Shown: one piece after another, positions 1 through 64,000 of the stretch
How positions within the stretch are numbered: the stretch's first letter is position 1
How the letters are laid out: each line of letters starts with the position of its first letter
DNA from: Cryptosporangium aurantiacum
Lineage (GTDB): Bacteria > Actinomycetota > Actinomycetes > Mycobacteriales > Cryptosporangiaceae
Assembly (NCBI RefSeq): GCF_900143005.1
Contig: NZ_FRCS01000001.1
Span: 248,001-312,000, forward strand
Length of the DNA: 64,000 bases
Direction: 5' to 3'
Notes under the pieces: generated by a model
Seen by the model: the letters and a program-made list of their open reading frames with translations, nothing else
What the model was told of the DNA's origin: nothing
Databases searched by the model: none
Program-made: the position numbers and the translations under genes

Positions 1-1683
1 AGCCAGCACGACGACGTAGTCGGCCTCGGTGGCCAGCCGCAGGTCGTGTGTGATCAGCACCGTCGTCCGCCCGGCCATCAACCGTCGCAGCGGACCGAGC
101 AGCCGCCGCACCGCGTCGGTGTCGAGCCCGGTCGTCGGCTCGTCGAGCACCAGCACCGGCGCGTTCCGGACGAGCGCTCGCGCGATCGCGATCCGCTGCC
201 GCTGACCACCGGAGAGGAACCGCCCACGGTCGCCGAGCACGGTGTCGTACCCGTCTGGCAGCGCCCGGATGAACACGTCGGCGTCCGCCGCGGTGGCCGC
301 GGCAACGATCTCGGCGTCGGTCGCGTCCGGACGCCCGAACGCGATGTTCTCCCGCACCGTGCCGTGCAGGATCGTGGTCTCCTGCGGCAGCAGCGTGACG
401 TGCTCGCGGAGCGCGTCGAGCGAAAGGTCCCGCAGGTCGACGCCGTCCAGCAGCAGCTGCCCTGACGCCGGGTCGACGAAGCGCAGCAGCAGCCGGGTGA
501 GCGTCGACTTCCCGGCACCGCTTGCCCCGACCATCACAACCGTGCGGCCGGCCGGAACCCGCAGCGAGAGATCCGAGAGTGCCGGACGGACGGCGCCCGG
601 ATACTGAAAACCGACGTTCCGCAGCTCCAGGTCGCCGTGGACGACGTCGGGGCGGAGCGCCCCCGGACGGGCGGTGACTTCGGGCGCGGTGTCCAGCAGC
701 TCGGCCACCCGGTCCCCGGCCGCGCGGGCAGCGGCCAGGCCCAGCGCGAGCTGCCCGAGGCTCTGCACGGGCGGATAGAGGTAGCTGATGAAACCGGCGA
801 ACGTGAGCAGCCCGCCGAGGCTGAGCCGTCCCGCCCCGATCTCCCACGCGCCCACCCCGACGATCGCCAGCACACACAGCGTCTCGACGACGCTCACCAG
901 CGGTCCGTACGCCCCGTGCACGCGCGCCTGCGCGATGCGGATCGCCGCCCACCGCCCCCCGGCCGCCGCCGCCCGCCCGCGAACCAACCCCTCGCGGTTG
1001 TAGGCCTGCACCAGCGCGACCGCCGACAGGCTCTCCTCGACGACGGCGACGACCTCGCCGTTGGTCTCCCGCTCGTCGTCGGCGACCGCACCGATCCGCC
1101 GGGAGAACCGCCGCGCGGCGAACCAGAGCAGCGGCGCCGCGGCGAACGTGAGCAGCGCGAGCTCCCAGCGCAGCACCAGCGCCGCCACCCCGAACGCCAC
1201 CACGCTGAGCAGGGCCGACACCGCCTGCACCGGCCCCGACCCGACGATCTCCTCGACCTCTTCGACGTCGTCGGTCAGCCGAGCGACCAGATCGCCGTGT
1301 TCCATCCGGTCGACCGTGCCCGGCGAGAGCCCGACGACGTGCCCGAACGTGTGGTCGCGCAGCCGCGCCACGAACCGTTCGGCAGCCGCCGCCGACAGCC
1401 AGTCGCCGACGTACTGCGCGACCCCGCCGAGCACCGCGGCGCCGAGCCAGAACGCCGCCAGCGGGATCAGCGCCGCGAGCACACCGGTGGTCAGGACGTC
1501 GTCGGTGATCCGCCCGAACACCCAGACGCCCGCCAGCTCGCAGGCGGTGGCGACCACGAGCAGGAGCACCGCCCCGGCCAGCCGCCACCGATCCGGCCGC
1601 ATCAACGGCCAGTACCGGCGAAACAACGGTCGCGTCGCGCTGATCTGTGACCGCCTACGGCGGCCGTGGTTTTCGGGTTGCAT
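1..1683 (-). CDS. ABC exporter, fused membrane and ATPase domains (3' end outside window)
   Basis: Half-transporter of the type I ABC exporter family. The gene runs off the left edge, leaving 561 visible residues. The N-terminal half (about residues 15-300) has several hydrophobic segments typical of an ABC transmembrane domain. The ATPase half follows: Walker A GASGAGKST near residue 384, Q-loop region LLPQET, signature LSGGQRQR near 489, Walker B VLVLDEPTTGLD near 507 and switch His in ITHD near 542. Almost the whole ATPase domain is therefore present. The ATG at 1683-1681 opens MQPENHGRRR, a plausible basic cytoplasmic N-terminus. The substrate cannot be told; exporters of this layout move lipids, peptides or drugs, and a second half-transporter may lie beyond the edge. 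Confidence 0.9.
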   Translation of the reverse strand, partial: MQPENHGRRRRSQISATRPLFRRYWPLMRPDRWRLAGAVLLLVVATACELAGVWVFGRITDDVLTTGVLAALIPLAAFWLGAAVLGGVAQYVGDWLSAAAAERFVARLRDHTFGHVVGLSPGTVDRMEHGDLVARLTDDVEEVEEIVGSGPVQAVSALLSVVAFGVAALVLRWELALLTFAAAPLLWFAARRFSRRIGAVADDERETNGEVVAVVEESLSAVALVQAYNREGLVRGRAAAAGGRWAAIRIAQARVHGAYGPLVSVVETLCVLAIVGVGAWEIGAGRLSLGGLLTFAGFISYLYPPVQSLGQLALGLAAARAAGDRVAELLDTAPEVTARPGALRPDVVHGDLELRNVGFQYPGAVRPALSDLSLRVPAGRTVVMVGASGAGKSTLTRLLLRFVDPASGQLLLDGVDLRDLSLDALREHVTLLPQETTILHGTVRENIAFGRPDATDAEIVAAATAADADVFIRALPDGYDTVLGDRGRFLSGGQRQRIAIARALVRNAPVLVLDEPTTGLDTDAVRRLLGPLRRLMAGRTTVLITHDLRLATEADYVVVLA

Positions 1684-1722
1684 GGGTGCGGCTCCGAACA
1701 ATTTATTTGGACGCCTGACGCG

Positions 1723-1756
1723 CCGGCGCCGGTGGCCAATGAGCCACCGGCGCCGG
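1723..1756 (-). terminator. Strong hairpin between the micro-genes and the ABC exporter
   Basis: A perfect 14-bp inverted repeat (1723-1736 with 1743-1756, 6-nt loop) of CCGGCGCCGGTGGC. It lies downstream of the two micro-genes on the minus strand and upstream of the exporter start. It probably ends the micro-gene transcript. There is no clear U tract. Confidence 0.6.
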
Positions 1757-1811
1757 TAACGAATCGCTATGTTGAATTCGGTAACATCAAATTCAGGCGA
1801 TCGAAGAGAAT

Positions 1812-1925
1812 TCAGTCACACGGACGCTTCGCTGCGGTCTGCTGCGCGGTCCGGCGCTTGGTCTTCCGCTCGGGAGCAGGCGTGGAAATCGGCTTGGCAG
1901 GCGTGGGGAGCTGGCGGAAAGCCAT
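1812..1925 (-). CDS. Short basic peptide of 37 residues, paralogue of its upstream neighbour
   Basis: Small gene of 38 codons including TGA. It begins MAFRQLPTPA and continues with a Lys/Arg-rich part (ERKTKRRTAQQ, AAKRPCD). A good ribosome binding site, GAAAGGA, sits upstream of the ATG. Its opening follows the same pattern as the gene 41 bp upstream: M-[AS]-F-[KR]-Q-[LV]-P-x-P. Two tandem genes with matching N-termini and Shine-Dalgarno sites argue that both are translated. The strong basic charge suggests nucleic-acid or ribosome binding, but that is inference. I recognise no family. Confidence 0.6.
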   Translation of the reverse strand: MAFRQLPTPAKPISTPAPERKTKRRTAQQTAAKRPCD

Positions 1926-1966
1926 GATGGAGCGTCCTTTCGAGAGGTGTGCGGAGGAGAGGGTGC

Positions 1967-2071
1967 TCAGCGCGGCGACGGCGCGGCGGCCGGCTTGCGG
2001 GTCTTCTTGACCGGCTTGGTGACGGTCTTGCGCTTCTTCGACTGCGGCACCGGAACCTGCTTGAACGACAT
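1967..2071 (-). CDS. Short basic peptide of 34 residues, first of a tandem pair
   Basis: Small gene of 35 codons including TGA, opening MSFKQVPVPQ and followed by an almost purely basic stretch (SKKRKTVTKPVKKTRKP) and an Ala/Pro tail. The ATG is preceded by GAAGGAGT, one of the clearest ribosome binding sites in the window, and the sequence upstream is unusually AT-rich for this genome (TTTTATTTTC), as for a promoter or unstructured leader. There is no Cys/His metal motif, signal peptide or membrane segment. Its paralogue follows 41 bp downstream on the same strand. Function unknown. Confidence 0.6.
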   Translation of the reverse strand: MSFKQVPVPQSKKRKTVTKPVKKTRKPAAAPSPR

Positions 2072-2242
2072 TGCGGACTCCTTCGTTTTATTTTCTCGGT
2101 CGCGGTAATTGCGGCGACATGGAAAACAATAGGGTCCGGACCATCGGTATTCGCTGTCCGCGGGATGAGTATTGATTAGGCGCCGGGGAATGCACTCTCT
2201 GAGCCGATTCTCATCGTGCCCACGCTGAATTCTTCAGGCGTG

Positions 2243-2677
2243 TCAGTCGTCAGAACTTCCGGAGTTACGGCGGAAGCGTTTGGTCTGCGAGCGCCGGGCC
2301 TTCTCGCTCAGCCGGCGCTCGACCGAACCGCGGCTCGGCCGGGTGGGCCGACGAGGACGCGGCGGCGGCGCGATCGCCTCGGCCAGCAGCGCGGCGAGCC
2401 GCTCCTCCGCAGCCAGGCGGTTGCGGTACTGCGAGCGGTGCTCGGACGCGGCGACCGTGACCACACCGTCGACGAGCCGGCCGGCCAGCCGTTCCCGGGC
2501 GCGTTCCTTGAGGACCGGGCTGAACGCGGAGCTGTTCTCCAGGTCCCAGGACAGCTCGACGCGAGAGTCGGCGGTGTTCACCGACTGCCCGCCCGGGCCG
2601 CTGGATCGCGAGAAGCGCCAGTAGAGCTCGGCCTCCGGGATCACGACCGAGCCTCGGACGCGCAACGGGCCAGGCAC
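2243..2677 (-). CDS. arfB: Alternative ribosome-rescue factor ArfB (peptidyl-tRNA hydrolase)
   Basis: ArfB (YaeJ) releases the nascent chain from ribosomes stalled on mRNA lacking a stop codon. The sequence shows the release-factor catalytic motif SSGPGGQSVN with GGQ at residues 29-31. After a short helical part there is a basic, Arg/Pro-rich C-terminal tail (RRPTRPSRG, then KARRSQTKRFRR), the part of ArfB that enters the empty mRNA channel. I chose the GTG at 2677, giving 144 residues, because this fits the family length of about 140 and puts the conserved VIPEAEL strand near the N-terminus. An ATG at 2755 in frame would add 26 residues and overlap the divergent neighbour. It lacks the RF recognition domains, so it is not RF1 or RF2. 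Confidence 0.9.
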   Translation of the reverse strand: MPGPLRVRGSVVIPEAELYWRFSRSSGPGGQSVNTADSRVELSWDLENSSAFSPVLKERARERLAGRLVDGVVTVAASEHRSQYRNRLAAEERLAALLAEAIAPPPRPRRPTRPSRGSVERRLSEKARRSQTKRFRRNSGSSDD

Positions 2678-2741
2678 GCCCCAAGCATTCCACCCGCGCC
2701 TAGCGGTATTCCGACCGACCGAGCGCGGGTAGCGTCGGGGT

Positions 2742-3407
2742 ATGCGGGTTGTCATAGCGGGTGGGCACGGGAAGATCGCGCTGCGGTTGGCGAAGCTGTT
2801 GAGCGCCGACGGGGATCAGCCGGTCGGCCTGATCCGCAACCCTGCCCACGTGGCCGACGTCGAGGCTGCCGGTGCCGAGGCCGTCGTCCTCGACCTGGAG
2901 AAGGCTTCGGTCGACGACGTCGCTGCGGTCGTCCGGGGCGCCGACGCGGTGGTGTTCGCAGCCGGCGCCGGGCCGGGCAGTGGCGCGGCCCGCAAGGACA
3001 CGGTCGACCGCGGGGCTGCGGCTCTGCTCGCCGACGCCGCCGAGGCCGCGGGCGTCGACCGGTACCTGATGGTGTCCTCGGTGGGGGCCGGCAAGGAGCC
3101 GCCGCCGGACACCGAGCCGGTGTTCGCCGCGTACCTGCGGGCGAAGACCGCCGCCGACGAGGACCTGCAGTCCCGCAAGCTCGCCTGGACGATCATCCGG
3201 CCGGGGCACCTCACCGACGTGCCCGGCACCGGACGCGTGGCGCTCGACGTCACGGTGGAGCGCGGCAGCGTCCCCCGGGACGACGTCGCCGAGGTGCTGC
3301 TGGCCGCGCTGCGCCGTCCGTTCACGGCCGGGCTCACGCTGGAGCTGATCGAGGGAACAGTGCCGATCGTCCCGGCCCTCACCGACGCAGCCGGCGACCG
3401 CGCCTGA
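2742..3407 (+). CDS. NAD(P)-binding Rossmann protein, atypical SDR
   Basis: A 221-residue single-domain protein of the atypical short-chain dehydrogenase group (NmrA/YwnB-like). It opens with a Rossmann strand and a glycine motif AGGHGKIA (residues 6-13), followed by LIRNPAHVADVEAAG and ADAVVFAAGAG, the usual second and fourth strands. Further on are VDRYLMVSSVGAG and WTIIRPGHLTD, matching the SDR active-site strand and the RPG motif. The classical YxxxK pair is replaced by AYLRAKTAAD, which keeps Tyr and Lys. The substrate is unknown; relatives act as NAD(P)H-dependent reductases or sensors. It is divergent from arfB. Confidence 0.8.
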   Translation: MRVVIAGGHGKIALRLAKLLSADGDQPVGLIRNPAHVADVEAAGAEAVVLDLEKASVDDVAAVVRGADAVVFAAGAGPGSGAARKDTVDRGAAALLADAAEAAGVDRYLMVSSVGAGKEPPPDTEPVFAAYLRAKTAADEDLQSRKLAWTIIRPGHLTDVPGTGRVALDVTVERGSVPRDDVAEVLLAALRRPFTAGLTLELIEGTVPIVPALTDAAGDRA

Positions 3408-3482
3408 CGGCGCGCCCCGCACCCGCGCCTGACGGCGCGCCCCGCGCCTGACGGCGCGCCCCGCGCCTGACGGCGCGCCCCG
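3400..3482 (+). repeat. Four tandem mini-hairpins at the 3' end of the SDR gene
   Basis: Four copies of GCGCCTGACGGCGCGCCCC, with the core CCTGACGG starting at 3403, 3428, 3447 and 3466 (spacing 25, 19, 19). Each copy folds as GCGCC-TGAC-GGCGC, and CGCGCC-TGAC-GGCGCG in the first three. The first copy includes the TGA stop of the SDR gene, so the array seems to have grown from the end of the gene. It may act as a terminator or 3' stabiliser, or be a slippage product. Confidence 0.8.
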
Positions 3483-3602
3483 CACCCGCGCCGCGCACCA
3501 CGCGCCGGACCACCCGCGCCGCGCGGGTCACGCGGTGTGGGTCACCCTGCCCAGCCCCGTAGGATGCAGCGAGTATTGCTCGATACGAGGGGAAGCATCC
3601 GC

Positions 3603-3902
3603 ATGCCCGCCATCTCCCGCGAGGAGGTAGCGCACCTCGCCCGGCTCGCCCGGCTCGCGGTCACCGACGACGAGTTGGACATGTTCGCGGGTCAGCTCGA
3701 CATCATTCTCGGCGCGGTCGCCCGCGTCGGCGAGGTCGCCGCTGACGATATCCCGCCGACCAGCCACGCGGTGCCGCTCACGAACGTGTTCCGGGCCGAC
3801 GAGGTCCGCCCGTCCATCGACCGGGAGATGGTGCTGCTCGCCGCCCCCGCGGCGGAGGACGGCCGGTTCCGGGTCCCGCGCATCCTGACCGAGGAGGAGT
3901 AA
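3603..3902 (+). CDS. gatC: Glu-tRNA(Gln)/Asp-tRNA(Asn) amidotransferase subunit C
   Basis: Small subunit of GatCAB, which turns mischarged Glu-tRNA(Gln) or Asp-tRNA(Asn) into the correct Gln- or Asn-tRNA. The 99-residue product opens with the family pattern [15 protein letters not shown] and ends with [11 protein letters not shown]; GatC acts as a clamp around GatA. The ATG at 3603 is preferred over in-frame starts from 3537 because the conserved helix begins right there and AGGGGAAG lies upstream. Two bases separate its stop from gatA. Confidence 0.93.
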
Positions 3903-3904
3903 GG

Positions 3905-5422
3905 GTGCCCGAGGACCTCACTCGACTCACCGCCACCGAGACCGCCGCGAAGATCGCGTCCGGCGACGTCTCCGCGGTTGAGGTCACCCGTGCCCACCTC
4001 GACCGGATCCGCGCCGTCGACGGTGACGTCCGCGCGTTCCTGGTCGTGGACGAGGACGGGGCGATCGACTGCGCCGAGTCCGTCGACGAGCACCGCGCCA
4101 ACGGTGAGCCGCTCGGCCCGCTGGCAGGCGTCCCCCTGGCGTTGAAGGACGTGGTCGTCACCCGCGGCCTGCAGACGACCTCGGGATCGAAGATCCTCGA
4201 GGGCTGGATCCCGCCGTACGACGCGACGATCACCCGCAAGATGCGGGAAGCGGGCGTCGTCATCCTCGGCAAGGTCAACATGGACGAGTTCGCGATGGGC
4301 TCGTCCACCGAGAACTCGGCGTTCGGCGCGAGCCGCAACCCGTGGGACCTCACCCGCACCCCGGGCGGCTCGTCCGGCGGCTCCAGCGCCGCGGTGGCCG
4401 CGTTCGAGGCGCCGCTCGCGATCGGCACCGACACCGGTGGTTCGATCCGGCAGCCCGCGGCGGTGACCGGCATCGTCGGCCACAAGCCCACGTACGGCGG
4501 GGTGTCGCGGTACGGCCTGATCGCGTTCTCGTCCTCACTCGACCAGGCCGGTCCGTTCGGCCGGACCGTGCTCGACACCGCGCTGCTGCACGAGGTCATC
4601 GCCGGGTACGACCCGCAGGACTCCACCAGCCTGGACGTACCCGTTCCGCCGGTCGTCGCGGCGGCGCGAGAGGGTGCGCACGGCGACCTCGCGGGGCTGA
4701 CCGTCGGTGTCGTGAAGGAACTCGGCGGCGAGGGTTACGAGCCGGGCGTCGAAGCGGTGAGCCGCGCGGCCTACGCGAAGCTCGAGGAGATGGGCGCGAA
4801 GGTCGTCGAGGTCTCCTGCCCGCACTTCGGGTACGCGCTGGCGGCGTACTACCTGATCGCGCCCAGCGAGGCGTCGTCCAACCTGGCGCGGTTCGACGCG
4901 GTCCGGTACGGCCTGCGGGTCGGCGACGACGGCGTCCGTGACCTCGAAGAGGTCATGTCGCTGACCCGGGAGGCCGGGTTCGGGGCCGAGGTCAAGCGGC
5001 GCATCATGATCGGCACCTACGCGCTGAGCTCCGGCTACTACGACGCGTACTACGGCCAGGCGCAGAAGGTCCGTACGCTGATCAGCCGCGACTTCGCCGC
5101 CGCGTTCGAGACCTGCGACGTGCTGGTCAGCCCGACGACGCCGACCGTGGCGTTCAAGCTCGGCGAGCGCGTCGACGACCCGATGGCGATGTACGCGTCC
5201 GACCTCTGCACGCTGCCCGCGCCGCTGGCCGGGCTGCCGGCGATCTCGGTGCCCGCCGGGCTGGCGAAGGCGCCCGGTGGCAGCGTCGATCTGCCGGTGG
5301 GCCTGCAGATCATGGCGCCGGCACTGGCCGACGACCGCTGTTACCGGGTCGCCGCCGCGGTCGAGGCCGCGCTGGGCGGGCCGCTCGCCGCGAAGGCGCC
5401 CGTTCTGGAGGGTTCGAAGTGA
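3905..5422 (+). CDS. gatA: Glu-tRNA(Gln)/Asp-tRNA(Asn) amidotransferase subunit A
   Basis: Glutaminase subunit of GatCAB, amidase-signature family. The Ser-cisSer-Lys triad is visible: Lys81 in [11 protein letters not shown], Ser156 in TPGGSSGGS and nucleophile Ser180 in [12 protein letters not shown]. It produces ammonia from glutamine and passes it to GatB. The 505-residue length is normal. It starts with GTG two bases after gatC, with the ribosome binding site inside the gatC end (GAGGAGGAG), and overlaps gatB by four bases (GTGA), so the three subunits are translationally coupled. Confidence 0.97.
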
Positions 5423-6906
5423 CGGCCACAGCAGTAGACGTAGTCGAGCGGTACGAGCCGGTCATCGGGCTGGAGACGCACGTCGAACTGGGCACCAACA
5501 CCAAGATGTGGTGTGGCTGCGCCACGGTGTTCGGCGCCGAGCCGAACACCCAGGTCTGCCCGGTGTGCCTCGGCCTGCCCGGCTCGCTGCCGGTCGTCAA
5601 CGGCGCGGCGGTGGAGGCGACGATCCGGATCGGGCTCGCGCTCAACTGCTCGATCGCGACCTGGTGCCGGTTCGCGCGGAAGAACTACTTCTACCCGGAC
5701 ATGCCGAAGAACTACCAGATCAGCCAGTACGACGAGCCGATCTGCGTGGACGGTTACCTCGATGTGGACGTCGACGGCGAGATCGTCCGGGTGGAGATCG
5801 AGCGAGTCCACATGGAGGAGGACACCGGCAAGACGCTGCACGTCGGCGGCTCGACCGGCCGAATCCACGGAGCCACCCACTCGCTGGTCGACTACAACCG
5901 CGCGGGCATCCCGCTGGTGGAGATCGTCACGAAGCCGGTCACCGGCACCGGCGCTCGTGCGCCCCAGGTGGCCAGGGCGTACGTCACCGCGCTGCGCGAC
6001 GTCATCCGCGGACTGGACGTCTCCGACGTGCGGATGGAGCAGGGCTCGATGCGCTGCGACGTCAACACGTCGTTGAACCGACCTGGGGACCCCTGGGGCA
6101 CCCGCACCGAGACGAAGAACGTCAACTCGCTGCGCTCCGTGGAGCGGGCGGTGCGCTCGGAGATGATCCGCCAGGCCGGGGTGCTCGACGCCGGCGGCAA
6201 GATCACTCAGGAGACGCGGCACTTCCACGAGGACACCGGCGAGTCGACGCCCGGCCGCAGCAAGGAAGAGGCGACCGACTACCGGTACTTCCCCGAGCCC
6301 GACCTGGTGCCGCTGGCGCCGGACCCGGCGTGGGTCGAGGAACTGCGGAAGACGCTGCCGGAACCCCCGGCCGAGCGCCGGAAGCGGATCCAGCAGGCCT
6401 GGGGTGTGTCCGACCACGACTGGGCGTCGGTGGTCAACGCGGGCGCGGTCGAGCTGATCTCGTCCACGATCGAAGCCGGGGCCTCGCCGGAGGCGGCGCG
6501 GAAGTGGTGGATGGGGGAGCTGGCCCGTCGGGCCAACGAGACCGGCACCGAACTGGACGCGCTGCCGATCACTCCCGCCCAGGTGGCGGGCGTTCAAGCT
6601 CTGGTCGACGCCGGGCGTATCAATGACAAGCTCGCGCGCCAGGTGCTCGACGGCGTGCTGGCCGGCGAGGGCAGCCCGGAAGAGGTCGTCGCCGCACGCG
6701 GGCTCGAGGTGGTCAGCGACACCGGCGCGCTCGGTGCCGCGGTGGACGAGGCGATCGCGGCCAACCCCGACGTCGCCGAGAAGGTGCGCAGCGGGAAGGT
6801 CGCGGCCGCCGGTGCGCTGGTGGGCGCCGTCATGAAGACCACCAAGGGCCAGGCCGACGCCAAAACCGTCCGAGAACTGATTCTCGAGCGGCTCGGCGCG
6901 AGCTGA
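5419..6906 (+). CDS. gatB: Glu-tRNA(Gln)/Asp-tRNA(Asn) amidotransferase subunit B
   Basis: tRNA-binding kinase/transamidase subunit of GatCAB. The opening [13 protein letters not shown] and [13 protein letters not shown] are diagnostic for GatB. Cys32, Cys34, Cys47 and Cys50 have the spacing of the structural zinc site seen in many GatB proteins. The C-terminal YqeY-like tRNA-binding region ends [20 protein letters not shown]. The 495-residue length is normal. The GTG start overlaps the gatA stop. A strong hairpin follows the stop, so the gatCAB unit ends here. Confidence 0.97.
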
Positions 6907-6913
6907 CGGCGGT

Positions 6914-6950
6914 GCACGTTCTGTGCCCCGCGCGGGGGCACAGAACGTGC
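6914..6950. terminator. Perfect 16-bp hairpin between convergent genes
   Basis: GCACGTTCTGTGCCCC (6914-6929) pairs without mismatch with 6935-6950 across a 5-nt loop. It lies between the ends of gatB (plus) and the PLP-enzyme gene (minus) and probably terminates both. No U tract. Confidence 0.75.
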
Positions 6951-6955
6951 GGCGT

Positions 6956-8011
6956 TCAGCCGGCGAGGGCGTTGAGGGCCAGGTCGACGTCCGCCTCGGT
7001 GGTGTAGAGGTGGCAGGAGAAGCGGACCGCGCCCGCCCTTACGGCGGTGCGAATACTGGCGGCTCGCAGTCGCTCCTGCCCCACCGCATCCACCGGCGCG
7101 GACACGATCGCCGACTCTCCGGGCGCCAACCCCAGCCCGGCCCGCAGCCGGTTCGCCAGCGCGACGTCGTGCGCGTGCACCGCGGCAGCGTCCAGATCGG
7201 CCAGTAGCTCCAGCGACGTGGCCGTCCCGACCCAGGAGAACCAGGCGGGCGACGTGTCGAATCGGCGGGCGTCGGAGGCCAGCCGCAGCGGCAGGCCGTA
7301 GATCGACGCCCAGATGTCCGCACCGGCGTACCAGTTGGCGGCGTGCGGCACGAGCGAGTCGAGCCGGTCCGGCCGCACCACGAGGAACGAACTGCCGCGC
7401 GGCGAGAGCAGCCACTTGTAGGCGCCGCACACCGCGTAGTCCACCCAGCTCAGATCCAGCGGGAGCCAGCCCGTGGCCTGGGTGGTGTCCAGCAGCACCT
7501 GCGCCCCGGTGGCGGAGGCGGCGTTCCGCAGCGCGGCGACGTCGACCAGCGCCCCGTCGGCGGACTGCACGGCCGACACCGCTACCAGCGCCGTGCTCTC
7601 CCGCACCTCGCCGGGCAGGGACGCCAGCGGCACCGACCGCAGTGTGACGCCACGGCCGGCCTGTGCCGCGAACGGGAACAGCAGCGACGTGAAGTCGTCG
7701 TCGGCGACCAGCACCTCGGCGCCGTCCGGCACCGCGGCGGCGATGAGCCCGACCAGCGGTGACACGGTCGCACCCGCCGCGACGGACGAGGCGGGTACCC
7801 CGGCGAGCCGGGCGAATGCCTCCCGGGCCCCGACCACCGAGACATCGAAGTCACCGGCGGTGGCCCGGCCGCGCGACCAGGCGTCGATCGCGGCGCGGAC
7901 CGCGTCGACCGTCGCGCGCGGCGGAGCGCCGAGGCTGGCGGTGTTGAAGAAGCCGGGGTCGGGGGTGAACTGGTCGCGAACGGCGTCGAGGTCGAGCACG
8001 CTGGTGGTCAC
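6956..8011 (-). CDS. PLP-dependent aminotransferase class V-fold protein
   Basis: A 351-residue fold type I PLP enzyme of the class V (NifS/CsdA-like) group. The cofactor Lys is K199 in CGAYKWLLSPRG, and the Asp that pairs with the pyridine nitrogen is D175 in LLDTTQATGW. FFNTASLG near residue 21 resembles the substrate-side loop of the family. There is no Cys desulfurase active-site Cys loop, so NifS activity is unlikely. Relatives include kynureninase-like and isopenicillin N epimerase-like proteins, and the exact reaction cannot be told. It is convergent with gatB and probably monocistronic. Confidence 0.8.
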   Translation of the reverse strand: MTTSVLDLDAVRDQFTPDPGFFNTASLGAPPRATVDAVRAAIDAWSRGRATAGDFDVSVVGAREAFARLAGVPASSVAAGATVSPLVGLIAAAVPDGAEVLVADDDFTSLLFPFAAQAGRGVTLRSVPLASLPGEVRESTALVAVSAVQSADGALVDVAALRNAASATGAQVLLDTTQATGWLPLDLSWVDYAVCGAYKWLLSPRGSSFLVVRPDRLDSLVPHAANWYAGADIWASIYGLPLRLASDARRFDTSPAWFSWVGTATSLELLADLDAAAVHAHDVALANRLRAGLGLAPGESAIVSAPVDAVGQERLRAASIRTAVRAGAVRFSCHLYTTEADVDLALNALAG

Positions 8012-8075
8012 GTTCCCCCACGCTAGCGGCGTAAAGACCGGACGAACCGGGCCACCGGACGTCGAAGTGGACCGG

Positions 8076-8669
8076 TCACGCGGGGAACCGCGCCGCCCAG
8101 GTCTCCGGCGCGAGCTCCGCCGATCGGATCAGCGTCGCGAGCGTCCGGTACCACCCGCAGAGCAGGACGATCTCGATGATCTGGGCGGGGCTCCGAACGG
8201 CTGCCAGCTCGTCGACGACCGCTGCGGGTAGGCGTCCGGAATCGAGCAGTTCGTCGGCGGCCTGAACCAGCAGGGACTGCACCGGATCCGCGAAGTCGTC
8301 GGGCCAGCCGTGCACGGTGGCGCGCAGCGCCGCCGGCGACAGTCCCGCTGCCGGGGCCTGCACCACCGCGTGGATGCCCCACTCGTACTCGGCGTCGAGC
8401 CGGGCGGTGACGCGCGCGATCAGCAGCTCCCGGTCGGCGGCGGGCAGCAGGCCGTGGTTGAGCAGTCCGGACGCCATCGGGCGGACCCGGTCGCAGAGGT
8501 CCTCGTGCACGGCCAGCAGGCGAAACAGCGCGAGCGGCGGCGCGTCGAAGCCCGGCGGCATCCTCCAGCCCTGCACCCCCACCCGCCCGGCCTTTACCGG
8601 CGGCATCCACTTCTCCAGGAACCGGGCAACTTCCGGCGCGTACGGCGGTTCGAGCGGCGCGAGCGTCAT
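8076..8669 (-). CDS. Carboxymuconolactone decarboxylase-like (AhpD-fold) protein
   Basis: A 197-residue all-helical protein of the AhpD/CMD fold. ELLIARVTARLDAEYEWGIHAV (about residues 80-101) corresponds to the CMD core helix, where AhpD carries CxxC; here the cysteines are absent and the E-x-x-W-x-x-H form is kept. The peroxidase role of AhpD is therefore doubtful. SLLVQAADELLDSGRLPAAVVDEL and IIEIVLLCGWYRTLATL match the second half of the fold. It is divergent from the HxlR regulator gene 50 bp away, which very likely controls it. Confidence 0.8.
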   Translation of the reverse strand: MTLAPLEPPYAPEVARFLEKWMPPVKAGRVGVQGWRMPPGFDAPPLALFRLLAVHEDLCDRVRPMASGLLNHGLLPAADRELLIARVTARLDAEYEWGIHAVVQAPAAGLSPAALRATVHGWPDDFADPVQSLLVQAADELLDSGRLPAAVVDELAAVRSPAQIIEIVLLCGWYRTLATLIRSAELAPETWAARFPA

Positions 8670-8685
8670 GAGGACGACCCCTCCT

Positions 8686-8719
8686 GATACGGAAACAGTA
8701 GCGATACATAATTAGTAGC
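8686..8719 (+). promoter_or_regulatory. Two 17-bp tandem repeats before the HxlR gene, probable operator
   Basis: GATACGGAAACAGTAGC (8686-8702) is followed at once by GATACATAATTAGTAGC (8703-8719); 13 of 17 positions match. The second repeat ends at the base before the HxlR ATG. The repeats fill most of the 50-bp divergent gap, so a protein bound here could control both genes. Binding by the HxlR product is inference. Confidence 0.55.
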
Positions 8720-9055
8720 ATGATCCCTCTTCCCGGTGAACCCGTTCGCGGATCGACGACCGGCCGGCCGGTCATGGCGCTGCTCGACCTGCTGGGACGC
8801 CGCTGGACGCTGCGCGTGCTCTGGGAGCTGCGCGGCGAGCCACGCGGCTTCCGGGCGCTCCAGGCCGCCTGCGACCGGATGAGCCCCACCGTCCTCGCCA
8901 CCCGCCTCGGCGAGCTGCGCACGGCCGGTCTGGTCGCCACCGACGACGCCGGGGTGAATCGCCTGACGCCGCTCGGCGTGCAGCTGATGACCGCGCTGGG
9001 CCCGCTCAACGAGTACGCCGACACGTGGGCAGCCGCACTGCGCGCCGCGGATTAG
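8720..9055 (+). CDS. HxlR-family transcriptional regulator
   Basis: A 111-residue winged-helix protein of the HxlR/MarR-like group. The family opening is visible as MALLDLLGRRWTLRVLWEL, followed by the recognition part FRALQAACDRMSPTVLATRLGELRTAGLV and the wing TDDAGVNRLTPLG. There is no Cys near the N-terminus of the kind used by redox-sensing HxlR proteins. Divergent to the CMD-like gene, it probably controls that gene and itself through the tandem repeats in the gap. Confidence 0.88.
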   Translation: MIPLPGEPVRGSTTGRPVMALLDLLGRRWTLRVLWELRGEPRGFRALQAACDRMSPTVLATRLGELRTAGLVATDDAGVNRLTPLGVQLMTALGPLNEYADTWAAALRAAD

Positions 9056-9125
9056 GAACACAGTGCAACCCAGACGGCGGTTGCCGCGTGACAAGAGGGC
9101 GTCAGCAACCGAACGAGGGAACGAT

Positions 9126-9653
9126 GTGGCGACCCCTGCGACCGCGGAACGCGAGTTCGATGACTTCTACGCCCGGAACTTCGCCGGTATCGGCACCCAG
9201 ATCGCGGCCTACCTCGGTGATCGGACCGAGGCCGAGGACGTCACCCAGGAAGCGTTCGCCCAGGCGTGGCGCCGCTGGTCCCGGGTGTCCGGTTACGCCG
9301 ACCCGGTCGCGTGGGTGCGCACCGTGGCGTATCGGTTAGCGGTGAGCCGCTGGCGCCGGCTGCGCGTCGCGTTCGCCCACCGACGCCAGCAGCGGGCGGA
9401 ACCGGTACCACCACCGGACGCTGCCTGGCTGGACCTGGTCGCCGCGCTCGCCACCCTGCCACCGACCCAGCGCCGGGCCATCGTCCTGCACTACCTGGGT
9501 GACCTCTCCGTCGACGAGATCGCCGACCGGGAGGGTGTCCCGGCCGGAACCGTCAAGTCCTGGCTCCATCGCGCCCGCGGCCGGTTGGCCACCAGTCTCG
9601 GACCCGGCGAGACCGACCGCACCGACCCAGAGAGGGTTCTCCGTGAGCACTGA
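9126..9653 (+). CDS. ECF sigma factor, SigE-type subgroup
   Basis: Extracytoplasmic-function sigma factor of about 175 residues. Sigma region 2 is seen as EFDDFYARNF to DVTQEAFAQAWRRW and region 4 as LPPTQRRAIVLHYLGDLS followed by VPAGTVKSWLHRARGRL. The GTG at 9126 is chosen because GAGGGAAC lies just upstream and region 2 starts soon after; an in-frame GTG at 9063 would add 21 unconserved residues. It overlaps the next gene by 11 bp, so the two are co-translated, which fits a sigma factor with its regulator. The target promoters cannot be seen here. Confidence 0.88.
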   Translation: MATPATAEREFDDFYARNFAGIGTQIAAYLGDRTEAEDVTQEAFAQAWRRWSRVSGYADPVAWVRTVAYRLAVSRWRRLRVAFAHRRQQRAEPVPPPDAAWLDLVAALATLPPTQRRAIVLHYLGDLSVDEIADREGVPAGTVKSWLHRARGRLATSLGPGETDRTDPERVLREH

Positions 9654-10446
9654 CCACGACCAGCTCGCGGCTCGCTTCGGAGCGTTCCGCGCCGCGATCG
9701 CGCCGACGATGACCGGCCCCGGCGCCCCGGAGATCCGTGCCGACGTGCGGCGTCGGCATCGGCGGACGGCGGTCGCCGGTGTCGCCGCCGTGGTGCTCGT
9801 GCTGGTCGGCGCGGGCGCGTTTCTGCTGCGCCCGGCCGACGACACCAATCGGCTCATCCCGGCGACCGCTTCGACGTCCCCGTCGGCGGACCCGTCGGCG
9901 GATCCGTCGCCGAGCCCCGACGACACCTGGAAGCAGACCGTCCGGAACGGGCGGATGGACCTCACCGCCGAAACCAACGCGAACTGCGGCGGCCCGGCCG
10001 TCACGTTCCGCGACGGCAAGGCCAAGGCCTGGTACGACGGCGTCAACAAGAACTACGCGGTGCTGGACGACAACATGTTCCGCGCCGACATCGATCGGGA
10101 CGGCCGCCCGGACTACCTCGTCACGCTCTCGTGCGACTTCGGCCGGGACCCCGCGACGATCGAGTGCGACCCGCGGATGAGCAAGGAGGCGTGCGAGGCG
10201 CAGCGGAAGTCCGGCGTCATCACTCAGCTCTTCGTGCTTCGCGGCGAGCCCGGCGACCTCACCGCGATCGGCGGCATCCGCGCCGGCTCGCTGCTCACGC
10301 CGCCCGCTCGGGTGGAGATCTCCGACGACGGTCTGATCTCGATCTCTGACGACCGGGAACCGGGCCGCGTCCTCGTCTGGGCTTACCGCGACGGCACGAT
10401 GAAGGTCGTGGAGAACATCAAGGCGTCGCCGACCCCGACGGCGTAG
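9643..10446 (+). CDS. Single-pass membrane protein coupled to the ECF sigma gene
   Basis: A 267-residue protein with a short cytoplasmic part (residues 1-42), one membrane helix (AGVAAVVLVLVGAGAFLL), a Ser/Pro/Asp linker and an outer domain. The outer domain holds an EF-hand-like D-x-D-x-D-G stretch, FRADIDRDGRPDYLV, of the kind found in FG-GAP and calcium-binding repeats, and three Cys that could form a disulfide. The overlap with the sigma gene and the topology suggest an anti-sigma or sensor partner, but the short N-terminal part shows no ZAS zinc motif (HxxxCxxC). GTG at 9643 is favoured by AGAGAGG upstream. Its 3' end overlaps the convergent phosphoesterase by 29 bp. Confidence 0.7.
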   Translation: MSTDHDQLAARFGAFRAAIAPTMTGPGAPEIRADVRRRHRRTAVAGVAAVVLVLVGAGAFLLRPADDTNRLIPATASTSPSADPSADPSPSPDDTWKQTVRNGRMDLTAETNANCGGPAVTFRDGKAKAWYDGVNKNYAVLDDNMFRADIDRDGRPDYLVTLSCDFGRDPATIECDPRMSKEACEAQRKSGVITQLFVLRGEPGDLTAIGGIRAGSLLTPPARVEISDDGLISISDDREPGRVLVWAYRDGTMKVVENIKASPTPTA

Positions 10447-12232
10447 GCGTCGGTGTGGTCGGGGACGGCGACGGGATCACCGGTGCGGTGTTCGGCGGCG
10501 TCGACGGTGACACCGTGACCGTGCCGCTCGGCGTCGCCGTGACCGTCGCGCTCGGCGTCGCGTTCTTCTGGCCGATGATCACCCGGCGCAGCTCCACCTG
10601 CGACTGCCCGGCGCCGCTCACCGTGATCTCGTCGTACGCCTTCAGCGCGCCGTCCTGCGCGAAGTAGAGCACGGTCATCTCGAACGACTTCGGCGTGTCG
10701 CCCTGGAATCCGCGCAGGCCGGCCGCGCCGGTCGACCCCTCGATCATCAGCAGCGTGTCCTTGTCGAGCGCCTCGGTCTTCCGCTCGTGGGTGTGCCCGG
10801 CCAGGATCAGCGGCCCGCGTTCCTTCAGCGGATCGGCGGCTGCCGGTTCGTGCACCATCATGACGTCGACCGACTTCTCGTTCTCGCGGTTGTACCGGAG
10901 CACGGTGTCGGAGAGCGCCTCGCCGGCCTCGGCCTCGACTTCCTTGCCCGCGTCGTCGTCGCCGGTGGACTTGTCCGGCGTGAAGCGGCTGCTGCCGACC
11001 CCGGCCACGACTAGCCCGGCGACGGTCTGCACCTGGTCGTCGAGCACGACGGCGTTGGGGTTGGCGGCCACCGCCGTCGCGACGTCGCCGGAGTCGTGGT
11101 TGCCGCGGATGAACACGTACGGCACCTTCAGTGCCGCGACGTTCGACGCGTACAGGTTGGCCTCGGCCGCGCTGCCCCAGTCGGTGAGGTCGCCGGTGTC
11201 GAACACCGCGTTGACCTGGAACTGGCTGCCGATCGTCCCGATGACGCTCCAAGCGGTGGGGTTGTTGTGCAGGTCGCTGACGTGCATGACCCGGATCGTG
11301 TTCGGGTCGGGCTGGTAGGTCGGGAGCGTGGAGACCGCCTCGTAGACCTTGCTCATGTTGGTCAGGATCTGGACGAGCTGGCCCTGGTACTGGCCGTAGT
11401 TGTCGTAGATCGACCGGGCGTCACCGATCAGCGCCGGGACGTTCGTCAGCAGACCCTCGTACCGGGGCTGGCTCAGGCTGGCCGGGTTGACGGTCGCGGC
11501 CGCCAGGCCACCGCTGCCCCCCAGCAGCACGAGCGCGACCCCGCCGGTGATCAGCGTCTTCCGGACGCTCCGGAACGCCACCGCGCCGAGCAGCAGCGCC
11601 CCCAGCAGCCCGGCGCCGACCGAGCGCAACGCGAGCGTCGTCACCGCCGAGCGGACGTCGTCGGTGGTGAGGTCGGTGGCCTCCTCGATCCGGGCGGGGT
11701 CGGCGATGAGCTGACGCGTCTCGGACTCGTTCAGCCCGTCCACGCGGGCGACGAGCCGGATCGGACCGCGGTGACTCTGGATCGAGATCGCACCGAGCGG
11801 AGGGATCCGCAGCTGCGAACCGCCGGTGAGCGACGGCTGCGCCGCCAGCTGCATCTGGAACGGCCCGATCTCGACCTCGGCGCGCCCGCCGAGCTGCAGC
11901 CCGAGCGTGGCGCCGATCAGCGCGACGAGGAAGATCGCCGCGCTGGTGCGGAGCCAGCGCGGCCCGCTCAGCCGGCGCAGCCGGCTCAGCCGATGCCTGC
12001 CGTGCGCCGGTGCGTCGGTTTCCGTTCCTTCCGCTGCGGACGACGTCCCGCGAGCGTCGTCTCCGGCCGGCGCCGACCCGCCGTCCGCTCCATCGGCGCG
12101 AGGCCCGGCGTCCACACCGTCCGCAGAGTCACCACCGCCCGGGGGGCGTGCCCCGTCTGAGCCCGCGGCGGCAGCGCCCCGCAAGGACTCGTCGTGATCG
12201 TCGTCAGTGGTCGGAATCGAGTCAGAGCCCAC
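10418..12232 (-). CDS. Membrane-anchored metallophosphoesterase
   Basis: A 604-residue protein. Residues 1-80 are acidic, Gly/Ala-rich and probably disordered. A membrane helix follows (TSAAIFLVALIGATLGLQLG) and two more lie near residues 200-250. The calcineurin-like catalytic domain has all the metal motifs: MHVSDLHNN (D-x-H), DTGDLTDWG (GD), IRGNHDSG (GNHD), VMMVHEP and LAGHTHERK (GHTH). The C-terminus is a Thr/Pro/Ser-rich tail ending near TPTPSGSATP. The domain probably faces outside, with a phosphoester or nucleotide as substrate. It is convergent with the sigma partner gene, overlapping it by 29 bp. Confidence 0.85.
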   Translation of the reverse strand: MGSDSIPTTDDDHDESLRGAAAAGSDGARPPGGGDSADGVDAGPRADGADGGSAPAGDDARGTSSAAEGTETDAPAHGRHRLSRLRRLSGPRWLRTSAAIFLVALIGATLGLQLGGRAEVEIGPFQMQLAAQPSLTGGSQLRIPPLGAISIQSHRGPIRLVARVDGLNESETRQLIADPARIEEATDLTTDDVRSAVTTLALRSVGAGLLGALLLGAVAFRSVRKTLITGGVALVLLGGSGGLAAATVNPASLSQPRYEGLLTNVPALIGDARSIYDNYGQYQGQLVQILTNMSKVYEAVSTLPTYQPDPNTIRVMHVSDLHNNPTAWSVIGTIGSQFQVNAVFDTGDLTDWGSAAEANLYASNVAALKVPYVFIRGNHDSGDVATAVAANPNAVVLDDQVQTVAGLVVAGVGSSRFTPDKSTGDDDAGKEVEAEAGEALSDTVLRYNRENEKSVDVMMVHEPAAADPLKERGPLILAGHTHERKTEALDKDTLLMIEGSTGAAGLRGFQGDTPKSFEMTVLYFAQDGALKAYDEITVSGAGQSQVELRRVIIGQKNATPSATVTATPSGTVTVSPSTPPNTAPVIPSPSPTTPTPTPSGSATP

Positions 12233-12281
12233 GAAGCATTCTCATTACCGGAGTGGCCCGCGGTCTAACCCCGCGGCGCGC

Positions 12282-13448
12282 TCAGATCACGTCCACGCCG
12301 CTGGAACCCGGCGGAATGATCCGCAGGATCCGGTCGTCGTCCACGGTGGGGTCGCCCCGCCCGTCCCGGTTCGACGTCGCGACCCACACCGACCCGTCCG
12401 GCGCCGACACGACCGTGCGCAGCCTGCCGTACTTGTTCTGCAGGATCGCCCGCGGCTCACCCACGACCTTGCCGCTCTCCGGGTCGAGCGTCACCACCCA
12501 GAGCCGCTCGCCCTTCAGTGCGGCGACCAGCAGGTTCGACCCGACGATCACGGCGCCGCTCGGCGACGCCTCGTCGGTCGCCCAGGTCACCACCGGATCG
12601 GTGTACCGCTGGTCGTTGCCCTTGCCCTCCACCGTCGGCCAGCCGTAGTTGCCGCCCTTGGTGATCAGGTTGACCTCGTCCCACTGGTTCTGCCCGAACT
12701 CGGTCGCCCACAGGCGCTTCTTCGAGTCCCACGCCAGGCCCTGGACGTTCCGGTGCCCCCGCGACCACACCAGCGAGTTCGGGTACGGGTTGCCCGGCGC
12801 CGCCTTGCCGGCCATCGTCATCCGCAGGATCTTGCCGCCGAGGCTCTTCAGGTCCTGCGACCGGCCGCGCTCGGAGGCGTCGCCGGTGCCCGCGTACAGG
12901 TAGCCGTCCGGGCCGAACGCGAGCCGCCCGCCGTTGTGGATGCCCGACACCGGGATCCCGGTCACGATCGGTACCGGGTCCTCACCCAGCCGCAGCGACG
13001 CGATCCGGTTGTCGGTGCGGGTCGTGTAGTAGATGAAGACCGTCTTGTCGGTCGCGTACTTCGGCGAGACCGAGATGCCCAGCAGGCCGCCCTCGCCGCC
13101 GGAGTAGGCCTCGGTGATCGTCTGGACCGGAGTGGCCCGGCCGCCCGGGGTGATGCGGAGGATCCGCCGGGTGTCGCGCTCGGTCACCAGCGCGTTTCCA
13201 TCGGGCAGGAACGCTACGCCCCACGGCACCTGGAGGTTCTTCACCAGTACCTGGACGCCGACCCCGTCGTCCTCGGCCGAACCGCCGGGGGCCGAGGGGG
13301 ACGCGCTGGGCGTCGGCAGGTTCGGTGACTCGCCGCTCTCGGTCTCGTCCGGCGCGCCGAGCGAGCATCCGGCCAGCGCGAGGACGAGGGATGCCGCCAG
13401 CAGAGCCAGCGGACGTGGAGCGCGGTGTCGCCGTGTGGGCCCGGACAT
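12282..13448 (-). CDS. PQQ-type glucose/sorbosone dehydrogenase-like lipoprotein
   Basis: A 388-residue secreted lipoprotein. The signal peptide ends in the lipobox LALAGC, followed by a Ser/Pro-rich spacer. A six-bladed beta-propeller of the soluble glucose dehydrogenase (GSDH) family follows, with hallmarks VPWGVAFLPDG, LVTERD, GGLLGISVSP, HNGGRLAFGPDG, YAGTGDA and the late YGWP motif (GNYGWPTVEG). The fold binds PQQ and oxidises sugars in characterised members; many actinobacterial homologues are uncharacterised and may act on other aldoses. It may be read with the phosphoesterase downstream, 49 bp away on the same strand. Confidence 0.85.
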   Translation of the reverse strand: MSGPTRRHRAPRPLALLAASLVLALAGCSLGAPDETESGESPNLPTPSASPSAPGGSAEDDGVGVQVLVKNLQVPWGVAFLPDGNALVTERDTRRILRITPGGRATPVQTITEAYSGGEGGLLGISVSPKYATDKTVFIYYTTRTDNRIASLRLGEDPVPIVTGIPVSGIHNGGRLAFGPDGYLYAGTGDASERGRSQDLKSLGGKILRMTMAGKAAPGNPYPNSLVWSRGHRNVQGLAWDSKKRLWATEFGQNQWDEVNLITKGGNYGWPTVEGKGNDQRYTDPVVTWATDEASPSGAVIVGSNLLVAALKGERLWVVTLDPESGKVVGEPRAILQNKYGRLRTVVSAPDGSVWVATSNRDGRGDPTVDDDRILRIIPPGSSGVDVI

Positions 13449-13527
13449 GGCACGAGCCTAACCGGGGACCTCCAGTGCCGTCGGTCACGCCTCGGCTACG
13501 AACCCCTGTGCGCCGGGCCCCTGCTTT

Positions 13528-13929
13528 TCAGGCGGCGTCCGACTGGGGTTTGGTCAAGGAGACGCTGGCGATCAGACGGGGGAGCGTCGACGGGGTCACC
13601 GCGGGTAGCCGCAGAACCTCACCGCCGGCGGCCTCGGTGAGCTGCACCGAGACGCGGCCACGCGAGGAGAGGAAACCTTCGATCTCCTCCCAGCGCAGCG
13701 TGCGGCGGCCGAACGCGCGCCGGATCGTGAGCTGTTCGGCCTCGATGTCAACGCCGGTGCGGGCCACCCACCACAGCGCCAGCAGCGGAATCGCCATGAC
13801 CGGCGTGTAGACCCAGTCCTGACCGGCGATCGTGAACGCACCGATCGCCGTCAGCAGGATCGCGGTGACCGTGGCGAAGCTCTGCCGGAAGCGGACGCGG
13901 ACCGGCCGCGCCGGGGTCTGGGTGCTCAC
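13528..13929 (-). CDS. Small PH-domain membrane protein
   Basis: A 133-residue protein with two adjacent hydrophobic helices (about residues 20-55) followed by a bacterial PH-like segment: RTGVDIEAEQLTIRRAFGRRTLRWEEIEGF. This RRxxRWEEIxGF pattern is common in small actinobacterial PH-domain proteins. No enzymatic motif is seen and the role is unknown. It starts at ATG 13929 and diverges from ilvD across about 220 bp. Confidence 0.75.
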   Translation of the reverse strand: MSTQTPARPVRVRFRQSFATVTAILLTAIGAFTIAGQDWVYTPVMAIPLLALWWVARTGVDIEAEQLTIRRAFGRRTLRWEEIEGFLSSRGRVSVQLTEAAGGEVLRLPAVTPSTLPRLIASVSLTKPQSDAA

Positions 13930-14151
13930 CGTTCCAGTGTCGCAGGTAGTGCGGCCGTGTGGCGGCGTAGGCTCGGGGGACCGCGCCCGCCTGCCTGTCC
14001 CAAGTCGTCGTCCTGACGGGCACCGCTCCGGTGCCCGCTGCCGCTACCGCGGCCCCGGCCCACGGACGCTCCCCCCGCCGGCGGTCGATCGGCCCGCGCC
14101 GACCGTCCGCTCACCCGCGCCTTCCCCGGAAGGCCCTGCCGAGGAAACCGA

Positions 14152-15834
14152 ATGACCCAGGAACACCCGCTCAAGCCACGCAGCACCGATGTGACCGACG
14201 GCCTGGAGAAGGCCGCGGCCCGCGGCATGCTCCGTGCGGTCGGCATGAAGGACGAGGACTTCGCCAAGCCGCAGATCGGCGTCGCCTCGTCGTGGAACGA
14301 GATCACGCCGTGCAACCTCTCGCTCGACCGGCTGGCGAAGGCCTCCAAGGACGGCGTGCGCGCCGCCGGTGGCTTCCCGATGGAGTTCGGCACGATCTCG
14401 GTGTCCGACGGCATCTCGATGGGCCACGTCGGCATGCACTACTCGCTGGTCAGCCGCGAGGTCATCGCTGACTCCGTCGAGGTCGTGATGCAGGCGGAGC
14501 GGCTGGACGGCAGCGTCCTGCTGGCCGGCTGCGACAAGTCCCTTCCGGGCATGCTGATGGCCGCGGCCCGCCTCGACCTGGCGTCGGTGTTCCTCTACGC
14601 GGGCTCCACGCTGCCGGGCAAGATCGACGGCCGGACGGTCACCGTCATCGACGCGTTCGAGGCCGTCGGCGCGTGCGCTCGCGGGCTCATCACGCGGGAC
14701 GAGGTCGACCGCGTCGAGCGCGCGATCTGCCCGGGTGAGGGCGCGTGCGGTGGCATGTACACCGCGAACACGATGGCCAGCGCCGCCGAGGCGCTCGGCA
14801 TGTCGCTGCCGGGCTCCGCGGCCCCGCCCGCGCCGGACCGTCGTCGCGACAACTACGCGGTGAAGTCCGGCGAGGCCGTGATCAACCTGATCAAGCGCGG
14901 CATCACCGCACGCCAGATCATGACCCGCGAGGCGTTCGAGAACGCGATCACGCTGGTCCAGGCGCTCGGCGGCTCGACCAACGCGGTGCTGCACCTGATG
15001 GCGATCGCGCACGAGGCGAAGGTCGACATCACGCTGGAGGACTTCAACCGGATCGGTCAGCGCACCCCGCACCTGGCGGACGTGAAGCCGTTCGGGCAGT
15101 ACGTGATGACCGACGTCGACGAGATCGGTGGCGTCCCGGTCGTCATGAAGGCGCTGCTGGACGCCGGCCTGCTGCACGGCGACTGCCTCACGGTGACCGG
15201 CAAGACGCTGGCCGAGAACCTCGCCGACATCGCACCGCCGGACCCGGACGGCAAGATCATCTACGCGATGAACAACCCGATCCACCCGGTCGGCGGTATC
15301 ACCGTGCTGCGCGGCTCGCTCGCGCCGGACGGTGCGGTGCTCAAGTCGGCGGGCATCGAGTACGACGTCTTCGAGGGCACCGCGCGGGTGTTCGAGGGCG
15401 AGCAGGGCGCGATGGACGCGGTCACCCACAACACGCTGAACAAGGGCGACGTGATCGTGATCCGCAACGAAGGCCCGAAGGGTGGCCCCGGCATGCGCGA
15501 GATGCTCGCGGTGACCGGCGCGATCAAGGGCGCGGGCCTGGGCAAGGACGTCCTGCTGCTCACCGACGGCCGGTTCTCCGGCGGCACCACCGGGCCGTGC
15601 ATCGGGCACATCGCCCCGGAAGCCGCGCACGGCGGGCCGATCGCGCTGGTGCAGGAGGGCGACCGGATCCGGCTCGACCTGAACGCGCAGACGCTGGACC
15701 TGCTGGTCGACGACGCCGAGCTCGAGCGTCGCCGCGCCGAGTGGAAGCCCCTTCCGCCGGCCTACGACACCGGCGTGCTGGCGAAGTACGCCAAGCTCGT
15801 CGGCTCCGCCGCCAACGGCGCCGTCTGCGGCTGA
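14152..15834 (+). CDS. ilvD: Dihydroxy-acid dehydratase
   Basis: Third common step of Val and Ile synthesis: it dehydrates 2,3-dihydroxy-isovalerate and 2,3-dihydroxy-3-methylvalerate, using an iron-sulfur cluster and Mg2+. The 560-residue sequence has cluster-ligand cysteines Cys54 (TPCNLSL), Cys127 (AGCDKSLPG) and Cys199 ([14 protein letters not shown]), and the end motif [16 protein letters not shown]. Its three-Cys pattern fits the [2Fe-2S] form described for actinobacterial enzymes. About 220 bp of leader precedes the ATG, including GGGCACC-GCTCC-GGTGCCC at 14018-14036. The gene ends in a strong hairpin and is separate from ilvBNC. Confidence 0.97.
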
Positions 15835-15848
15835 CCTCGTTCGCGGTG

Positions 15849-15897
15849 TGACGCGTAACCGGGCTCTAAGCCGTGCTTAGAGCCCGGTTACGCGTCA
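15849..15897 (+). terminator. 22-bp perfect hairpin after ilvD
   Basis: TGACGCGTAACCGGGCTCTAAG (15849-15870) pairs fully with 15876-15897, loop CCGTG. It separates ilvD from the ilvB promoter. No U tract follows. Confidence 0.75.
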
Positions 15898-15937
15898 ACG
15901 GACGTCAGGACGCGTGAGACCACAGAGTGGGATGGGT

Positions 15938-15966
15938 TTGACGGGCCGTGGAACTCGGCATAGCGT
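15938..15966 (+). promoter_or_regulatory. ilvB promoter, -35 and -10
   Basis: TTGACG (15938-15943), exactly 17 bp, then TAGCGT (15961-15966), a good housekeeping-type promoter. The expected transcription start is near 15973-15974, at or beside the GTG of the leader peptide, so the leader peptide may be translated from a leaderless end. Confidence 0.7.
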
Positions 15967-15973
15967 GACCAAC

Positions 15974-16006
15974 GTGCGATCCACCCTGATTCTCGTACTC
16001 AGCTAG
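15974..16006 (+). CDS. ilvB leader peptide
   Basis: GTG-started ORF of 10 codons plus TAG encoding VRSTLILVLS. Five successive codons, Leu-Ile-Leu-Val-Leu, cover all three branched-chain amino acids made by the pathway, the signature of an ilv attenuation peptide. An in-frame GTG at 15965 overlaps the -10 box and is unlikely to be used. The stop codon abuts the first arm of the attenuator stem. Stalling here on scarce Leu, Ile or Val would favour antitermination. Confidence 0.85.
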   Translation: MRSTLILVLS

Positions 16007-16069
16007 CGCGTCGACAACGAACCTCGTCGACGCGCTCACCCCCCGTGCCACAGGCACGAGGGGTTTTTT
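16006..16069 (+). promoter_or_regulatory. ilvB transcription attenuator
   Basis: Three alternative structures can be drawn. The pause stem is GCGCGTCGAC (16006-16015) with GTCGACGCGC (16026-16035). The terminator is CCCC-CGTGCC (16040-16049) with GGCACG-A-GGGG (16053-16063), followed by six T. The antiterminator is CCTCGT (16022-16027) with ACGAGG (16056-16061). The antiterminator uses the loop and 3' arm of the pause stem and the 3' arm of the terminator, so it excludes both. A ribosome stalled on the leader codons would open the pause stem. Confidence 0.85.
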
Positions 16070-16120
16070 GTTGCCTGAGAACGCCGACCCGCCTTACCGC
16101 TACACGAAGAGGCCAATGCC

Positions 16121-17896
16121 ATGAACGCACCAGCCACCCCGCCGGCCAACGAATCGGTCACGGGTGCCCAGTCGCTCGTCCGCTCCCTGGAAGCGGTCGG
16201 CGCCGAGGTGGTCTTCGGCATCCCGGGCGGCGCGATTCTTCCCGCCTACGACCCGCTGTACGACGCGCAGAACGTCCGGCACATCCTGGTCAGGCACGAG
16301 CAGGGCGCCGGCCACGCGGCCGAGGGATACGCACAGGCCACCGGCAAGGTCGGCGTCTGCATGGCGACCTCCGGGCCGGGAGCCACGAACCTCGTCACGC
16401 CGATCGCCGACGCCTACATGGACTCGGTGCCGATCGTCGCGATCACCGGTCAGGTCGGTACTCCGATGATCGGTACCGACGCGTTCCAGGAAGCCGACAT
16501 CTGCGGCATCACGCTGCCGATCACCAAGCACAACTTCCTGGTCAAGCACGCCGAGGAGATCCCGCAGGTCATCGCGGAGGCCTTCCACCTGGCGTCCACC
16601 GGCCGCCCCGGCCCGGTCCTGGTCGACCTGCCGAAGGACATCCTGCAGGCGCAGACCCGGTTCTCCTGGCCGCCGCAGCTGAACCTGCCGGGTTACCGCC
16701 CGACCGTGCACCCGCACGGCAAGCAGGTCCGCGAGGCCGCCCGGCTGCTGACCACCGCCAAGCGCCCGGTGCTCTACGTCGGCGGCGGGGTGCTGAAGGC
16801 CCGCGCGTCGGCCGAGCTGAAGGTGCTGGCCGAGCTGTCCGGTGCGCCGGTCATCACGACGCTGATGGCCCGCGGCGCGTTCCCCGACAGCCACCCGCAG
16901 CACCTGGGCATGCCCGGCATGCACGGCTCGGTCGCCGCGGTCACGTCGCTGCAGAAGGCCGACCTGATCGTCGCGCTGGGCGCCCGCTTCGACGACCGGG
17001 TCACTGGCAACCTGGACAGCTTCGCGCCGCACGCGACGATCGTCCACGCCGACATCGACCCGGCCGAGATCAGCAAGAACCGCACGGCCGACGTGCCGAT
17101 CGTCGGCGACGCCCGCGAGGTGATCGCCGAGCTGGTCGTCGCGCTGCAGGCCGAGCACCAGGCCGGACACCGGGCCGACCTGGAGCCCTGGTGGGGGCTG
17201 CTCAACCAGACTCGTGAGAAGTACCCGTTGGGCTACGACGAGAGCCCCGATGGCACGCTGGCACCCCAGTACGTCATCGAGCGGCTGGGGAAGATCTCCG
17301 GACCGGAGACGATCTTCGCCGCGGGTGTCGGCCAGCACCAGATGTGGGCCAGCCAGTTCATCTCGTACGAGAACCCGTACACCTGGCTGAACTCCGGCGG
17401 CGCCGGGACGATGGGTTACGCCGTCCCGGCCGCGATGGGCGCCAAGGTCGGTAAGCCCGACACCACCGTGTGGGCGATCGACGGCGACGGCTGTTTCCAG
17501 ATGACCAACCAGGAGTTGGCCACCTGCGCCCTGGAGGGCATCCCGATCAAGGTCGCCGTCATCAACAACGGCAACCTGGGGATGGTCCGGCAGTGGCAGA
17601 CGCTGTTCTACGACCAGCGTTACTCGAACACCGACCTGAAGACCCACAAGCAGCGGATCCCCGACTTCGTCAAGCTGGCCGAGGCGCTGGGCTGCGTGGG
17701 GCTGCGCTGTGAGACCGCCGCCGACGTCGACGCGACGATCGAGAAGGCGATGCAGATCGACGACCAGCCGGTCGTCGTCGACTTCGTGGTCGGTGCCGAC
17801 GCGATGGTCTGGCCGATGGTCGCGGCAGGCACCAGCAACGACGACATCCTGGCCGCCCGCGACGTCCGCCCCATCTGGGGCGAGGACCAGGTCTGA
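16121..17896 (+). CDS. ilvB: Acetolactate synthase, large (catalytic) subunit
   Basis: ThDP- and FAD-dependent enzyme that joins pyruvate with pyruvate or 2-oxobutyrate, the first common step of Val/Leu/Ile synthesis. The 591-residue protein has the catalytic Glu60 in [15 protein letters not shown], a central FAD domain ([12 protein letters not shown]) and the ThDP motif [12 protein letters not shown] to [13 protein letters not shown]. It starts at ATG 16121, with GAAGAGG upstream, about 50 bp after the attenuator. ilvN follows after 14 bp, then ilvC, the classical actinobacterial ilvBNC operon. Confidence 0.98.
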
Positions 17897-17910
17897 GGAG
17901 ACCCACTTCA

Positions 17911-19508
<1,598 letters not shown>

Positions 19509-19516
19509 GTCCGCGT

Positions 19517-19564
19517 AGCAACTAAGAGTGGTGTGGGCGATCGCCCACACCACTCTTAGTTGCT
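19517..19564. terminator. 48-nt perfect palindrome between ilvC and a convergent gene
   Basis: AGCAACTAAGAGTGGTGTGG (19517-19536) and the following GCGA are mirrored without a mismatch, giving 24 bp on each side and no unpaired loop in DNA. It contains the TAA stop of the convergent membrane gene (19556-19558). Probably a two-way terminator. Confidence 0.8.
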
Positions 19565-19993
19565 GAGGGCCTCGGCGACGCGGGCTCGGTGAAGGACGAT
19601 GAGGGTGATGCCGCCCAACAGGGTGAGGCCTAGGGCGGCGGCGCCGGTGGGGTCGAGGACGCCGTCGGCGCCGCGGGTGAGCGCGCCGACCGCGGGCCAC
19701 CCGGCGATCACCACCGTGCACAACCCCGCGGTCATCAGCCGCCGCGGCTGCTCGGCCTCGCCGTAGAACGCGTGCTTCCACGCGGCCCGGGCACCGACCG
19801 CGGCGATCGCCGCCAGCAGCAGGACGCCGAGCACCACGATGCCGAGCGCGACGCCGTCGCCGGTCGTGGTCGGCGGAGAACCGGTGAACGCCGGCAGCAC
19901 GAACGCGACCGCGACCGCCGCCCATCCGAGCGAGAGCACGGCGCCGAGCACACCGGCCGCCGCCCATCCCCGGTTCGGGGTCTCCTGACTCAC
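19556..19993 (-). CDS. Small four-helix membrane protein
   Basis: A 145-residue protein with four hydrophobic segments: VLGAVLSLGWAAVAVAFVLP, GIVVLGVLLLAAIAAVGARA, a third around AGLCTVVIAGWPAVG and a last ALGLTLLGGITLIVL. A charged loop, HAFYGEAEQPRR, lies in the middle. I place the start at GTG 19993 because AGGAG precedes it and it begins near the first helix; an ATG at 20092 would add a basic, unconserved 33 residues. No family is recognised. It is convergent with ilvC and its stop lies inside the shared palindrome. Confidence 0.65.
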   Translation of the reverse strand: MSQETPNRGWAAAGVLGAVLSLGWAAVAVAFVLPAFTGSPPTTTGDGVALGIVVLGVLLLAAIAAVGARAAWKHAFYGEAEQPRRLMTAGLCTVVIAGWPAVGALTRGADGVLDPTGAAALGLTLLGGITLIVLHRARVAEALSN

Positions 19994-20301
19994 CGCGCTC
20001 CTGTCACCGTCCGAACGTCGTGAACGATTGTGCCCGGCCGACGCACCCGACGGTCGCGTCCGGCACGGCGCGTTGAACCCGTGTGACCGCACTGACGTCT
20101 GTTTCTCGTGCTTGGTTTCTTCCGATTCGGCGTCCGGTGGCCACGGTGAGCACCGTCACGAACACCCTTCTGATGATCGCCGATGCGGAACCTTCTTCCC
20201 TACTATCGGCATCGCTGCCGTCCGCCGGTCGCAGCCGACCGCGATGGGCGCCGTGACGCAACGATGCCGACACTCGCCCGATCGCCGAAGGAACCTCCGA
20301 C
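19994..20301. other. 308-bp gap between a divergent pair, holds the serA promoter region
   Basis: No convincing gene. The region separates the divergent membrane gene and serA and must hold both promoters. TTGAAC at 20074-20079 is a possible -35 for serA but no matching -10 is clear. I see no riboswitch-like fold or attenuator here, unlike ilvB and cimA. Confidence 0.4.
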
Positions 20302-21915
20302 GTGCCTCAGCCTTCCGAGAAGAACCAGCCTGTCGTCCTCGTCGCCGAGGAGCTCGCACCGTCCGCGCTCGACGTGCTCGCCCGTGACTTCGAGGTGCGG
20401 CACGTCGACGGCGCCGACCGCCCCGCGTTGCTCGCGGCCCTCGCCGACGCGGACGCGGTCCTGGTTCGCAGCGCCACCCAGATCGACACGGCGGCCCTCG
20501 CGGCGGCGCCCCTGCTGAAGGTCGTGGCCCGGGCCGGCGTCGGATTGGACAACATCGACGTCCCGGCCGCGACCGCGCGTGGCGTCATGGTCGTCAACGC
20601 GCCCACGTCGAACATCGTGTCGGCGGCCGAGCAGGCGATCGCGCTGCTGCTGGCCAGCGCGCGCAACGTGGCCCCGGCGCACGCCGCACTCCGCGGCGGG
20701 GAGTGGAAGCGTTCGCGCTACACCGGAGTCGAGATCTCCGACAAGACGATCGGCGTCGTCGGCCTGGGCCGGATCGGCGTGCTGTTCGCGCAGCGTATGG
20801 CCGCGTTCGGGACCCGGCTGATCGCGTACGACCCGTACGTCCAGCCGACGCGCGCGGCGCAGATCGGCGTCCGGCTGGTGAGCCTGGAGGAGCTGCTCGC
20901 CGAGAGCGACTTCATCTCGATCCACCTGCCGAAGACCGCCGAGACCGTCGGACTGATCGGGGAGAAGGAGCTACGGCTCGTCAAACCGTCCGTCCGCATA
21001 GTGAACGCCGCCCGGGGCGGGCTCGTCGACGAGAAAGCCCTGTACGACGCGCTCGTCGAGGGCCGCGTCGCCGGCGCGGGCCTGGACGTCTACGCCACCG
21101 AGCCGTGCACCGACTCGCCGCTGTTCGGGCTGGAGAACGTCGTCGCGACGCCGCACCTCGGGGCGTCCACGGTGGAGGCGCAGGACAAGGCAGGACTGGC
21201 TGTCGCGCGCAGCGTCCGGCTGGCGTTGAGCGGCGAGTTCGTGCCGGACGCGGTGAACGTGCAGGCCGGCGGCGTGGTCGCGGAGGAGGTGCGGCCCGCG
21301 CTGCCGCTCGCGGAGAAGCTCGGCCGGGTGTTCACCGCGCTGGCCAGCGGGCTGGCGCAGTCGATCACGATCGACGTCCGGGGCGACATCGCCGAGTACG
21401 ACGTCAGCGTGTTGGAGCTGGCCGCGCTCAAGGGCGTGTTCGCGGACATCGTCGAGGAGTCGGTGACGTTCGTGAACGCGCCGCTGCTGGCCAAGGAACG
21501 CGGCGTCGAGGTGGGGCTGACCACCGAGTCCGACAGCCCGGAGTACCGGAACCTGGTGACGGTCTCCGGTGTGCTCGCCGACGGCCGGACGCTGAGCGTT
21601 TCGGGCACGCTGTCCGGGCCGCGACTCGTCCAGAAACTCACCAGCATCGACGGGTTCGACATCGACCTGGTCCCCGTCGGGCACCTGCTGTTCCTGCAGT
21701 ACTCGGACCGGCCCGGCGTGGTCGGCACGCTCGGCGTCCTGCTCGGGGACGCTGGGGTGAACATCGCGGGCATGCAGGTGGCGCGGGCCTTCAGCGGTGG
21801 GGAGTCGCTGATGGCGCTCGCCGTCGACCAGGCGGTGCCGGTCGACCTCGTGCAGCGGCTCGCTGCGGCGATAGGAGCTCATGCGGCGAGCACCGTCGAC
21901 CTGTCCGGAGTATGA
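20302..21915 (+). CDS. serA: D-3-phosphoglycerate dehydrogenase, long (ACT-containing) type
   Basis: First step of serine synthesis: oxidises 3-phosphoglycerate with NAD. The 537 residues fit the long actinobacterial type. An N-terminal substrate domain and a Rossmann domain carry VVGLGRIGVLFAQRM (near residue 152), the catalytic region NAARGGLVDEKALYDAL and the His in VVATPHLGAST. An allosteric substrate-binding domain (about 315-450) and a C-terminal ACT domain (LLFLQYSDRPGVVGTLG to the end) give feedback control by serine in relatives. Start is GTG. The position between ilvC and leuB is conserved in actinobacteria. Confidence 0.97.
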   Translation: MPQPSEKNQPVVLVAEELAPSALDVLARDFEVRHVDGADRPALLAALADADAVLVRSATQIDTAALAAAPLLKVVARAGVGLDNIDVPAATARGVMVVNAPTSNIVSAAEQAIALLLASARNVAPAHAALRGGEWKRSRYTGVEISDKTIGVVGLGRIGVLFAQRMAAFGTRLIAYDPYVQPTRAAQIGVRLVSLEELLAESDFISIHLPKTAETVGLIGEKELRLVKPSVRIVNAARGGLVDEKALYDALVEGRVAGAGLDVYATEPCTDSPLFGLENVVATPHLGASTVEAQDKAGLAVARSVRLALSGEFVPDAVNVQAGGVVAEEVRPALPLAEKLGRVFTALASGLAQSITIDVRGDIAEYDVSVLELAALKGVFADIVEESVTFVNAPLLAKERGVEVGLTTESDSPEYRNLVTVSGVLADGRTLSVSGTLSGPRLVQKLTSIDGFDIDLVPVGHLLFLQYSDRPGVVGTLGVLLGDAGVNIAGMQVARAFSGGESLMALAVDQAVPVDLVQRLAAAIGAHAASTVDLSGV

Positions 21916-21959
21916 GACCGGTGTACCGAGAGGTGGGAACGCTCCGCTAAGGTGAGCCC

Positions 21960-22991
21960 ATGAGCACGAACCTCGCGGTGATCGGCGGAGACGGTATCGG
22001 CCCCGAGGTGGTGGCCGAAGGACTGAAGGTGCTCGGTGCGGTGTTGCCGGGCGTCAGCACCACCGACTACGACCTCGGTGCCCGCCGCTACCACGCCACC
22101 GGCGAAGTGCTGCCGGACTCCGTCCAGGACGAGCTGGCCGGCCACGACGCGATCCTGCTCGGCGCCGTCGGCGACCCGGGCGTGCCGCCGGGCGTCCTCG
22201 AGCGAGGGCTGCTGCTGAAGCTGCGGTTCGCGTTCGACCACTTCGTGAACCTGCGGCCGGCCCGGCTCTACCCGGGTGTGTCCAGCCCGCTGAACGGCGT
22301 GAAGCCCGGCGACATCGACTTCGTCGTGGTCCGCGAGGGCACCGAGGGTCTCTACGTCGGCGCCGGTGGGGTGCTGGCCAAGGGCACCCCGCGTGAGGTC
22401 GCCACCGAGGAGAGCCTCAACTCCCGCAGCGGCGTCGAGCGGGTGATCCGGGACGCCTACGCCCGCGCGGCTGCCCGCCCACGGCGGAAGCTGACTCTCG
22501 TCCACAAGAACAACGTGCTGGTGAACGCAGGGAACCTGTGGGCACGGACCTTCGCCGAGGTGGGCAAGGAGTTCCCGGACGTCGCCACCGACTACCTGCA
22601 CGTCGACGCGGCGAGCATGTTCTTCATCACCCAGCCGCAGCGGTTCGACGTCGTGGTCACCGACAACCTGTTCGGCGACATCCTGACCGACATCGCGGCC
22701 GCGATCAGCGGTGGCATCGGGCTCGCCGCGAGCGGCAACATCAACCCGACGAAGGCGTTCCCGTCGATGTTCGAGCCGGTGCACGGCTCCGCGCCGGACA
22801 TCGCCGGCCAGGGCATCGCCGACCCGACCGCCACGATCCTGTCGGTGGCGCTGCTGCTGCAGCACCTCGGGCACACCGAGGCTGCCGAGAAGGTCGAGAA
22901 CGCGGTCGCCGACGACCTGGCAGCGCGCGAGCCGGGCGTACCCGTGCGCACTGCCGAGGTAGGCGACCGCATCGCCTCCCGCGTGAGCTGA
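21960..22991 (+). CDS. leuB: 3-isopropylmalate dehydrogenase
   Basis: Oxidative decarboxylation of 3-isopropylmalate in leucine synthesis, NAD- and Mg2+-dependent. The 343-residue sequence opens [18 protein letters not shown] and has the substrate Arg region [15 protein letters not shown], the EGTEG loop, the catalytic Lys in TLVHKNNVL, the metal site [11 protein letters not shown] and the cofactor motif [18 protein letters not shown]. It ends at a GC-rich terminator and is probably monocistronic. Confidence 0.96.
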
Positions 22992-23004
22992 TCCGCGTTT
23001 TCTG

Positions 23005-23034
23005 ACGACCCGGGGCCACGCGGCCCCGGGTCGT
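23005..23034 (+). terminator. leuB terminator
   Basis: ACGACCCGGGGCC (23005-23017) pairs with GGCCCCGGGTCGT (23022-23034), 4-nt loop ACGC, followed by TCTG. A 13-bp stem with a short T-rich tail. Confidence 0.75.
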
Positions 23035-23139
23035 TCTGTATCCCGTGGCGGTGGCGACACGCCCAACCTGAACGGGCGGTAAATTCGAGTTCGGCCCCCT
23101 TCGTGGTCGGGCCGCCCCCAGCGATGCGGAAGGACCGCC

Positions 23140-24228
23140 ATGAGCAGCACCCTGGACTTCGACGTTCGCCCGACCACGAACCCGGCCGGCGCCGAGCAGC
23201 GGGCAGCCCTGCTGGTCGACCCCGGTTTCGGTCGGGTGTTCACCGACCACATGGTGACGATCAAGTACGCCGAGGGAAAGGGCTGGTACGACGCTCGGCT
23301 CGAGCCGTACGGGCCGATCAGCCTCGACCCGGCGACCGCCGCGCTCCACTACGGGCAGGAGATCTTCGAGGGCCTCAAGGTCTACCGGCACCCCGACGGT
23401 GAGCTCGGGCTGTTCCGGCCGGAGCAGAACGCCCGCCGGTTCAACCGCTCGGCGGCCCGGCTGGCGATGCCGCAGCTACCCGAGGAGCTGTTCCTCGAGT
23501 CGATCCGGATCCTCGTCGAGCACGACAAGGAGTGGGTGCCCAGCGCCCCGGAGACGAGCCTCTACCTGCGGCCGTTCATGTTCGCGACCGACCCGTACCT
23601 GGGCGTCCGTCCGGCGCAGGAGTACCTGTACGTGCTGATCGCCTCGCCGGTCGGCGCGTACTTCCCGCGCGGCGTCGAGCCGGTGAGCGTCTGGCTCTCG
23701 ACCGACTACACCCGGGCCGCGCCGGGCGGCACCGGCGAGGCGAAGTGCGCCGGAAACTACGCCGCGAGCCTGGTGGCACAGGCCCAGGCTGCTGCGCAGG
23801 GCTGCGACCAGGTGGTCTGGCTGGACGCGATCGAGCACAAGTACATCGAGGAGATGGGCGGGATGAACCTGTACTTCATCCTCGACGGCGACACGCTCGT
23901 CACGCCCGAACTCAACGGGTCGCTGCTGCCCGGCGTCACCCGGGACAGCATCCTGCTGCTGGCCGAGGAGTTCGGTCTGCGCACCGAGGTGCGGCGGATC
24001 TCCACCGACGAGTGGCGCGAGTCGGCCGCCAGCGGGCGGATGACCGAGGCGTTCGCGTGCGGCACCGCCGCGGTGATCACGCCGGTCGGGCACGTGAAGA
24101 GCTCGGACGGTGAGTTCACGGTCGCCGACGGCGGATCCGGCGAGGTGACGATGAAGCTGCGCGGCAAGCTCCTCGACATCCAGCACGGCCGGACCGACGA
24201 CACGCACGGCTGGGTCACCCGCCTCTGA
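23140..24228 (+). CDS. ilvE: Branched-chain amino acid aminotransferase
   Basis: Last step of Leu/Ile/Val synthesis, fold type IV PLP enzyme. The 362 residues fit the larger actinobacterial/eukaryotic BCAT class. Visible features are HYGQEIFEGLKVYRH near residue 70, Lys202 in GEAKCAGNYAAS as the PLP Lys, the EMGGMNLYFI loop and the late CGTAAVITPVG phosphate-binding motif. AAGGA precedes the ATG. An inverted repeat follows the stop. It completes the pathway with ilvBNC, ilvD, leuB and leuCD in this window. Confidence 0.96.
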   Translation: MSSTLDFDVRPTTNPAGAEQRAALLVDPGFGRVFTDHMVTIKYAEGKGWYDARLEPYGPISLDPATAALHYGQEIFEGLKVYRHPDGELGLFRPEQNARRFNRSAARLAMPQLPEELFLESIRILVEHDKEWVPSAPETSLYLRPFMFATDPYLGVRPAQEYLYVLIASPVGAYFPRGVEPVSVWLSTDYTRAAPGGTGEAKCAGNYAASLVAQAQAAAQGCDQVVWLDAIEHKYIEEMGGMNLYFILDGDTLVTPELNGSLLPGVTRDSILLLAEEFGLRTEVRRISTDEWRESAASGRMTEAFACGTAAVITPVGHVKSSDGEFTVADGGSGEVTMKLRGKLLDIQHGRTDDTHGWVTRL

Positions 24229-24234
24229 CTCGCG

Positions 24235-24274
24235 CTGTCAAATCGCTGGTGCTATCACGACCACGATTTGACAG
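24235..24274 (+). terminator. Inverted repeat after ilvE
   Basis: CTGTCAAATCG (24235-24245) mirrors CGATTTGACAG (24264-24274), and inner TGGT/ACCA can extend it. It lies just after the ilvE stop and could be a terminator. It has no T run and is less GC-rich than others here, so an operator for the next gene pair is also possible. Confidence 0.5.
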
Positions 24275-24364
24275 TGCCGGGCGGGAGGGACTGGTGTACG
24301 GAAGTACGCTGCCGCTCGGAGCCGCCTTGCTCTGGCGGCGGACCGAGAGCGCCCGGGAGGCGAC

Positions 24365-24535
24365 GTGTTCGGCGGCGACGACGACCACTACGACGTGGAA
24401 CTCAACAAGGACGACTTGAGCATCCACTGGCTCAAGCGCAAGCTCAACGACCGGTGGAAGGACGGCTGGGCACTCAAGCAGACCGTCATCCAGGGCGGCA
24501 ACACGATCCTGATCTTCGAGCGGATCGGGCAGTGA
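24365..24535 (+). CDS. 56-residue acidic/amphipathic protein coupled to DUF2252 gene
   Basis: Small gene starting with GTG after GGGAGG. The product begins MFGGDDDHYD, continues with a mixed-charge Trp-rich helix (IHWLKRKLNDRWKDGWALK) and ends in a beta-like TILIFERIG. Its TGA overlaps the GTG of the DUF2252 gene by four bases (GTGA), the coupling used by genuine operon pairs here. No signal peptide, membrane segment or Cys pair. I recognise no family; a partner or regulator of the DUF2252 protein is inference. Confidence 0.7.
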   Translation: MFGGDDDHYDVELNKDDLSIHWLKRKLNDRWKDGWALKQTVIQGGNTILIFERIGQ

Positions 24536-25899
24536 GCGACACGTCAGCGTCCGCGCTGATCGAGGCGATCGCGGCCCGTCCCGCCGAGGAGCGGTCAGAG
24601 CAGCTGATCAAGATCCTCGTCGACACGTTCGAGCCGCTGATCGAGGCCGCGCCCGCCGCGTTCCGCACGAAGTTCCGGAAAATGGCGGCCGACCCGTTCG
24701 CGTTCTACCGGGGCAGCGCGTGCATCTTCTACGCCGACGTCACCGACGAGCGGATCGACGTCGAGGACCCGTGGACCGACGAGCGCACCCGCCGGGTCTG
24801 GATCCAGGGTGACCTGCACTGCCAGAACTTCGGCACGTACATGGACTCGTCCGGCGTGCTGGTGTTCGACGTCAACGACTACGACGAGGCTTACGTCGGT
24901 CACTACACCTGGGACCTGCAGCGGCTCGCGGCCAGCCTCGCGCTGCTCGGCTTCGGAAAAGCCTTGTCGGACGGCACGATCGAACGAATGATCCGCACGG
25001 TGTCCGACGCGTACCTGGGCACCGTACGGCGGTTCGTCGCGCACCACGGCGATGAGGAGTTCCGGCTCACGCTGGACAGTGCCACCGGCGTGCTCCGGGA
25101 CGTCCTGCTCGACTCGCGGATGCAGACCCGGATCGCGTTGCTGCAGCGCACCACGACGATCCGCAACTCCGACCGGGTGTTCCGCGAGGGCCCGGGGGTG
25201 CGGCTGCTGGAGTCGTCGGAGAAGGAGCTGGTCGAAGCCGCTTTCCGCCAGTACCTGGAGACGATTCCGGCGGGGAAGCGGAAAGATGTTCACAGCTACG
25301 TGGTGAAGGACATCGTCGGGCGGTCCGGGTTCGGGATCGGGTCGGCGGGGCTACCCGCGTACAACCTGCTGGTGGAAGGCGCCACGCAGGCGCTGGAGAA
25401 CGACGTCGTGCTGTCGATGAAGCAGGGCAACATCGCAGCGCCCAGCCGGGTCGTGCACGACGCTTCGATCGCCGGCTACTTCCGGCATCATGGGCACCGC
25501 ACGGTGGTGTCGCAGCGGGCGCTGCAGGCGCACGCCGACCCGTGGCTGGGGTGGACCGAGATCAACGGTGTCGGGCAGGTCGTGCAGGAGCTGTCGCCGT
25601 ACGAGAACGACATCGACTGGTCGGACGTGAACGAGCCGGCCGACATCATGCCGCTGCTCGACCAGCTCGGACAGGCGGTGGCGAAGGTTCACTGCGTGTC
25701 GGACGCCGACAGCGAGCAGAGTCTGGTGAAGTTCCAGACCGAGGACGCGATCGTCACCGCGGTCGGTGACCGGGACGACGAGTTCGCCGCCGATCTGGTG
25801 GCGTTCGGGCTGGGGTACGCGCGGCAGGTCCGCGATGACCACCGGTACTTCGTCGACGCGTTCCGCAACGGGCGCATCCCCGGCGTCGACGGGGGCTAG
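24532..25899 (+). CDS. DUF2252 family protein, kinase-like fold
   Basis: A 455-residue protein of DUF2252, a family related to aminoglycoside phosphotransferase/protein-kinase folds. The catalytic-like motif GDLHCQNFGTYMD (family GDxHxxNFG) and the metal-like FDVNDYDEAYVGHYTWDLQRL (FDxNDFDE) are present, with an N-terminal FRKMAADPFAFYRGSA that serves as the family opening. Biochemical function is not established. The GTG at 24532 overlaps the preceding small gene. It precedes a FadR regulator by 14 bp, but that gene probably belongs with the cluster further on. Confidence 0.85.
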   Translation: MSDTSASALIEAIAARPAEERSEQLIKILVDTFEPLIEAAPAAFRTKFRKMAADPFAFYRGSACIFYADVTDERIDVEDPWTDERTRRVWIQGDLHCQNFGTYMDSSGVLVFDVNDYDEAYVGHYTWDLQRLAASLALLGFGKALSDGTIERMIRTVSDAYLGTVRRFVAHHGDEEFRLTLDSATGVLRDVLLDSRMQTRIALLQRTTTIRNSDRVFREGPGVRLLESSEKELVEAAFRQYLETIPAGKRKDVHSYVVKDIVGRSGFGIGSAGLPAYNLLVEGATQALENDVVLSMKQGNIAAPSRVVHDASIAGYFRHHGHRTVVSQRALQAHADPWLGWTEINGVGQVVQELSPYENDIDWSDVNEPADIMPLLDQLGQAVAKVHCVSDADSEQSLVKFQTEDAIVTAVGDRDDEFAADLVAFGLGYARQVRDDHRYFVDAFRNGRIPGVDGG

Positions 25900-25913
25900 A
25901 TATCGACCGCGGG

Positions 25914-26783
25914 ATGGCCCCACAGGCCCCCCGCCCCGGCGCCGGGTCCGGGGCGGGGCCTCAGCGGGCCAGGCCCCCCGACCGTGCAGCTCCCGGGTCC
26001 GGGGCGGGGCCTCAGCGGGCCAGGCCCCCCGACCGTGCAGCTCCCGGGTCCGGGGCGGGGCCGGAGCCCGGGCCGGATTTGGCGTTGGCGCGGACGTTGT
26101 TCCGGCCGGTGCGGGACGGGAACGCGTTCGAGGCGACCGTCGAGCGGCTGGCGACCGCGATCCGGCTCGGCGCGGTCACCGACCGGCTGCCGCCCGAGCG
26201 CGAACTCGCCACGATGCTGGGCGTCAGCCGGATGACGCTCCGGGACGCCCTGCAAGCGCTCGCCGACGCCGGCTACGTCACGTCGCGGCGCGGCCGGGGC
26301 GGCGGCACGTTCGTCCGGTTCCGGCTCCCCGCCGACCAGGACGCCCACGCGGTCGCGCGCTCGATGGGGGAGACGCTGACCCACGCACTGGACTACCGCC
26401 GGATCATCGAACCCGGCGCTGCGGCGCTCGCCGCCGAGACGACGCTGTCGGCCGCCGAGCAGCAGTACCTCACCGGCTGCCTCGCCGAGGTCGCCGATGC
26501 CACCGAGGACGCCGTCCGCAGGCGCGCCGATTCGCGGCTGCACCTGGCGATCGCGAGCGTGACCGGCAACGCGCCGCTGATCGCCGCCGTTGCCGACGTT
26601 CAGGGGCGGCTCTCCGGGCTGCTGGAGCTGATCCCGGTGCTCCGGCACAACATCGCGCACTCCGACGCCCAGCACGCCGAGATCGTCGAGGCGATCCTGG
26701 CCGGTGACCGCGAGCGAGCCGCCGCCACGATGACCCGACATTGCGACGGCACGGCGGCGCTGCTTCGCGGCTTTCTCCGGTGA
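25914..26783 (+). CDS. GntR/FadR-type transcriptional regulator (start uncertain)
   Basis: Regulator with an N-terminal winged helix (FEATVERLATAIRLGAV, LPPERELATMLGVSRMTLRDALQALADAGYV) and a C-terminal FCD ligand domain (YRRIIEPGAAALAA, RADSRLHLAIASVTGN, HAEIVEAILAGDRERA). The FCD metal-type His/Asp residues appear present. From ATG 25914 the first 55 residues are Pro/Ala/Arg-rich and come from two exact 51-bp copies. A TTG at 26079 or 26085 would start right before the wHTH and leave the repeats untranslated, which I find equally likely. It sits 307 bp ahead of the glutamine-synthetase-like operon, its likely target. Confidence 0.8.
   Translation: MAPQAPRPGAGSGAGPQRARPPDRAAPGSGAGPQRARPPDRAAPGSGAGPEPGPDLALARTLFRPVRDGNAFEATVERLATAIRLGAVTDRLPPERELATMLGVSRMTLRDALQALADAGYVTSRRGRGGGTFVRFRLPADQDAHAVARSMGETLTHALDYRRIIEPGAAALAAETTLSAAEQQYLTGCLAEVADATEDAVRRRADSRLHLAIASVTGNAPLIAAVADVQGRLSGLLELIPVLRHNIAHSDAQHAEIVEAILAGDRERAAATMTRHCDGTAALLRGFLR
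25943..26063 (+). repeat. 51-bp tandem duplication before or in the FadR gene
   Basis: Copy 1 is 25943-25993, copy 2 is 25994-26044, and a partial third copy runs to about 26063. Units start with CGGGTCCGGGGCGGGGCC, the two full copies appear identical, and the length is a multiple of three, so the reading frame is kept. Recent slippage or unequal exchange is likely. Confidence 0.85.
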
Positions 26784-27090
26784 TGCTGTGATTGGTGCGT
26801 TGCCCACGTGATGTCGATGAACGGCTTTCCCCGCCAGAGCGGGGGTAACGGTTCATCCACGCCACGCGGATCAATCACCATCCATCGCGCGCGACCGGCG
26901 GGCCCCCCGTGCGGTGGCGCGGGGGCGTGCGGTGGTGCCGCCGCGGGCGGCGGAAAGCGGTGTCGCGGGGCGTGCGGTGGCGCGCTGCGTTGCGTCCACG
27001 TAAAGGTCTGAACGGAGACCATTGCGCGGAACAGCGCCCACGTTCTACGTTGCGCCCAGCAGACGGAGCGCACAGAGGGAGGCGGGTCGG
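26784..27090. other. 307-bp gap before the glutamine-synthetase-like gene
   Basis: No convincing gene; a Gly/Cys-rich ORF here looks like a composition artefact. Near the FadR end a hairpin CCCCGC-CAGA-GCGGGG (about 26830-26845) may be a terminator. Further on GTGCGGTGG occurs three times within 75 bp (from about 26909), a possible regulatory or low-complexity repeat. The operon promoter should lie here. Confidence 0.4.
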
Positions 27091-28428
27091 TTGGATCTCG
27101 AACAGCTACGCGTGGAGATCGCCGGCGGAAAGGTCGACACGGTCGTCCTCGGCTTCACCGACATGCAGGGTCGCCTGCAGGGCAAACGGCTGGACGCCGG
27201 GTACTTCCTCTCGGACGTGCTGGACCACGCCGCCGAGGGCTGCAACTACCTGCTCGCGGTCGATGTCGACATGAACACCGTCGAGGGCTACGCGATGAGC
27301 TCGTGGTCCACCGGCTACGGGGACTTCGTCCTGCGGCCCGACCTGAGCACGCTGCACCACATCCCGTGGCACCCCGGCAGCGTCGGGCTGCTCGCCGACC
27401 TGGAGTGGCTCGACGGATCGCCGGTCGTGGCCTCGCCCCGGCAGATCCTGCGCAAACAGGCCGACCGGCTCGCCGAGCGCGGCTGGAAGGCCTACGCGGG
27501 CACCGAGCTCGAGTTCATCGTGTACCGCGACTCCTACGAGGACGCGTGGAACGCCGGCTACCGCAACCTCACCCCGGCGAACCAGTACAACAGCGACTAC
27601 TCGCTGCTCGGCACTGCGCGGATCGAGCCCTTACTGCGCCGGATCCGGCTCGCGATGACCGGCGCCGGGCTGACCGTGGAGTCCGCCAAGGGTGAGTGCA
27701 ACCTCGGCCAGCACGAGATCGCGTTCAAGTACGACGAGGTCACCGCGGCCTGCGACCACCACGTCATCTACAAGAACGGTGCCAAGGAGATCGCAGCCCA
27801 GGACGGCGTCAGCATCACGTTCATGGCGAAGGTGAACGAGCGGGAAGGGAACTCCTGCCACATCCACCTGTCGCTGCGGGACTTCTCCGGCGCCCCGGTC
27901 TTCGCCGACGGCGACGGGTTCTCGACGCTGTTCGAGCAGTTCCTCGCCGGTCAGCTGAAGTACCTGCCGGAGCTGACGCTGATGTTCGCGCCGAACATCA
28001 ACTCGTACAAGCGGTACGCGGAGGGCAGTTTCGCGCCCACTGCGGTCGCGTGGGGCCGGGACAACCGCACCTGTGCGCTGCGGGTGGTGGGGCACGGCCA
28101 TGCGCTGCGCGTGGAGAACCGGGTGCCGGGCGCGGACGTCAACCCGTACCTCGCGTCGGCGGCGATGCTGGTCGCGGGCCTGGCGGGCATCGAAGAGGAA
28201 CTGCCGCTGGAACCCGAACTGGTCGGCAACGCGTACGTGTCCGACGCGCCGCGGGTCCCGAAGACGCTGCGTGACGCCCGGGACGCGTTCGCCGCGTCGG
28301 CGCTGGCCCGCACCGCGTTCGGCGACGACGTCGTCGACCACTACCTCAATGCCGCGGACGTCGAGCTGACCGCGTTCGACGCCGTGGTCACCGACTGGGA
28401 GCTGCGCCGGGGCTTCGAGCGCCTCTAA
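27091..28428 (+). CDS. Glutamine synthetase-like gamma-glutamyl ligase
   Basis: A 445-residue type I glutamine-synthetase-fold protein. ATP/metal motifs are present: GTELEFIVYRD, GECNLGQHEIAFKYDE, SCHIHLSLRDF, the nucleotide loop region NSYKRYAEGSFAPTAVAWG and ENRVPGADVNPYL. It lacks the adenylylation-site Tyr motif of GlnA1, like the actinobacterial GlnA3/GlnA4 group that glutamylates polyamines or ethanolamine. TTG at 27091 is chosen because GAGGGAGG lies just before it; a TTG at 27022 would add an unconserved basic stretch. The cluster with ALDH, SDR, FadR and a nearby C26 hydrolase points to gamma-glutamyl catabolism of an amine. Confidence 0.85.
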   Translation: MDLEQLRVEIAGGKVDTVVLGFTDMQGRLQGKRLDAGYFLSDVLDHAAEGCNYLLAVDVDMNTVEGYAMSSWSTGYGDFVLRPDLSTLHHIPWHPGSVGLLADLEWLDGSPVVASPRQILRKQADRLAERGWKAYAGTELEFIVYRDSYEDAWNAGYRNLTPANQYNSDYSLLGTARIEPLLRRIRLAMTGAGLTVESAKGECNLGQHEIAFKYDEVTAACDHHVIYKNGAKEIAAQDGVSITFMAKVNEREGNSCHIHLSLRDFSGAPVFADGDGFSTLFEQFLAGQLKYLPELTLMFAPNINSYKRYAEGSFAPTAVAWGRDNRTCALRVVGHGHALRVENRVPGADVNPYLASAAMLVAGLAGIEEELPLEPELVGNAYVSDAPRVPKTLRDARDAFAASALARTAFGDDVVDHYLNAADVELTAFDAVVTDWELRRGFERL

Positions 28429-28486
28429 GGAGCACCATCCCCTACGCGCCCCCGCCCGGCCCCCCGAAACCGGAAGAGGTCTTCGT

Positions 28487-29875
28487 TTGAGCACCAACAC
28501 GCTGGACGCCGTCGGCGCCCACGACGTGGTCAACCCGGCGACCGCCGAGGTCATCGGCGTCGTCCACCTGGCCTCCGCGGAGGAGACCGACGCCGCGGTC
28601 GCCCGGGCCAGGGCCGCCTGGCCCGCGTGGCGGGACGTCGCTCCCGCCGATCGCGCGCGCCTCCTGCGGCGGTTCGCCGACACGGTCGATGCGCACATCG
28701 ATGAACTGGCCGCGCTGGAGGTCCGCAACTCCGGGCATCCGATCGGCTCGGCGACCTGGGAGGCCGGGAACGTCCGGGACGTCCTGGAGTACTACGCGGC
28801 CGCGCCGGAACGGAACTTCGGCAAGCAGATCCCGGTCGCCGGCGGCATCGACGTGACGTTCGCCGAGCCGCTCGGCGTCGTCGGGATCATCGTGCCGTGG
28901 AACTTCCCGATGCCGATCGCGGCCTGGGGTTTCGCACCGGCGCTCGCCGCCGGGAACACGGTCGTGCTCAAGCCGGCCGAGTTGACGCCGCTGACCGCGC
29001 TGCGGCTCGGTGAGCTGGCGCTCGAGGCGGGCATCCCGGAGGACGTGTTCACGGTGTTGCCCGGCGCCGGAAAGGTCGCCGGCGAGCGTCTGCTGGAGCA
29101 CGAGGACGTCGCGAAGATCGTCTTCACCGGCTCCACGGCGGTGGGGCAGCACGTGATGGAGAAGTGCGCGGCGACGCTGAAGCGCGTCACGCTCGAACTC
29201 GGCGGGAAGAGCGCGAACATCGTCTTCGCCGACGCGGACCTGGAGAAGGCCGCGGCAGCAGCTCCCGGCGGCGTGTTCGACAACGCGGGGCAGGACTGCT
29301 GCGCCCGCTCGCGGATCCTCGTGCAGCGGTCGGTCTACGAGAAGTTCCTCGCGTTGCTGGAGCCCGCCGTGCGGGGAGTCCGGGTGGGCGACCCGACCTC
29401 GCCGGACACCGAGATGGGACCGCTGGTCAGCGCCGCGCAGCGCGAGCGGGTGTCGGGATACGTCGCGGAGGCGTCGGTGGCGTTCGCGGGCGAGGCGCCC
29501 GACGGCCCCGGATTCTGGTTCCCGCCCACGGTGGTGCTGCCGGCTTCGCCGGCCGACCGGATCGTCACCGAGGAGGTCTTCGGTCCGGTTGTGGCCGTGC
29601 TGCCCTTCGACGACGAGGCGGACGCCGTGCGCATCGCCAACGACACGCTGTACGGGCTGTCCGGCTCGATCTGGACGCGAGACATCGGCCGGGCGCTGCG
29701 GGTCGCGCGGGGCGTCGAGGCAGGCAACCTGAGCATCAACTCCAACTCCTCGGTGCGCTACTCGACGCCGTTCGGCGGCTTCAAGCGCTCCGGGCTCGGG
29801 CGGGAACTCGGCCCCGACGCGCTGGCCGCGTTCACCGAGGTGAAGAACGTCTTCATAGCTACGACGGAGGACTGA
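28487..29875 (+). CDS. NAD(P)-dependent aldehyde dehydrogenase
   Basis: A 462-residue aldehyde dehydrogenase. Visible: IVPWNFPMPIAAW and KPAELTPLTALRLGEL (cofactor), FTGSTAVGQHV, the general base Glu in TLELGGKSANIVF, the nucleophile Cys in FDNAGQDCCARSRIL and EEVFGPVVAVLPF. It starts with TTG at 28487. It lies 58 bp after the ligase and directly abuts the SDR. It would oxidise the aldehyde that arises when a gamma-glutamyl amine is oxidised or deaminated, but the true substrate is inference. Confidence 0.9.
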   Translation: MSTNTLDAVGAHDVVNPATAEVIGVVHLASAEETDAAVARARAAWPAWRDVAPADRARLLRRFADTVDAHIDELAALEVRNSGHPIGSATWEAGNVRDVLEYYAAAPERNFGKQIPVAGGIDVTFAEPLGVVGIIVPWNFPMPIAAWGFAPALAAGNTVVLKPAELTPLTALRLGELALEAGIPEDVFTVLPGAGKVAGERLLEHEDVAKIVFTGSTAVGQHVMEKCAATLKRVTLELGGKSANIVFADADLEKAAAAAPGGVFDNAGQDCCARSRILVQRSVYEKFLALLEPAVRGVRVGDPTSPDTEMGPLVSAAQRERVSGYVAEASVAFAGEAPDGPGFWFPPTVVLPASPADRIVTEEVFGPVVAVLPFDDEADAVRIANDTLYGLSGSIWTRDIGRALRVARGVEAGNLSINSNSSVRYSTPFGGFKRSGLGRELGPDALAAFTEVKNVFIATTED

Positions 29876-30640
29876 ATGGAACGGCTGGCTGACCGGGTGG
29901 CGATCGTCACCGGCGGGGGGAGCGGCATCGGGCTGGCGACCGTTCGCCGGTTCGCGTCCGAGGGCGCGCGGGTGGTGGTCGCGGACGTCGATGAGGCCGC
30001 GGGCAAGGCCGCTGCGGACGAGGTCGGCGGCACGTTCGTGCGCACCGACGTGACTGATGAGGCTGACGTGGCCGCGATGGTTGCGGCGGCGGTGGACACG
30101 TACGGGCGGCTGGACATCGCGTTCAACAACGCGGGCATCTCGCCGCCGGACGACGACTCGATCCTCTCGACGGGCTTGGACGCCTGGCGTCGGGTTCAGG
30201 AAGTGAACCTGACCTCGGTGTACCTGTGCTGCAAGGCGCAGATTCCGGTGATGCAGCGGCAGGGCAAGGGATCGATCATCAACACCGCGTCGTTCGTGGC
30301 GAAGATGGGCGCGGCGACATCGCAGATCTCGTACACCGCGTCGAAGGGCGGGGTGCTGGCGATGTCGCGGGAGCTGGGCGTTCAGTTCGCGCGCGAGGGG
30401 ATCCGGGTCAACGCGCTCTCGCCCGGGCCGGTTGATACGCCGCTGCTGCGGGAGCTGTTCGCGTCGGACCCGGAGCGGGCGGCGCGGCGGATGGTGCACA
30501 TTCCGATGGGGCGGTTCGCGGACGCGACCGAGATCGCGGCGGCGGTGGCGTTCCTGGCGTCGGACGACTCGTCGTTCATCACGGCCAGCGAGTTCCTGGT
30601 GGACGGCGGTATCAGCGGCGCCTACGTCACGCCGCTCTAG
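29876..30640 (+). CDS. Short-chain dehydrogenase/reductase
   Basis: Classical SDR of 254 residues: cofactor motif TGGGSGIGLATVRR, NNAGISPPDD, catalytic Ser in NTASFVAKMG, and YTASKGGVLAMSREL with the Tyr-x-x-x-Lys pair. An acidic residue after the second strand (VVADVDEAA) points to NAD rather than NADP. The C-terminal SDR end FLVDGGISGAYV is complete. Its ATG follows the aldehyde dehydrogenase stop with no gap. Last gene of the cluster, ended by a 20-bp hairpin. Confidence 0.92.
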   Translation: MERLADRVAIVTGGGSGIGLATVRRFASEGARVVVADVDEAAGKAAADEVGGTFVRTDVTDEADVAAMVAAAVDTYGRLDIAFNNAGISPPDDDSILSTGLDAWRRVQEVNLTSVYLCCKAQIPVMQRQGKGSIINTASFVAKMGAATSQISYTASKGGVLAMSRELGVQFAREGIRVNALSPGPVDTPLLRELFASDPERAARRMVHIPMGRFADATEIAAAVAFLASDDSSFITASEFLVDGGISGAYVTPL

Positions 30641-30642
30641 GA

Positions 30643-30688
30643 TGAAAAGCGGATCAGGCCAGTCATAGCTGGCCTGATCCGCTTTTCA
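30643..30688. terminator. 20-bp hairpin between convergent SDR and ABC permease genes
   Basis: TGAAAAGCGGATCAGGCCAG (30643-30662) pairs fully with 30669-30688 over a TCATAG loop. The CTTTTC of the 3' arm provides T-rich bases in the plus direction and GAAAAG in the minus, so it can end both transcripts. It contains the TGA of the permease. Confidence 0.8.
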
Positions 30689-31459
30689 CGAGGAGCGTTG
30701 GTAGGTGCGGAAGGCGCTCACGGCCGCGACGGCGAGCACCAGCGCGAGTGCCGCGAGCTGAGCGGCGTCGCGGCCGACGAGGGCCCAGTCCGGGGACGCC
30801 GACAGTGCCTCGCGGCTGCCGGTCGCCGCCCAGTCCAGCGGATTCCACTTCGCCGCCGACGCCACCCACGACGGCATCAGCGACGGCGCGATCATCACCG
30901 ACGACAGGAACGACAGCGGCAGCGTGAGGAACTGCGACAGGCCGATCAGCGCGTTCTGCGAGCGGAGCAGCACTGCCAGAGCGTCCGACAGCGCAGTGAA
31001 GGCCGCAGCCAGCAGCACGGCCAGACCGATCGTGACCGGAACCCCCACCCAGCTACCCGGGTAGCGAACCCCGGCGAGCCACGCAGCGGCGAACACGATC
31101 AGGCCGAGGATCACCATGCAGATCCCCTGGTAGACGATCGAGGCGGCGATGATCGCCCCGCGTCGGGTGGGCGAGCTGAGCGTCCGGTCCATCACGCCGC
31201 GCTCGATGTCCTGGATCAGGTCGGAGCCGGCCCAGTTGGCGGTGAGCATCGCGGTCATCGCCACCACGCCGGGAGCGAGGTACTCCAGGTACGAGTCGCC
31301 GATCCCCGGCAGCCGGTCGATCGCGCTGAACACCGTGCCGAACAGCAGCAGCCACAGCAGCGGCTGGATCAGGTTGAACGCCAGGAACACCGGCTGGCGC
31401 CCGAGTGTCCGCAGCGAACGGACGGTGAGCAGCCGGGTCTGGGTGAGCGCGAGCGTCAT
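30686..31459 (-). CDS. ABC-2 type transporter permease (DrrB-like)
   Basis: A 257-residue permease with six predicted membrane segments and the ABC-2 pattern: RTLGRQPVFLAFNLIQPLLWLLLFG, LAPGVVAMTAMLTANW, DIERGVMDRTLSSPTRRGAII (the conserved cytoplasmic loop), FLTLPLSFLSSVMIAPSLMP and a late WNPLDWA. Typical of DrrB-like drug or lipid exporters. ATG 31459 overlaps the ATPase stop by four bases (ATGA), so the two proteins are made together. Confidence 0.9.
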   Translation of the reverse strand: MTLALTQTRLLTVRSLRTLGRQPVFLAFNLIQPLLWLLLFGTVFSAIDRLPGIGDSYLEYLAPGVVAMTAMLTANWAGSDLIQDIERGVMDRTLSSPTRRGAIIAASIVYQGICMVILGLIVFAAAWLAGVRYPGSWVGVPVTIGLAVLLAAAFTALSDALAVLLRSQNALIGLSQFLTLPLSFLSSVMIAPSLMPSWVASAAKWNPLDWAATGSREALSASPDWALVGRDAAQLAALALVLAVAAVSAFRTYQRSS

Positions 31460-32466
31460 GCCGCCACCTCGCTGCCCTCGACGTCGGCCGAGGCCCGGTA
31501 CGCCCGCCCGGCGTACCGCAGGTAGACGTCGTCCAGTGAAGCGCGGCTCAGCCCCGCGCCGAGCAGCGGGATCTCCGCGCGCTGCAGTGCGGTGAGCGCG
31601 TCCGGGAGTACGCCCGCGGCGTCCCGGGCCTGCGCGCGCAGGCGCAGCCCGTCGCGTCGCACGTGGACGACGCCCGGCAGCCGCTCCAGCAGCGCACCCG
31701 CACGCCCCGCGTCGTCGGTCGACACCAGGTCGACCTGGACCGTGTCGCCGCCGAGGTCGGCCTTGAGCGCGGCCGGGTCGCCCTGGGCGACGACCTGGCC
31801 GCGGTCGACGATCAGCAGGTCGTCGGCCATCTGGTCGGCCTCGTCCAAGTAGTGGGTGGTGAGGACGACGGTCAACCCGCTGGTTCTGGTCAGGGCCGAC
31901 ACCGTAGCCCAGAGCTGGGTCCGCGCTTCCGGGTCGAGCCCGGTGGTCGGCTCGTCGAGGAACAGCACACGGGGCGCGTGCACCAGCCCCATCGCGACGT
32001 CGAGCTTGCGCTGCATGCCGCCCGACCACGTCTTGGTGAGTCGGTCGGCGGGGTCCTCCAGGCCGAACGCGGCGAGTAACTCGGCGGCCTTCCGCGCTGC
32101 GGCCCGGCGTCCGATGCCGCGGAGGCGGGCGCTCAGCATCAGGTTCTCGCGGCCGGTCGCCATCGGATCGAAGCCGGGCCGCTGGGAGACGTAGCCGATG
32201 TCGCGCCGGACCGCGGCCGGCTGCCGGAGGACGTCGGAGCCGGCGACCTCAGCGGTGCCGCTGTCCGGGCGGCTGAGCGTACTGAGGATCTTGACGGTGG
32301 TGGATTTGCCGGCGCCGTTGGGGCCCAGCATCGCGAAGACGGTGCCGGGCGGCACCTCGAAGCTGATGCCTTTCAACGCCGAGACGGCTTTCGCGCCGCG
32401 TCCGTAGGTCTTGGTCAGTTCGGTCGCGCGGATGACTGGGTTTTCCGCACGGTCAGGCTCAGGCAT
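31456..32466 (-). CDS. ABC transporter ATPase (DrrA-like)
   Basis: A 336-residue ATPase partner of the ABC-2 permease. Walker A is GPNGAGKST (residues 48-56), the signature WSGGMQRKLDVA, Walker B VLFLDEPTTGLDPEA and the His switch LTTHYLDEADQMAD. The C-terminal extension, with LVSTDDAGRAGALLERLPGV and a late SLDDVYLRYAGR, is the DrrA-type regulatory domain. The substrate is unknown. It probably shares control with the upstream PadR gene. Confidence 0.93.
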   Translation of the reverse strand: MPEPDRAENPVIRATELTKTYGRGAKAVSALKGISFEVPPGTVFAMLGPNGAGKSTTVKILSTLSRPDSGTAEVAGSDVLRQPAAVRRDIGYVSQRPGFDPMATGRENLMLSARLRGIGRRAAARKAAELLAAFGLEDPADRLTKTWSGGMQRKLDVAMGLVHAPRVLFLDEPTTGLDPEARTQLWATVSALTRTSGLTVVLTTHYLDEADQMADDLLIVDRGQVVAQGDPAALKADLGGDTVQVDLVSTDDAGRAGALLERLPGVVHVRRDGLRLRAQARDAAGVLPDALTALQRAEIPLLGAGLSRASLDDVYLRYAGRAYRASADVEGSEVAA

Positions 32467-32581
32467 GGTTCACCCTTCAGGGGTTCATGACGGCCGAGCC
32501 GGCGAAGGCGGCGACGGTACCCTGAAGATGCGACTCTCGGATCGTCGTCCGCTCCGGCGGGCTCGGTTCGGGGATTCGAGG

Positions 32582-32620
32582 CGACCCTCGGCCGGCGTTG
32601 GCGCGCCGAACCGAGGGTCG
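32582..32620 (-). terminator. Inverted repeat after the PadR gene
   Basis: CGACCCTCGG (32582-32591) mirrors CCGAGGGTCG (32611-32620). The 19-nt loop holds GGCGCGCC, itself a palindrome. It sits 8-46 bp beyond the PadR stop on the minus strand, before the transporter genes. It could be an attenuating terminator or an operator for the transporter. Confidence 0.5.
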
Positions 32621-32627
32621 TCGTCTG

Positions 32628-33326
32628 TCAGCGGCTCTCCGGTGGCACCACCTCCGGAGGCCAGTCCGTCGGCGCGAAGACCGCCGGGAACTCCTCGTGC
32701 AGCTTCGCGTCGACCTCGTCGGGCGGCAGCCCGGCACCACGCAGCTCGTGGATCCGGTGCCAGAAGTCCAGCCCGCTCAGCGAGCCGTGCTCGATGTCGT
32801 GCAGCAGGTCCCGGACGAAGCGGATCTCGGCGTCGCGGACCGCGGACTCGTACTCGTTCTCCAGCATGAAGATCCGCGGAAGGTTCCCGACCGACTGCTG
32901 CACTGCCGCGGACGACCGGGCGGCCAGCACCAGCGAATCGAGCCGGAGCCGGAGGAGGCGCACGGCGTCCTCCGGCGGCAGCGCGCCGAGCAGCGACAGG
33001 GCCGCCTCGAACTGGGTGTACTCCTTGACCGGCCGGCCCACGAGGTCGCTGAGCCAGTCCTCGACCTCTTGCAGGCCGGCCTCGGTGATCGCGTAGATCG
33101 TGCGCTCCGGACGCCGTCCGTCGCGGGTGGTCTCCTGCGCCTCGATCAGCCCGTGGCGTTGCAACGACTCGATCACCGAGTACAGCGACCCGTAGTTGAG
33201 CTTGATGCTCTCGTCCTTGCGGCGCTCGCGGAGCGTCGCGGACATCTCGTATGGATGCATCGGACGCTCTTCGAGCAGCGTCAGCGCAGCGAGTGCCAGC
33301 GGGTTGGAGACCCGACGCCGCGCCAT
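32628..33326 (-). CDS. PadR-family transcriptional regulator
   Basis: A 232-residue PadR protein. The N-terminal winged helix is LALAALTLLEERPMHPYEMSATL, followed by LNYGSLYSVIESLQRHGLIEAQE and the wing RRPERTIYAITEAGLQEVEDWL. The longer C-terminal helical part places it in the larger PadR class that dimerises through extra helices. PadR repressors commonly sit next to ABC or multidrug exporter genes and respond to the exported compound. ATG 33326, GGAGGGAGC upstream. Co-directional with DrrAB, 160 bp apart. Confidence 0.9.
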   Translation of the reverse strand: MARRRVSNPLALAALTLLEERPMHPYEMSATLRERRKDESIKLNYGSLYSVIESLQRHGLIEAQETTRDGRRPERTIYAITEAGLQEVEDWLSDLVGRPVKEYTQFEAALSLLGALPPEDAVRLLRLRLDSLVLAARSSAAVQQSVGNLPRIFMLENEYESAVRDAEIRFVRDLLHDIEHGSLSGLDFWHRIHELRGAGLPPDEVDAKLHEEFPAVFAPTDWPPEVVPPESR

Positions 33327-33356
33327 CGCATGCTCCCTCCAGATCGAATACTCGAC

Positions 33357-34064
33357 TCAGAGTACTCGGGGAAGGCGAGCCGCGTCGATGAGTGCGGTGA
33401 ACAGGCGTCGGTCGTCGAGCATCTCGGGGTGCCACTGGACGCCGACCGCGAACCTCAGCGCGGGGTCCTCGACCGCTTCGATCGTGCCGTCGTCGGCGCG
33501 GGCGGTCACCACCAGCTCGCCCGGGTCGTCCACGGCCTGGTGGTGATGGGCGTTCACCTTGAGGTCGGTGTCCCCGAGCGCGTCGGCCACCCGGCTGCCC
33601 GGGATCGCCCGCACGGTGTGCCAGCTGAAGACGCCGAGCACCTCGCGGTGATCGTGGTGTCCGACGACGCTCGGCAGGTCCTGGATGAGCGTCCCGCCGC
33701 GGGCGACCGCCATCAGCTGGGCGCCCCGGCAGACGCCGAGTAACGGCAGGTCCCTGGCGAACGCGCCGCTGATGAGTAACAGCTCGCCGGCGTCGCGTTC
33801 GGGCTGCGGCGCATCGGTGGAGGGGTGCGGCACGGCACCGTAGCGCGCCGGGTCCACGTCCACGCCCCCGGCGACGACCAGCGCGTCGAGCGCGTCGAGC
33901 ACGGCGTCATCCGTACTGTCCGGCGGGAGCACCAGCGCACGACCCCCGGCGGCCGTCACCGAGTCGACGTACACCTGGGGGAGCAGCGAGGCCCGGAAGT
34001 CCCAGACTCCCCAGCGGGCCTGCTCGACGTAACACGTGATGCCGACGAGCGGACGACGGGCCAT
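33357..34064 (-). CDS. Gamma-glutamyl hydrolase, class I amidotransferase (PuuD-like)
   Basis: A 235-residue peptidase C26/PuuD-type enzyme. The Cys-His-Glu triad is C112 in LLGVCRGAQ, H212 and E214 in VGVQWHPEML. LVVAGGVDVDPARYG and VNAHHHQAVDD are typical of the gamma-glutamyl-GABA hydrolase subgroup. In gamma-glutamyl amine catabolism it removes the glutamyl group after oxidation, so it would complete the ligase/ALDH/SDR cluster 3 kb away, although the DrrAB-PadR genes lie between. It is divergent from cimA. Confidence 0.88.
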   Translation of the reverse strand: MARRPLVGITCYVEQARWGVWDFRASLLPQVYVDSVTAAGGRALVLPPDSTDDAVLDALDALVVAGGVDVDPARYGAVPHPSTDAPQPERDAGELLLISGAFARDLPLLGVCRGAQLMAVARGGTLIQDLPSVVGHHDHREVLGVFSWHTVRAIPGSRVADALGDTDLKVNAHHHQAVDDPGELVVTARADDGTIEAVEDPALRFAVGVQWHPEMLDDRRLFTALIDAARLPRVL

Positions 34065-34198
34065 GCGGCCTCCTTCGAGTCAGGGGTTCCATCGTCTTTC
34101 GGCATCATTGCGGGATTGTGTCGGGTGACTACCGTCACATCGAGACCACCATCTGGACGCAAGCGCGGGTCGCTCCGCCGCCCGGCGTCCGGATGTGT

Positions 34199-34204
34199 CA
34201 GTAT
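34199..34204 (+). promoter_or_regulatory. Possible -10 of the cimA leader transcript
   Basis: CAGTAT lies 6 bp before the GTG of the cimA leader peptide, nearly the same spacing as TAGCGT before the ilvB leader GTG (7 bp). No good -35 is visible at 17 bp, so the support is mainly the parallel with ilvB. Confidence 0.4.
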
Positions 34205-34210
34205 CGAGCC

Positions 34211-34237
34211 GTGACCGGGTTCTGCATTACCAGCTAG
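34211..34237 (+). CDS. cimA leader peptide
   Basis: GTG-started ORF of eight codons plus TAG encoding VTGFCITS. It holds one Ile codon, the product of the citramalate route, with Cys and Thr beside it. Its end, AGC-TAG followed by GCGCG, is identical to that of the ilvB leader. The short length and single Ile codon make the sensing weaker than in ilvB, but position and downstream folds support a regulatory role. Confidence 0.7.
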   Translation: MTGFCITS

Positions 34238-34295
34238 CGCGCCAGCACGCACCACGCTGACGCGCAGACCTCCCACGAGCGTGGGGGGTCTTTTT
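34237..34295 (+). promoter_or_regulatory. cimA transcription attenuator
   Basis: Same layout as the ilvB leader. The pause stem is GCGCGCCAGC (34237-34246) with GCTGACGCGC (34256-34265), one mismatch. The terminator is GACCTCCCAC (34267-34276) with GTGGGGGGTC (34281-34290), loop GAGC, then five T. The antiterminator is CCACGCT (34252-34258) with AGCGTGG (34278-34284), 7 bp perfect. The antiterminator excludes both other stems. Stalling on the Ile codon would open the pause stem and allow readthrough into cimA. Confidence 0.8.
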
Positions 34296-34371
34296 GTTGG
34301 TCCTGGGCCCGCTCCCGAACGTGCCCTGGCCTGGTCCGAGCCGTACTCGACCGCGCTGAGAGGTCTACGAC

Positions 34372-35976
34372 ATGCCCACCGCCCTGGATGACAGCTTCCA
34401 CGTCTTCGACACCACGCTGCGAGACGGGGGACAGCGCGAGGGCATTTCGTACTCCGCGACCGACAAACTTGCGGTGGCGCGGTTGCTGGACGACGTCGGG
34501 GTGGGGTTCATCGAGGGCGGCTGGCCCGGTGCGCTGCCGACCGACACCGAGTTCTTCGCCAGGGCGCGCGAGGAGCTCACGCTCAAGCACGCCCAGTTGG
34601 TCGCGTTCGGCTCGACCCGTCGCGCGGGTGTCCGCGTCCAGGACGACAAGCAGGTGGCCGCGCTGCTGGAAGCCCAGACGCCGGCCGTCTGCCTGGTCGC
34701 GAAGTCCGACGTCCGGCACGTGACCGACGCGCTGCGGACCACCTACGAGGAGAACCTGGCGATGGTGCGCGACACGGTCGCGTACCTGGTCGGCGAGGGC
34801 CGCCGGGTGTTCCTCGACTGCGAGCACTTCTTCGACGGGTACGCCCACGACCGGGACTACGGCGTGCGGGTGCTGACCGCGGCCTTCGAGGCCGGCGCCG
34901 ATGTCGGCGTGCTCTGCGACACCAACGGCGGCATGCTGCCGATGGGCGTCGGGCGGGTGGTGTCCGAGGTGATCGCGCGGACCGGCTTCCGCGTCGGTAT
35001 GCACGCCCAGGACGACACCGCGTGCGCGGTCGCGAACACGCTGGCCGCGGTCGAGGCCGGGGCGACGCACGTCCAGGGCACCGCGAACGGCTACGGCGAG
35101 CGGGCGGGCAACGCCGACCTGTTCGCGGTCATCGGCGGCCTGGTCACGAAAATGAACCGGCCGGTGGTACCTGCGGAGTGCCTGCCCGAGCTGGTGCGGG
35201 TGTCGCACGCGATCGCCGAGATCGCGAACATCGCACCGGACACCCACCAGCCGTACGTGGGCGCCAGCGCGTTCGCGCACAAGGCCGGCCTGCACGCCAG
35301 CGCGATCAAGGTCGCGCCGGAGCTCTACAACCACATGGAGCCCTCGGTCGTCGGCAACGACATGCGGATCCTGGTCACCGAGATGGCGGGCCGGGCCTCG
35401 ATCGAGTTGAAGGCCCGCGAGCTCGGCATCGACCTCGCCGACGAGCCCCAGGCGGTCGGCCGGGTGGTCTCCCGGGTGAAGGAGCTGGAGGCGGCGGGCT
35501 CGTCGTTCGAGGCCGCGGACGCGTCGTTCGAGCTGCTCGTCCGCTCGGAGCTGGAGGGCGCGGACGCGCCGACGTTCTTCCAGCTGGAGTCGTACCGGGT
35601 GCTGGTCGAGCAGCGCGGTGACGAGGTGGTCAGCGAGGCGACCGTGAAGCTCGCGGTCGACGGCGAGCGGGTAATCGCCACCGCCGAGGGCAACGGCCCG
35701 GTGAGCGCGCTCGACCGGGCGCTGCGGCAGGCGCTGACGACGTTCTACCCGTCGCTGGCGGAGCTGGAGCTGGCCGACTACAAGGTGCGGATCCTGGACG
35801 GCCGGTACGGCACCGACGCGGTGACGCGCGTCCTCATCGACACCACCGACCACAAGGGCGAGTGGACGACGGTGGGAGTGCACGGGAACGTCATCGAGGC
35901 GTCGTGGCGGGCGATGATCGACTCGCTCAACTACGGTCTGCGCCGCGCAGGCGCCCCGGTCCTCGCGCCGAACTGA
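34372..35976 (+). CDS. cimA: Citramalate synthase
   Basis: Condenses pyruvate with acetyl-CoA to (R)-citramalate, entering isoleucine synthesis without threonine. The 534-residue protein opens VFDTTLRDGGQREG, has the metal-binding and active-site stretches VGMHAQDDTACAVANT and HVQGTANGYGERAGN, and the conserved FAHKAGLHASAI loop. The C-terminal LeuA-type regulatory domain (DRALRQALTTFYPSLAEL to the end) is present. Length and motifs fit CimA rather than LeuA, which would show a HxH-containing variant in shorter or longer forms. It is read from the attenuator upstream; leuCD and leuB products process its product in relatives. Confidence 0.93.
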   Translation: MPTALDDSFHVFDTTLRDGGQREGISYSATDKLAVARLLDDVGVGFIEGGWPGALPTDTEFFARAREELTLKHAQLVAFGSTRRAGVRVQDDKQVAALLEAQTPAVCLVAKSDVRHVTDALRTTYEENLAMVRDTVAYLVGEGRRVFLDCEHFFDGYAHDRDYGVRVLTAAFEAGADVGVLCDTNGGMLPMGVGRVVSEVIARTGFRVGMHAQDDTACAVANTLAAVEAGATHVQGTANGYGERAGNADLFAVIGGLVTKMNRPVVPAECLPELVRVSHAIAEIANIAPDTHQPYVGASAFAHKAGLHASAIKVAPELYNHMEPSVVGNDMRILVTEMAGRASIELKARELGIDLADEPQAVGRVVSRVKELEAAGSSFEAADASFELLVRSELEGADAPTFFQLESYRVLVEQRGDEVVSEATVKLAVDGERVIATAEGNGPVSALDRALRQALTTFYPSLAELELADYKVRILDGRYGTDAVTRVLIDTTDHKGEWTTVGVHGNVIEASWRAMIDSLNYGLRRAGAPVLAPN

Positions 35977-36064
35977 CCCCGCTGCGGCGCGGCTCGTCGG
36001 CCGCGCCGCGCAGCGCCGGGCGTAGGGCCGCTTCGAAGCGCGACAAACGGGTAGCCACTGCAGC

Positions 36065-36160
36065 ATGTTCTTGTTCTTCTCGAACCGTCTCGGCTGCCTG
36101 GGCTCCGTGCTCCTCAGCCTGGTAATCACCGCGATCCTGATCGCAATCTTCGCCCTTTGA
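36065..36160 (+). CDS. 31-residue membrane micro-protein
   Basis: Micro-gene of 32 codons with ATG and TGA. The peptide begins MFLFFSNRLGCLGSVLLSL and continues as one membrane helix (VITAILIAIFAL). The opening MFxFxSNRLGC resembles short hydrophobic proteins I associate with other actinobacteria. No clear ribosome binding site is visible. It lies 88 bp after cimA and its stop comes four bases before the end of the convergent gene. Function unknown. Confidence 0.55.
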   Translation: MFLFFSNRLGCLGSVLLSLVITAILIAIFAL

Positions 36161-36163
36161 GGC

Positions 36164-37021
36164 CTACCCGGCGTCCTCGAGCGCTGGGGCGCAGACCGAG
36201 AGGAGGCGGGTTCGGAGTGCGGTGCCGCGCTCGGCGAACGCGCGTTGCGCGGCCACGTACTCAGCGCGACCTTCGGGCGTCTCGATCGGCACCGGCGCGT
36301 ACCCGAGCGCCGCGAGGTCGTACGGGCTGGCCCGCATGTCCAGTTCCCGGACGTCCCGCGCCAGCCGGAAACAGTCGAGCACCAGGTCGGACGGTGTCAG
36401 CGGCGCGAGCTTGTAGGCCCACTTGTACAGGTCCATCGTCGCGTGCAGGCACCCCGGCTGCTCCAGCGCGACCTGGGTTTCCCGGCGCGGCTGCAGGACG
36501 TTGAGCGGCCGGGCGGGCTCGGTGAAGAACCGGAACGCGTCGAAGTGGCTGCAGCGGACCCCGCGCTCCTCGACGACGGCGTTCGTGCGCTCGGGCCCGA
36601 GCCGCAGCGGCCACGAGGCGTGGCGGACGTCGGAGATCCGGTACACCATCGCCCACTCGTGCATGCCGAAGCACCCCAGCTGCGCCGGACGCGACGCGGT
36701 GGCCGCGAGCAGTCCCGCGACCCACCGCACGGTGTCGCCCCGCCGTGCCAGAAACGCGTCGACGTCGAGCGTGACCCCACCGTCTCCGGCCACATGCCCC
36801 GGGAAGTCCTCGGGCCGCGCCGAAGCCAGCACCACGGAAGCGCCCGGAAACCAGCGCCGCAACTGCCCCGGCCGATACGAGTAGTACTCGAACAGGAAGT
36901 CTTCTACCGGATGCCGCTGCCCGCGGCGCCGCCGCTCGAGGTGGTCACCCACCAGCGCGTCGACCTCGGCCGCGTGCGCATCCCGGAGCGCCGTCCACTC
37001 GTCGAACGGCAGCACGGTCAC
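36164..37021 (-). CDS. Conserved actinobacterial protein, putative 3-methyladenine glycosylase-like
   Basis: A 285-residue protein with HPVEDFLFEYYSYRPGQLRRW near the N-terminus and GCFGMHEWAMVYR, VRCSHFDAFRFFTEPARPLN and CLHATMDLYKWAYKL in the middle. I recall homologues in actinobacterial genomes labelled 3-methyladenine DNA glycosylase, but I see no helix-hairpin-helix or glycosylase Asp motif, so the label is weak. The many conserved His, Cys and Asp residues suggest an enzyme. Its ATG overlaps the stop of the LacI regulator by four bases. Confidence 0.55.
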   Translation of the reverse strand: MTVLPFDEWTALRDAHAAEVDALVGDHLERRRRGQRHPVEDFLFEYYSYRPGQLRRWFPGASVVLASARPEDFPGHVAGDGGVTLDVDAFLARRGDTVRWVAGLLAATASRPAQLGCFGMHEWAMVYRISDVRHASWPLRLGPERTNAVVEERGVRCSHFDAFRFFTEPARPLNVLQPRRETQVALEQPGCLHATMDLYKWAYKLAPLTPSDLVLDCFRLARDVRELDMRASPYDLAALGYAPVPIETPEGRAEYVAAQRAFAERGTALRTRLLSVCAPALEDAG

Positions 37022-38037
37022 CTTTCCAGGGTACGGGGCGGCGCGGTGCTGTCGCGGACCACGAGGCTGGTCGCCAGCTCGATGCTGGACGAGTCGAGCG
37101 CCTCACCGCCGATCAGCCGCAGCAGCGTCCGGGCCGCGGTCGCCCCCATCTCGTGCAGCGGCTGCCGCACGGTGGTGAGCGCCGGTGCCGTCCAGGACGC
37201 GAAGTTCAGGTCGTCGAACCCGACGACGCTCAGGTCTCCCGGCACGTCGAGACCGGATTGACGAGCCGCCTCGTAGACGCCCATCGCGTGCATGTCGCTG
37301 CCGGCGAAGATCGCGGTCGGCGCATCGGGCAACTCCAACAGCGACCGCGCCGCCCGTAGCCCACCGTCGTGGTAGAAGTTCCCGTATCGCAGCAGGCCGC
37401 GGGGGATCGGCACGCCCCCCGCCTCGTGAGCCGCCCGATACCCGGCGATCCGGGCTCGCGTGCACGCCAGCTGCTCCGGCCCGCCGATGACGCCGATCCG
37501 CCGGTGCCCCAGCCCGATCAGGTGCTCGGCCGCGGCGTATCCGCCGGCGAAGTTCGTCGCGCCCACCGCGGGCACGTCCGGCGGCGGCTGGCTCACCCCG
37601 TCGATGACGACGATCGGCGTCCCGTGCCTGCGCAGCTGTTCACGCTGCGCCGGGTCGAGATCGGAGAGGACCAGGATCGCGCCCTGCGAGCCGCGCGCGA
37701 GCAGCGAGTCGAGCCAGCGCCGGGTCAGCGCCGCCCGGCTGTGCACCGCGGAGATCACCAGGCCGATGCCCGCCGATTCGACCACCTCCTCGACGCCGGT
37801 GAGGATCGCCAGGCCCCACGCGCTGTCGAGGTTGTTGATCACCAGGTCGATGAGGTCGCCGTGCCCGCGGTGGTGCGCGGCCCGCCGACGTCGGTAGCCC
37901 CGCTCGTCCAACAACCGCTGGACCCGGCGCCGAGTCTCCTCCGCGACGTCGGTGTGTCCGTTCAGCACTTTCGAAACGGTCGACACCGAGACGTCGGCGG
38001 AGCGGGCGATCTGCGCGATCGTCGTGCGTCCTGACAT
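37018..38037 (-). CDS. LacI-family transcriptional regulator of the sugar operon
   Basis: A 339-residue LacI-type regulator. The N-terminal HTH is TTIAQIARSADVSVSTVSKVLNGH, with hinge RRVQRLLDERGYRR, followed by a periplasmic-binding-protein-like sensor domain (VINNLDSAWGLAILTGVEE, GHRRIGVIGGPE, FAGSDMHAMGVYEAARQSGL, VVGFDDLNFASW). ATG 38037 is chosen because the HTH starts at once and GGAG precedes it. It is divergent from the sugar importer genes, with two matching CGAAA-NN-TTTCG sites in the gap. It probably responds to a xylooligosaccharide or xylose-type sugar. Confidence 0.92.
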   Translation of the reverse strand: MSGRTTIAQIARSADVSVSTVSKVLNGHTDVAEETRRRVQRLLDERGYRRRRAAHHRGHGDLIDLVINNLDSAWGLAILTGVEEVVESAGIGLVISAVHSRAALTRRWLDSLLARGSQGAILVLSDLDPAQREQLRRHGTPIVVIDGVSQPPPDVPAVGATNFAGGYAAAEHLIGLGHRRIGVIGGPEQLACTRARIAGYRAAHEAGGVPIPRGLLRYGNFYHDGGLRAARSLLELPDAPTAIFAGSDMHAMGVYEAARQSGLDVPGDLSVVGFDDLNFASWTAPALTTVRQPLHEMGATAARTLLRLIGGEALDSSSIELATSLVVRDSTAPPRTLER

Positions 38038-38072
38038 GGGCAGCTCCTCGTCGAGTGACCGCAGCCTAGAGC

Positions 38073-38084
38073 CGAAAAGTTTCG
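38073..38084. promoter_or_regulatory. Probable LacI-type operator, LacI-proximal
   Basis: CGAAAAGTTTCG, a CGAAA-NN-TTTCG palindrome, 36 bp upstream of the lacI-type start. An identical half-site pattern lies exactly 100 bp away. Next to it are GTAACGTTAC (about 38093) and TGCGATCGCA (about 38115), also palindromes of unknown role. Confidence 0.6.
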
Positions 38085-38172
38085 AAAACGACGTAACGTT
38101 ACCGGATCGTGATTTGCGATCGCATTGACCGATGAAAGCGCTCCCCCTACCGTCCGTGCACCTCAACCCGCT

Positions 38173-38184
38173 CGAAACCTTTCG
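38173..38184. promoter_or_regulatory. Probable LacI-type operator, importer-proximal
   Basis: CGAAACCTTTCG, the second CGAAA-NN-TTTCG site, 33 bp upstream of the binding-protein ATG. The 100-bp distance between the two sites is close to a whole number of helical turns (about 9.5), so looping between them is possible. Confidence 0.6.
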
Positions 38185-38217
38185 AACCCAACGTCGTGGG
38201 GAAGGACTGGTGCGGAC

Positions 38218-39510
38218 ATGCGCCGACGCGCGCTTTTCACTCGGACAGCAATTGCGTTACTGACGACTTCGGCACTCGCATTAGCCGGCTGCGGGAGCTC
38301 CGGCCCGGGTGCGTCCGACGAAGTACAGGTCTGGGCACTGCAGGACGCGGGCCTCACTCCGGTCGTCAAGGCCTCGGTCGACCGATACAACAAGGACTCG
38401 GACAACGAGGCGACGCTGAGCACGTACATCAACGACGCGTACAAGCAGAAGATCCAGGTCGCGATGGGCTCACCCAACGCTCCCGACGTCTTCTTCAACT
38501 GGGGCGGCGGCAACCTCGCGCAATTCGTCGACGCCGACCAGGTGGAGCCGCTCGACGACGCGCTGGCGAAAAAACCCGAAGTGCGCGACGCGTTCCTGAC
38601 GAACGTCATGGACACCGCGAAGATCGACGGCAAGCAGTACGGGCTGCCGATGACCGGAACCCAGCCGGTGATCTTCTTCTACAACAAGGCCGTTTTCACC
38701 GCGAACAACGTCCAGCCGCCGACGACGTACCCCGAATTCCTGAAACTGGTCGACACGTTCAAGTCGAAGAAGGTGACGCCGATCGCGCTGCCCGGTTCGC
38801 AGGGCTGGACCGAGCTGATGTACGCCGAATACTTCCTCGACCGTCTCGGTGGTCCGGAGAAGTTCGCCGCGATCGCGAAGAGCGGCGGCGCGGCCTGGCA
38901 GGACCCGGCCGTCGTCAAGGCGTTCCAGATGTGCCAGGACCTGGCCAAGATGGGCGCGTTCGGCACGAACTTCGCGTCGATCAACTACGACAACGCCGGC
39001 GCGTCCAAGCTGCTCGCCACCGGCAAGGCCGCGATGTTCCTGATGGGCACGTGGGAGTACCCGAACCAGCTGACGAACAACCCGGCGTTCGCCAAGAAGG
39101 ACCTCGGCTGGTTCCAGTTCCCGAGCATTCCGGGCGGCGTCGGTGAGCCCGGCAACCTGGTCGGCAACCCGAGCAACTACTTCTCGGTCGCCAGCGGCTC
39201 GAAGAACAAGGACGCGGCGGTCGACTACCTCACCGAGACCGTCGCCTCCGACGGGTACATCGAGGACCTGATCAAGAGCGGTGCGGTGCCCGCGACCAAG
39301 GGTGCGGACGCGAAGCTCGCGGGCAAGCCGAACGCCGAGTTCAACACCGACGTCTACAAGATGGTCTCGACCGCCCCGGCGTTCGCCCAGTCGTGGGACC
39401 AGGCCGTCGCGCCGGACGTCGCCAAGCGTCTGCTGGCCAACCTGCAGAAGCTGTTCCTGCAGCAGATCACCCCGCAGGCCTTCGCCGACGACATGGCGAA
39501 AGCCCAGTGA
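38218..39510 (+). CDS. Sugar ABC transporter substrate-binding lipoprotein
   Basis: A 430-residue extracellular solute-binding protein, family 1. The signal peptide ends in the lipobox LALAGC with Cys25. The mature protein has VWALQDAG, YNKDSDNEATLSTYINDAYKQKI, GLPMTGTQPVIFFYNKAVF and GKAAMFLMGTWEYP, typical of oligosaccharide binders. ATG 38218 fits with GGGGAAGGAC upstream. The next gene overlaps its stop by four bases (GTGA). With two permeases and a GH43 enzyme it probably carries xylo-oligosaccharides. No ATPase is encoded here, so a shared MsiK-type ATPase is likely. Confidence 0.92.
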   Translation: MRRRALFTRTAIALLTTSALALAGCGSSGPGASDEVQVWALQDAGLTPVVKASVDRYNKDSDNEATLSTYINDAYKQKIQVAMGSPNAPDVFFNWGGGNLAQFVDADQVEPLDDALAKKPEVRDAFLTNVMDTAKIDGKQYGLPMTGTQPVIFFYNKAVFTANNVQPPTTYPEFLKLVDTFKSKKVTPIALPGSQGWTELMYAEYFLDRLGGPEKFAAIAKSGGAAWQDPAVVKAFQMCQDLAKMGAFGTNFASINYDNAGASKLLATGKAAMFLMGTWEYPNQLTNNPAFAKKDLGWFQFPSIPGGVGEPGNLVGNPSNYFSVASGSKNKDAAVDYLTETVASDGYIEDLIKSGAVPATKGADAKLAGKPNAEFNTDVYKMVSTAPAFAQSWDQAVAPDVAKRLLANLQKLFLQQITPQAFADDMAKAQ

Positions 39511-40400
39511 GTACCACCGTATCCATGCGGGAGCGGCCCGGATTCGTCTGGGCCGCCCCCGCGGCGGTGTTCTTCGCACTGTTCGGCCTGGTACCGATCG
39601 CGGTTGTCGTCTACCTCAGCGGCACCAGTTGGAACGGCCTCGGCACCCCGCAGTGGGTCGGGACCGAGAACTGGGCCGCGCTTCTCGACGACAGTGACTT
39701 CCTGCCGTCGCTGCGGACGACGGCGCTGCTCACCGTCGGGACCTGGCTCGTCCAGACGCCGCTCGCGCTGCTCCTCGGCGTCTGGTCGGCCGGTGCGCAG
39801 CGGTTCCGGGCGGTGCTGTCGACGGTGTTCTTCCTGCCGCTGCTGCTGTCGACCGCCGCGATCGCGCTCGTGTTCGTCTCGCTGCTGGACCCGAACTTCG
39901 GGTTGGCGGCGCAGTGGGGCAAGTACCTCGGCGCCCCGGACGGCAACTTCCTCGGCGACCCGGCCCGGGCACTGCCGACCGTCATCTTCGTCCTGGCCTG
40001 GCAGTTCGTGCCGTTCCACACGCTGCTCTACCAGGCGGCGACCCGGCAGATCCCGGCGTCGCTCTACGAGGCGGCGCAGCTCGACGGCGCGAACACCGTC
40101 CGGCAGTTCTTCGCGATCACGCTGCCGCAGCTGCGCAACACGATCGTCGCGTCCTCGGTGATGATGCTGGTCGGCTCCGTGACGTACTTCGAGTCGGTGC
40201 TGCTGCTGACCAACGGCGGCCCCGGCAACGAGACCAAGGTCCTCCCGCTGCACATGTACCAGGAGGGCTTCGTCGCGTTCGACATGGGTTACGCGAGCGT
40301 GCTGGCCGTGCTGCTGGTGATCATCGGCACCGTGCTCTCGATCGTCGTCGTGCGGGCGACCGGCTACCACCGGATGGCCAGCGATCGGGAGGGCCTATGA
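39507..40400 (+). CDS. Sugar ABC transporter permease 1 (MalF-like)
   Basis: A 297-residue binding-protein-dependent permease with six membrane segments. The EAA loop is YEAAQLDGANTVRQFFAITLP. It starts FVWAAPAAVFFALFGLVPIAVVVYL, the first helix after a short basic N-terminus. GTG 39507 overlaps the binding-protein stop; its own stop overlaps the next ATG by four bases (ATGA). Forms a heterodimer with the next permease. Confidence 0.92.
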   Translation: MSTTVSMRERPGFVWAAPAAVFFALFGLVPIAVVVYLSGTSWNGLGTPQWVGTENWAALLDDSDFLPSLRTTALLTVGTWLVQTPLALLLGVWSAGAQRFRAVLSTVFFLPLLLSTAAIALVFVSLLDPNFGLAAQWGKYLGAPDGNFLGDPARALPTVIFVLAWQFVPFHTLLYQAATRQIPASLYEAAQLDGANTVRQFFAITLPQLRNTIVASSVMMLVGSVTYFESVLLLTNGGPGNETKVLPLHMYQEGFVAFDMGYASVLAVLLVIIGTVLSIVVVRATGYHRMASDREGL

Positions 40401-41281
40401 GCACCCAGGTCATGACCCGGCCGGAGACCAGGGCCGACCGGCATCCGGTGAAGCCCCGGCGCCGCCGCCGGCGCAGCAACATTCCGGCCGGCCTCGCGGC
40501 CGGCGTCTGGTTCCTGATCGTCGCGATCCCGATCTACTTCATCGTGGTGACGAGCATCCGCACCCAGGACGCGTACGTTGCCGACGGCCCGCTGGATCCG
40601 CCCACTTCGGTGACGTTCGACAACTACACGAACGTCCTCGAGCTGGGCTTCGCCACGTTCCTGCGCAACAGCGTGATCGCCGCGCTCGCGACCGTCGTGC
40701 TCGTGCTGGCGCTCGCGCTCCCGGCCGCGTACGCGATCGTGCGGGGACGCAGCCGGGCGGTGCGGATGGGCTTCACGCTGTTCCTGATCGGGCTGGCGAT
40801 CCCCGCGCAGGCGGTGATCATCCCGATCTACCTGATCATCACGCGCCTGCACCTCTACGACAGCCTCACCGCGATCGTGCTGCCGACGGCCGCGTTCTCG
40901 CTGCCGATGGCCGTCGTCGTCCTCACCAGCGCGCTGCGGGACGTACCGAACGAGCTGTACGAGGCGATGACCGTCGACGGCGCCGGTCCCGGGACGCTGT
41001 TCCGACGTCTCGTCGTGCCGCTGTCCCGTCCCGCGCTGGCCAGCGTCGGGATCTTCGCCGGCCTCAACGCCTGGAACGGCTTCCTGTTCCCGCTGGTCCT
41101 GACGCAGAGCTCGGATCAGCGGGTGCTTCCGCTCGGGCTCTGGAACTTCCAGAGCCAGTACGGCACCGACGTACCGGGGCTGCTCGCCGCGGTGGTGCTC
41201 TCCGCGCTCCCGGTTCTCGCCCTTTATCTCTTCGGACGACGTCATCTGCTCAGCGGCCTCGCCGCGGGATTCAGCAAATAG
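40397..41281 (+). CDS. Sugar ABC transporter permease 2 (MalG-like)
   Basis: A 294-residue permease with a basic N-terminus (KPRRRRRRSN) and six membrane helices. The EAA loop is NELYEAMTVDGAGPGTLFRRLVVPLSRPAL. The first helix is AGVWFLIVAIPIYFIVVTSI. It overlaps permease 1 at ATGA and is followed 17 bp later by the glycosidase gene, so importer and enzyme form one operon. Confidence 0.92.
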   Translation: MSTQVMTRPETRADRHPVKPRRRRRRSNIPAGLAAGVWFLIVAIPIYFIVVTSIRTQDAYVADGPLDPPTSVTFDNYTNVLELGFATFLRNSVIAALATVVLVLALALPAAYAIVRGRSRAVRMGFTLFLIGLAIPAQAVIIPIYLIITRLHLYDSLTAIVLPTAAFSLPMAVVVLTSALRDVPNELYEAMTVDGAGPGTLFRRLVVPLSRPALASVGIFAGLNAWNGFLFPLVLTQSSDQRVLPLGLWNFQSQYGTDVPGLLAAVVLSALPVLALYLFGRRHLLSGLAAGFSK

Positions 41282-41298
41282 AGGGAGAGAAGAATTCA

Positions 41299-42918
41299 AT
41301 GGCTATCGAGGTCGAAGCACCACCCATCGTGATCCGGAACCCGGTGCTCACCGGGTTCCGCCCCGACCCGTCGATCCTCCGGGTGGGATCGGACTACTAC
41401 GTCGCCACCTCCACGTTCGAGTGGTTCCCGGGCGTCGGGCTGCACCACTCCCGGGACCTCGTGCACTGGCGGCCGCTCGGCGGGGCGCTGACCAGCGAGG
41501 AGGCGCTCCCGTTGCGCGGCGTCCGGGACTCGGGCGGGGTCTGGGCGCCCTGCCTCTCCTATGCCGACGGGCTGTTCCACCTCGTGTACTCGAACGTCGG
41601 CACCTACGGCGGCGGGTTCTGGGACACCCCGAACTTCCTGGTCACCGCCCCGGACATCACCGGACCGTGGTCGGAACCGGTGCGGCTGCACTCGCTCGGT
41701 TTCGACGCCTCGATGTTCCACGACGACGACGGTCGCAGCTGGATGCTCAGCATGGCCGCCGACTACCGGCCGGGACGCGAGACGTTCGCCGGGATCACGC
41801 TGCAGGAGTACGACCGGACGGCGCGGCGCCTGGTCGGCGAGGTGTCGACGATCTTCACCGGTACGCAGGCCGGGCTGGTCGAGGGCCCGCACCTGTACCG
41901 GCGGGACGGGTGGTACTACCTGGTGACCGCCGAGGGCGGCACGCAGTGGGAGCACCAGGTGACGGTGGCGCGATCGCGGACGATCACCGGGCCCTACGAG
42001 GTCGATCCGGCGGGGCCGACGCTGACGTCCTGGCCCGACCCGGCGCTGACCCTGCAGAAGGCCGGGCACGGCTCGCTGGTCGCCACCCCGGACGGCGAGT
42101 GGTACCTGGCGCACCTCACCGGGCGGCCGCTCACCGAGCGTGGGCGCTGCGTGCTGGGCCGGGAGACCGCGCTGCAGCGGGTGGAGTGGAGCGCGGACGG
42201 CTGGCCACGGGTGCCGGGCGCGCGCCCGCACGACGAGGTGATCGCTCCGCGTCTGGAGCCGCACCCGTGGCCGGAGGAGCCGGAGCGCGACGAGTTCGAC
42301 GCGCCTGCTCTCGGCACGCAGTGGAGCACGCTGCGGCGGCCGCCGTCCTCGGAGTGGCTCAGCCTCGCCGAACGGCCCGGGTACCTGCGGCTCTACGGCG
42401 GGGAGTCGCCGGTGTCGCTGCGCGACTCCAGCCTCGTCGGACGCCGGGTCGAGCACCGGTCGTGCGCGTTCGAGGCCCAAGTCGCCTTCGCGCCGACGAC
42501 GTTCCGTCAGATGGCCGGGGTCGCGGCCTACTACAACACGCTGAACTGGGCGTACGCGCGGCTCTCGTGGCACGAGCTGCACGGGCCGTGCGTGGACGTG
42601 CTGGTGTCCGACCGGGGCCGGCTGGTGAACGCGAGCGCGCCGGTACCGGTGGCCGATCCGGCCGCCGGGGTGACGTTCCGCGCCGAGATCGACGGCTCGT
42701 CGCTGCGGTTCGGGTACGCGTTGCCCGGCGGCGAGCTGCAGTGGTGGCCGGAGACGCACGACGCCAGCAGGCTCTCCGACGAGTACGCGCTGGAGATCTT
42801 CGACGCGACCGAGAAGATCTCCGGCTTCACCGGGGCGTTCTTCGGTCTCTGGGCGCACGACCTGACCGGCGGCCAGTTGCCCGCGGACTTCGCCTACGCG
42901 ACGTACGAGCCGCGCTGA
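41299..42918 (+). CDS. Glycoside hydrolase family 43, beta-xylosidase type
   Basis: A 539-residue cytoplasmic GH43 enzyme with a five-bladed beta-propeller and a C-terminal beta-sandwich (from about residue 330). Catalytic residues visible: base D23 in GFRPDPS, pKa-modulator D136 in LGFDASMFHDDDG, acid E195 in GLVEGPHLY. The beta-sandwich part FRQMAAGVAAYYNTLNW-like stretch and the ending fit beta-xylosidases of the GH43_11/XynB3 type. There is no signal peptide, so it acts on imported oligosaccharides. GGGAGAGAAG precedes the ATG. Confidence 0.92.
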   Translation: MAIEVEAPPIVIRNPVLTGFRPDPSILRVGSDYYVATSTFEWFPGVGLHHSRDLVHWRPLGGALTSEEALPLRGVRDSGGVWAPCLSYADGLFHLVYSNVGTYGGGFWDTPNFLVTAPDITGPWSEPVRLHSLGFDASMFHDDDGRSWMLSMAADYRPGRETFAGITLQEYDRTARRLVGEVSTIFTGTQAGLVEGPHLYRRDGWYYLVTAEGGTQWEHQVTVARSRTITGPYEVDPAGPTLTSWPDPALTLQKAGHGSLVATPDGEWYLAHLTGRPLTERGRCVLGRETALQRVEWSADGWPRVPGARPHDEVIAPRLEPHPWPEEPERDEFDAPALGTQWSTLRRPPSSEWLSLAERPGYLRLYGGESPVSLRDSSLVGRRVEHRSCAFEAQVAFAPTTFRQMAGVAAYYNTLNWAYARLSWHELHGPCVDVLVSDRGRLVNASAPVPVADPAAGVTFRAEIDGSSLRFGYALPGGELQWWPETHDASRLSDEYALEIFDATEKISGFTGAFFGLWAHDLTGGQLPADFAYATYEPR

Positions 42919-43015
42919 CAGACGCCCGGCCCCGACCTCGGCGGTGGTCGGGGCCGGTGCTACCCGGGGTTAGGGTTGCGGCACACACGAACCCACTCGA
43001 CCCAGGAGTTCAACC

Positions 43016-43807
43016 GTGCGCATCGCGCTCTTCGCTCACCCCGGCGGCCGAGCCTTCGGCGTAGTGGAAGGGCCCGCCGGGACCGACGACCCGGAGGCGC
43101 TGACGATCGCGGAGATCGAAGGCGTCCCGTTCAGCGGGATCCGGTTCACCGGCGAGCGCTGGACGCTGGCCGACGTCCAGCTGCTGCCGCCGATCATTCC
43201 CAGCAAGGTGGTCGGCGTCGGACGGAACTACGCCGCGCACGCCAGTGAGCTCGGCAACGAGGTGCCCAGCGCGCCGCTGCTGTTCCTGAAGCCCCCGACG
43301 TCGGTCATCGGCCCCGGCGCGCCGATCCGGCTGCCCATCGACTCGAAGCAGGTCGAGCACGAGGCGGAGCTCGCCGTCATCATCGGCGGCAAGGGCGCCC
43401 GCGCGGTGAGCCGCGAGAAGGCGATGGAGTCCGTCTTCGGCTACACCTGCGCCAACGACGTCACGGCCCGCGACCAGCAGCGGTCGGACGTCCAGTTCAC
43501 CCGGGCCAAGGGCTACGACTCGTTCTGCCCCATCGGGCCGTGGATCGAGACCGACCTGAACCACGCCGACGTCGGCGTCCAGGCCCTGGTCAACAACGAG
43601 GTCAAGCAGGACGGCCGGACCAAGGACATGATCTTCGACGTCCCGACGCTGGTCTCCTACGTCTCGCACGTGATGACGCTGCTGCCCGGCGACGTGATCC
43701 TCACCGGCACCCCGTCCGGCGTCGGGCCGATCGTGGCCGGCGACAGCGTCAGCGTCCGCATCGAGGGCCTGGGCACCCTCACCAACCCCGTCGCCAACCG
43801 CGCGTGA
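43016..43807 (+). CDS. Fumarylacetoacetate hydrolase family protein
   Basis: A 263-residue FAH-fold protein. It has [16 protein letters not shown], the metal-ligand acidic residues in [30 protein letters not shown] and [11 protein letters not shown], the family hallmarks. Substrates in the family include acylpyruvates and oxaloacetate; the specific one cannot be told. It starts with GTG after AGGAG. The pairing with gltX, four bases or 11 bp away, is conserved in mycobacteria and other actinobacteria. Confidence 0.9.
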
Positions 43808-43818
43808 AAGGAACACTC

Positions 43819-45306
43819 GTGTCCCGCGACCCCTCGGTTCGGGTGCGGTTCTGTCCGTCGCCCACCGGCAACCCGCACGTCGGGCTCGTCCGGACCTGCC
43901 TGTTCAACTGGGCGTTCGCCCGCCACCACGGCGGCACGTTCGTGTTCCGGATCGAGGACACCGACGCCGCCCGTGACTCGGAGGAGTCGTACCAGCAGCT
44001 GCTGGAGTCGCTGCGGTGGCTCGGCCTCGACTGGGACGAGGGGCCCGAGGTCGGTGGCCCCTACGGTCCGTACCGCCAGTCGGAGCGCCGGGACCTCTAC
44101 CTCGACGTCGTCGCGAAGCTCACCGACGCCGGGTACCTCTACGAGTCGTTCTCCACGGCCGAGGAGATCGAGGCGCGTCACCGGGCCGCGGGCCGTGACC
44201 CGAAGCTCGGCTACGACAACCACGACCGGAACCTCACCGACGCGGAGAAGGACGCGTTCCGGGCCGAGGGCCGTGCGCCGGTGCTGCGGTTCCGGATGCC
44301 CGCGGACTCGATCGGCTGGACCGACCTGGTCCGCGGCGACGTCACGTTCGCGCCGGGCACGGTGCCGGACTACGTCGTCGTGCGCGGTAACGGCGACCCG
44401 CTGTACCCGCTGGTCAACCCGGTCGACGACGCGCTGATGCGGATCACCCACGTCCTCCGCGGTGAGGACCTGTTGCCGAGCACGCCGCGGCAGATCGCGC
44501 TGTACCGCGCGCTGGTCGACGTCGGGGTGGCCGAGCGGGTTCCGGAGTTCGGGCACCTGCCGTACGTCATGGGGGAGGGCAACAAGAAGCTCTCCAAGCG
44601 CGACCCGCAGGCCAACCTGCTGCACTACCGGGAGCGCGGTTACCTGCCCGAAGGGCTGCTGAACTACCTCGCGCTGCTCGGCTGGTCGATCGCCGAGGAC
44701 CGCGACATCTTCACGCTGCGGGAGATGACCGAGGCGTTCGACGTCCGCCGGGTGAGCCCCAACCCGGCGCGCTTCGACGGCAAGAAGTGCGAGGCGATCA
44801 ACGCGGCGCACCTGCGGCTGCTGGCGCCGGACGACTTCGCCGGACGGTTGGTGCCGTACCTCGCCGACGCCGGCCTGGTCGCGGCCGAGCCCACGCCGGC
44901 CGAGCGGGAGCTGATCACCGCGGCTGCGCCGCTGATCCAGGAGCGGATGCCGGTTCTCGGGGACGCTCCCGGCATGCTCGGGTTCCTGTTCGTGAAAGAC
45001 ATCACTCCGGACGCCGACGTGCGGGCGAAGGTCCTCGGTGCCGACGCCACGCCGGTTCTGGACGCCACGATCACGGCGCTCTCCGGGGTGCCCGAGTGGA
45101 CCGCACCGGAGATCGAGACCGCGCTGAAGTCGGCGCTCGTCGACGGGCTCGGGCTCAAGCCGCGGAAGGCGTTTGCGCCGGTCCGGGCCGCGATCACCGG
45201 CCGGACCGTGTCACCGCCGCTGTACGAGTCGATGGAACTGCTCGGGGCAGAGCGGTCGCTCACCCGGCTGCGAACCGCCCGAGAGCTCACCACCGCCGAA
45301 GGGTGA
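43819..45306 (+). CDS. gltX: Glutamyl-tRNA synthetase
   Basis: Class I synthetase of 495 residues. The HIGH-type motif is [15 protein letters not shown] and the KMSKS-type motif is [13 protein letters not shown]. The C-terminal anticodon-binding helical domain ends [16 protein letters not shown]. Because GatCAB is encoded in the same window, the enzyme is probably non-discriminating and also charges tRNA-Gln with Glu. GTG 43819 is chosen for AAAGGA six bases upstream; GTG 43804, overlapping the FAH stop, is also possible. tRNA-Gln and tRNA-Glu genes follow. Confidence 0.96.
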
Positions 45307-45313
45307 CAGAACG

Positions 45314-45344
45314 GCGGGCCGGACCCGATTTGGGACCGGCCCGC
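45314..45344 (+). terminator. gltX terminator
   Basis: GCGGGCCGG (45314-45322) pairs with CCGGCCCGC (45336-45344); CCC/GGG inside the loop can extend it. It follows the gltX stop by 7 bp and separates gltX from the tRNA genes. Confidence 0.6.
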
Positions 45345-45439
45345 ACTCTCGGCTAGAGTTACCGACGTTGCGAGCGGATGACCGCCAAGCAGACGCCCGC
45401 AGCGAGGATCCTGGTAAGACACGCAGTGAGCAGCAGTAA

Positions 45440-45511
45440 TGGGGTATGGGGTAATTGGCAGCCCGACGGATTCTGGCTCCGTTAGTCTAGGTTCGAGTCC
45501 TGGTACCCCAG
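45440..45511 (+). tRNA. tRNA-Gln (anticodon CTG)
   Basis: 72-nt cloverleaf: acceptor TGGGGTA with TACCCCA plus discriminator G, D arm, anticodon arm ACGGA-TTCTGGC-TCCGT with CTG in positions 34-36, and T arm with GGTTCGAGTCC. CCA is not encoded. It lies 134 bp after gltX. Confidence 0.95.
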
Positions 45512-45550
45512 CTCCACAGCGTTCGACCCCTCAGTTGAACGTTGTCCTAG

Positions 45551-45623
45551 GGCCCCGTCGTCTAGCGGCCTAGGACGCCGCCCTCTCAAGGCGGTAGCGC
45601 CGGTTCGAATCCGGTCGGGGCTA
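45551..45623 (+). tRNA. tRNA-Glu (anticodon CTC)
   Basis: 73-nt cloverleaf: acceptor GGCCCCG with CGGGGCT plus A, D arm GTCTAGCGGCCTAGGAC, anticodon arm CCGCC-CTCTCAA-GGCGG with CTC at 34-36, T loop GTTCGAATC. CCA is not encoded. Position 1-72 is a G-U type pair, to be checked. It follows tRNA-Gln by 39 bp. Confidence 0.95.
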
Positions 45624-45630
45624 CAACCGC

Positions 45631-45662
45631 AAGGCCCGGTCGCACGAGTGCGACCGGGCCTT
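45631..45662 (+). terminator. tRNA-Glu terminator
   Basis: AAGGCCCGGTCGCA (45631-45644) pairs with TGCGACCGGGCCTT (45649-45662) over CGAG. A 14-bp stem, 7 bp after the tRNA. Confidence 0.75.
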
Positions 45663-45708
45663 CGTCATTTCCGCTGGGCGGTCACCCGAGCACGTGGTGC
45701 GGTGAGCT

Positions 45709-45733
45709 CGGCGTGTCGTTTTGTGACACGCCG
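45709..45733. promoter_or_regulatory. Inverted repeat upstream of the LPXTG gene
   Basis: CGGCGTGTC (45709-45717) mirrors GACACGCCG (45725-45733), loop GTTTTGT. It lies between the tRNA terminator and the surface-protein gene, before a relatively AT-rich stretch (TATAAG, TTAAATAA). It could be an operator or a second terminator. Confidence 0.4.
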
Positions 45734-45897
45734 TACGTATAAGGGCTAGTTAGCCTCAGGCGACCTTTCCAATCCCTCGCGGCCCGCGAACATCACCTGT
45801 GTCCGATTCATCCTGTTAAATAACCCGTGACAGAGCTATGTGCAGGTTTGAGGAATCCAGACCAGCTCCGCCCGATTGTGGACAGGTAGGTGTTGAT

Positions 45898-46530
45898 ATG
45901 AAGCCCAGGTTCCGTCGCCTCGCGTATGCGGGCGCTGCGACCGTGGGAGCCGCGGTCACAGCGTTCGTCCTCGCGGGCGGACCGACCGCCACCGCGGATC
46001 AGTGCGAAGACGTGTCGAGGGCAGCGACGGCGCTCTCCGCCGAGTGCGTCCCGGCGGCGAGAGCCGTGGGCGTCGCGCTCGAAGGACGGCCCGGCGCCCG
46101 AGTGATCGGCGCGACGCCGAACGAGGCGAGCCCGCCCCCGGAGGAAGCGGAGAACCAGCCGGTCGTTCCGTCGGGCGGCCCGCAGGTGCCCGAGACGACC
46201 GCGCCGCCGGAGGAGGCTGAGAACCAGCCGGCGGTGCCGACCGGTGGTCCGCAGGTGCCGGAGACCACACCGCCGGCCGAGGAGACCAGCACACAGCCGG
46301 TGGTGCCCGGCGCGAGCCCGACGCCGAGCGGGACGCCCAGCGAGGGCGTCGGAACGCAGCCGGCGGTACCGGAGAGCACGCCGCCCGGCGTGCCGGAGAC
46401 CGGTCAGAACCAGCCGCAGCTCCCGGTGACCGGCGGCGACGAGGGTCCGATGATCGCCGCTCTGGGCGGCCTGACCCTGGCCGCAGGCGCCGGCCTGGTT
46501 TTGGCGGCAAGGCGCCGCCGTCCCGACTGA
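45898..46530 (+). CDS. LPXTG-anchored surface protein
   Basis: A 210-residue secreted protein. N-terminal signal peptide: basic MKPRFRRL, hydrophobic AAVTAFVLAGG and Ala-rich cleavage region. A short mature domain has two Cys (QCEDVSRAATALSAEC). It is followed by Pro/Glu/Thr-rich repeats, three related blocks of about 27 residues with PEEAENQPVVPSGGPQVPET as the unit. The sorting signal is LPVTG (175-179), then a helix GGLTLAAGAGLVLAA and RRRR. Sortase would link it to peptidoglycan; no sortase gene is in the window. ATG 45898 is preferred to 45838 for the signal peptide. Function unknown. Confidence 0.88.
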   Translation: MKPRFRRLAYAGAATVGAAVTAFVLAGGPTATADQCEDVSRAATALSAECVPAARAVGVALEGRPGARVIGATPNEASPPPEEAENQPVVPSGGPQVPETTAPPEEAENQPAVPTGGPQVPETTPPAEETSTQPVVPGASPTPSGTPSEGVGTQPAVPESTPPGVPETGQNQPQLPVTGGDEGPMIAALGGLTLAAGAGLVLAARRRRPD

Positions 46531-46542
46531 CCCAGCACGAAC

Positions 46543-46575
46543 ACGAGGGCCCCGGGCATAGCCCGGGGCCCTCGT
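46543..46575 (+). terminator. Terminator after the LPXTG gene
   Basis: ACGAGGGCCCCGGGC (46543-46557) pairs fully with 46561-46575, loop ATA. 15-bp stem. It lies between the LPXTG gene and the convergent IclR gene and may serve both. Confidence 0.75.
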
Positions 46576-46642
46576 CGTTCACACGAGAGTGTGAAAGCGC
46601 CGCCAGGCGCGCGTAGTTGTACTTGCTACGGCGGTGGGCCGC

Positions 46643-47341
46643 TCACAGGCCGGACAGCCGCTGGCCGGCTCGGATCACCTGGACGGCGTGGCGCTCGCCG
46701 GGGCGGCGGCCCAGGCGCTCGATCGGGCCGGAGATCGAGATCGCCGCGATCACCCGCCCCTGCCGATCACGCACCGGCGCCGACACCGACGCCACGCCGG
46801 GCTCGCGCTCGGCCACGCTCGACGCCCACCCGCGCCGCCGCACCTCGGCGAGCGTCCGCCCACTGAACCGGCACCGCGGCAACAGCGGCAGCACGGACTC
46901 CGGCGGCTCCCAGGCGAGCAGCACCTGTGCGCCCGAACCCGCGGTGATCGGCAGCGCGGTACCGACCGGCACGGTGTCGCGCAGACCGCTCGACCGCTCC
47001 GCGGCGGCAACGCAGATCCGCTCGTCGGCTCGGCGAAGATAGAGCTGGGTGCTCTCCCCGGTCCCGTCCCGCAACTGGGCCAGGACCGGCGCCGCGGCGG
47101 TCAGCAGCGCGTCCGGAGCGGCGTTTGCCAGCTCGGCGAGGCGCGGCCCCGGACGCCAGCGCCCGGCCTCGTCGCGGACCAGCAGCCGGTGCGCCTCGAG
47201 TGCCTGCGCGAGGCGGTGCGCGGTTGCCCTGGGCAGGCCGGACCGTTCGACGAGCTCCGCCAGGCTGGCACCGTCGACCGTGGCCTCGAGGATTGCGACG
47301 GCCTTGTCGAGAACACCGACACCGCTGATAGTCTGTCCCAC
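46643..47341 (-). CDS. IclR-family regulator of leuCD (NdgR/LtbR-like)
   Basis: A 232-residue IclR protein. The wHTH opens SGVGVLDKAVAILEA, with LAELVERSGLPRATAHRLAQALEAHRLL as recognition part, and the C-terminal effector domain has GSGAQVLLAWEPP and SVSAPVRDRQGRVIAAISISGP. Its divergent position to leuCD and the VGVLDKA opening match NdgR of Streptomyces and LtbR of Corynebacterium, repressors of leucine genes. The start is GTG 47341. A palindrome covers this start and the leuCD promoter side, so autoregulation is likely. Confidence 0.9.
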   Translation of the reverse strand: MGQTISGVGVLDKAVAILEATVDGASLAELVERSGLPRATAHRLAQALEAHRLLVRDEAGRWRPGPRLAELANAAPDALLTAAAPVLAQLRDGTGESTQLYLRRADERICVAAAERSSGLRDTVPVGTALPITAGSGAQVLLAWEPPESVLPLLPRCRFSGRTLAEVRRRGWASSVAEREPGVASVSAPVRDRQGRVIAAISISGPIERLGRRPGERHAVQVIRAGQRLSGL

Positions 47342-47356
47342 AAGACGAAACTATCA
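47326..47356. promoter_or_regulatory. Probable operator of the IclR regulator/leuCD pair
   Basis: TGATAGT (47326-47332) mirrors ACTATCA (47350-47356), with a further GTCT/AGAC match inside. It overlaps the first five codons of the regulator gene and lies 39 bp before leuC. Binding would block both the regulator and leuCD. Similar long, AT-containing palindromes are known for LtbR; the match is from memory. Confidence 0.65.
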
Positions 47357-47394
47357 TCCCACATCGCAGGAAGTCATGAGGTTGGGAGCCTGAC

Positions 47395-48807
47395 ATGGGC
47401 CGAACGCTCGCGGAGAAAGTCTGGGACGCGCACGTGGTGCGCTCGCAGCCGGGGGAACCCGACCTGCTCTACATCGATCTGCACCTCGTCCACGAGGTGA
47501 CCAGCCCGCAGGCGTTCGAGGGGCTCCGCCTGGCCGGCCGTCCGGTCCGTCGTCCGGACCTCACGATCGCGACCGAGGACCACAACGTCCCGACCGTCGA
47601 CATCGACAAGCCGATCGCCGACCTGGTCAGCCGGACGCAGGTCGACACCCTGCGGAAGAACTGCGCCGAGTTCGGCGTTCGGCTGCACCCGATGGGCGAC
47701 GCCGGGCAGGGCATCGTGCACGTCATCGGTCCGCAGCTGGGCCTGACCCAGCCGGGCATGACCGTCGTGTGCGGCGACAGCCACACGTCCACCCACGGCG
47801 CGTTCGGCGCCCTGGCGTTCGGCATCGGCACCAGTGAGGTCGAGCACGTCCTGGCGACCCAGACGCTGCCGCTGCGCCCGTTCAAGACGATGGCGATCAA
47901 CATCCACGGGACGCTCGGCGAGGGCGTCACGCCGAAGGACATCATCCTGGCGGTGATCGCCAAGATCGGTACCGGCGGCGGGCAGGGCCACGTCCTGGAG
48001 TACCGGGGCGAGGCGATCCGCGAGCTCTCCATGGAGGGCCGGATGACGATCTGCAACATGTCGATCGAGGCCGGCGCCCGCGCGGGCATGATCGCGCCGG
48101 ACGAGACCACGTTCGAGTACCTGAAGGGCCGTCCGCACGCTGCGGAGGGCGCGGACTGGGACGCGGCCGTCGAGTACTGGAAGACGCTGCCCACCGACGA
48201 CGACGCCACGTTCGACGTCGAGGTCGACATCGACGCCAGCACGCTGACGCCGTTCGTGACCTGGGGCACCAACCCGGGCCAGGGACTGCCGCTGGGCGAG
48301 TCGGTTCCGGACCCCGCCGCGTTCACCGACCCGGCAGCCCGCACCGCCGCCGAGCGCGCGCTGGAGTACATGGGCCTGACCGCCGGAACGCCGTTGCGCG
48401 AGATCACCGTCGACACGGTGTTCCTCGGTTCCTGCACCAACGGCCGGATCGAGGACCTCCGGGCCGCCGCAGCGGTGCTGCGCGGGCGGCACATCGCCGA
48501 GAACATCCGGATGCTCGTCGTCCCCGGCTCGGTGCAGGTGCGCCTGCAGGCGGAGGCGGAAGGCCTCGACAAGGTCTTCAGCGAGGCGGGCGCCGAGTGG
48601 CGGCAGGCCGGCTGCTCGATGTGCCTGGGCATGAACCCGGACACGCTCTCGCCCGGTGAGCGCTCGGCATCGACCTCCAACCGCAACTTCGAGGGTCGGC
48701 AGGGCAAGGGCGGCCGCACGCACCTGGTCTCCCCGCTGGTGGCTGCCGCGACCGCGGTCACCGGTCACCTGTCCGCGCCCGCCGACCTGCCGCCCGCTGG
48801 GAGCTGA
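47395..48807 (+). CDS. leuC: 3-isopropylmalate dehydratase, large subunit
   Basis: Large [4Fe-4S] subunit of isopropylmalate isomerase, second step of leucine synthesis. The 470-residue protein has [26 protein letters not shown], cluster Cys in [14 protein letters not shown] and [12 protein letters not shown]. With LeuD it also hydrates citraconate in the citramalate route to Ile. ATG 47395. It lies five bases before leuD and diverges from the IclR regulator. Confidence 0.97.
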
Positions 48808-48812
48808 GGACC

Positions 48813-49412
48813 ATGGAGAAATTCACCACGCACACCGGCCGCGCGGTGCCGCTGCGCCGGTCCAACGTCGACACGGATCAGATCATCCCGGCCGTCTATC
48901 TGAAGCGGGTCACCCGCACCGGATTCGAGGACGGCTTGTTCTCGGCCTGGCGTGCCGACCCCGAGTTCGTGCTCAATCAACCCGAATACACGAACGGCAC
49001 TGTGCTGGTCGCCGGGCCCGAGTTCGGCACCGGATCGTCGCGGGAGCACGCGGTCTGGGCGTTGATGGACTACGGCTTCAAGGTCGTCATCTCGCCTCGT
49101 TTCGCCGATATCTTCCGTGGTAACTCGCTCAAGGCGGGCCTGCTCACGGTTGTCCTGCCGGAAGACACGGTCGAGTGGATCTGGAAGGCGATCGAGGCGG
49201 ATCCCACCACCGAGATCACCGTCGACCTGCAGGCCCGAGAGGTGCGGGTCGGTGACCGTGTCGAGGAATTCGAGTTCGACGACTACAGCCGCTGGCGGCT
49301 GTTGGAGGGGCTGGACGACATCGGCCTCACCCTGCGCCACGCGGACGCTGTCGACGCGTTCGAGAAGCAGCGTCCGAGCTGGTTGCCGCGCACGCTGACC
49401 TCGGTGCAGTAA
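48813..49412 (+). CDS. leuD: 3-isopropylmalate dehydratase, small subunit
   Basis: Small, substrate-binding subunit, 199 residues. Motifs: [40 protein letters not shown] and [19 protein letters not shown], all typical. It forms the active enzyme with LeuC. The gene follows leuC after five bases and ends at a strong terminator. Confidence 0.97.
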
Positions 49413-49430
49413 GGCCTTCTGCGGCCGCGA

Positions 49431-49477
49431 GCGGCCGGAATTCGTTGCTGGCAACGGATTCCGGCCGCTTCGTTTTT
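49431..49477 (+). terminator. leuCD terminator
   Basis: GCGGCCGGAATTCGTTGC (49431-49448) pairs with GCAACGGATTCCGGCCGC (49451-49468) with one G-T pair, followed by TTCGTTTTT. 18-bp stem plus T-rich tail, 18 bp after the leuD stop. Confidence 0.85.
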
Positions 49478-49656
49478 CGCCGGAACAGAGCGCTTCTCAC
49501 GCGTAAATCGGGCTCAGAACGGCCGAAACCGTTACGACACAACGAAATTCGTCCTCCCGTGGTCATTGTGCGTTCTCGAAAGCGGGCCTAACGTTCGCGC
49601 CGAGGCGTCCGGCCTGCGCGCATTCGTACTTGGATGCGCACTTTGAGGGGGAACTA

Positions 49657-50721
49657 GTGAACAAGACCGAACTGATCGAGACGCTCGTCCAGCGCCTCGG
49701 CGACCGTCGATCCGCGACCGCGGCGCTCGACGGCGTTCTCGAGGAGATCCAGCGGGCCGTTGCCCGGGGGGAGCGAGTGGCGATCACCGGCTTCGGCACT
49801 TTCGAGAAACGAGTGCGGAACGCGCGGACCGCGCGCAATCCCCGCACGGGTGAAGCCGTGAAGGTGAAGCGGACGTTCACCCCGGCCTTCAAGGCCGGGC
49901 AGGGATTCAAGGACATCGTGACCGGCACCAAGAAGCTGGCGAAGGCGCCGGTGGCGTCGATCGCGGCGCCGGTCTCCGCGTCCACGTCGGCACCGGTCAC
50001 CGCTGCGTCCCGCAACGGTGCCACCCGCCCGACGCGGTCCACCGCAACGAAGTCGACCGCCGCCCGCGCGGTCAACGGCACGCCCACCCGGGCGACCAAG
50101 GCCACGGCCGCGACCAAGGCGGCTCCGGCCAGGACCTCGCGCGCGACCGCGACGAAGTCCACCGCGGCGGGCACGACCGCCACCAAGGCCACCGCGGCGA
50201 GGGCCACGGCGACCCGGTCGACGGCGACGAAGGCCGCACCGGCGAAGACGGCGGCCACCAGGTCGACGGCCACCAGGGCCACGACGAAGGCGACACCGGC
50301 CAAGACCGCGGTCAAGGCCACACCGGCGAAGACCGCGGCCACTCGGTCGACGGCGACGAAGGCCGCACCGGCGAAGACCGCGGCGACCAGGTCGACGGCC
50401 ACCAAGGCCACCGCGAAGGCCACGCCCGCCAAGACCGCGGTCAAGGCGACCAAGGCAGCGCCCGCCAAGACCATGCCCGCCAAGACCATGCCCGCCAAGA
50501 CCGCGGCCAAGGCCACCAAGGCGACGCCTGCCAAGACCAGCGCGGCGACGGCTCCGGCGAAGACCACGATGGCCAAGGCCACCGCGACCGCCACCAAGGC
50601 GGCGCCGGCAAAGGCGCGTACCGGTGCGGGCAGCAAGCCGGCCACCGCCGGTTCGGCGAACACCGGTCCGAAGGCGGCGGGCAAGAAGGCGAAGAGCGCC
50701 GGCGGTAAGAAGAAGAAGTGA
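49657..50721 (+). CDS. hup: HU-type nucleoid protein with long Lys/Ala tail
   Basis: A 354-residue protein. Residues 1-90 form an HU domain (VNKTELIETLVQRLGDR, AITGFGTFEKRVRNARTARNPRTG, KVKRTFTPAFKAGQGFKDIV). From about 95 on, some 260 residues consist of Ala/Thr/Lys-rich repeats (ATKAAPAKTAATRSTATK, KATPAKTAVKATKA), similar to eukaryotic histone H1 tails and to HupB of mycobacteria. The tail is clearly longer than the roughly 110 residues of HupB. It compacts DNA. GTG 49657 with GAGGGGG is preferred over 49630. Its place between leuD and mutT1 is conserved. Confidence 0.93.
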   Translation: MNKTELIETLVQRLGDRRSATAALDGVLEEIQRAVARGERVAITGFGTFEKRVRNARTARNPRTGEAVKVKRTFTPAFKAGQGFKDIVTGTKKLAKAPVASIAAPVSASTSAPVTAASRNGATRPTRSTATKSTAARAVNGTPTRATKATAATKAAPARTSRATATKSTAAGTTATKATAARATATRSTATKAAPAKTAATRSTATRATTKATPAKTAVKATPAKTAATRSTATKAAPAKTAATRSTATKATAKATPAKTAVKATKAAPAKTMPAKTMPAKTAAKATKATPAKTSAATAPAKTTMAKATATATKAAPAKARTGAGSKPATAGSANTGPKAAGKKAKSAGGKKKK

Positions 50722-50812
50722 ATCGGGGCGCCGGCCGCGGGACTACGAGACGTCGCGGGGAAGCGACGTTCTCCCCGGTCCCGCGGTCCGGTCGGCCCGG
50801 CACTCCGACGTG

Positions 50813-51781
50813 TTACGGGTTGCTCTCCGGGCGGATGCTCGGGAGGTAATCCGCCTGCACCAGCCGCTCACCGGCGAAATGCAGGACCCAGACGCTGCCC
50901 TTGCGGCTACGGAGTCCGTCGTTGCGGTGCGCGACCGGGTTCGCGTCGACGCTCGCCTCGTCGGCCTCCGCCAGCTCGGCGATCACGCCCGGGATCAGAC
51001 CGCCCTGACTGCAGACGGCCGACACACCGCCGTCCGCGGCCAGCTCCCGGACCCGGGCGACCACCGCCTCCGGGTCGTCGCTGAACGTCTCCTCGTCGAA
51101 CCGCGCATCGTCGACGACGTCCACGCCGAGCGCCGCGGCCAGCGGTTCCGCGGTCTGCCTGCACCGCACCTTGACCGCCGACAGCACGCGCTCCGGCCGG
51201 AACCAGGGCAGCAGCTCGGCCAGCCACACCGCCTGCGCCTGACCACTGCCCTCCAGCGGACGCTCGTCGTCCGGACCGGGCCAGGTTTTTTTGTCGCCGG
51301 CCTTCGCGTGCCGGATCAGCAGGATCGTGGCGGTGATCTCGGGCAGCGCCGCGAACGCGCGCACCACGTCGCCGTCGTGCGCGTGGGTGACCCGGTCGAC
51401 GGCCTCTTCCGGGGGCAGCCACGTCATGCCGTCCACTTCCGCGTTGCGGGTGAACTCACCGCCGGTGGCACGCATCGCCCAGTAGTCCACGACCTTCGGC
51501 ACCAGGCCGGAACCCGCCGCACGATGCTGACCACCGCGCGGCGGGACCAGGTAGGACGTGGACGGGAGCCGGGGTCCGACCACCGGCTGCAGCCCGGTCT
51601 CCTCGATCACCTCGCGGCAGGCCGCGGCCAGCTCGTGCTCGTCCGGGTCGAGCTTGCCCTTCGGCAGCGACCAGTCGTCGTACCGCGGCCGGTGGATCAG
51701 CGCGATCTCCACGCCGTCGGCACCACGACGCCAGAGCACGCCTCCCGCGGCGCGGACCTCGGGGTGCCGGTCGGAGATCAT
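50813..51781 (-). CDS. mutT1: MutT1-like Nudix hydrolase with phosphoglycerate-mutase domain
   Basis: A 322-residue two-domain protein. The N-terminal Nudix domain has the box GKLDPDEHE with REVIEETG (residues 56-63). The C-terminal histidine-phosphatase domain has the RHG motif LLIRHAKAGDK near 155 and CRQTAEPLAAAL, with a late SQGGLIPGV. In Mycobacterium MutT1 this pair hydrolyses 8-oxo-GTP/dGTP and then diadenosine polyphosphates. It is the third gene of a ppk/CYTH-CHAD operon, and overlaps the previous one by four bases. Confidence 0.9.
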   Translation of the reverse strand: MISDRHPEVRAAGGVLWRRGADGVEIALIHRPRYDDWSLPKGKLDPDEHELAAACREVIEETGLQPVVGPRLPSTSYLVPPRGGQHRAAGSGLVPKVVDYWAMRATGGEFTRNAEVDGMTWLPPEEAVDRVTHAHDGDVVRAFAALPEITATILLIRHAKAGDKKTWPGPDDERPLEGSGQAQAVWLAELLPWFRPERVLSAVKVRCRQTAEPLAAALGVDVVDDARFDEETFSDDPEAVVARVRELAADGGVSAVCSQGGLIPGVIAELAEADEASVDANPVAHRNDGLRSRKGSVWVLHFAGERLVQADYLPSIRPESNP

Positions 51782-53319
51782 CCGCGCAGCCAGCCGGTCA
51801 GCTTCGGTCGGTCGGTCCGCTCCCAGACCGGTGCGAATCGGGCCCGGGACTCACGGACCGCGGCCCGTTCGCGCTCGATGAGACGTCCGCAGGTGATCAC
51901 CAGCTCGGTGTCGTCCGCGTGCGCGAGCGCGATGTCGCGCCACTCGTCGGCGGCGATCGCGGCGTCCTGGTGCTCGCCGAGGACCTCCTGAACCTCGGCG
52001 CACGCCTTGGCCAGCCGGGTCGCCGAAGCGCCGATGACCGGTGCCACGGCCTCCGACGCGTAGCGCGCACGCTTGGCGCGGATCCGGGACGCGTGCCAGG
52101 TGTCGTCCGGGTCGTCCAGCGTCAGCTTCCCGGCCTTGGTCGCCAGCTTGTCCCAGACGACCTCCACCATGGCCGGCAGCACCCAGACCGCGCGCTGGCG
52201 GGCCAGCTCCGCGGTCTCCGGCGTCCGGACGGTTTCGATCAGCAGGTCCAGCAGGGCCGGGTAACGATCCGAGGTCAAAGCGGCGTCCAGGTTCGTCAGC
52301 GCGCGGCGCTGCCGATCACCGAGGATCGCGTCGATCCGCCCGATGACCGCCGCGTCCAGTGGCGCGAGTGGGTCGGTCTCAGCGGTCGACCGTAGCCGGG
52401 CGCGGAGCACCTCGGCGTCCCGGGGGCCACCGAGAGCCGCAGCGAGCCACCGCAACTCGGCGTCGAGCGGCGCGGCCCACTCCGCGTCGATTAGCGGACC
52501 GAACGTCCGCAGATCGCTGCGCAGCCGGCGGCAGCAGACCCGTGCCTGGTGCACCGCGTCCTTCTCGTCGCGGCGGACCCGGACGTCGTAGTCGAGCAGC
52601 CGGCGCGCGGACCGGCGCAGCACGAACGCGATCGCGTCCGCGGCCGACGACCGGTCGGTGAGCTCACCGACCACCGGCAGATCGGGCGGGGCGGTGGCCC
52701 GCGGCCCGAGCGCACGGACGAGCTTGGGGGTGGTCGCGCCGCCGACCGCACCCGCCTGCGTGAGTACTGCCGCGGCGGCCGCCAGGGCCGCGTCGGCCTT
52801 CTTGCCGTCGGACTTCCGCTCCACCTCCAGCTCGCGGAAGCTGGTGCGAACACCGGATCCGTCGGCGAGCAGACCGCGGCCCTCGGAGACCTCCACGGTG
52901 TCGTCGACCAGCTCGGCCAGCGGACGCTTGCCGTCGACGATCAGATACCGGTCGCGGTCGGTGCGCAGCGTCGCCACCGCTACCAGGGGCGCGGTCCGCA
53001 CCCAGGCGGTGACCAGGTCGGTCAGTTCGGACGGCGGGGTGTCGGCCGGGCCGTCGACCGCGATCTCCTCGCGGACCGTCGCTCCGGCTGCGGTGGCGCC
53101 CTTCGGGAGCTTCAGGTGCCAGGGCGGGCCGTCCTCGCCGGTGCGGTGGCGGAGCGTGATGCCGAGCCGTGCCAGCCGCAGGTCGGCAGTGTCGTAGTAG
53201 ACCGCGGTCAGCACCTGCCGACCCTGCGCCTCGACCCGGCGGCCGTCGCCGAGCGCGACCGTCAGGTCCGGCAGAGCGAACCGTCCGTGGACACCGAACT
53301 TCAGTTCTTCCTCGCGCAT
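51778..53319 (-). CDS. CYTH and CHAD domain protein
   Basis: A 513-residue fusion. The N-terminal CYTH domain (1-210) carries ExExK as EEELKF (residues 3-8), YYDTADLRLARLGITLRHR and LEVERKSDG, typical of triphosphate-tunnel enzymes that act on inorganic triphosphate or polyphosphate ends. The C-terminal CHAD domain (215-513) is rich in His/Arg helices: DEKDAVHQARVCCRRLRSDL, DTWHASRIRAKRARYASEA and VLGEHQDAAIAADEW, which bind polyphosphate. ATG 53319. Its stop overlaps mutT1 (ATGA). The ppk next to it fits a role in polyphosphate. Confidence 0.92.
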   Translation of the reverse strand: MREEELKFGVHGRFALPDLTVALGDGRRVEAQGRQVLTAVYYDTADLRLARLGITLRHRTGEDGPPWHLKLPKGATAAGATVREEIAVDGPADTPPSELTDLVTAWVRTAPLVAVATLRTDRDRYLIVDGKRPLAELVDDTVEVSEGRGLLADGSGVRTSFRELEVERKSDGKKADAALAAAAAVLTQAGAVGGATTPKLVRALGPRATAPPDLPVVGELTDRSSAADAIAFVLRRSARRLLDYDVRVRRDEKDAVHQARVCCRRLRSDLRTFGPLIDAEWAAPLDAELRWLAAALGGPRDAEVLRARLRSTAETDPLAPLDAAVIGRIDAILGDRQRRALTNLDAALTSDRYPALLDLLIETVRTPETAELARQRAVWVLPAMVEVVWDKLATKAGKLTLDDPDDTWHASRIRAKRARYASEAVAPVIGASATRLAKACAEVQEVLGEHQDAAIAADEWRDIALAHADDTELVITCGRLIERERAAVRESRARFAPVWERTDRPKLTGWLRG

Positions 53320-53375
53320 CCTCGTCCGTTCGCCGTCAGCGCGGGTGTTCGCCCGCGCGGGGAGGGGTAGATCGG

Positions 53376-55883
53376 TCAGCCGATGATGCGGCTGAGCAGA
53401 GTTTCCTGGACGTCGCGGAGCGGGCGGTCGGCCGTGCCCTCCCGGCGCGTCCACGCACCGTCCGGGCCGAGCTCGAACCCGGCGGCCGACGCGGCCAGCG
53501 AGGTGTCGAGCGTCGCCCGGAGCATCCGGCGCGCCTGGTCGTCGGTGACCCGCACCATCGCCTCGACACGCCGGTCGAGGTTGCGGTGCATCATGTCGGC
53601 CGAGCCGATCCAGAACTCCTCGGCCTCCGTGCCCGGAGCCCCGTTGCCGTACCGGATCACCCGGGAGTGCTCGAGGAACCGCCCGAGGATCGACCGGACC
53701 CGGATGTTCTCGGAGAGCCCGGGGACGCCCGGCCGCAGCGCGCAGATGCCGCGGATCAGCAGGTCCACCTTGACCCCGGCCCGGGAGGCCCGGTAGAGCG
53801 CGTCGATGATGCCCTCGTCGACGATCGAGTTCGCCTTGAGCTGCACCAGGCCGGGCCGGCCCGCCTTCACGTGCTCGATCTCGCGCTCGACGCGCTCGAC
53901 GATGCCGCGCCGGACGCCGTACGGCGCGACCATCAGCGTCCGGTAGTCGGTTTGCCGCGAGTAGCCGGTGAGGACGTTGAACAGGTCGGTCAGGTCGCGG
54001 CCGACGTCCGGGTCCGCGGTGAACAGCCCGAGGTCCTCGTAGAGGCGCGCGGTCTTCGGGTTGTAGTTGCCGGTACCGATGTGCGCGTACCGGCGGATCC
54101 GCCCGTTCTCGTTCCGCACCACCAGCGAGGTCTTGCAGTGCGTCTTCAGGCCCACCAGGCCGTAGACGACGTGGCAGCCCGCCTTCTCCAGCGCCTTCGC
54201 CCAGGAGATGTTCGCCTGCTCGTCGAAGCGGGCCTTGATCTCGACCAGGACGACGACCTGCTTGCCCGCGCTGGCGGCGTCGATCAGCGCGTCGACGATC
54301 GGGGAGTCGCCGGACGTCCGGTAGAGCGTCTGCTTGATCGCCAGCACGTTCGGGTCGGCGGCGGCCTGCTCGATGAAGCGCTGCACGCTGGTCGCGAACG
54401 AGTGGTACGGGTGGTGCACCAGGACGTCGCCCTCGCGCAGCGTCGCGAACACGCTGCGCGGCGTCTCGCCCTCGGCGAACCGCGGGTGGGTGGCCGGGAC
54501 GAACGGCTCGTACTTCAGCTCCGGCCGGTCGACGCCGGCCAGCGCGAACAGCCCGGACAGGTCGAGCAGGCCGGGCACCCGCAGGACGTCCTGCTCGGCC
54601 ACGTCCAGCTCGCGGACGAGCAGCTCCAGCACGTGCTCGCTGACGTTCGAGGCCACCTCGAGCCGGACCACCGGCCCGAACCGCCGCCGGGCCAGCTCGC
54701 GCTCGAGCGCCTGCAGCAGGTCCTCGTCCCGGTCCTCCTCGACCTCCAGGTCGGCGTTGCGGGTGACCCGGAACAGGTGGTGCTCGACCACCTGCATGCC
54801 CGGGAACAGCTGCGACAGGTGGACCGCGATCAGGTCCTCGACCGGCAGGAACCCGCCCTCGACCGCGACGAAACGCGGGACGTTGTCCGGGACCTTGACC
54901 CGGGCGAACCGCTCGGAGCTCTGACCGCCCTCGGGGTCGCGGACCACCACGGCGAGGTTGAGCGAGAGGCCGCTGATGTACGGGAACGGGTGCGCCGGGT
55001 CGACCGCCAGCGGCGTGAGCACCGGGAAGATCAGCTCCCGGAAGAACCGGTGCAGGCGGTGCTGCTCGTCGTCGTTGAGCTCGGCCCAGTGCAGGATCTT
55101 GACGCCGGTGGCCTCCAGCGCGGGCTGGACGTCGTCGGAGAAGCACCGGGCGTGCCGCTCGACCAGCTCGGCCGCGCGCTGGGCGATCAGCGAGAGCTGG
55201 TCACCGGCGGAGAGGCCGTCGACCGACCGGACCGAGAGGCCGGTCGACTTGCGACGCTTCAGACCGGCGACCCGGACCATGTAGAACTCGTCGAGGTTCG
55301 ACGCGAAGATCGCGAGGAACTTCGCGCGCTCCAGCAGCGGCACCTCGCGGTCCTCGGCGAGCGCGAGCACCCGGGCGTTGAAATCGAGCCAGGACAGCTC
55401 GCGGTTGAGGAACCGGCCATCGGGCAGCGGCTGGTCGACCAGCGGCACCGCGTCGTCCTCGTCCTCGGCGATCAGCTCGACCTCGGCGGCCAGCTCGGCC
55501 GCGGGCGGCACGGTGTCTGCCGGGGGCGCGGCCACGGTCTCCGGTTCGGCGGTGGCCCCGGGGGCGTCGCTGTCGGCGGGAGTCTCGACGCCCGCCGTCG
55601 TCGGGCCGCCCGCCACGGCCGCCGCGTCGGCGGCGTCGGCCGCGGTGACGGTGTCCGGAGCCGGACGGCCGGACGGGGCTCGGACCGGGGCCAGCGCGTC
55701 GGCCGGGGGCGGGGCGGACAGGGCGCCGTTGAGCGCCGCATCCGGGGCGGGTGCGGCGTCGGAGGAACGCGCGATGAACCGGCCGTTGGCATCCCGGGCC
55801 CGCCGGGGCCTCGTGGTCCGCTCGTCCGCGGCGGTGGCCGTGGTCGCACTGGTGGTCGCGGTGCTCTCGGTCGTGGCGCTCAC
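53376..55883 (-). CDS. ppk: Polyphosphate kinase 1
   Basis: A 835-residue PPK1, which reversibly makes polyphosphate from ATP. The first 150 residues are Ala/Pro/Asp-rich with a basic patch ([10 protein letters not shown]) and likely disordered, an extension not in E. coli PPK. The catalytic core opens [21 protein letters not shown]. The phosphorylated His region is [20 protein letters not shown], near residue 600, and [19 protein letters not shown]. The end [22 protein letters not shown] is intact. It is the first gene of the ppk/CYTH-CHAD/mutT1 operon on this strand. Confidence 0.96.
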
Positions 55884-55952
55884 GGTTCCATCCTTCCCGC
55901 CGTCGGGTGCGTGTTAGCTCAAAATGCCGATCCGACGTTTCGCCGGGCTTGC

Positions 55953-56165
55953 TCAGCCGACGCCGGGGAACGTGACGATCGTCACCAGCGTGACCTCGCC
56001 GGCCGCATCCCGTTCCAGCCTCACCCGCTGGCCGGGCCGCAGCAGGAGGAGACCACCCGCGTCGAACGCCGCGGCGCTGAACGGGACGTCGCTGCCGTCG
56101 TCGAGCAGCACGCTGCCGTCCCGGCTCTCCCGGGCGAACTGCCGCACGGTGCCTTGGACGCTCAT
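55953..56165 (-). CDS. Small cold-shock-like OB-fold protein
   Basis: A 70-residue protein with the repeated-strand pattern of a cold-shock domain: GTVRQFARESRDGSVLLDD, then VPFSAAAFDAGG and LRPGQRVRLERDAAGEVT. It keeps the strand layout and the GQRV turn but lacks the aromatic RNP1/RNP2 (KGFGFI, VFVH) residues, so it is at best a divergent member. ATG 56165 is chosen; an upstream GTG at 56168 is possible. It is one of the small genes between ppk and cofC on the minus strand. Confidence 0.6.
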   Translation of the reverse strand: MSVQGTVRQFARESRDGSVLLDDGSDVPFSAAAFDAGGLLLLRPGQRVRLERDAAGEVTLVTIVTFPGVG

Positions 56166-56239
56166 CACGCAGATCACTCTAGTGCCGCAATTCGGCTGCC
56201 GCGAACGGGGAACCTGCCGAAGGCGCAGGTGACAACCCA

Positions 56240-56995
56240 TCAGCACGCCGCGCGACCGGCCGGGAACGCGGAGCCGATCGGAGCGAGCAGTGCGGCGGTC
56301 CGGGGTCCGAGCCCGAGCGCCCGGGCGGCGGCGAGGTCGGCCGCGGTGTCGACGTCCCGGCGGATCGACGGGCCGACCCCGGAGCCGTCCGCGACCGCGG
56401 TGAGGTCGATCGCACCCGCGCTTGCGTGGGCGAGCGCCGACCCGGGCCCGTACGCCGGGTCCAGCGGGGTGCGCCCCGGTGCGGCGAGCAGCGTGGTGCC
56501 GGTGCCCGCGGCGTCCGGGACGAACGCGCGGACCCCTAGCCGCTCGACGGCGCGCAGGGCGGCGTCCAGATCTGCCGTTCGAAGCGCGGGAAGGTCGGCA
56601 CCGAGCGCGGCCGTACCGCGGGAACCGCGGCCGTCGGACCCGCCCAGCAGGGCGGCCACCGACGCACCGTGGCGCAGCGCCGGGTTGAGCCCGCCGCCGG
56701 GCGCATCGGGAACACAGACCGCGCCGAGCGCGCTGAGCGCGGCCGCCGCGACCGGGTCGTCGGTCACGACGACGACCCGGTCGACGCGCGGCGCCGCGAG
56801 CATCGCGGCCACCGTGTCCGACGCCATCGCGAGCGCGACCTCGGCGTGCCAGTCGCCGGGCTCGTCCGGTGCCTCCAGCGCGCCGAGCGGGTCCGGACCG
56901 CTGAGGAACGCGACCGAGGCAGGCAGCGTCGCGCGCAGCCGGCTCTTCGCCTGTCCCAGCGGTTTGACCGGCGTCACGATCGCCCATCCCGTCAC
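56240..56995 (-). CDS. cofC: CofC-type guanylyltransferase (F420 biosynthesis)
   Basis: A 251-residue nucleotidyltransferase. The opening AIVTPVKPLGQAKSRL, the metal-site LGADLPALRTADLDAAL, the VTDDPVAAAALSALGA strand and GGLNPALRHGA match CofC/FbiD. It activates 2-phospholactate or PEP with GTP for coenzyme F420, so the organism very likely makes F420. GTG 56995 with GGAGGATGG upstream is preferred to the 30-residue longer form from ATG 57085. Position beside ppk and gpsA agrees with mycobacterial order. Confidence 0.9.
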   Translation of the reverse strand: MTGWAIVTPVKPLGQAKSRLRATLPASVAFLSGPDPLGALEAPDEPGDWHAEVALAMASDTVAAMLAAPRVDRVVVVTDDPVAAAALSALGAVCVPDAPGGGLNPALRHGASVAALLGGSDGRGSRGTAALGADLPALRTADLDAALRAVERLGVRAFVPDAAGTGTTLLAAPGRTPLDPAYGPGSALAHASAGAIDLTAVADGSGVGPSIRRDVDTAADLAAARALGLGPRTAALLAPIGSAFPAGRAAC

Positions 56996-57147
56996 GCCCC
57001 CATCCTCCACTCCTTCGCCCGAGGTCGTCTTCGCAGCCTGGCTCCGACCCGCTGGTGTACGGCGTAGGGTGATGTTTTCCTGCAAGTGAATGGCTCGAAG
57101 GTCGGCGGCGTTCGGCCGGGCGCGGACGGCGAGGAGGCGGCACTGCG

Positions 57148-57864
57148 GTGCGCCGGGGATTCTGGCTTCGGTTCGCGGAGTTCATCCTGCGTCCGCTCCT
57201 CGCTGTTTTCACCCGGCGAACCTGGTTGGGGCACGAGAACGTCCCGGCGAGCGGGCCGGCGATCTTCGTGGCGAACCACACGTCCTGGGCCGACCCACTC
57301 GTCATCGCTCATTTCCTCTACGACCGGCCCCGCGAGATGCGGGTGCTGGTCAAGTCGGGGCTGTTCACGGTGCCGCTCGTCCGCACCGTGCTGCGGTCGT
57401 CCGGCCAGATCCCGGTCCACCGGTCGACCCGCGACGCTGGGGAAGCCCTGCGGACGGCGGCGGCCCGGATCCGGGCAGGCGAAGCACCGTTGATCTATCC
57501 GGAGGGCACCATCACCCGCGATCCCGACCTCTGGCCCATGCAGGGCAAGACCGGCGCCGCCCGCTTGTTCCTCGACACCGGTGCGCCGGTGATCCCGATC
57601 GTGCAGTGGGGCGCGCACCGCATCCACGACTACCGCACCGGGAAGATCCGGCTCCGTCCCCGGACGCCGGTGACGGTCTCGGCGGGCGCTCCCGTCGATC
57701 TCTCCGCCTACGTCGGCGCGCCGCCGACCGGCCCCGTGCTCAAGGAGATCACCGACGTGATCATGCGGCGGATGCGGGACGACCTGGCCGAGGTACGCGG
57801 CGAACCGGCGCCCACCGGTCCGCTGTACGTGCTCGCGGAGTCGCCGCGAGGGCTGGCCCAGTGA
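57148..57864 (+). CDS. plsC: 1-acyl-glycerol-3-phosphate acyltransferase
   Basis: A 238-residue PlsC-type acyltransferase with motif [12 protein letters not shown] (H-x4-D), motif II around [18 protein letters not shown], and motif [16 protein letters not shown]. An N-terminal hydrophobic stretch ([13 protein letters not shown]) anchors it. It adds the second acyl chain in phosphatidic acid synthesis. GTG 57148. The stop overlaps gpsA by four bases; the pair plsC-gpsA gives glycerol-3-phosphate and its acylation in one unit. Confidence 0.92.
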
Positions 57865-58880
57865 GCGGCGCCGACACCGTGCGCGCCGCGGTCCTGGGCG
57901 CCGGTTCCTGGGGAACCGCGTACGGCAAGGTGCTGGCCGACGCCGGCTGCGAGGTGATGATCTGGGCCCGCCGTCCGGAGCTGGCCGCGGCGCTGAACGA
58001 GCAGCGGGAGAACAGCGACTACCTGCCCGGCGTCCGGCTGCCGGACCGGCTCCGGGCGACCGCCGACCACAAGGAGGCGCTGTCCGGCGCCGACCTGGTC
58101 GTGCTCGCGGTGCCGTCGCAGACGATGCGGACGAACCTCGAGCAGTGGGTCGACGCGCTCGGCGACGACACCACGCTGGTCAGCCTCGCCAAGGGCGTCG
58201 AGCTGGGCACGCACAAGCGGATGACCGAGGTGATCGTCGAGGTCACCGGCGTGCCGGACAGCCGGGTGGCGGTGGTCTCCGGCCCGAACCTGGCCAAGGA
58301 GATCGCGTCCGAGCAACCGGCCGCCACGGTGGTCGCGTCGATCGATCCGGCCAGGGCGGAGCTGCTCCAGCGGGCGTCCACGACCTGGTACCTGCGTCCG
58401 TACACCAACCACGACGTGGTCGGCTGTGAGCTCGGTGGTGCGGTGAAGAACGTCATCGCGCTGGCCTGTGGGATGGCCGAGGGGATGGGGTTCGGCGACA
58501 ACACGAAGGCGTCGCTGATCACCCGCGGGCTGGCGGAGACCGCGCGGCTGGGCGTCGCGCTGGGTGCCGAGCCCATGACGTTCGCCGGGCTGGCCGGCCT
58601 GGGGGACCTGGTGGCGACCTGCACGTCGCCGCTGTCCCGTAACCGGACGTTCGGCGAGCGGCTCGGTCGCGGGGAGACGATGGAGCAGGCCTACGCGCAC
58701 AGCAGGCAGACCGCCGAGGGCGTGAAGTCGTGCCTGTCGATCCTCGAACTCGCCGCCGGGGTGGGGGTGGAGATGCCGATCACCGAGCAGGTGGTGCAGG
58801 TGTGCCACGAGGGCATCGCGCCCTCCGTCGCGATGAAGTACCTGATGCGCCGGGAGCCGAAGCCGGAGCGTCGGTCGTGA
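57861..58880 (+). CDS. gpsA: Glycerol-3-phosphate dehydrogenase (NAD(P)+)
   Basis: A 339-residue enzyme reducing dihydroxyacetone phosphate to glycerol-3-phosphate for lipids. The opening is [21 protein letters not shown], then [24 protein letters not shown] and [33 protein letters not shown] with the catalytic Lys. GTG 57861 overlaps plsC (GTGA); its stop overlaps the next gene the same way. Confidence 0.95.
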
Positions 58881-60016
58881 GCACGAGATCCACGTCGGCC
58901 GCGCACGGGGACGGGACGGTCGCGTCGCACGCGGGGGAGCGGGACGCAGTGCTCGGCGAGCCCGCTCGCCCGGGGCCGGTGCTCTCGTCGGTCTTCCACC
59001 TGCCGCCAGCCCCGGGCGGCCCCGCGCTCGACGGCTACGGCCGACCGGACAACCCGACCTACCGCGACCTGGAGCGGGCGTTCTCCGAGCTGGAGGGCGG
59101 CACGAAGGTCACGGCGTTCGCGTCAGGCATGGCTGCGATCTCCGCTGTCCTGTTCGGATTGCTGAAGGCCGGCGACACGGTCGTGATCCCGTCCGACGGC
59201 TACTACGCGACCCGTCCGCTGGCCGCCGACCGGCTCGCGGCGTTCGGCGTCACGGTCCGCACGGCGCCGACGCTCGGTCCGTACCCGGTCGAGGGCGCGA
59301 CGCTGCTCCTGCTGGAGACGCCGAGCAACCCCGGGATGGACGTCTGCGACCTCCCGGCGGTGTGCGCCGCGGCCCGTGCGGCCGGTGCGCTGGTCGCGGT
59401 CGACAACACCACGGCGACGCCGCTCGGCCAGCGTCCGCTCGACCTGGGCGCCGACCTGGTCGTCGCCAGCGACACGAAGGCGCTCGCCGGCCACGGTGAC
59501 CTGCTGCTCGGGCACGTGAGCACCAGGGACGACGAGCTCGCGGCGAAGGTCCGGCAGTGGCGGACCTGGACCGGTTCGATCCCCGGCCCGTTCGAGGCCT
59601 GGCTGGCGCTGCGCTCGCTGGCGACGCTCGACGTCCGGCTGGCCCGGCAGGCGGCGAACGCGCTCGCGGTGGCGGAGCTGCTGAGCGCCCGCCCCGAAGT
59701 GACCGCCGTCCGCTACCCCGGCCTGCCCGGCGATCCGGCGCACGAGGTCGCGGTGCGGCAGATGCGCCGGTTCGGCGGGGTGCTCTCGGCGGAACTGCCG
59801 GACGCGGCGTTCGTCGAGCGGATGCTGGCGGCGTCCCGGCTGGCGTCCGCGGTGACGAGCTTCGGCGACGTCCGCACCGGTATCGACCGGCGGGCGCAGT
59901 GGGGCGGCGACGACGTTCCGGACGGGTTCGTCCGGATCTCTTGTGGAATCGAAGACACCGAGGATCTGCTCGCCGACCTGAAAGCAGCACTCGACGCCGC
60001 AGTAACCGCGGGGTAG
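58877..60016 (+). CDS. Cystathionine gamma-lyase-like PLP enzyme
   Basis: A 379-residue protein of the Cys/Met metabolism PLP family. It has [38 protein letters not shown]176 in [15 protein letters not shown], and K201 in [18 protein letters not shown] as PLP Lys, then [10 protein letters not shown] and [15 protein letters not shown]. The usual TxYxxGHSDVxxG form is here [14 protein letters not shown], which fits. Whether it acts on cystathionine, homocysteine or methionine cannot be told. GTG 58877 overlaps gpsA; ddl follows. Confidence 0.88.
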
Positions 60017-60078
60017 CTCCTGGTGCGGGGAGGATCGGGGGCGCAACCGAGTGGGCGGCGGCAGGTAGGGTCTGCCGG

Positions 60079-61191
60079 GTGACGAGCGATCCCTCCCCCG
60101 GGTCGAGAAGACTCCGCGTCGCCGTAATTTTCGGCGGACGCAGCACCGAGCACGCGATCTCCTGCGTCAGCGGCGGTGCAGTGCTGTCCGGCCTCGACCG
60201 GGACGCGTTCGACGTGATCCCGGTCGGCATCACCCCCGAGGGGCGCTGGGTGCTCGCACCCGACGACCCGGCCGCGCTGAAGGCCGTCGGCCGCGAGTTG
60301 CCGAGCATCAAGGACGGCACCGACGTGGTCCTGCCCGGCGACCCGACCCGCGGTGGTCTGGTGGTGGCCGAGCCGACCGACGGCGTCGGCGCGCTGGCGG
60401 GCGTCGACGTGGTGTTCCCGGTGCTGCACGGCCCGTACGGCGAGGACGGCACGATCCAGGGTCTGCTGGAGATGGCCGGGCTGCCCTACGTCGGTTCCGG
60501 CGTGTTCGCGTCCGCCGCCGCGATGGACAAGGAGTACACGAAGAAGCTGCTCGCGGCCGAGGGCCTGGCGGTCGGCGACTACGTGGTGCTGCGCGACGGC
60601 GGGACGCTCACCGAGGCACAGCGCGGCCGGCTCGGGCTGCCCGCGTTCGTGAAGCCGGCCCGCGCCGGGTCGAGCATCGGCATCACCCGGATCACCGACT
60701 GGTCGCAGCTCGACGAGGCGGTGGCCGCGGCGCGTCTGGTCGACCCGAAGGTGCTGGTCGAGGCCGCGGTGGTGGGCCGCGAGGTGGAGTGCGGCGTGCT
60801 GGAGGGGGAGCACGGCGGTCCGCCGGAGGCCAGCGTCCCGGCCGAGATCCGACTGATCAGCCCGGATCACGACTGGTACGACTTCGAGGCCAAGTACCTC
60901 GACGACGCCTGCGAGTTCGACGTCCCGGCGAAGCTGTCCGGCGAGATCACCGCGAACCTGCGCGAGGCGGCCTGCCGGGCGTTCGAGGCGCTCGGGTGCG
61001 CCGGCCTGGCGCGGGTCGACTTCTTCGTGACGCCGGACGGCGGTCTGATCGTCAACGAGGTCAACACGATGCCGGGCTTCACCCCGATCTCGATGTTCCC
61101 GCGGATGTGGGCGGAGACCGGGCTGCCGTTCAACGAACTGGTCGGGCGCCTGGTGCGGACCGCGGTCGCGCGTGGCTCCGGCCTGCGCTGA
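60079..61191 (+). CDS. ddl: D-alanine-D-alanine ligase
   Basis: A 370-residue ATP-grasp enzyme making D-Ala-D-Ala for peptidoglycan. Features: [63 protein letters not shown] (ATP loop), [10 protein letters not shown] and the metal motif [30 protein letters not shown] 60079. It is the last gene of the plus-strand run and is followed by the convergent DUF3515 gene. Confidence 0.96.
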
Positions 61192-61240
61192 AACCCCGGG
61201 CGCCCGGGCCGCGTCGCGGGTCCCGGGCGCACCGACGTCG

Positions 61241-61792
61241 TCAGCGGGCGGGCGGCACCGACTTGAGGATCGGACCGGCGAGCGGGCGCAGCAGCGTCCC
61301 AGGGCGTCCGACGTTGTACGGAGCAGGAAGCCGCAGGTCGACCGCGACGCTCAACCCCACCGCGCGCAGGAACGACTGCTCTTTGCCCTCGGTCACCAGC
61401 CAGGTGACGCCGTCGATCTGCACGGTCTGGTCGGCGCTTCCGGCCGTGGTGGCCGGTGGACCGATGCCGCACCGGAGCACGATCGCCGGGTCGCCCCAGG
61501 CCGCGGTCCGCTCGGACGCCGTCGCCGGCGACACCGGGCGGCTGGCGTGTTCGGCCAGCGTGGTGGGCAGGTTGGCGAGCAGCGCGCGGCAGATCGTCTC
61601 GGTGTTCGGCTGGGCCTTCGAGACGTCGACCGTCACCGCGCTCGAGGCGGCGGGCTTCGGCTCGGCGTCCTCGGCGAACCCGCCGGACCACCAGAACACG
61701 CCGAGGCCCGCCACCACCGCGAGCGGTATCGCGACGAGCGTCGCGGTGACCGCCGCGCGGTAGCGGTCGGACTTCGTAACCTCTCCAGCCAC
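61241..61792 (-). CDS. DUF3515 family membrane-anchored protein
   Basis: A 183-residue protein with one N-terminal helix (AAVTATLVAIPLAVVAGLGVFWW) and an extracellular domain containing CRALLANLPTTLAEHASRPVSP, WGDPAIVLRCGIGPP, DGVTWLVTEG and SFLRAVGLSVAVDLRLPAPY. These are hallmarks of DUF3515, found beside ddl or thiL in actinobacteria. The two Cys (in ICRALL and LRCGI) may form a disulfide. Function unknown. It lies just after the Lrp-domain gene on this strand. Confidence 0.85.
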   Translation of the reverse strand: MAGEVTKSDRYRAAVTATLVAIPLAVVAGLGVFWWSGGFAEDAEPKPAASSAVTVDVSKAQPNTETICRALLANLPTTLAEHASRPVSPATASERTAAWGDPAIVLRCGIGPPATTAGSADQTVQIDGVTWLVTEGKEQSFLRAVGLSVAVDLRLPAPYNVGRPGTLLRPLAGPILKSVPPAR

Positions 61793-61794
61793 GG

Positions 61795-62028
61795 TCAGAG
61801 GTGGACGACCGAGCAGGTCAGCGTGCGGGTGATACCGGTGACGCTCTGCACCTTGCTGACGACCAGCGAGCCGAGCTCGTCCACGGTCTCGGCCTGGGTC
61901 AGCACGATGACGTCGTACGGACCGGTGACCGCATCCACCTGGACGACGCCGGGCAGGTCGCTGACCGTAGCGGCAACATCCCGGGCCTTGCCGACCTCGG
62001 TCTGGATGAGGATGTATGCCTGTACCAC
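61795..62028 (-). CDS. Lrp/AsnC ligand-binding domain protein without HTH
   Basis: A 77-residue single RAM (Lrp ligand-binding) domain: VQAYILIQTEVGKARDVAATVSDLPGVVQVDAVTGPYDVIVLTQAETVDELG, ending CSVVHL. There is no DNA-binding helix. Such stand-alone domains can bind amino acids and pair with other proteins. Start GTG 62028 is chosen because GGGAG precedes it and homologues start VQAYILIQTEVG; ATG 62058 would add 10 residues. It is cotranscribed with DUF3515 (2 bp gap). Confidence 0.85.
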   Translation of the reverse strand: MVQAYILIQTEVGKARDVAATVSDLPGVVQVDAVTGPYDVIVLTQAETVDELGSLVVSKVQSVTGITRTLTCSVVHL

Positions 62029-62193
62029 GGACACGCTCCCTGTAACGCCATTCGACACCGTCCGTACCGGAACGACGGATGGTAGGACGGGTGCACGCTA
62101 CCGCACCACCTGGTTGGGATATTCGGCCCAGGTCACGCCGGTGTGGTGTAGGTCGCGGCAGCTCAGAATGTGGGCAGGGGAGGAGTGGGCGGC

Positions 62194-63132
62194 GTGACCG
62201 TCTCGGACATCGGGGAAGCCGGTCTGCTGGAGCGGGTTTTCCCGCGGCTGCCGCAGAGCCGCGCGACTCTGCTCGGCCCCGGCGACGACGCCGCTCTGGT
62301 GGCGGTGCGCGGTGGCCGGGTGGTCGCCACTACCGACCTGCTGGTCGAGGGCAGGCACTTCCGGCTGGACTGGTCGAGCCCGCGCGACGTCGGGCGGAAG
62401 GCGGCCGCGCAGAACCTGGCCGACGTGGCGGCGATGGGCGGCGTCGGCACCGCGCTGCTGATCGGCCTGGCGCTGCCCGGTGACACCGAGGTGAGCTGGG
62501 CGGAAGCGTTCTACGACGGCCTGCGCGAGGAATGTGACCTGGTCGGGGCGGGCATCGTCGGCGGCGACGTGGTGCGCTCGGAGCACGGGATCACGATCGC
62601 GGTGACCGCGCTGGGCTCGATGCGTGGCCGCGAGCCGGTGACCCGGTCCGGCGCGAAACCGGGTGACGTCGTTGCGATCGCCGGCCGGGTGGGCTGGTCG
62701 GCGGCCGGCCTCGCGGTCCTGTCGCGTGGTTTCCGGACGCCGCGCGCGCTGGTGGACGCTCATCGGTTCCCGCAGGTGCCGTACGCGGCCGGTCCGGTCG
62801 CCGCCGATCTCGGTGCCACCGCGATGTGTGACGTGTCCGACGGGCTGGTCGCGGACCTGCGGTCGATCGCGGTCGCCAGCGGCGTCTCGATCGAGATCAC
62901 GACCGACGTCCTGGAAGTCACCGCGCAGATGCGGGACGCCGCGCTCGCGCTCGGGGTCGACCCGGTCCGCTGGCTCCTGGACGGGGGCGAGGACCATGCG
63001 TTGATCGCCACGTTTCCGCCGCGCGTCGATCTTCCGGAGAAATGGCTGACGATCGGCCGCGTGGTGCGGGGCCGCGGCGTGTACGTCGACGGGCAACCCA
63101 GCGCTGACCAGGGCTTCGACCACTTCCGCTGA
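62194..63132 (+). CDS. thiL: Thiamine-monophosphate kinase
   Basis: A 312-residue AIR-synthase-fold enzyme that phosphorylates thiamine monophosphate to the cofactor TPP. Features: LLGPGDDAALVAV (metal), ATTDLLVEGRHFRLDW, RKAAAQNLADVAAMGG, IVGGDVVRSEHGITIAV and DVSDGLVADL. GTG 62194 is chosen for GGGGAGG upstream, against a GTG at 62170 that would add eight residues. It is the last gene before a Ser/Thr kinase. Its neighbours ddl, DUF3515 and the Lrp-type gene match the mycobacterial order. Confidence 0.93.
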   Translation: MTVSDIGEAGLLERVFPRLPQSRATLLGPGDDAALVAVRGGRVVATTDLLVEGRHFRLDWSSPRDVGRKAAAQNLADVAAMGGVGTALLIGLALPGDTEVSWAEAFYDGLREECDLVGAGIVGGDVVRSEHGITIAVTALGSMRGREPVTRSGAKPGDVVAIAGRVGWSAAGLAVLSRGFRTPRALVDAHRFPQVPYAAGPVAADLGATAMCDVSDGLVADLRSIAVASGVSIEITTDVLEVTAQMRDAALALGVDPVRWLLDGGEDHALIATFPPRVDLPEKWLTIGRVVRGRGVYVDGQPSADQGFDHFR

Positions 63133-63270
63133 CCCGCGTCCGACCCCTGCGTGGGCTTCGTCTCAGCCTTGGACTATGGTCGCCGATGGGTGATTTGTGC
63201 CAAATAGGCATCCTGGGAGAGGCGTGCTGATAGACGGCGTGCGTCGGATTCGGCGTTTCGTCCTTCCGGT

Positions 63271-63288
63271 CGGAGGCTAATCCGCCTC
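63271..63288 (+). terminator. Possible hairpin after thiL
   Basis: GGAGGC-TAATCC-GCCTCC, a 6-bp perfect stem in the 210-bp gap between thiL and the kinase, about 140 bp after thiL. Possibly a weak terminator or leader element. Positions are accurate to within a few bases. Confidence 0.35.
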
Positions 63289-63342
63289 CAGTGAGCTGAT
63301 ACCTCCAGCGGGCCGACGTGTGAACGAGGGGCAGGGTGGACT

Positions 63343-64000
63343 GTGAAGGCGAACGAGACCGACACCGGTTCCTCCGCTAGTCCACCGCTCCTTCTCGACG
63401 GCAGGTACCAGATCGAAGACCGCCTCGGCGGTGGCGGCGCCTCGGACGTGTACCGGGCCCGTGACCTGCGGCTCGGTCGTCCGGTCGCGGTCAAGATGTT
63501 CCGTGTTCGGGCCGGAGCGCACTCCGACCGGCGGTGCGGCGACGAAGCCCGCCTGCTGGCCGCGCTCAACCACCCGGGCCTCGTGGCGGTCTACGACGCC
63601 GGTTGGCACGACGACCGTGAGTACCTGGTTTTGCAGCTGATCGAGGGACGGACGCTCGGTCGCCGGATCGCGGCAGGCGCGCTCTCGCCGAGGGACGTCG
63701 TCCGGATCGGGGCCGTGCTCGCCGACGTGCTGCACCACGTGCACGCCCGCGGCATCGTCCACCGCGACGTGAAGCCGTCGAACGTCCTCTGCGGGTCCGA
63801 CGGAGCCGTGTTCCTGGCGGACTTCGGCATCTCTCATCCGGCCGGCGCCGAGGAGACCAACGGGTCCGGCGTGGTGGTCGGAACCGCTCCCTATCTGGCG
63901 CCGGAGCAGGTCCAGGGCGGTCCGGTCGGGCCGCCCTGCGACGTGTACGCGCTCGGTCTGGTGCTGCTGGAGTGCCTGACCGGCAAGCGTGAGTACCCGG
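63343..64000 (+). CDS. Ser/Thr protein kinase, N-terminal part (runs off window)
   Basis: Hanks-type kinase of the actinobacterial PknB-like group; 219 codons are visible. Glycine loop LGGGGASDVYRA (about residues 28-39), ATP Lys51 in VAVKMF, catalytic HRDVKPSN near 141, metal DFG in ADFGIS near 162, and the later GTAPYLAPEQV substrate motif. The GTG start is supported by GGCAGGGTGG upstream. Membrane and sensor parts, if any, lie beyond the edge. Confidence 0.92.
   Translation, partial: MKANETDTGSSASPPLLLDGRYQIEDRLGGGGASDVYRARDLRLGRPVAVKMFRVRAGAHSDRRCGDEARLLAALNHPGLVAVYDAGWHDDREYLVLQLIEGRTLGRRIAAGALSPRDVVRIGAVLADVLHHVHARGIVHRDVKPSNVLCGSDGAVFLADFGISHPAGAEETNGSGVVVGTAPYLAPEQVQGGPVGPPCDVYALGLVLLECLTGKREYP

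Follow-up and report, generated by a model that had tools for sequence, protein, structure and literature searches.

The citramalate synthase gene cimA of Cryptosporangium aurantiacum is probably controlled by a ribosome-mediated transcription attenuator that couples its transcription to charged isoleucine tRNA, a reading to which we assign a probability of about 80%. The gene was identified within the 64,000-nucleotide stretch of DNA analysed here (the window) at positions 34372..35976 of the + strand, as judged from its match to TIGR00977 (631 bits; cut-off 450). Citramalate synthase opens the isoleucine route that does not depend on threonine. A threonine deaminase is also encoded in the genome (G000:C5:311464-312597, above the TIGR01127 cut-off). 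Thus, two isoleucine routes coexist and cimA does not provide the sole one.

Architecture of the cimA leader

All parts of the element lie on the + strand upstream of cimA. A -10-like hexamer, CAGTAT (34199..34204), is found 6 nt upstream of the GTG codon of a short leader ORF, GTGACCGGGTTCTGCATTACCAGCTAG (34211..34237). Its codons are GTG ACC GGG TTC TGC ATT ACC AGC TAG, encoding VTGFCITS*, and the F-C-I-T-S ending followed by the stop is kept in all four of the four genomes of the genus. A -10 box about 6 nt upstream of the start codon is the arrangement of leaderless actinobacterial transcripts. From the position of the hexamer, we infer that transcription starts at about 34211, directly at the leader GTG. 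A [TC]ANNNT box at equal spacing precedes 96 of 136 cimA leaders, compared to a background of 0.7% per position.

The leader ORF is followed by two hairpins. The first, which we term P1, is formed by a 5' arm GCGCGCCAGC (34237..34246), starting at the G of the leader stop codon, and a 3' arm GCTGACGCGC (34256..34265); nine of its ten positions are paired and one is a C.A mismatch, which is replaced by a T-A pair in one congener (L005) and kept in the other genomes of the genus. The 3' arm of P1 adjoins, with no gap, an intrinsic terminator (34266..34295) with an 11-bp stem, AGACCTCCCAC/GTGGGGGGTCT. Written out, this hairpin reads AGACCTCCCACG-AG-CGTGGGGGGTCT and runs into a T-run. It is the sole terminator-like site within 34060-34420 (shuffles: 0.1). 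The only isoleucine codon of the leader, ATT (34226..34228), begins 11 nt upstream of P1. A sigma-70 scan returned no promoter between the terminator and cimA, although the proposed promoter of the leader escaped it as well; in some relatives the gap between terminator and start codon is shorter than 50 nt (29 nt in L049) and leaves little room for one.

A class-wide element upstream of cimA

To describe the element independently of the present genus, we aligned 35 cimA leader elements from genomes other than Streptomyces, leaving the genus out (alignment A1), and built the covariance model R1 from this alignment. R1 recovered the leader ORF, P1 and terminator of the window (34204-34299) with 72.6 bits (E 1.3e-17), which supports a leader attenuator upstream of cimA, as the first-pass annotation had proposed. 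The element upstream of ilvB scored 46.1 bits (E 2.7e-10), and these two were the only good matches in the 9.58-Mb genome. Among 297 genomes of the class, 188 contain an R1 match and 237 contain cimA. The two coincide, as matches were present in 183 of the 237 cimA-bearing genomes versus 5 of the 60 lacking the gene (Fisher p 2e-23). Outside the present genome, 67 of 69 sampled matches sit upstream of cimA, and the remaining two lie upstream of ilvB in genomes without a cimA match. Across 80 contigs and the genomes of the family, the element precedes nearly all cimA relatives. An automatic terminator finder overlooked 21 loci; R1 still recovered most of the ilvB ones. Many of the cimA-bearing genomes without a match belong to one family (f28) with genomes of 1.2-2.2 Mb. 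In two metagenome-assembled genomes of the Pseudonocardiales (L031, L032), cimA follows directly on the end of an upstream leuB-like coding region and the attenuator is absent.

P1 and the terminator covary and abut

The structure formed by P1 and the terminator is paired to 93.1%, and nine of its pairs are changed on both sides. Its covariation score is 0.210, compared to 0.086 ± 0.008 in shuffles, with 54 double-changed cells against 15.6. Upper P1 covaries to the extent that A-U, C-G, G-C and U-A all occur at one position. The junction of the two hairpins is likewise conserved: the spacer measures 0 nt in 117 of 142 cimA elements, while the best helices in shuffled sequences spread evenly over all spacers. 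The ilvB elements show a more variable spacer of -2 to 4 nt. A strong P1 base (GCGCG) lies beside a weak terminator base (AGA/UCU), and both hairpins fold together in the minimum-energy structure.

Most Streptomyces loci (L053, L057-L059, L062-L064, L066-L097) show a variation of this layout. Here, the leader ORF continues across the P1 5' arm to a stop codon some 16 nt into the P1 region, with the spacing of the control codon unchanged; the loop measures about 50 nt and may contain further small hairpins.

The zero spacer and the unequal strength of the two bases would also fit a simpler device, in which P1 serves as antiterminator without a ribosome: closure of the terminator would be blocked by the rigid and GC-rich foot of P1, and the ribosome would merely open this hairpin. 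Such a device predicts readthrough when the leader is not translated, and the result cited in PMC11857589, by which destroying the leader start codon of C. glutamicum ilvB lowered expression by 80%, points in the opposite direction. We therefore consider it rather doubtful.

The leader encodes isoleucine at a conserved control position

We next turn to the codons of the leader. Isoleucine occurs in 137 of 139 called cimA leaders, as an Ile-Ile pair in 126 of them, and 131 of the 139 have an Ile codon that starts 9-11 nt upstream of P1. These codons are also unusual in kind. ATT makes up 184 of 302 Ile codons in cimA leaders (61%) versus 8 of 1326 (0.6%) in the coding regions of cimA at the loci retrieved, a large contrast, although the species are related and the counts not independent. 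Within the window's own genes, ATT accounts for 2 of 176, whereas TGC and ACC are common codons. Three Streptomyces leaders (L062, L071, L090) carry ATG (Met) at the control position and Ile one codon earlier.

A metabolite sensor of the riboswitch or T-box type, for isoleucine or another compound and with an incidental ORF, would likewise be expected in cis, ahead of a biosynthetic gene. We regard this as highly improbable: conservation is found at the level of codons, no conserved unpaired region resembling a receptor exists besides them, and Rfam gave no match for the window elements or seven tested loci at either gathering or relaxed thresholds.

It had been noted at first pass that a single Ile codon leaves the sensed signal unclear, a difficulty that the comparison largely removes. 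The cimA leader of the sister genus (L008) is MTTRVIIIS*, ending in V-I-I-I-S, and that of Nakamurella (L061) ends in A-I-I-T-S. Thus, Cys and Thr have replaced the flanking Ile codons in the present genus, and the retained Ile lies at the control position. Since the lone Ile sits exactly at this universal position, isoleucyl-tRNA is the likely signal, rather than the cysteine or threonine species. The ilvB leaders contain mixed Ile, Leu and Val codons, unlike the Ile-type cimA leaders, so that each leader encodes the amino acids its own pathway makes.

Could the element of this genus instead have drifted to sensing Cys or Thr through its F-C-I-T-S ending, or have decayed into a constant terminator? 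Cys and Thr do neighbour a single Ile in all four genomes, and one further lineage (L176) also combines Cys codons with a single Ile. The Ile that was kept is nevertheless the rare ATT at the universal position, TGC and ACC are not rare in the window, and the closely related ITS* ending of Nakamurella occurs together with Ile-Ile. Decay is countered by an intact P1 and terminator and by the T-A pair in L005. Both versions appear quite unlikely. Further single-Ile leaders were found in L164, L169 and L176. That of L176, MTRVRQAHHLCSCRIS*, comprises two Cys codons and one Ile; together with the Cys codon of the present genus, this hints at a second, unexplained link to cysteine.

No conserved antiterminator is found

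A classical attenuator requires an antiterminator that is mutually exclusive with the terminator. The first-pass annotation had described a perfect 7-bp antiterminator, which we take to be CCACGCT (34252-34258) pairing with AGCGTGG (34278-34284). This match is present but not conserved: it is absent from two congeners (L005, L007) and from the sister genus (L008), and it is no stronger than chance (p 0.98). We then examined complementarity in 120 elements. P1 pairing itself stood out with a z of -4.2. In the same test, the P1 region was less complementary to the 5' arm of the terminator than shuffled sequences were (mean z +1.10), and its match to the 3' arm did not exceed the shuffled level (z +0.36). 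Overall, no sequence in the leader, in P1 or in the P1 loop of these 120 elements was conserved beyond chance as a partner of either terminator arm. Three further candidates were rejected: the leader codons GGGTTCTGC paired with GCAGACC in the 5' arm of the terminator no more strongly than shuffled leaders did, pairing of the P1 loop with the terminator 3' arm was not enriched (z -0.21), and an outer helix, CCAGC:GUUGG, taken from the folded window, was not enriched in 138 relatives. An overlap of 1-2 nt at the boundary of the hairpins (CU/AG) is possible in leaders of the TAG type, but not in those of the Streptomyces type.

The alignment with other actinobacteria that had been suggested at first pass thus gives a split result: P1, the terminator and the Ile codons are conserved, while the three-stem set is not, conservation being limited to P1 and the terminator. 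A three-stem attenuator, in which a pause stem precedes an antiterminator that binds one terminator arm and is mutually exclusive with the terminator, could still appeal to the 7-bp match of the window and to Corynebacterium ilvB, for which an antiterminator in the P1 loop (PMC10272879) and, with mutational support, an overlap of 3 nt between the bases of the hairpins (PMC11857589) have been proposed. Against it stand the loss of the match in three close relatives, arm complementarity no higher than in shuffled elements and a boundary overlap that Streptomyces-type leaders cannot form. We judge it unlikely, and the 120 elements do not appear to be of the classical trp type. As P1 and the terminator co-fold and no antiterminator is conserved, base pairing alone would not explain the switch.

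A related element upstream of ilvB

In the window, the ilvB leader ORF (VRSTLILVLS*; 15974..16006, + strand) carries the control codons ATT CTC GTA CTC and lies 7 nt downstream of a -10-like box, TAGCGT. Its perfect P1, AGCGCGTCGAC/GTCGACGCGCT, and terminator occupy 16005..16073 on the same strand, as judged from the fold and the R1 match (15974-16073). The order of leader ORF, P1 and terminator is the same as for cimA. A related ilvB element occurs in nearly every genome examined, and R1, although trained on cimA, detects it at all listed ilvB loci but L104 (E <= 0.005). The layout common to both leaders, first noticed in this window, extends class-wide. In the interval between ilvD and the ilvB leader, we also observed GACGCGTAACCGGGCTCTAAG...CTTAGAGCCCGGTTACGCGTC (15851-15898), an inverted repeat measuring about 20 bp that lacks a T-run; a long inverted repeat, though not this one, occupies the corresponding position in the congener L099.

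At first pass, the resemblance had suggested that a regulatory module was copied. We compared the 23 genomes that contain both elements. Identity of cimA to ilvB elements was 0.527 for pairs from one genome and 0.539 for pairs from different genomes (permutation p 0.94), with means of 0.647 for cimA-cimA and 0.568 for ilvB-ilvB pairs. This lack of a within-genome excess argues against a recent copy in this lineage and leaves room for an old event only. The 11-mer CAGCTAGCGCG, shared by the two leaders, is no evidence for copying either, since the sister genus has it upstream of cimA and not upstream of ilvB. The data fit descent of the two elements from one ancestor in an early actinobacterium, or their prolonged shaping in parallel.

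A model for the switch

A ribosome covers about 11-12 nt ahead of the first base of its A-site codon. With the conserved spacing, a ribosome at the control codon would therefore end just at P1. When isoleucyl-tRNA suffices, the ribosome would pass the ATT codon and reach the stop codon, where its footprint would cover the 5' arm of P1. Kept open in this way, P1 would allow the terminator to fold and transcription would end upstream of cimA. When isoleucyl-tRNA is short, the ribosome would halt with ATT in the A site and its leading edge just at the base of P1. P1 would then stay folded and, because it adjoins the terminator without a spacer, P1 and the docked ribosome together would hinder closure of the terminator base, so that cimA would be transcribed. 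This last step at the junction is tentative, and we hold it with less than even confidence. With its Ile run shrunk to one codon, the present genus may respond more weakly than its relatives.

More speculative still, cimA and ilvB may share an ancient class of attenuator, in which stalling of the ribosome 11 nt upstream of a hairpin contiguous with the terminator would block closure of the terminator base without an overlapping antiterminator, and whose specificity could be changed by a few codons.

Comparison with known attenuators

In the open-access literature (subscription papers lay outside the search), we found no published leader attenuator for cimA. A comparative study from 2005 (Seliverstov, PMC1262725) covers ilvB, leuA, leuS, trp and cys leaders, and a survey in S. 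lividans (PMC8079986) reports eight leader peptides including ilvL; cimA is not among them in either case. The actinobacterial ilvB leaders of these studies resemble those of cimA in combining pathway codons in a leader peptide with an intrinsic terminator, and in the genomes examined here they have the same P1 beside the stop codon, but only the cimA leaders are restricted to Ile. In S. coelicolor, codon substitutions in the ilvB leader reportedly left regulation unchanged (PMC1262725), which counts against the present reading.

A close parallel is Corynebacterium ilvBNC (ilvB-II motif; PMC10272879, PMC11857589), with a leader ORF that is leaderless, as that of cimA probably is, and contains branched-chain amino acid codons, and with a hairpin adjoining the terminator; for C. 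glutamicum, competition has been argued at the touching bases of the two hairpins (PMC11857589). The Corynebacterium ORF, however, extends across P1, and its attenuator is proposed to contain an antiterminator. In cimA, P1 starts at the stop codon or close to it, and the comparison revealed no conserved antiterminator for either terminator arm. The upstream ORF of M. tuberculosis ilvB1NC likewise contains branched-chain codons (LVVI), precedes a terminator and is translated, with reporter evidence for readthrough (PMC13236596); it serves another gene, and its authors propose an exclusive terminator and antiterminator. Enterobacterial trp, his and ilv attenuators would share control codons, ribosome position and terminator. 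They differ from cimA, which probably has a leaderless start and in this genome a single control codon, and for which we found no overlapping antiterminator. Pathway codons, P1 at the stop codon, an adjoining terminator and the relation to ilvB elements place the cimA leader with the actinobacterial two-hairpin attenuators of the ilvB type. As judged from the sequences compared, it is a widely conserved addition to the actinobacterial leader-peptide attenuators.

Biological meaning

The device lies before cimA across most Actinobacteria, which therefore probably turn on cimA once charged isoleucine tRNA becomes scarce. This would add a class-wide, isoleucine-specific control to citramalate synthase, whose route supplies branched-chain precursors in antibiotic-producing actinomycetes. 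The Ile-only cimA and the Ile/Leu/Val ilvB leaders offer matched natural pairs on one scaffold. Their geometry is testable as that of an attenuator without a recognisable antiterminator, and it bears on the puzzle of the Streptomyces ilvB leader.
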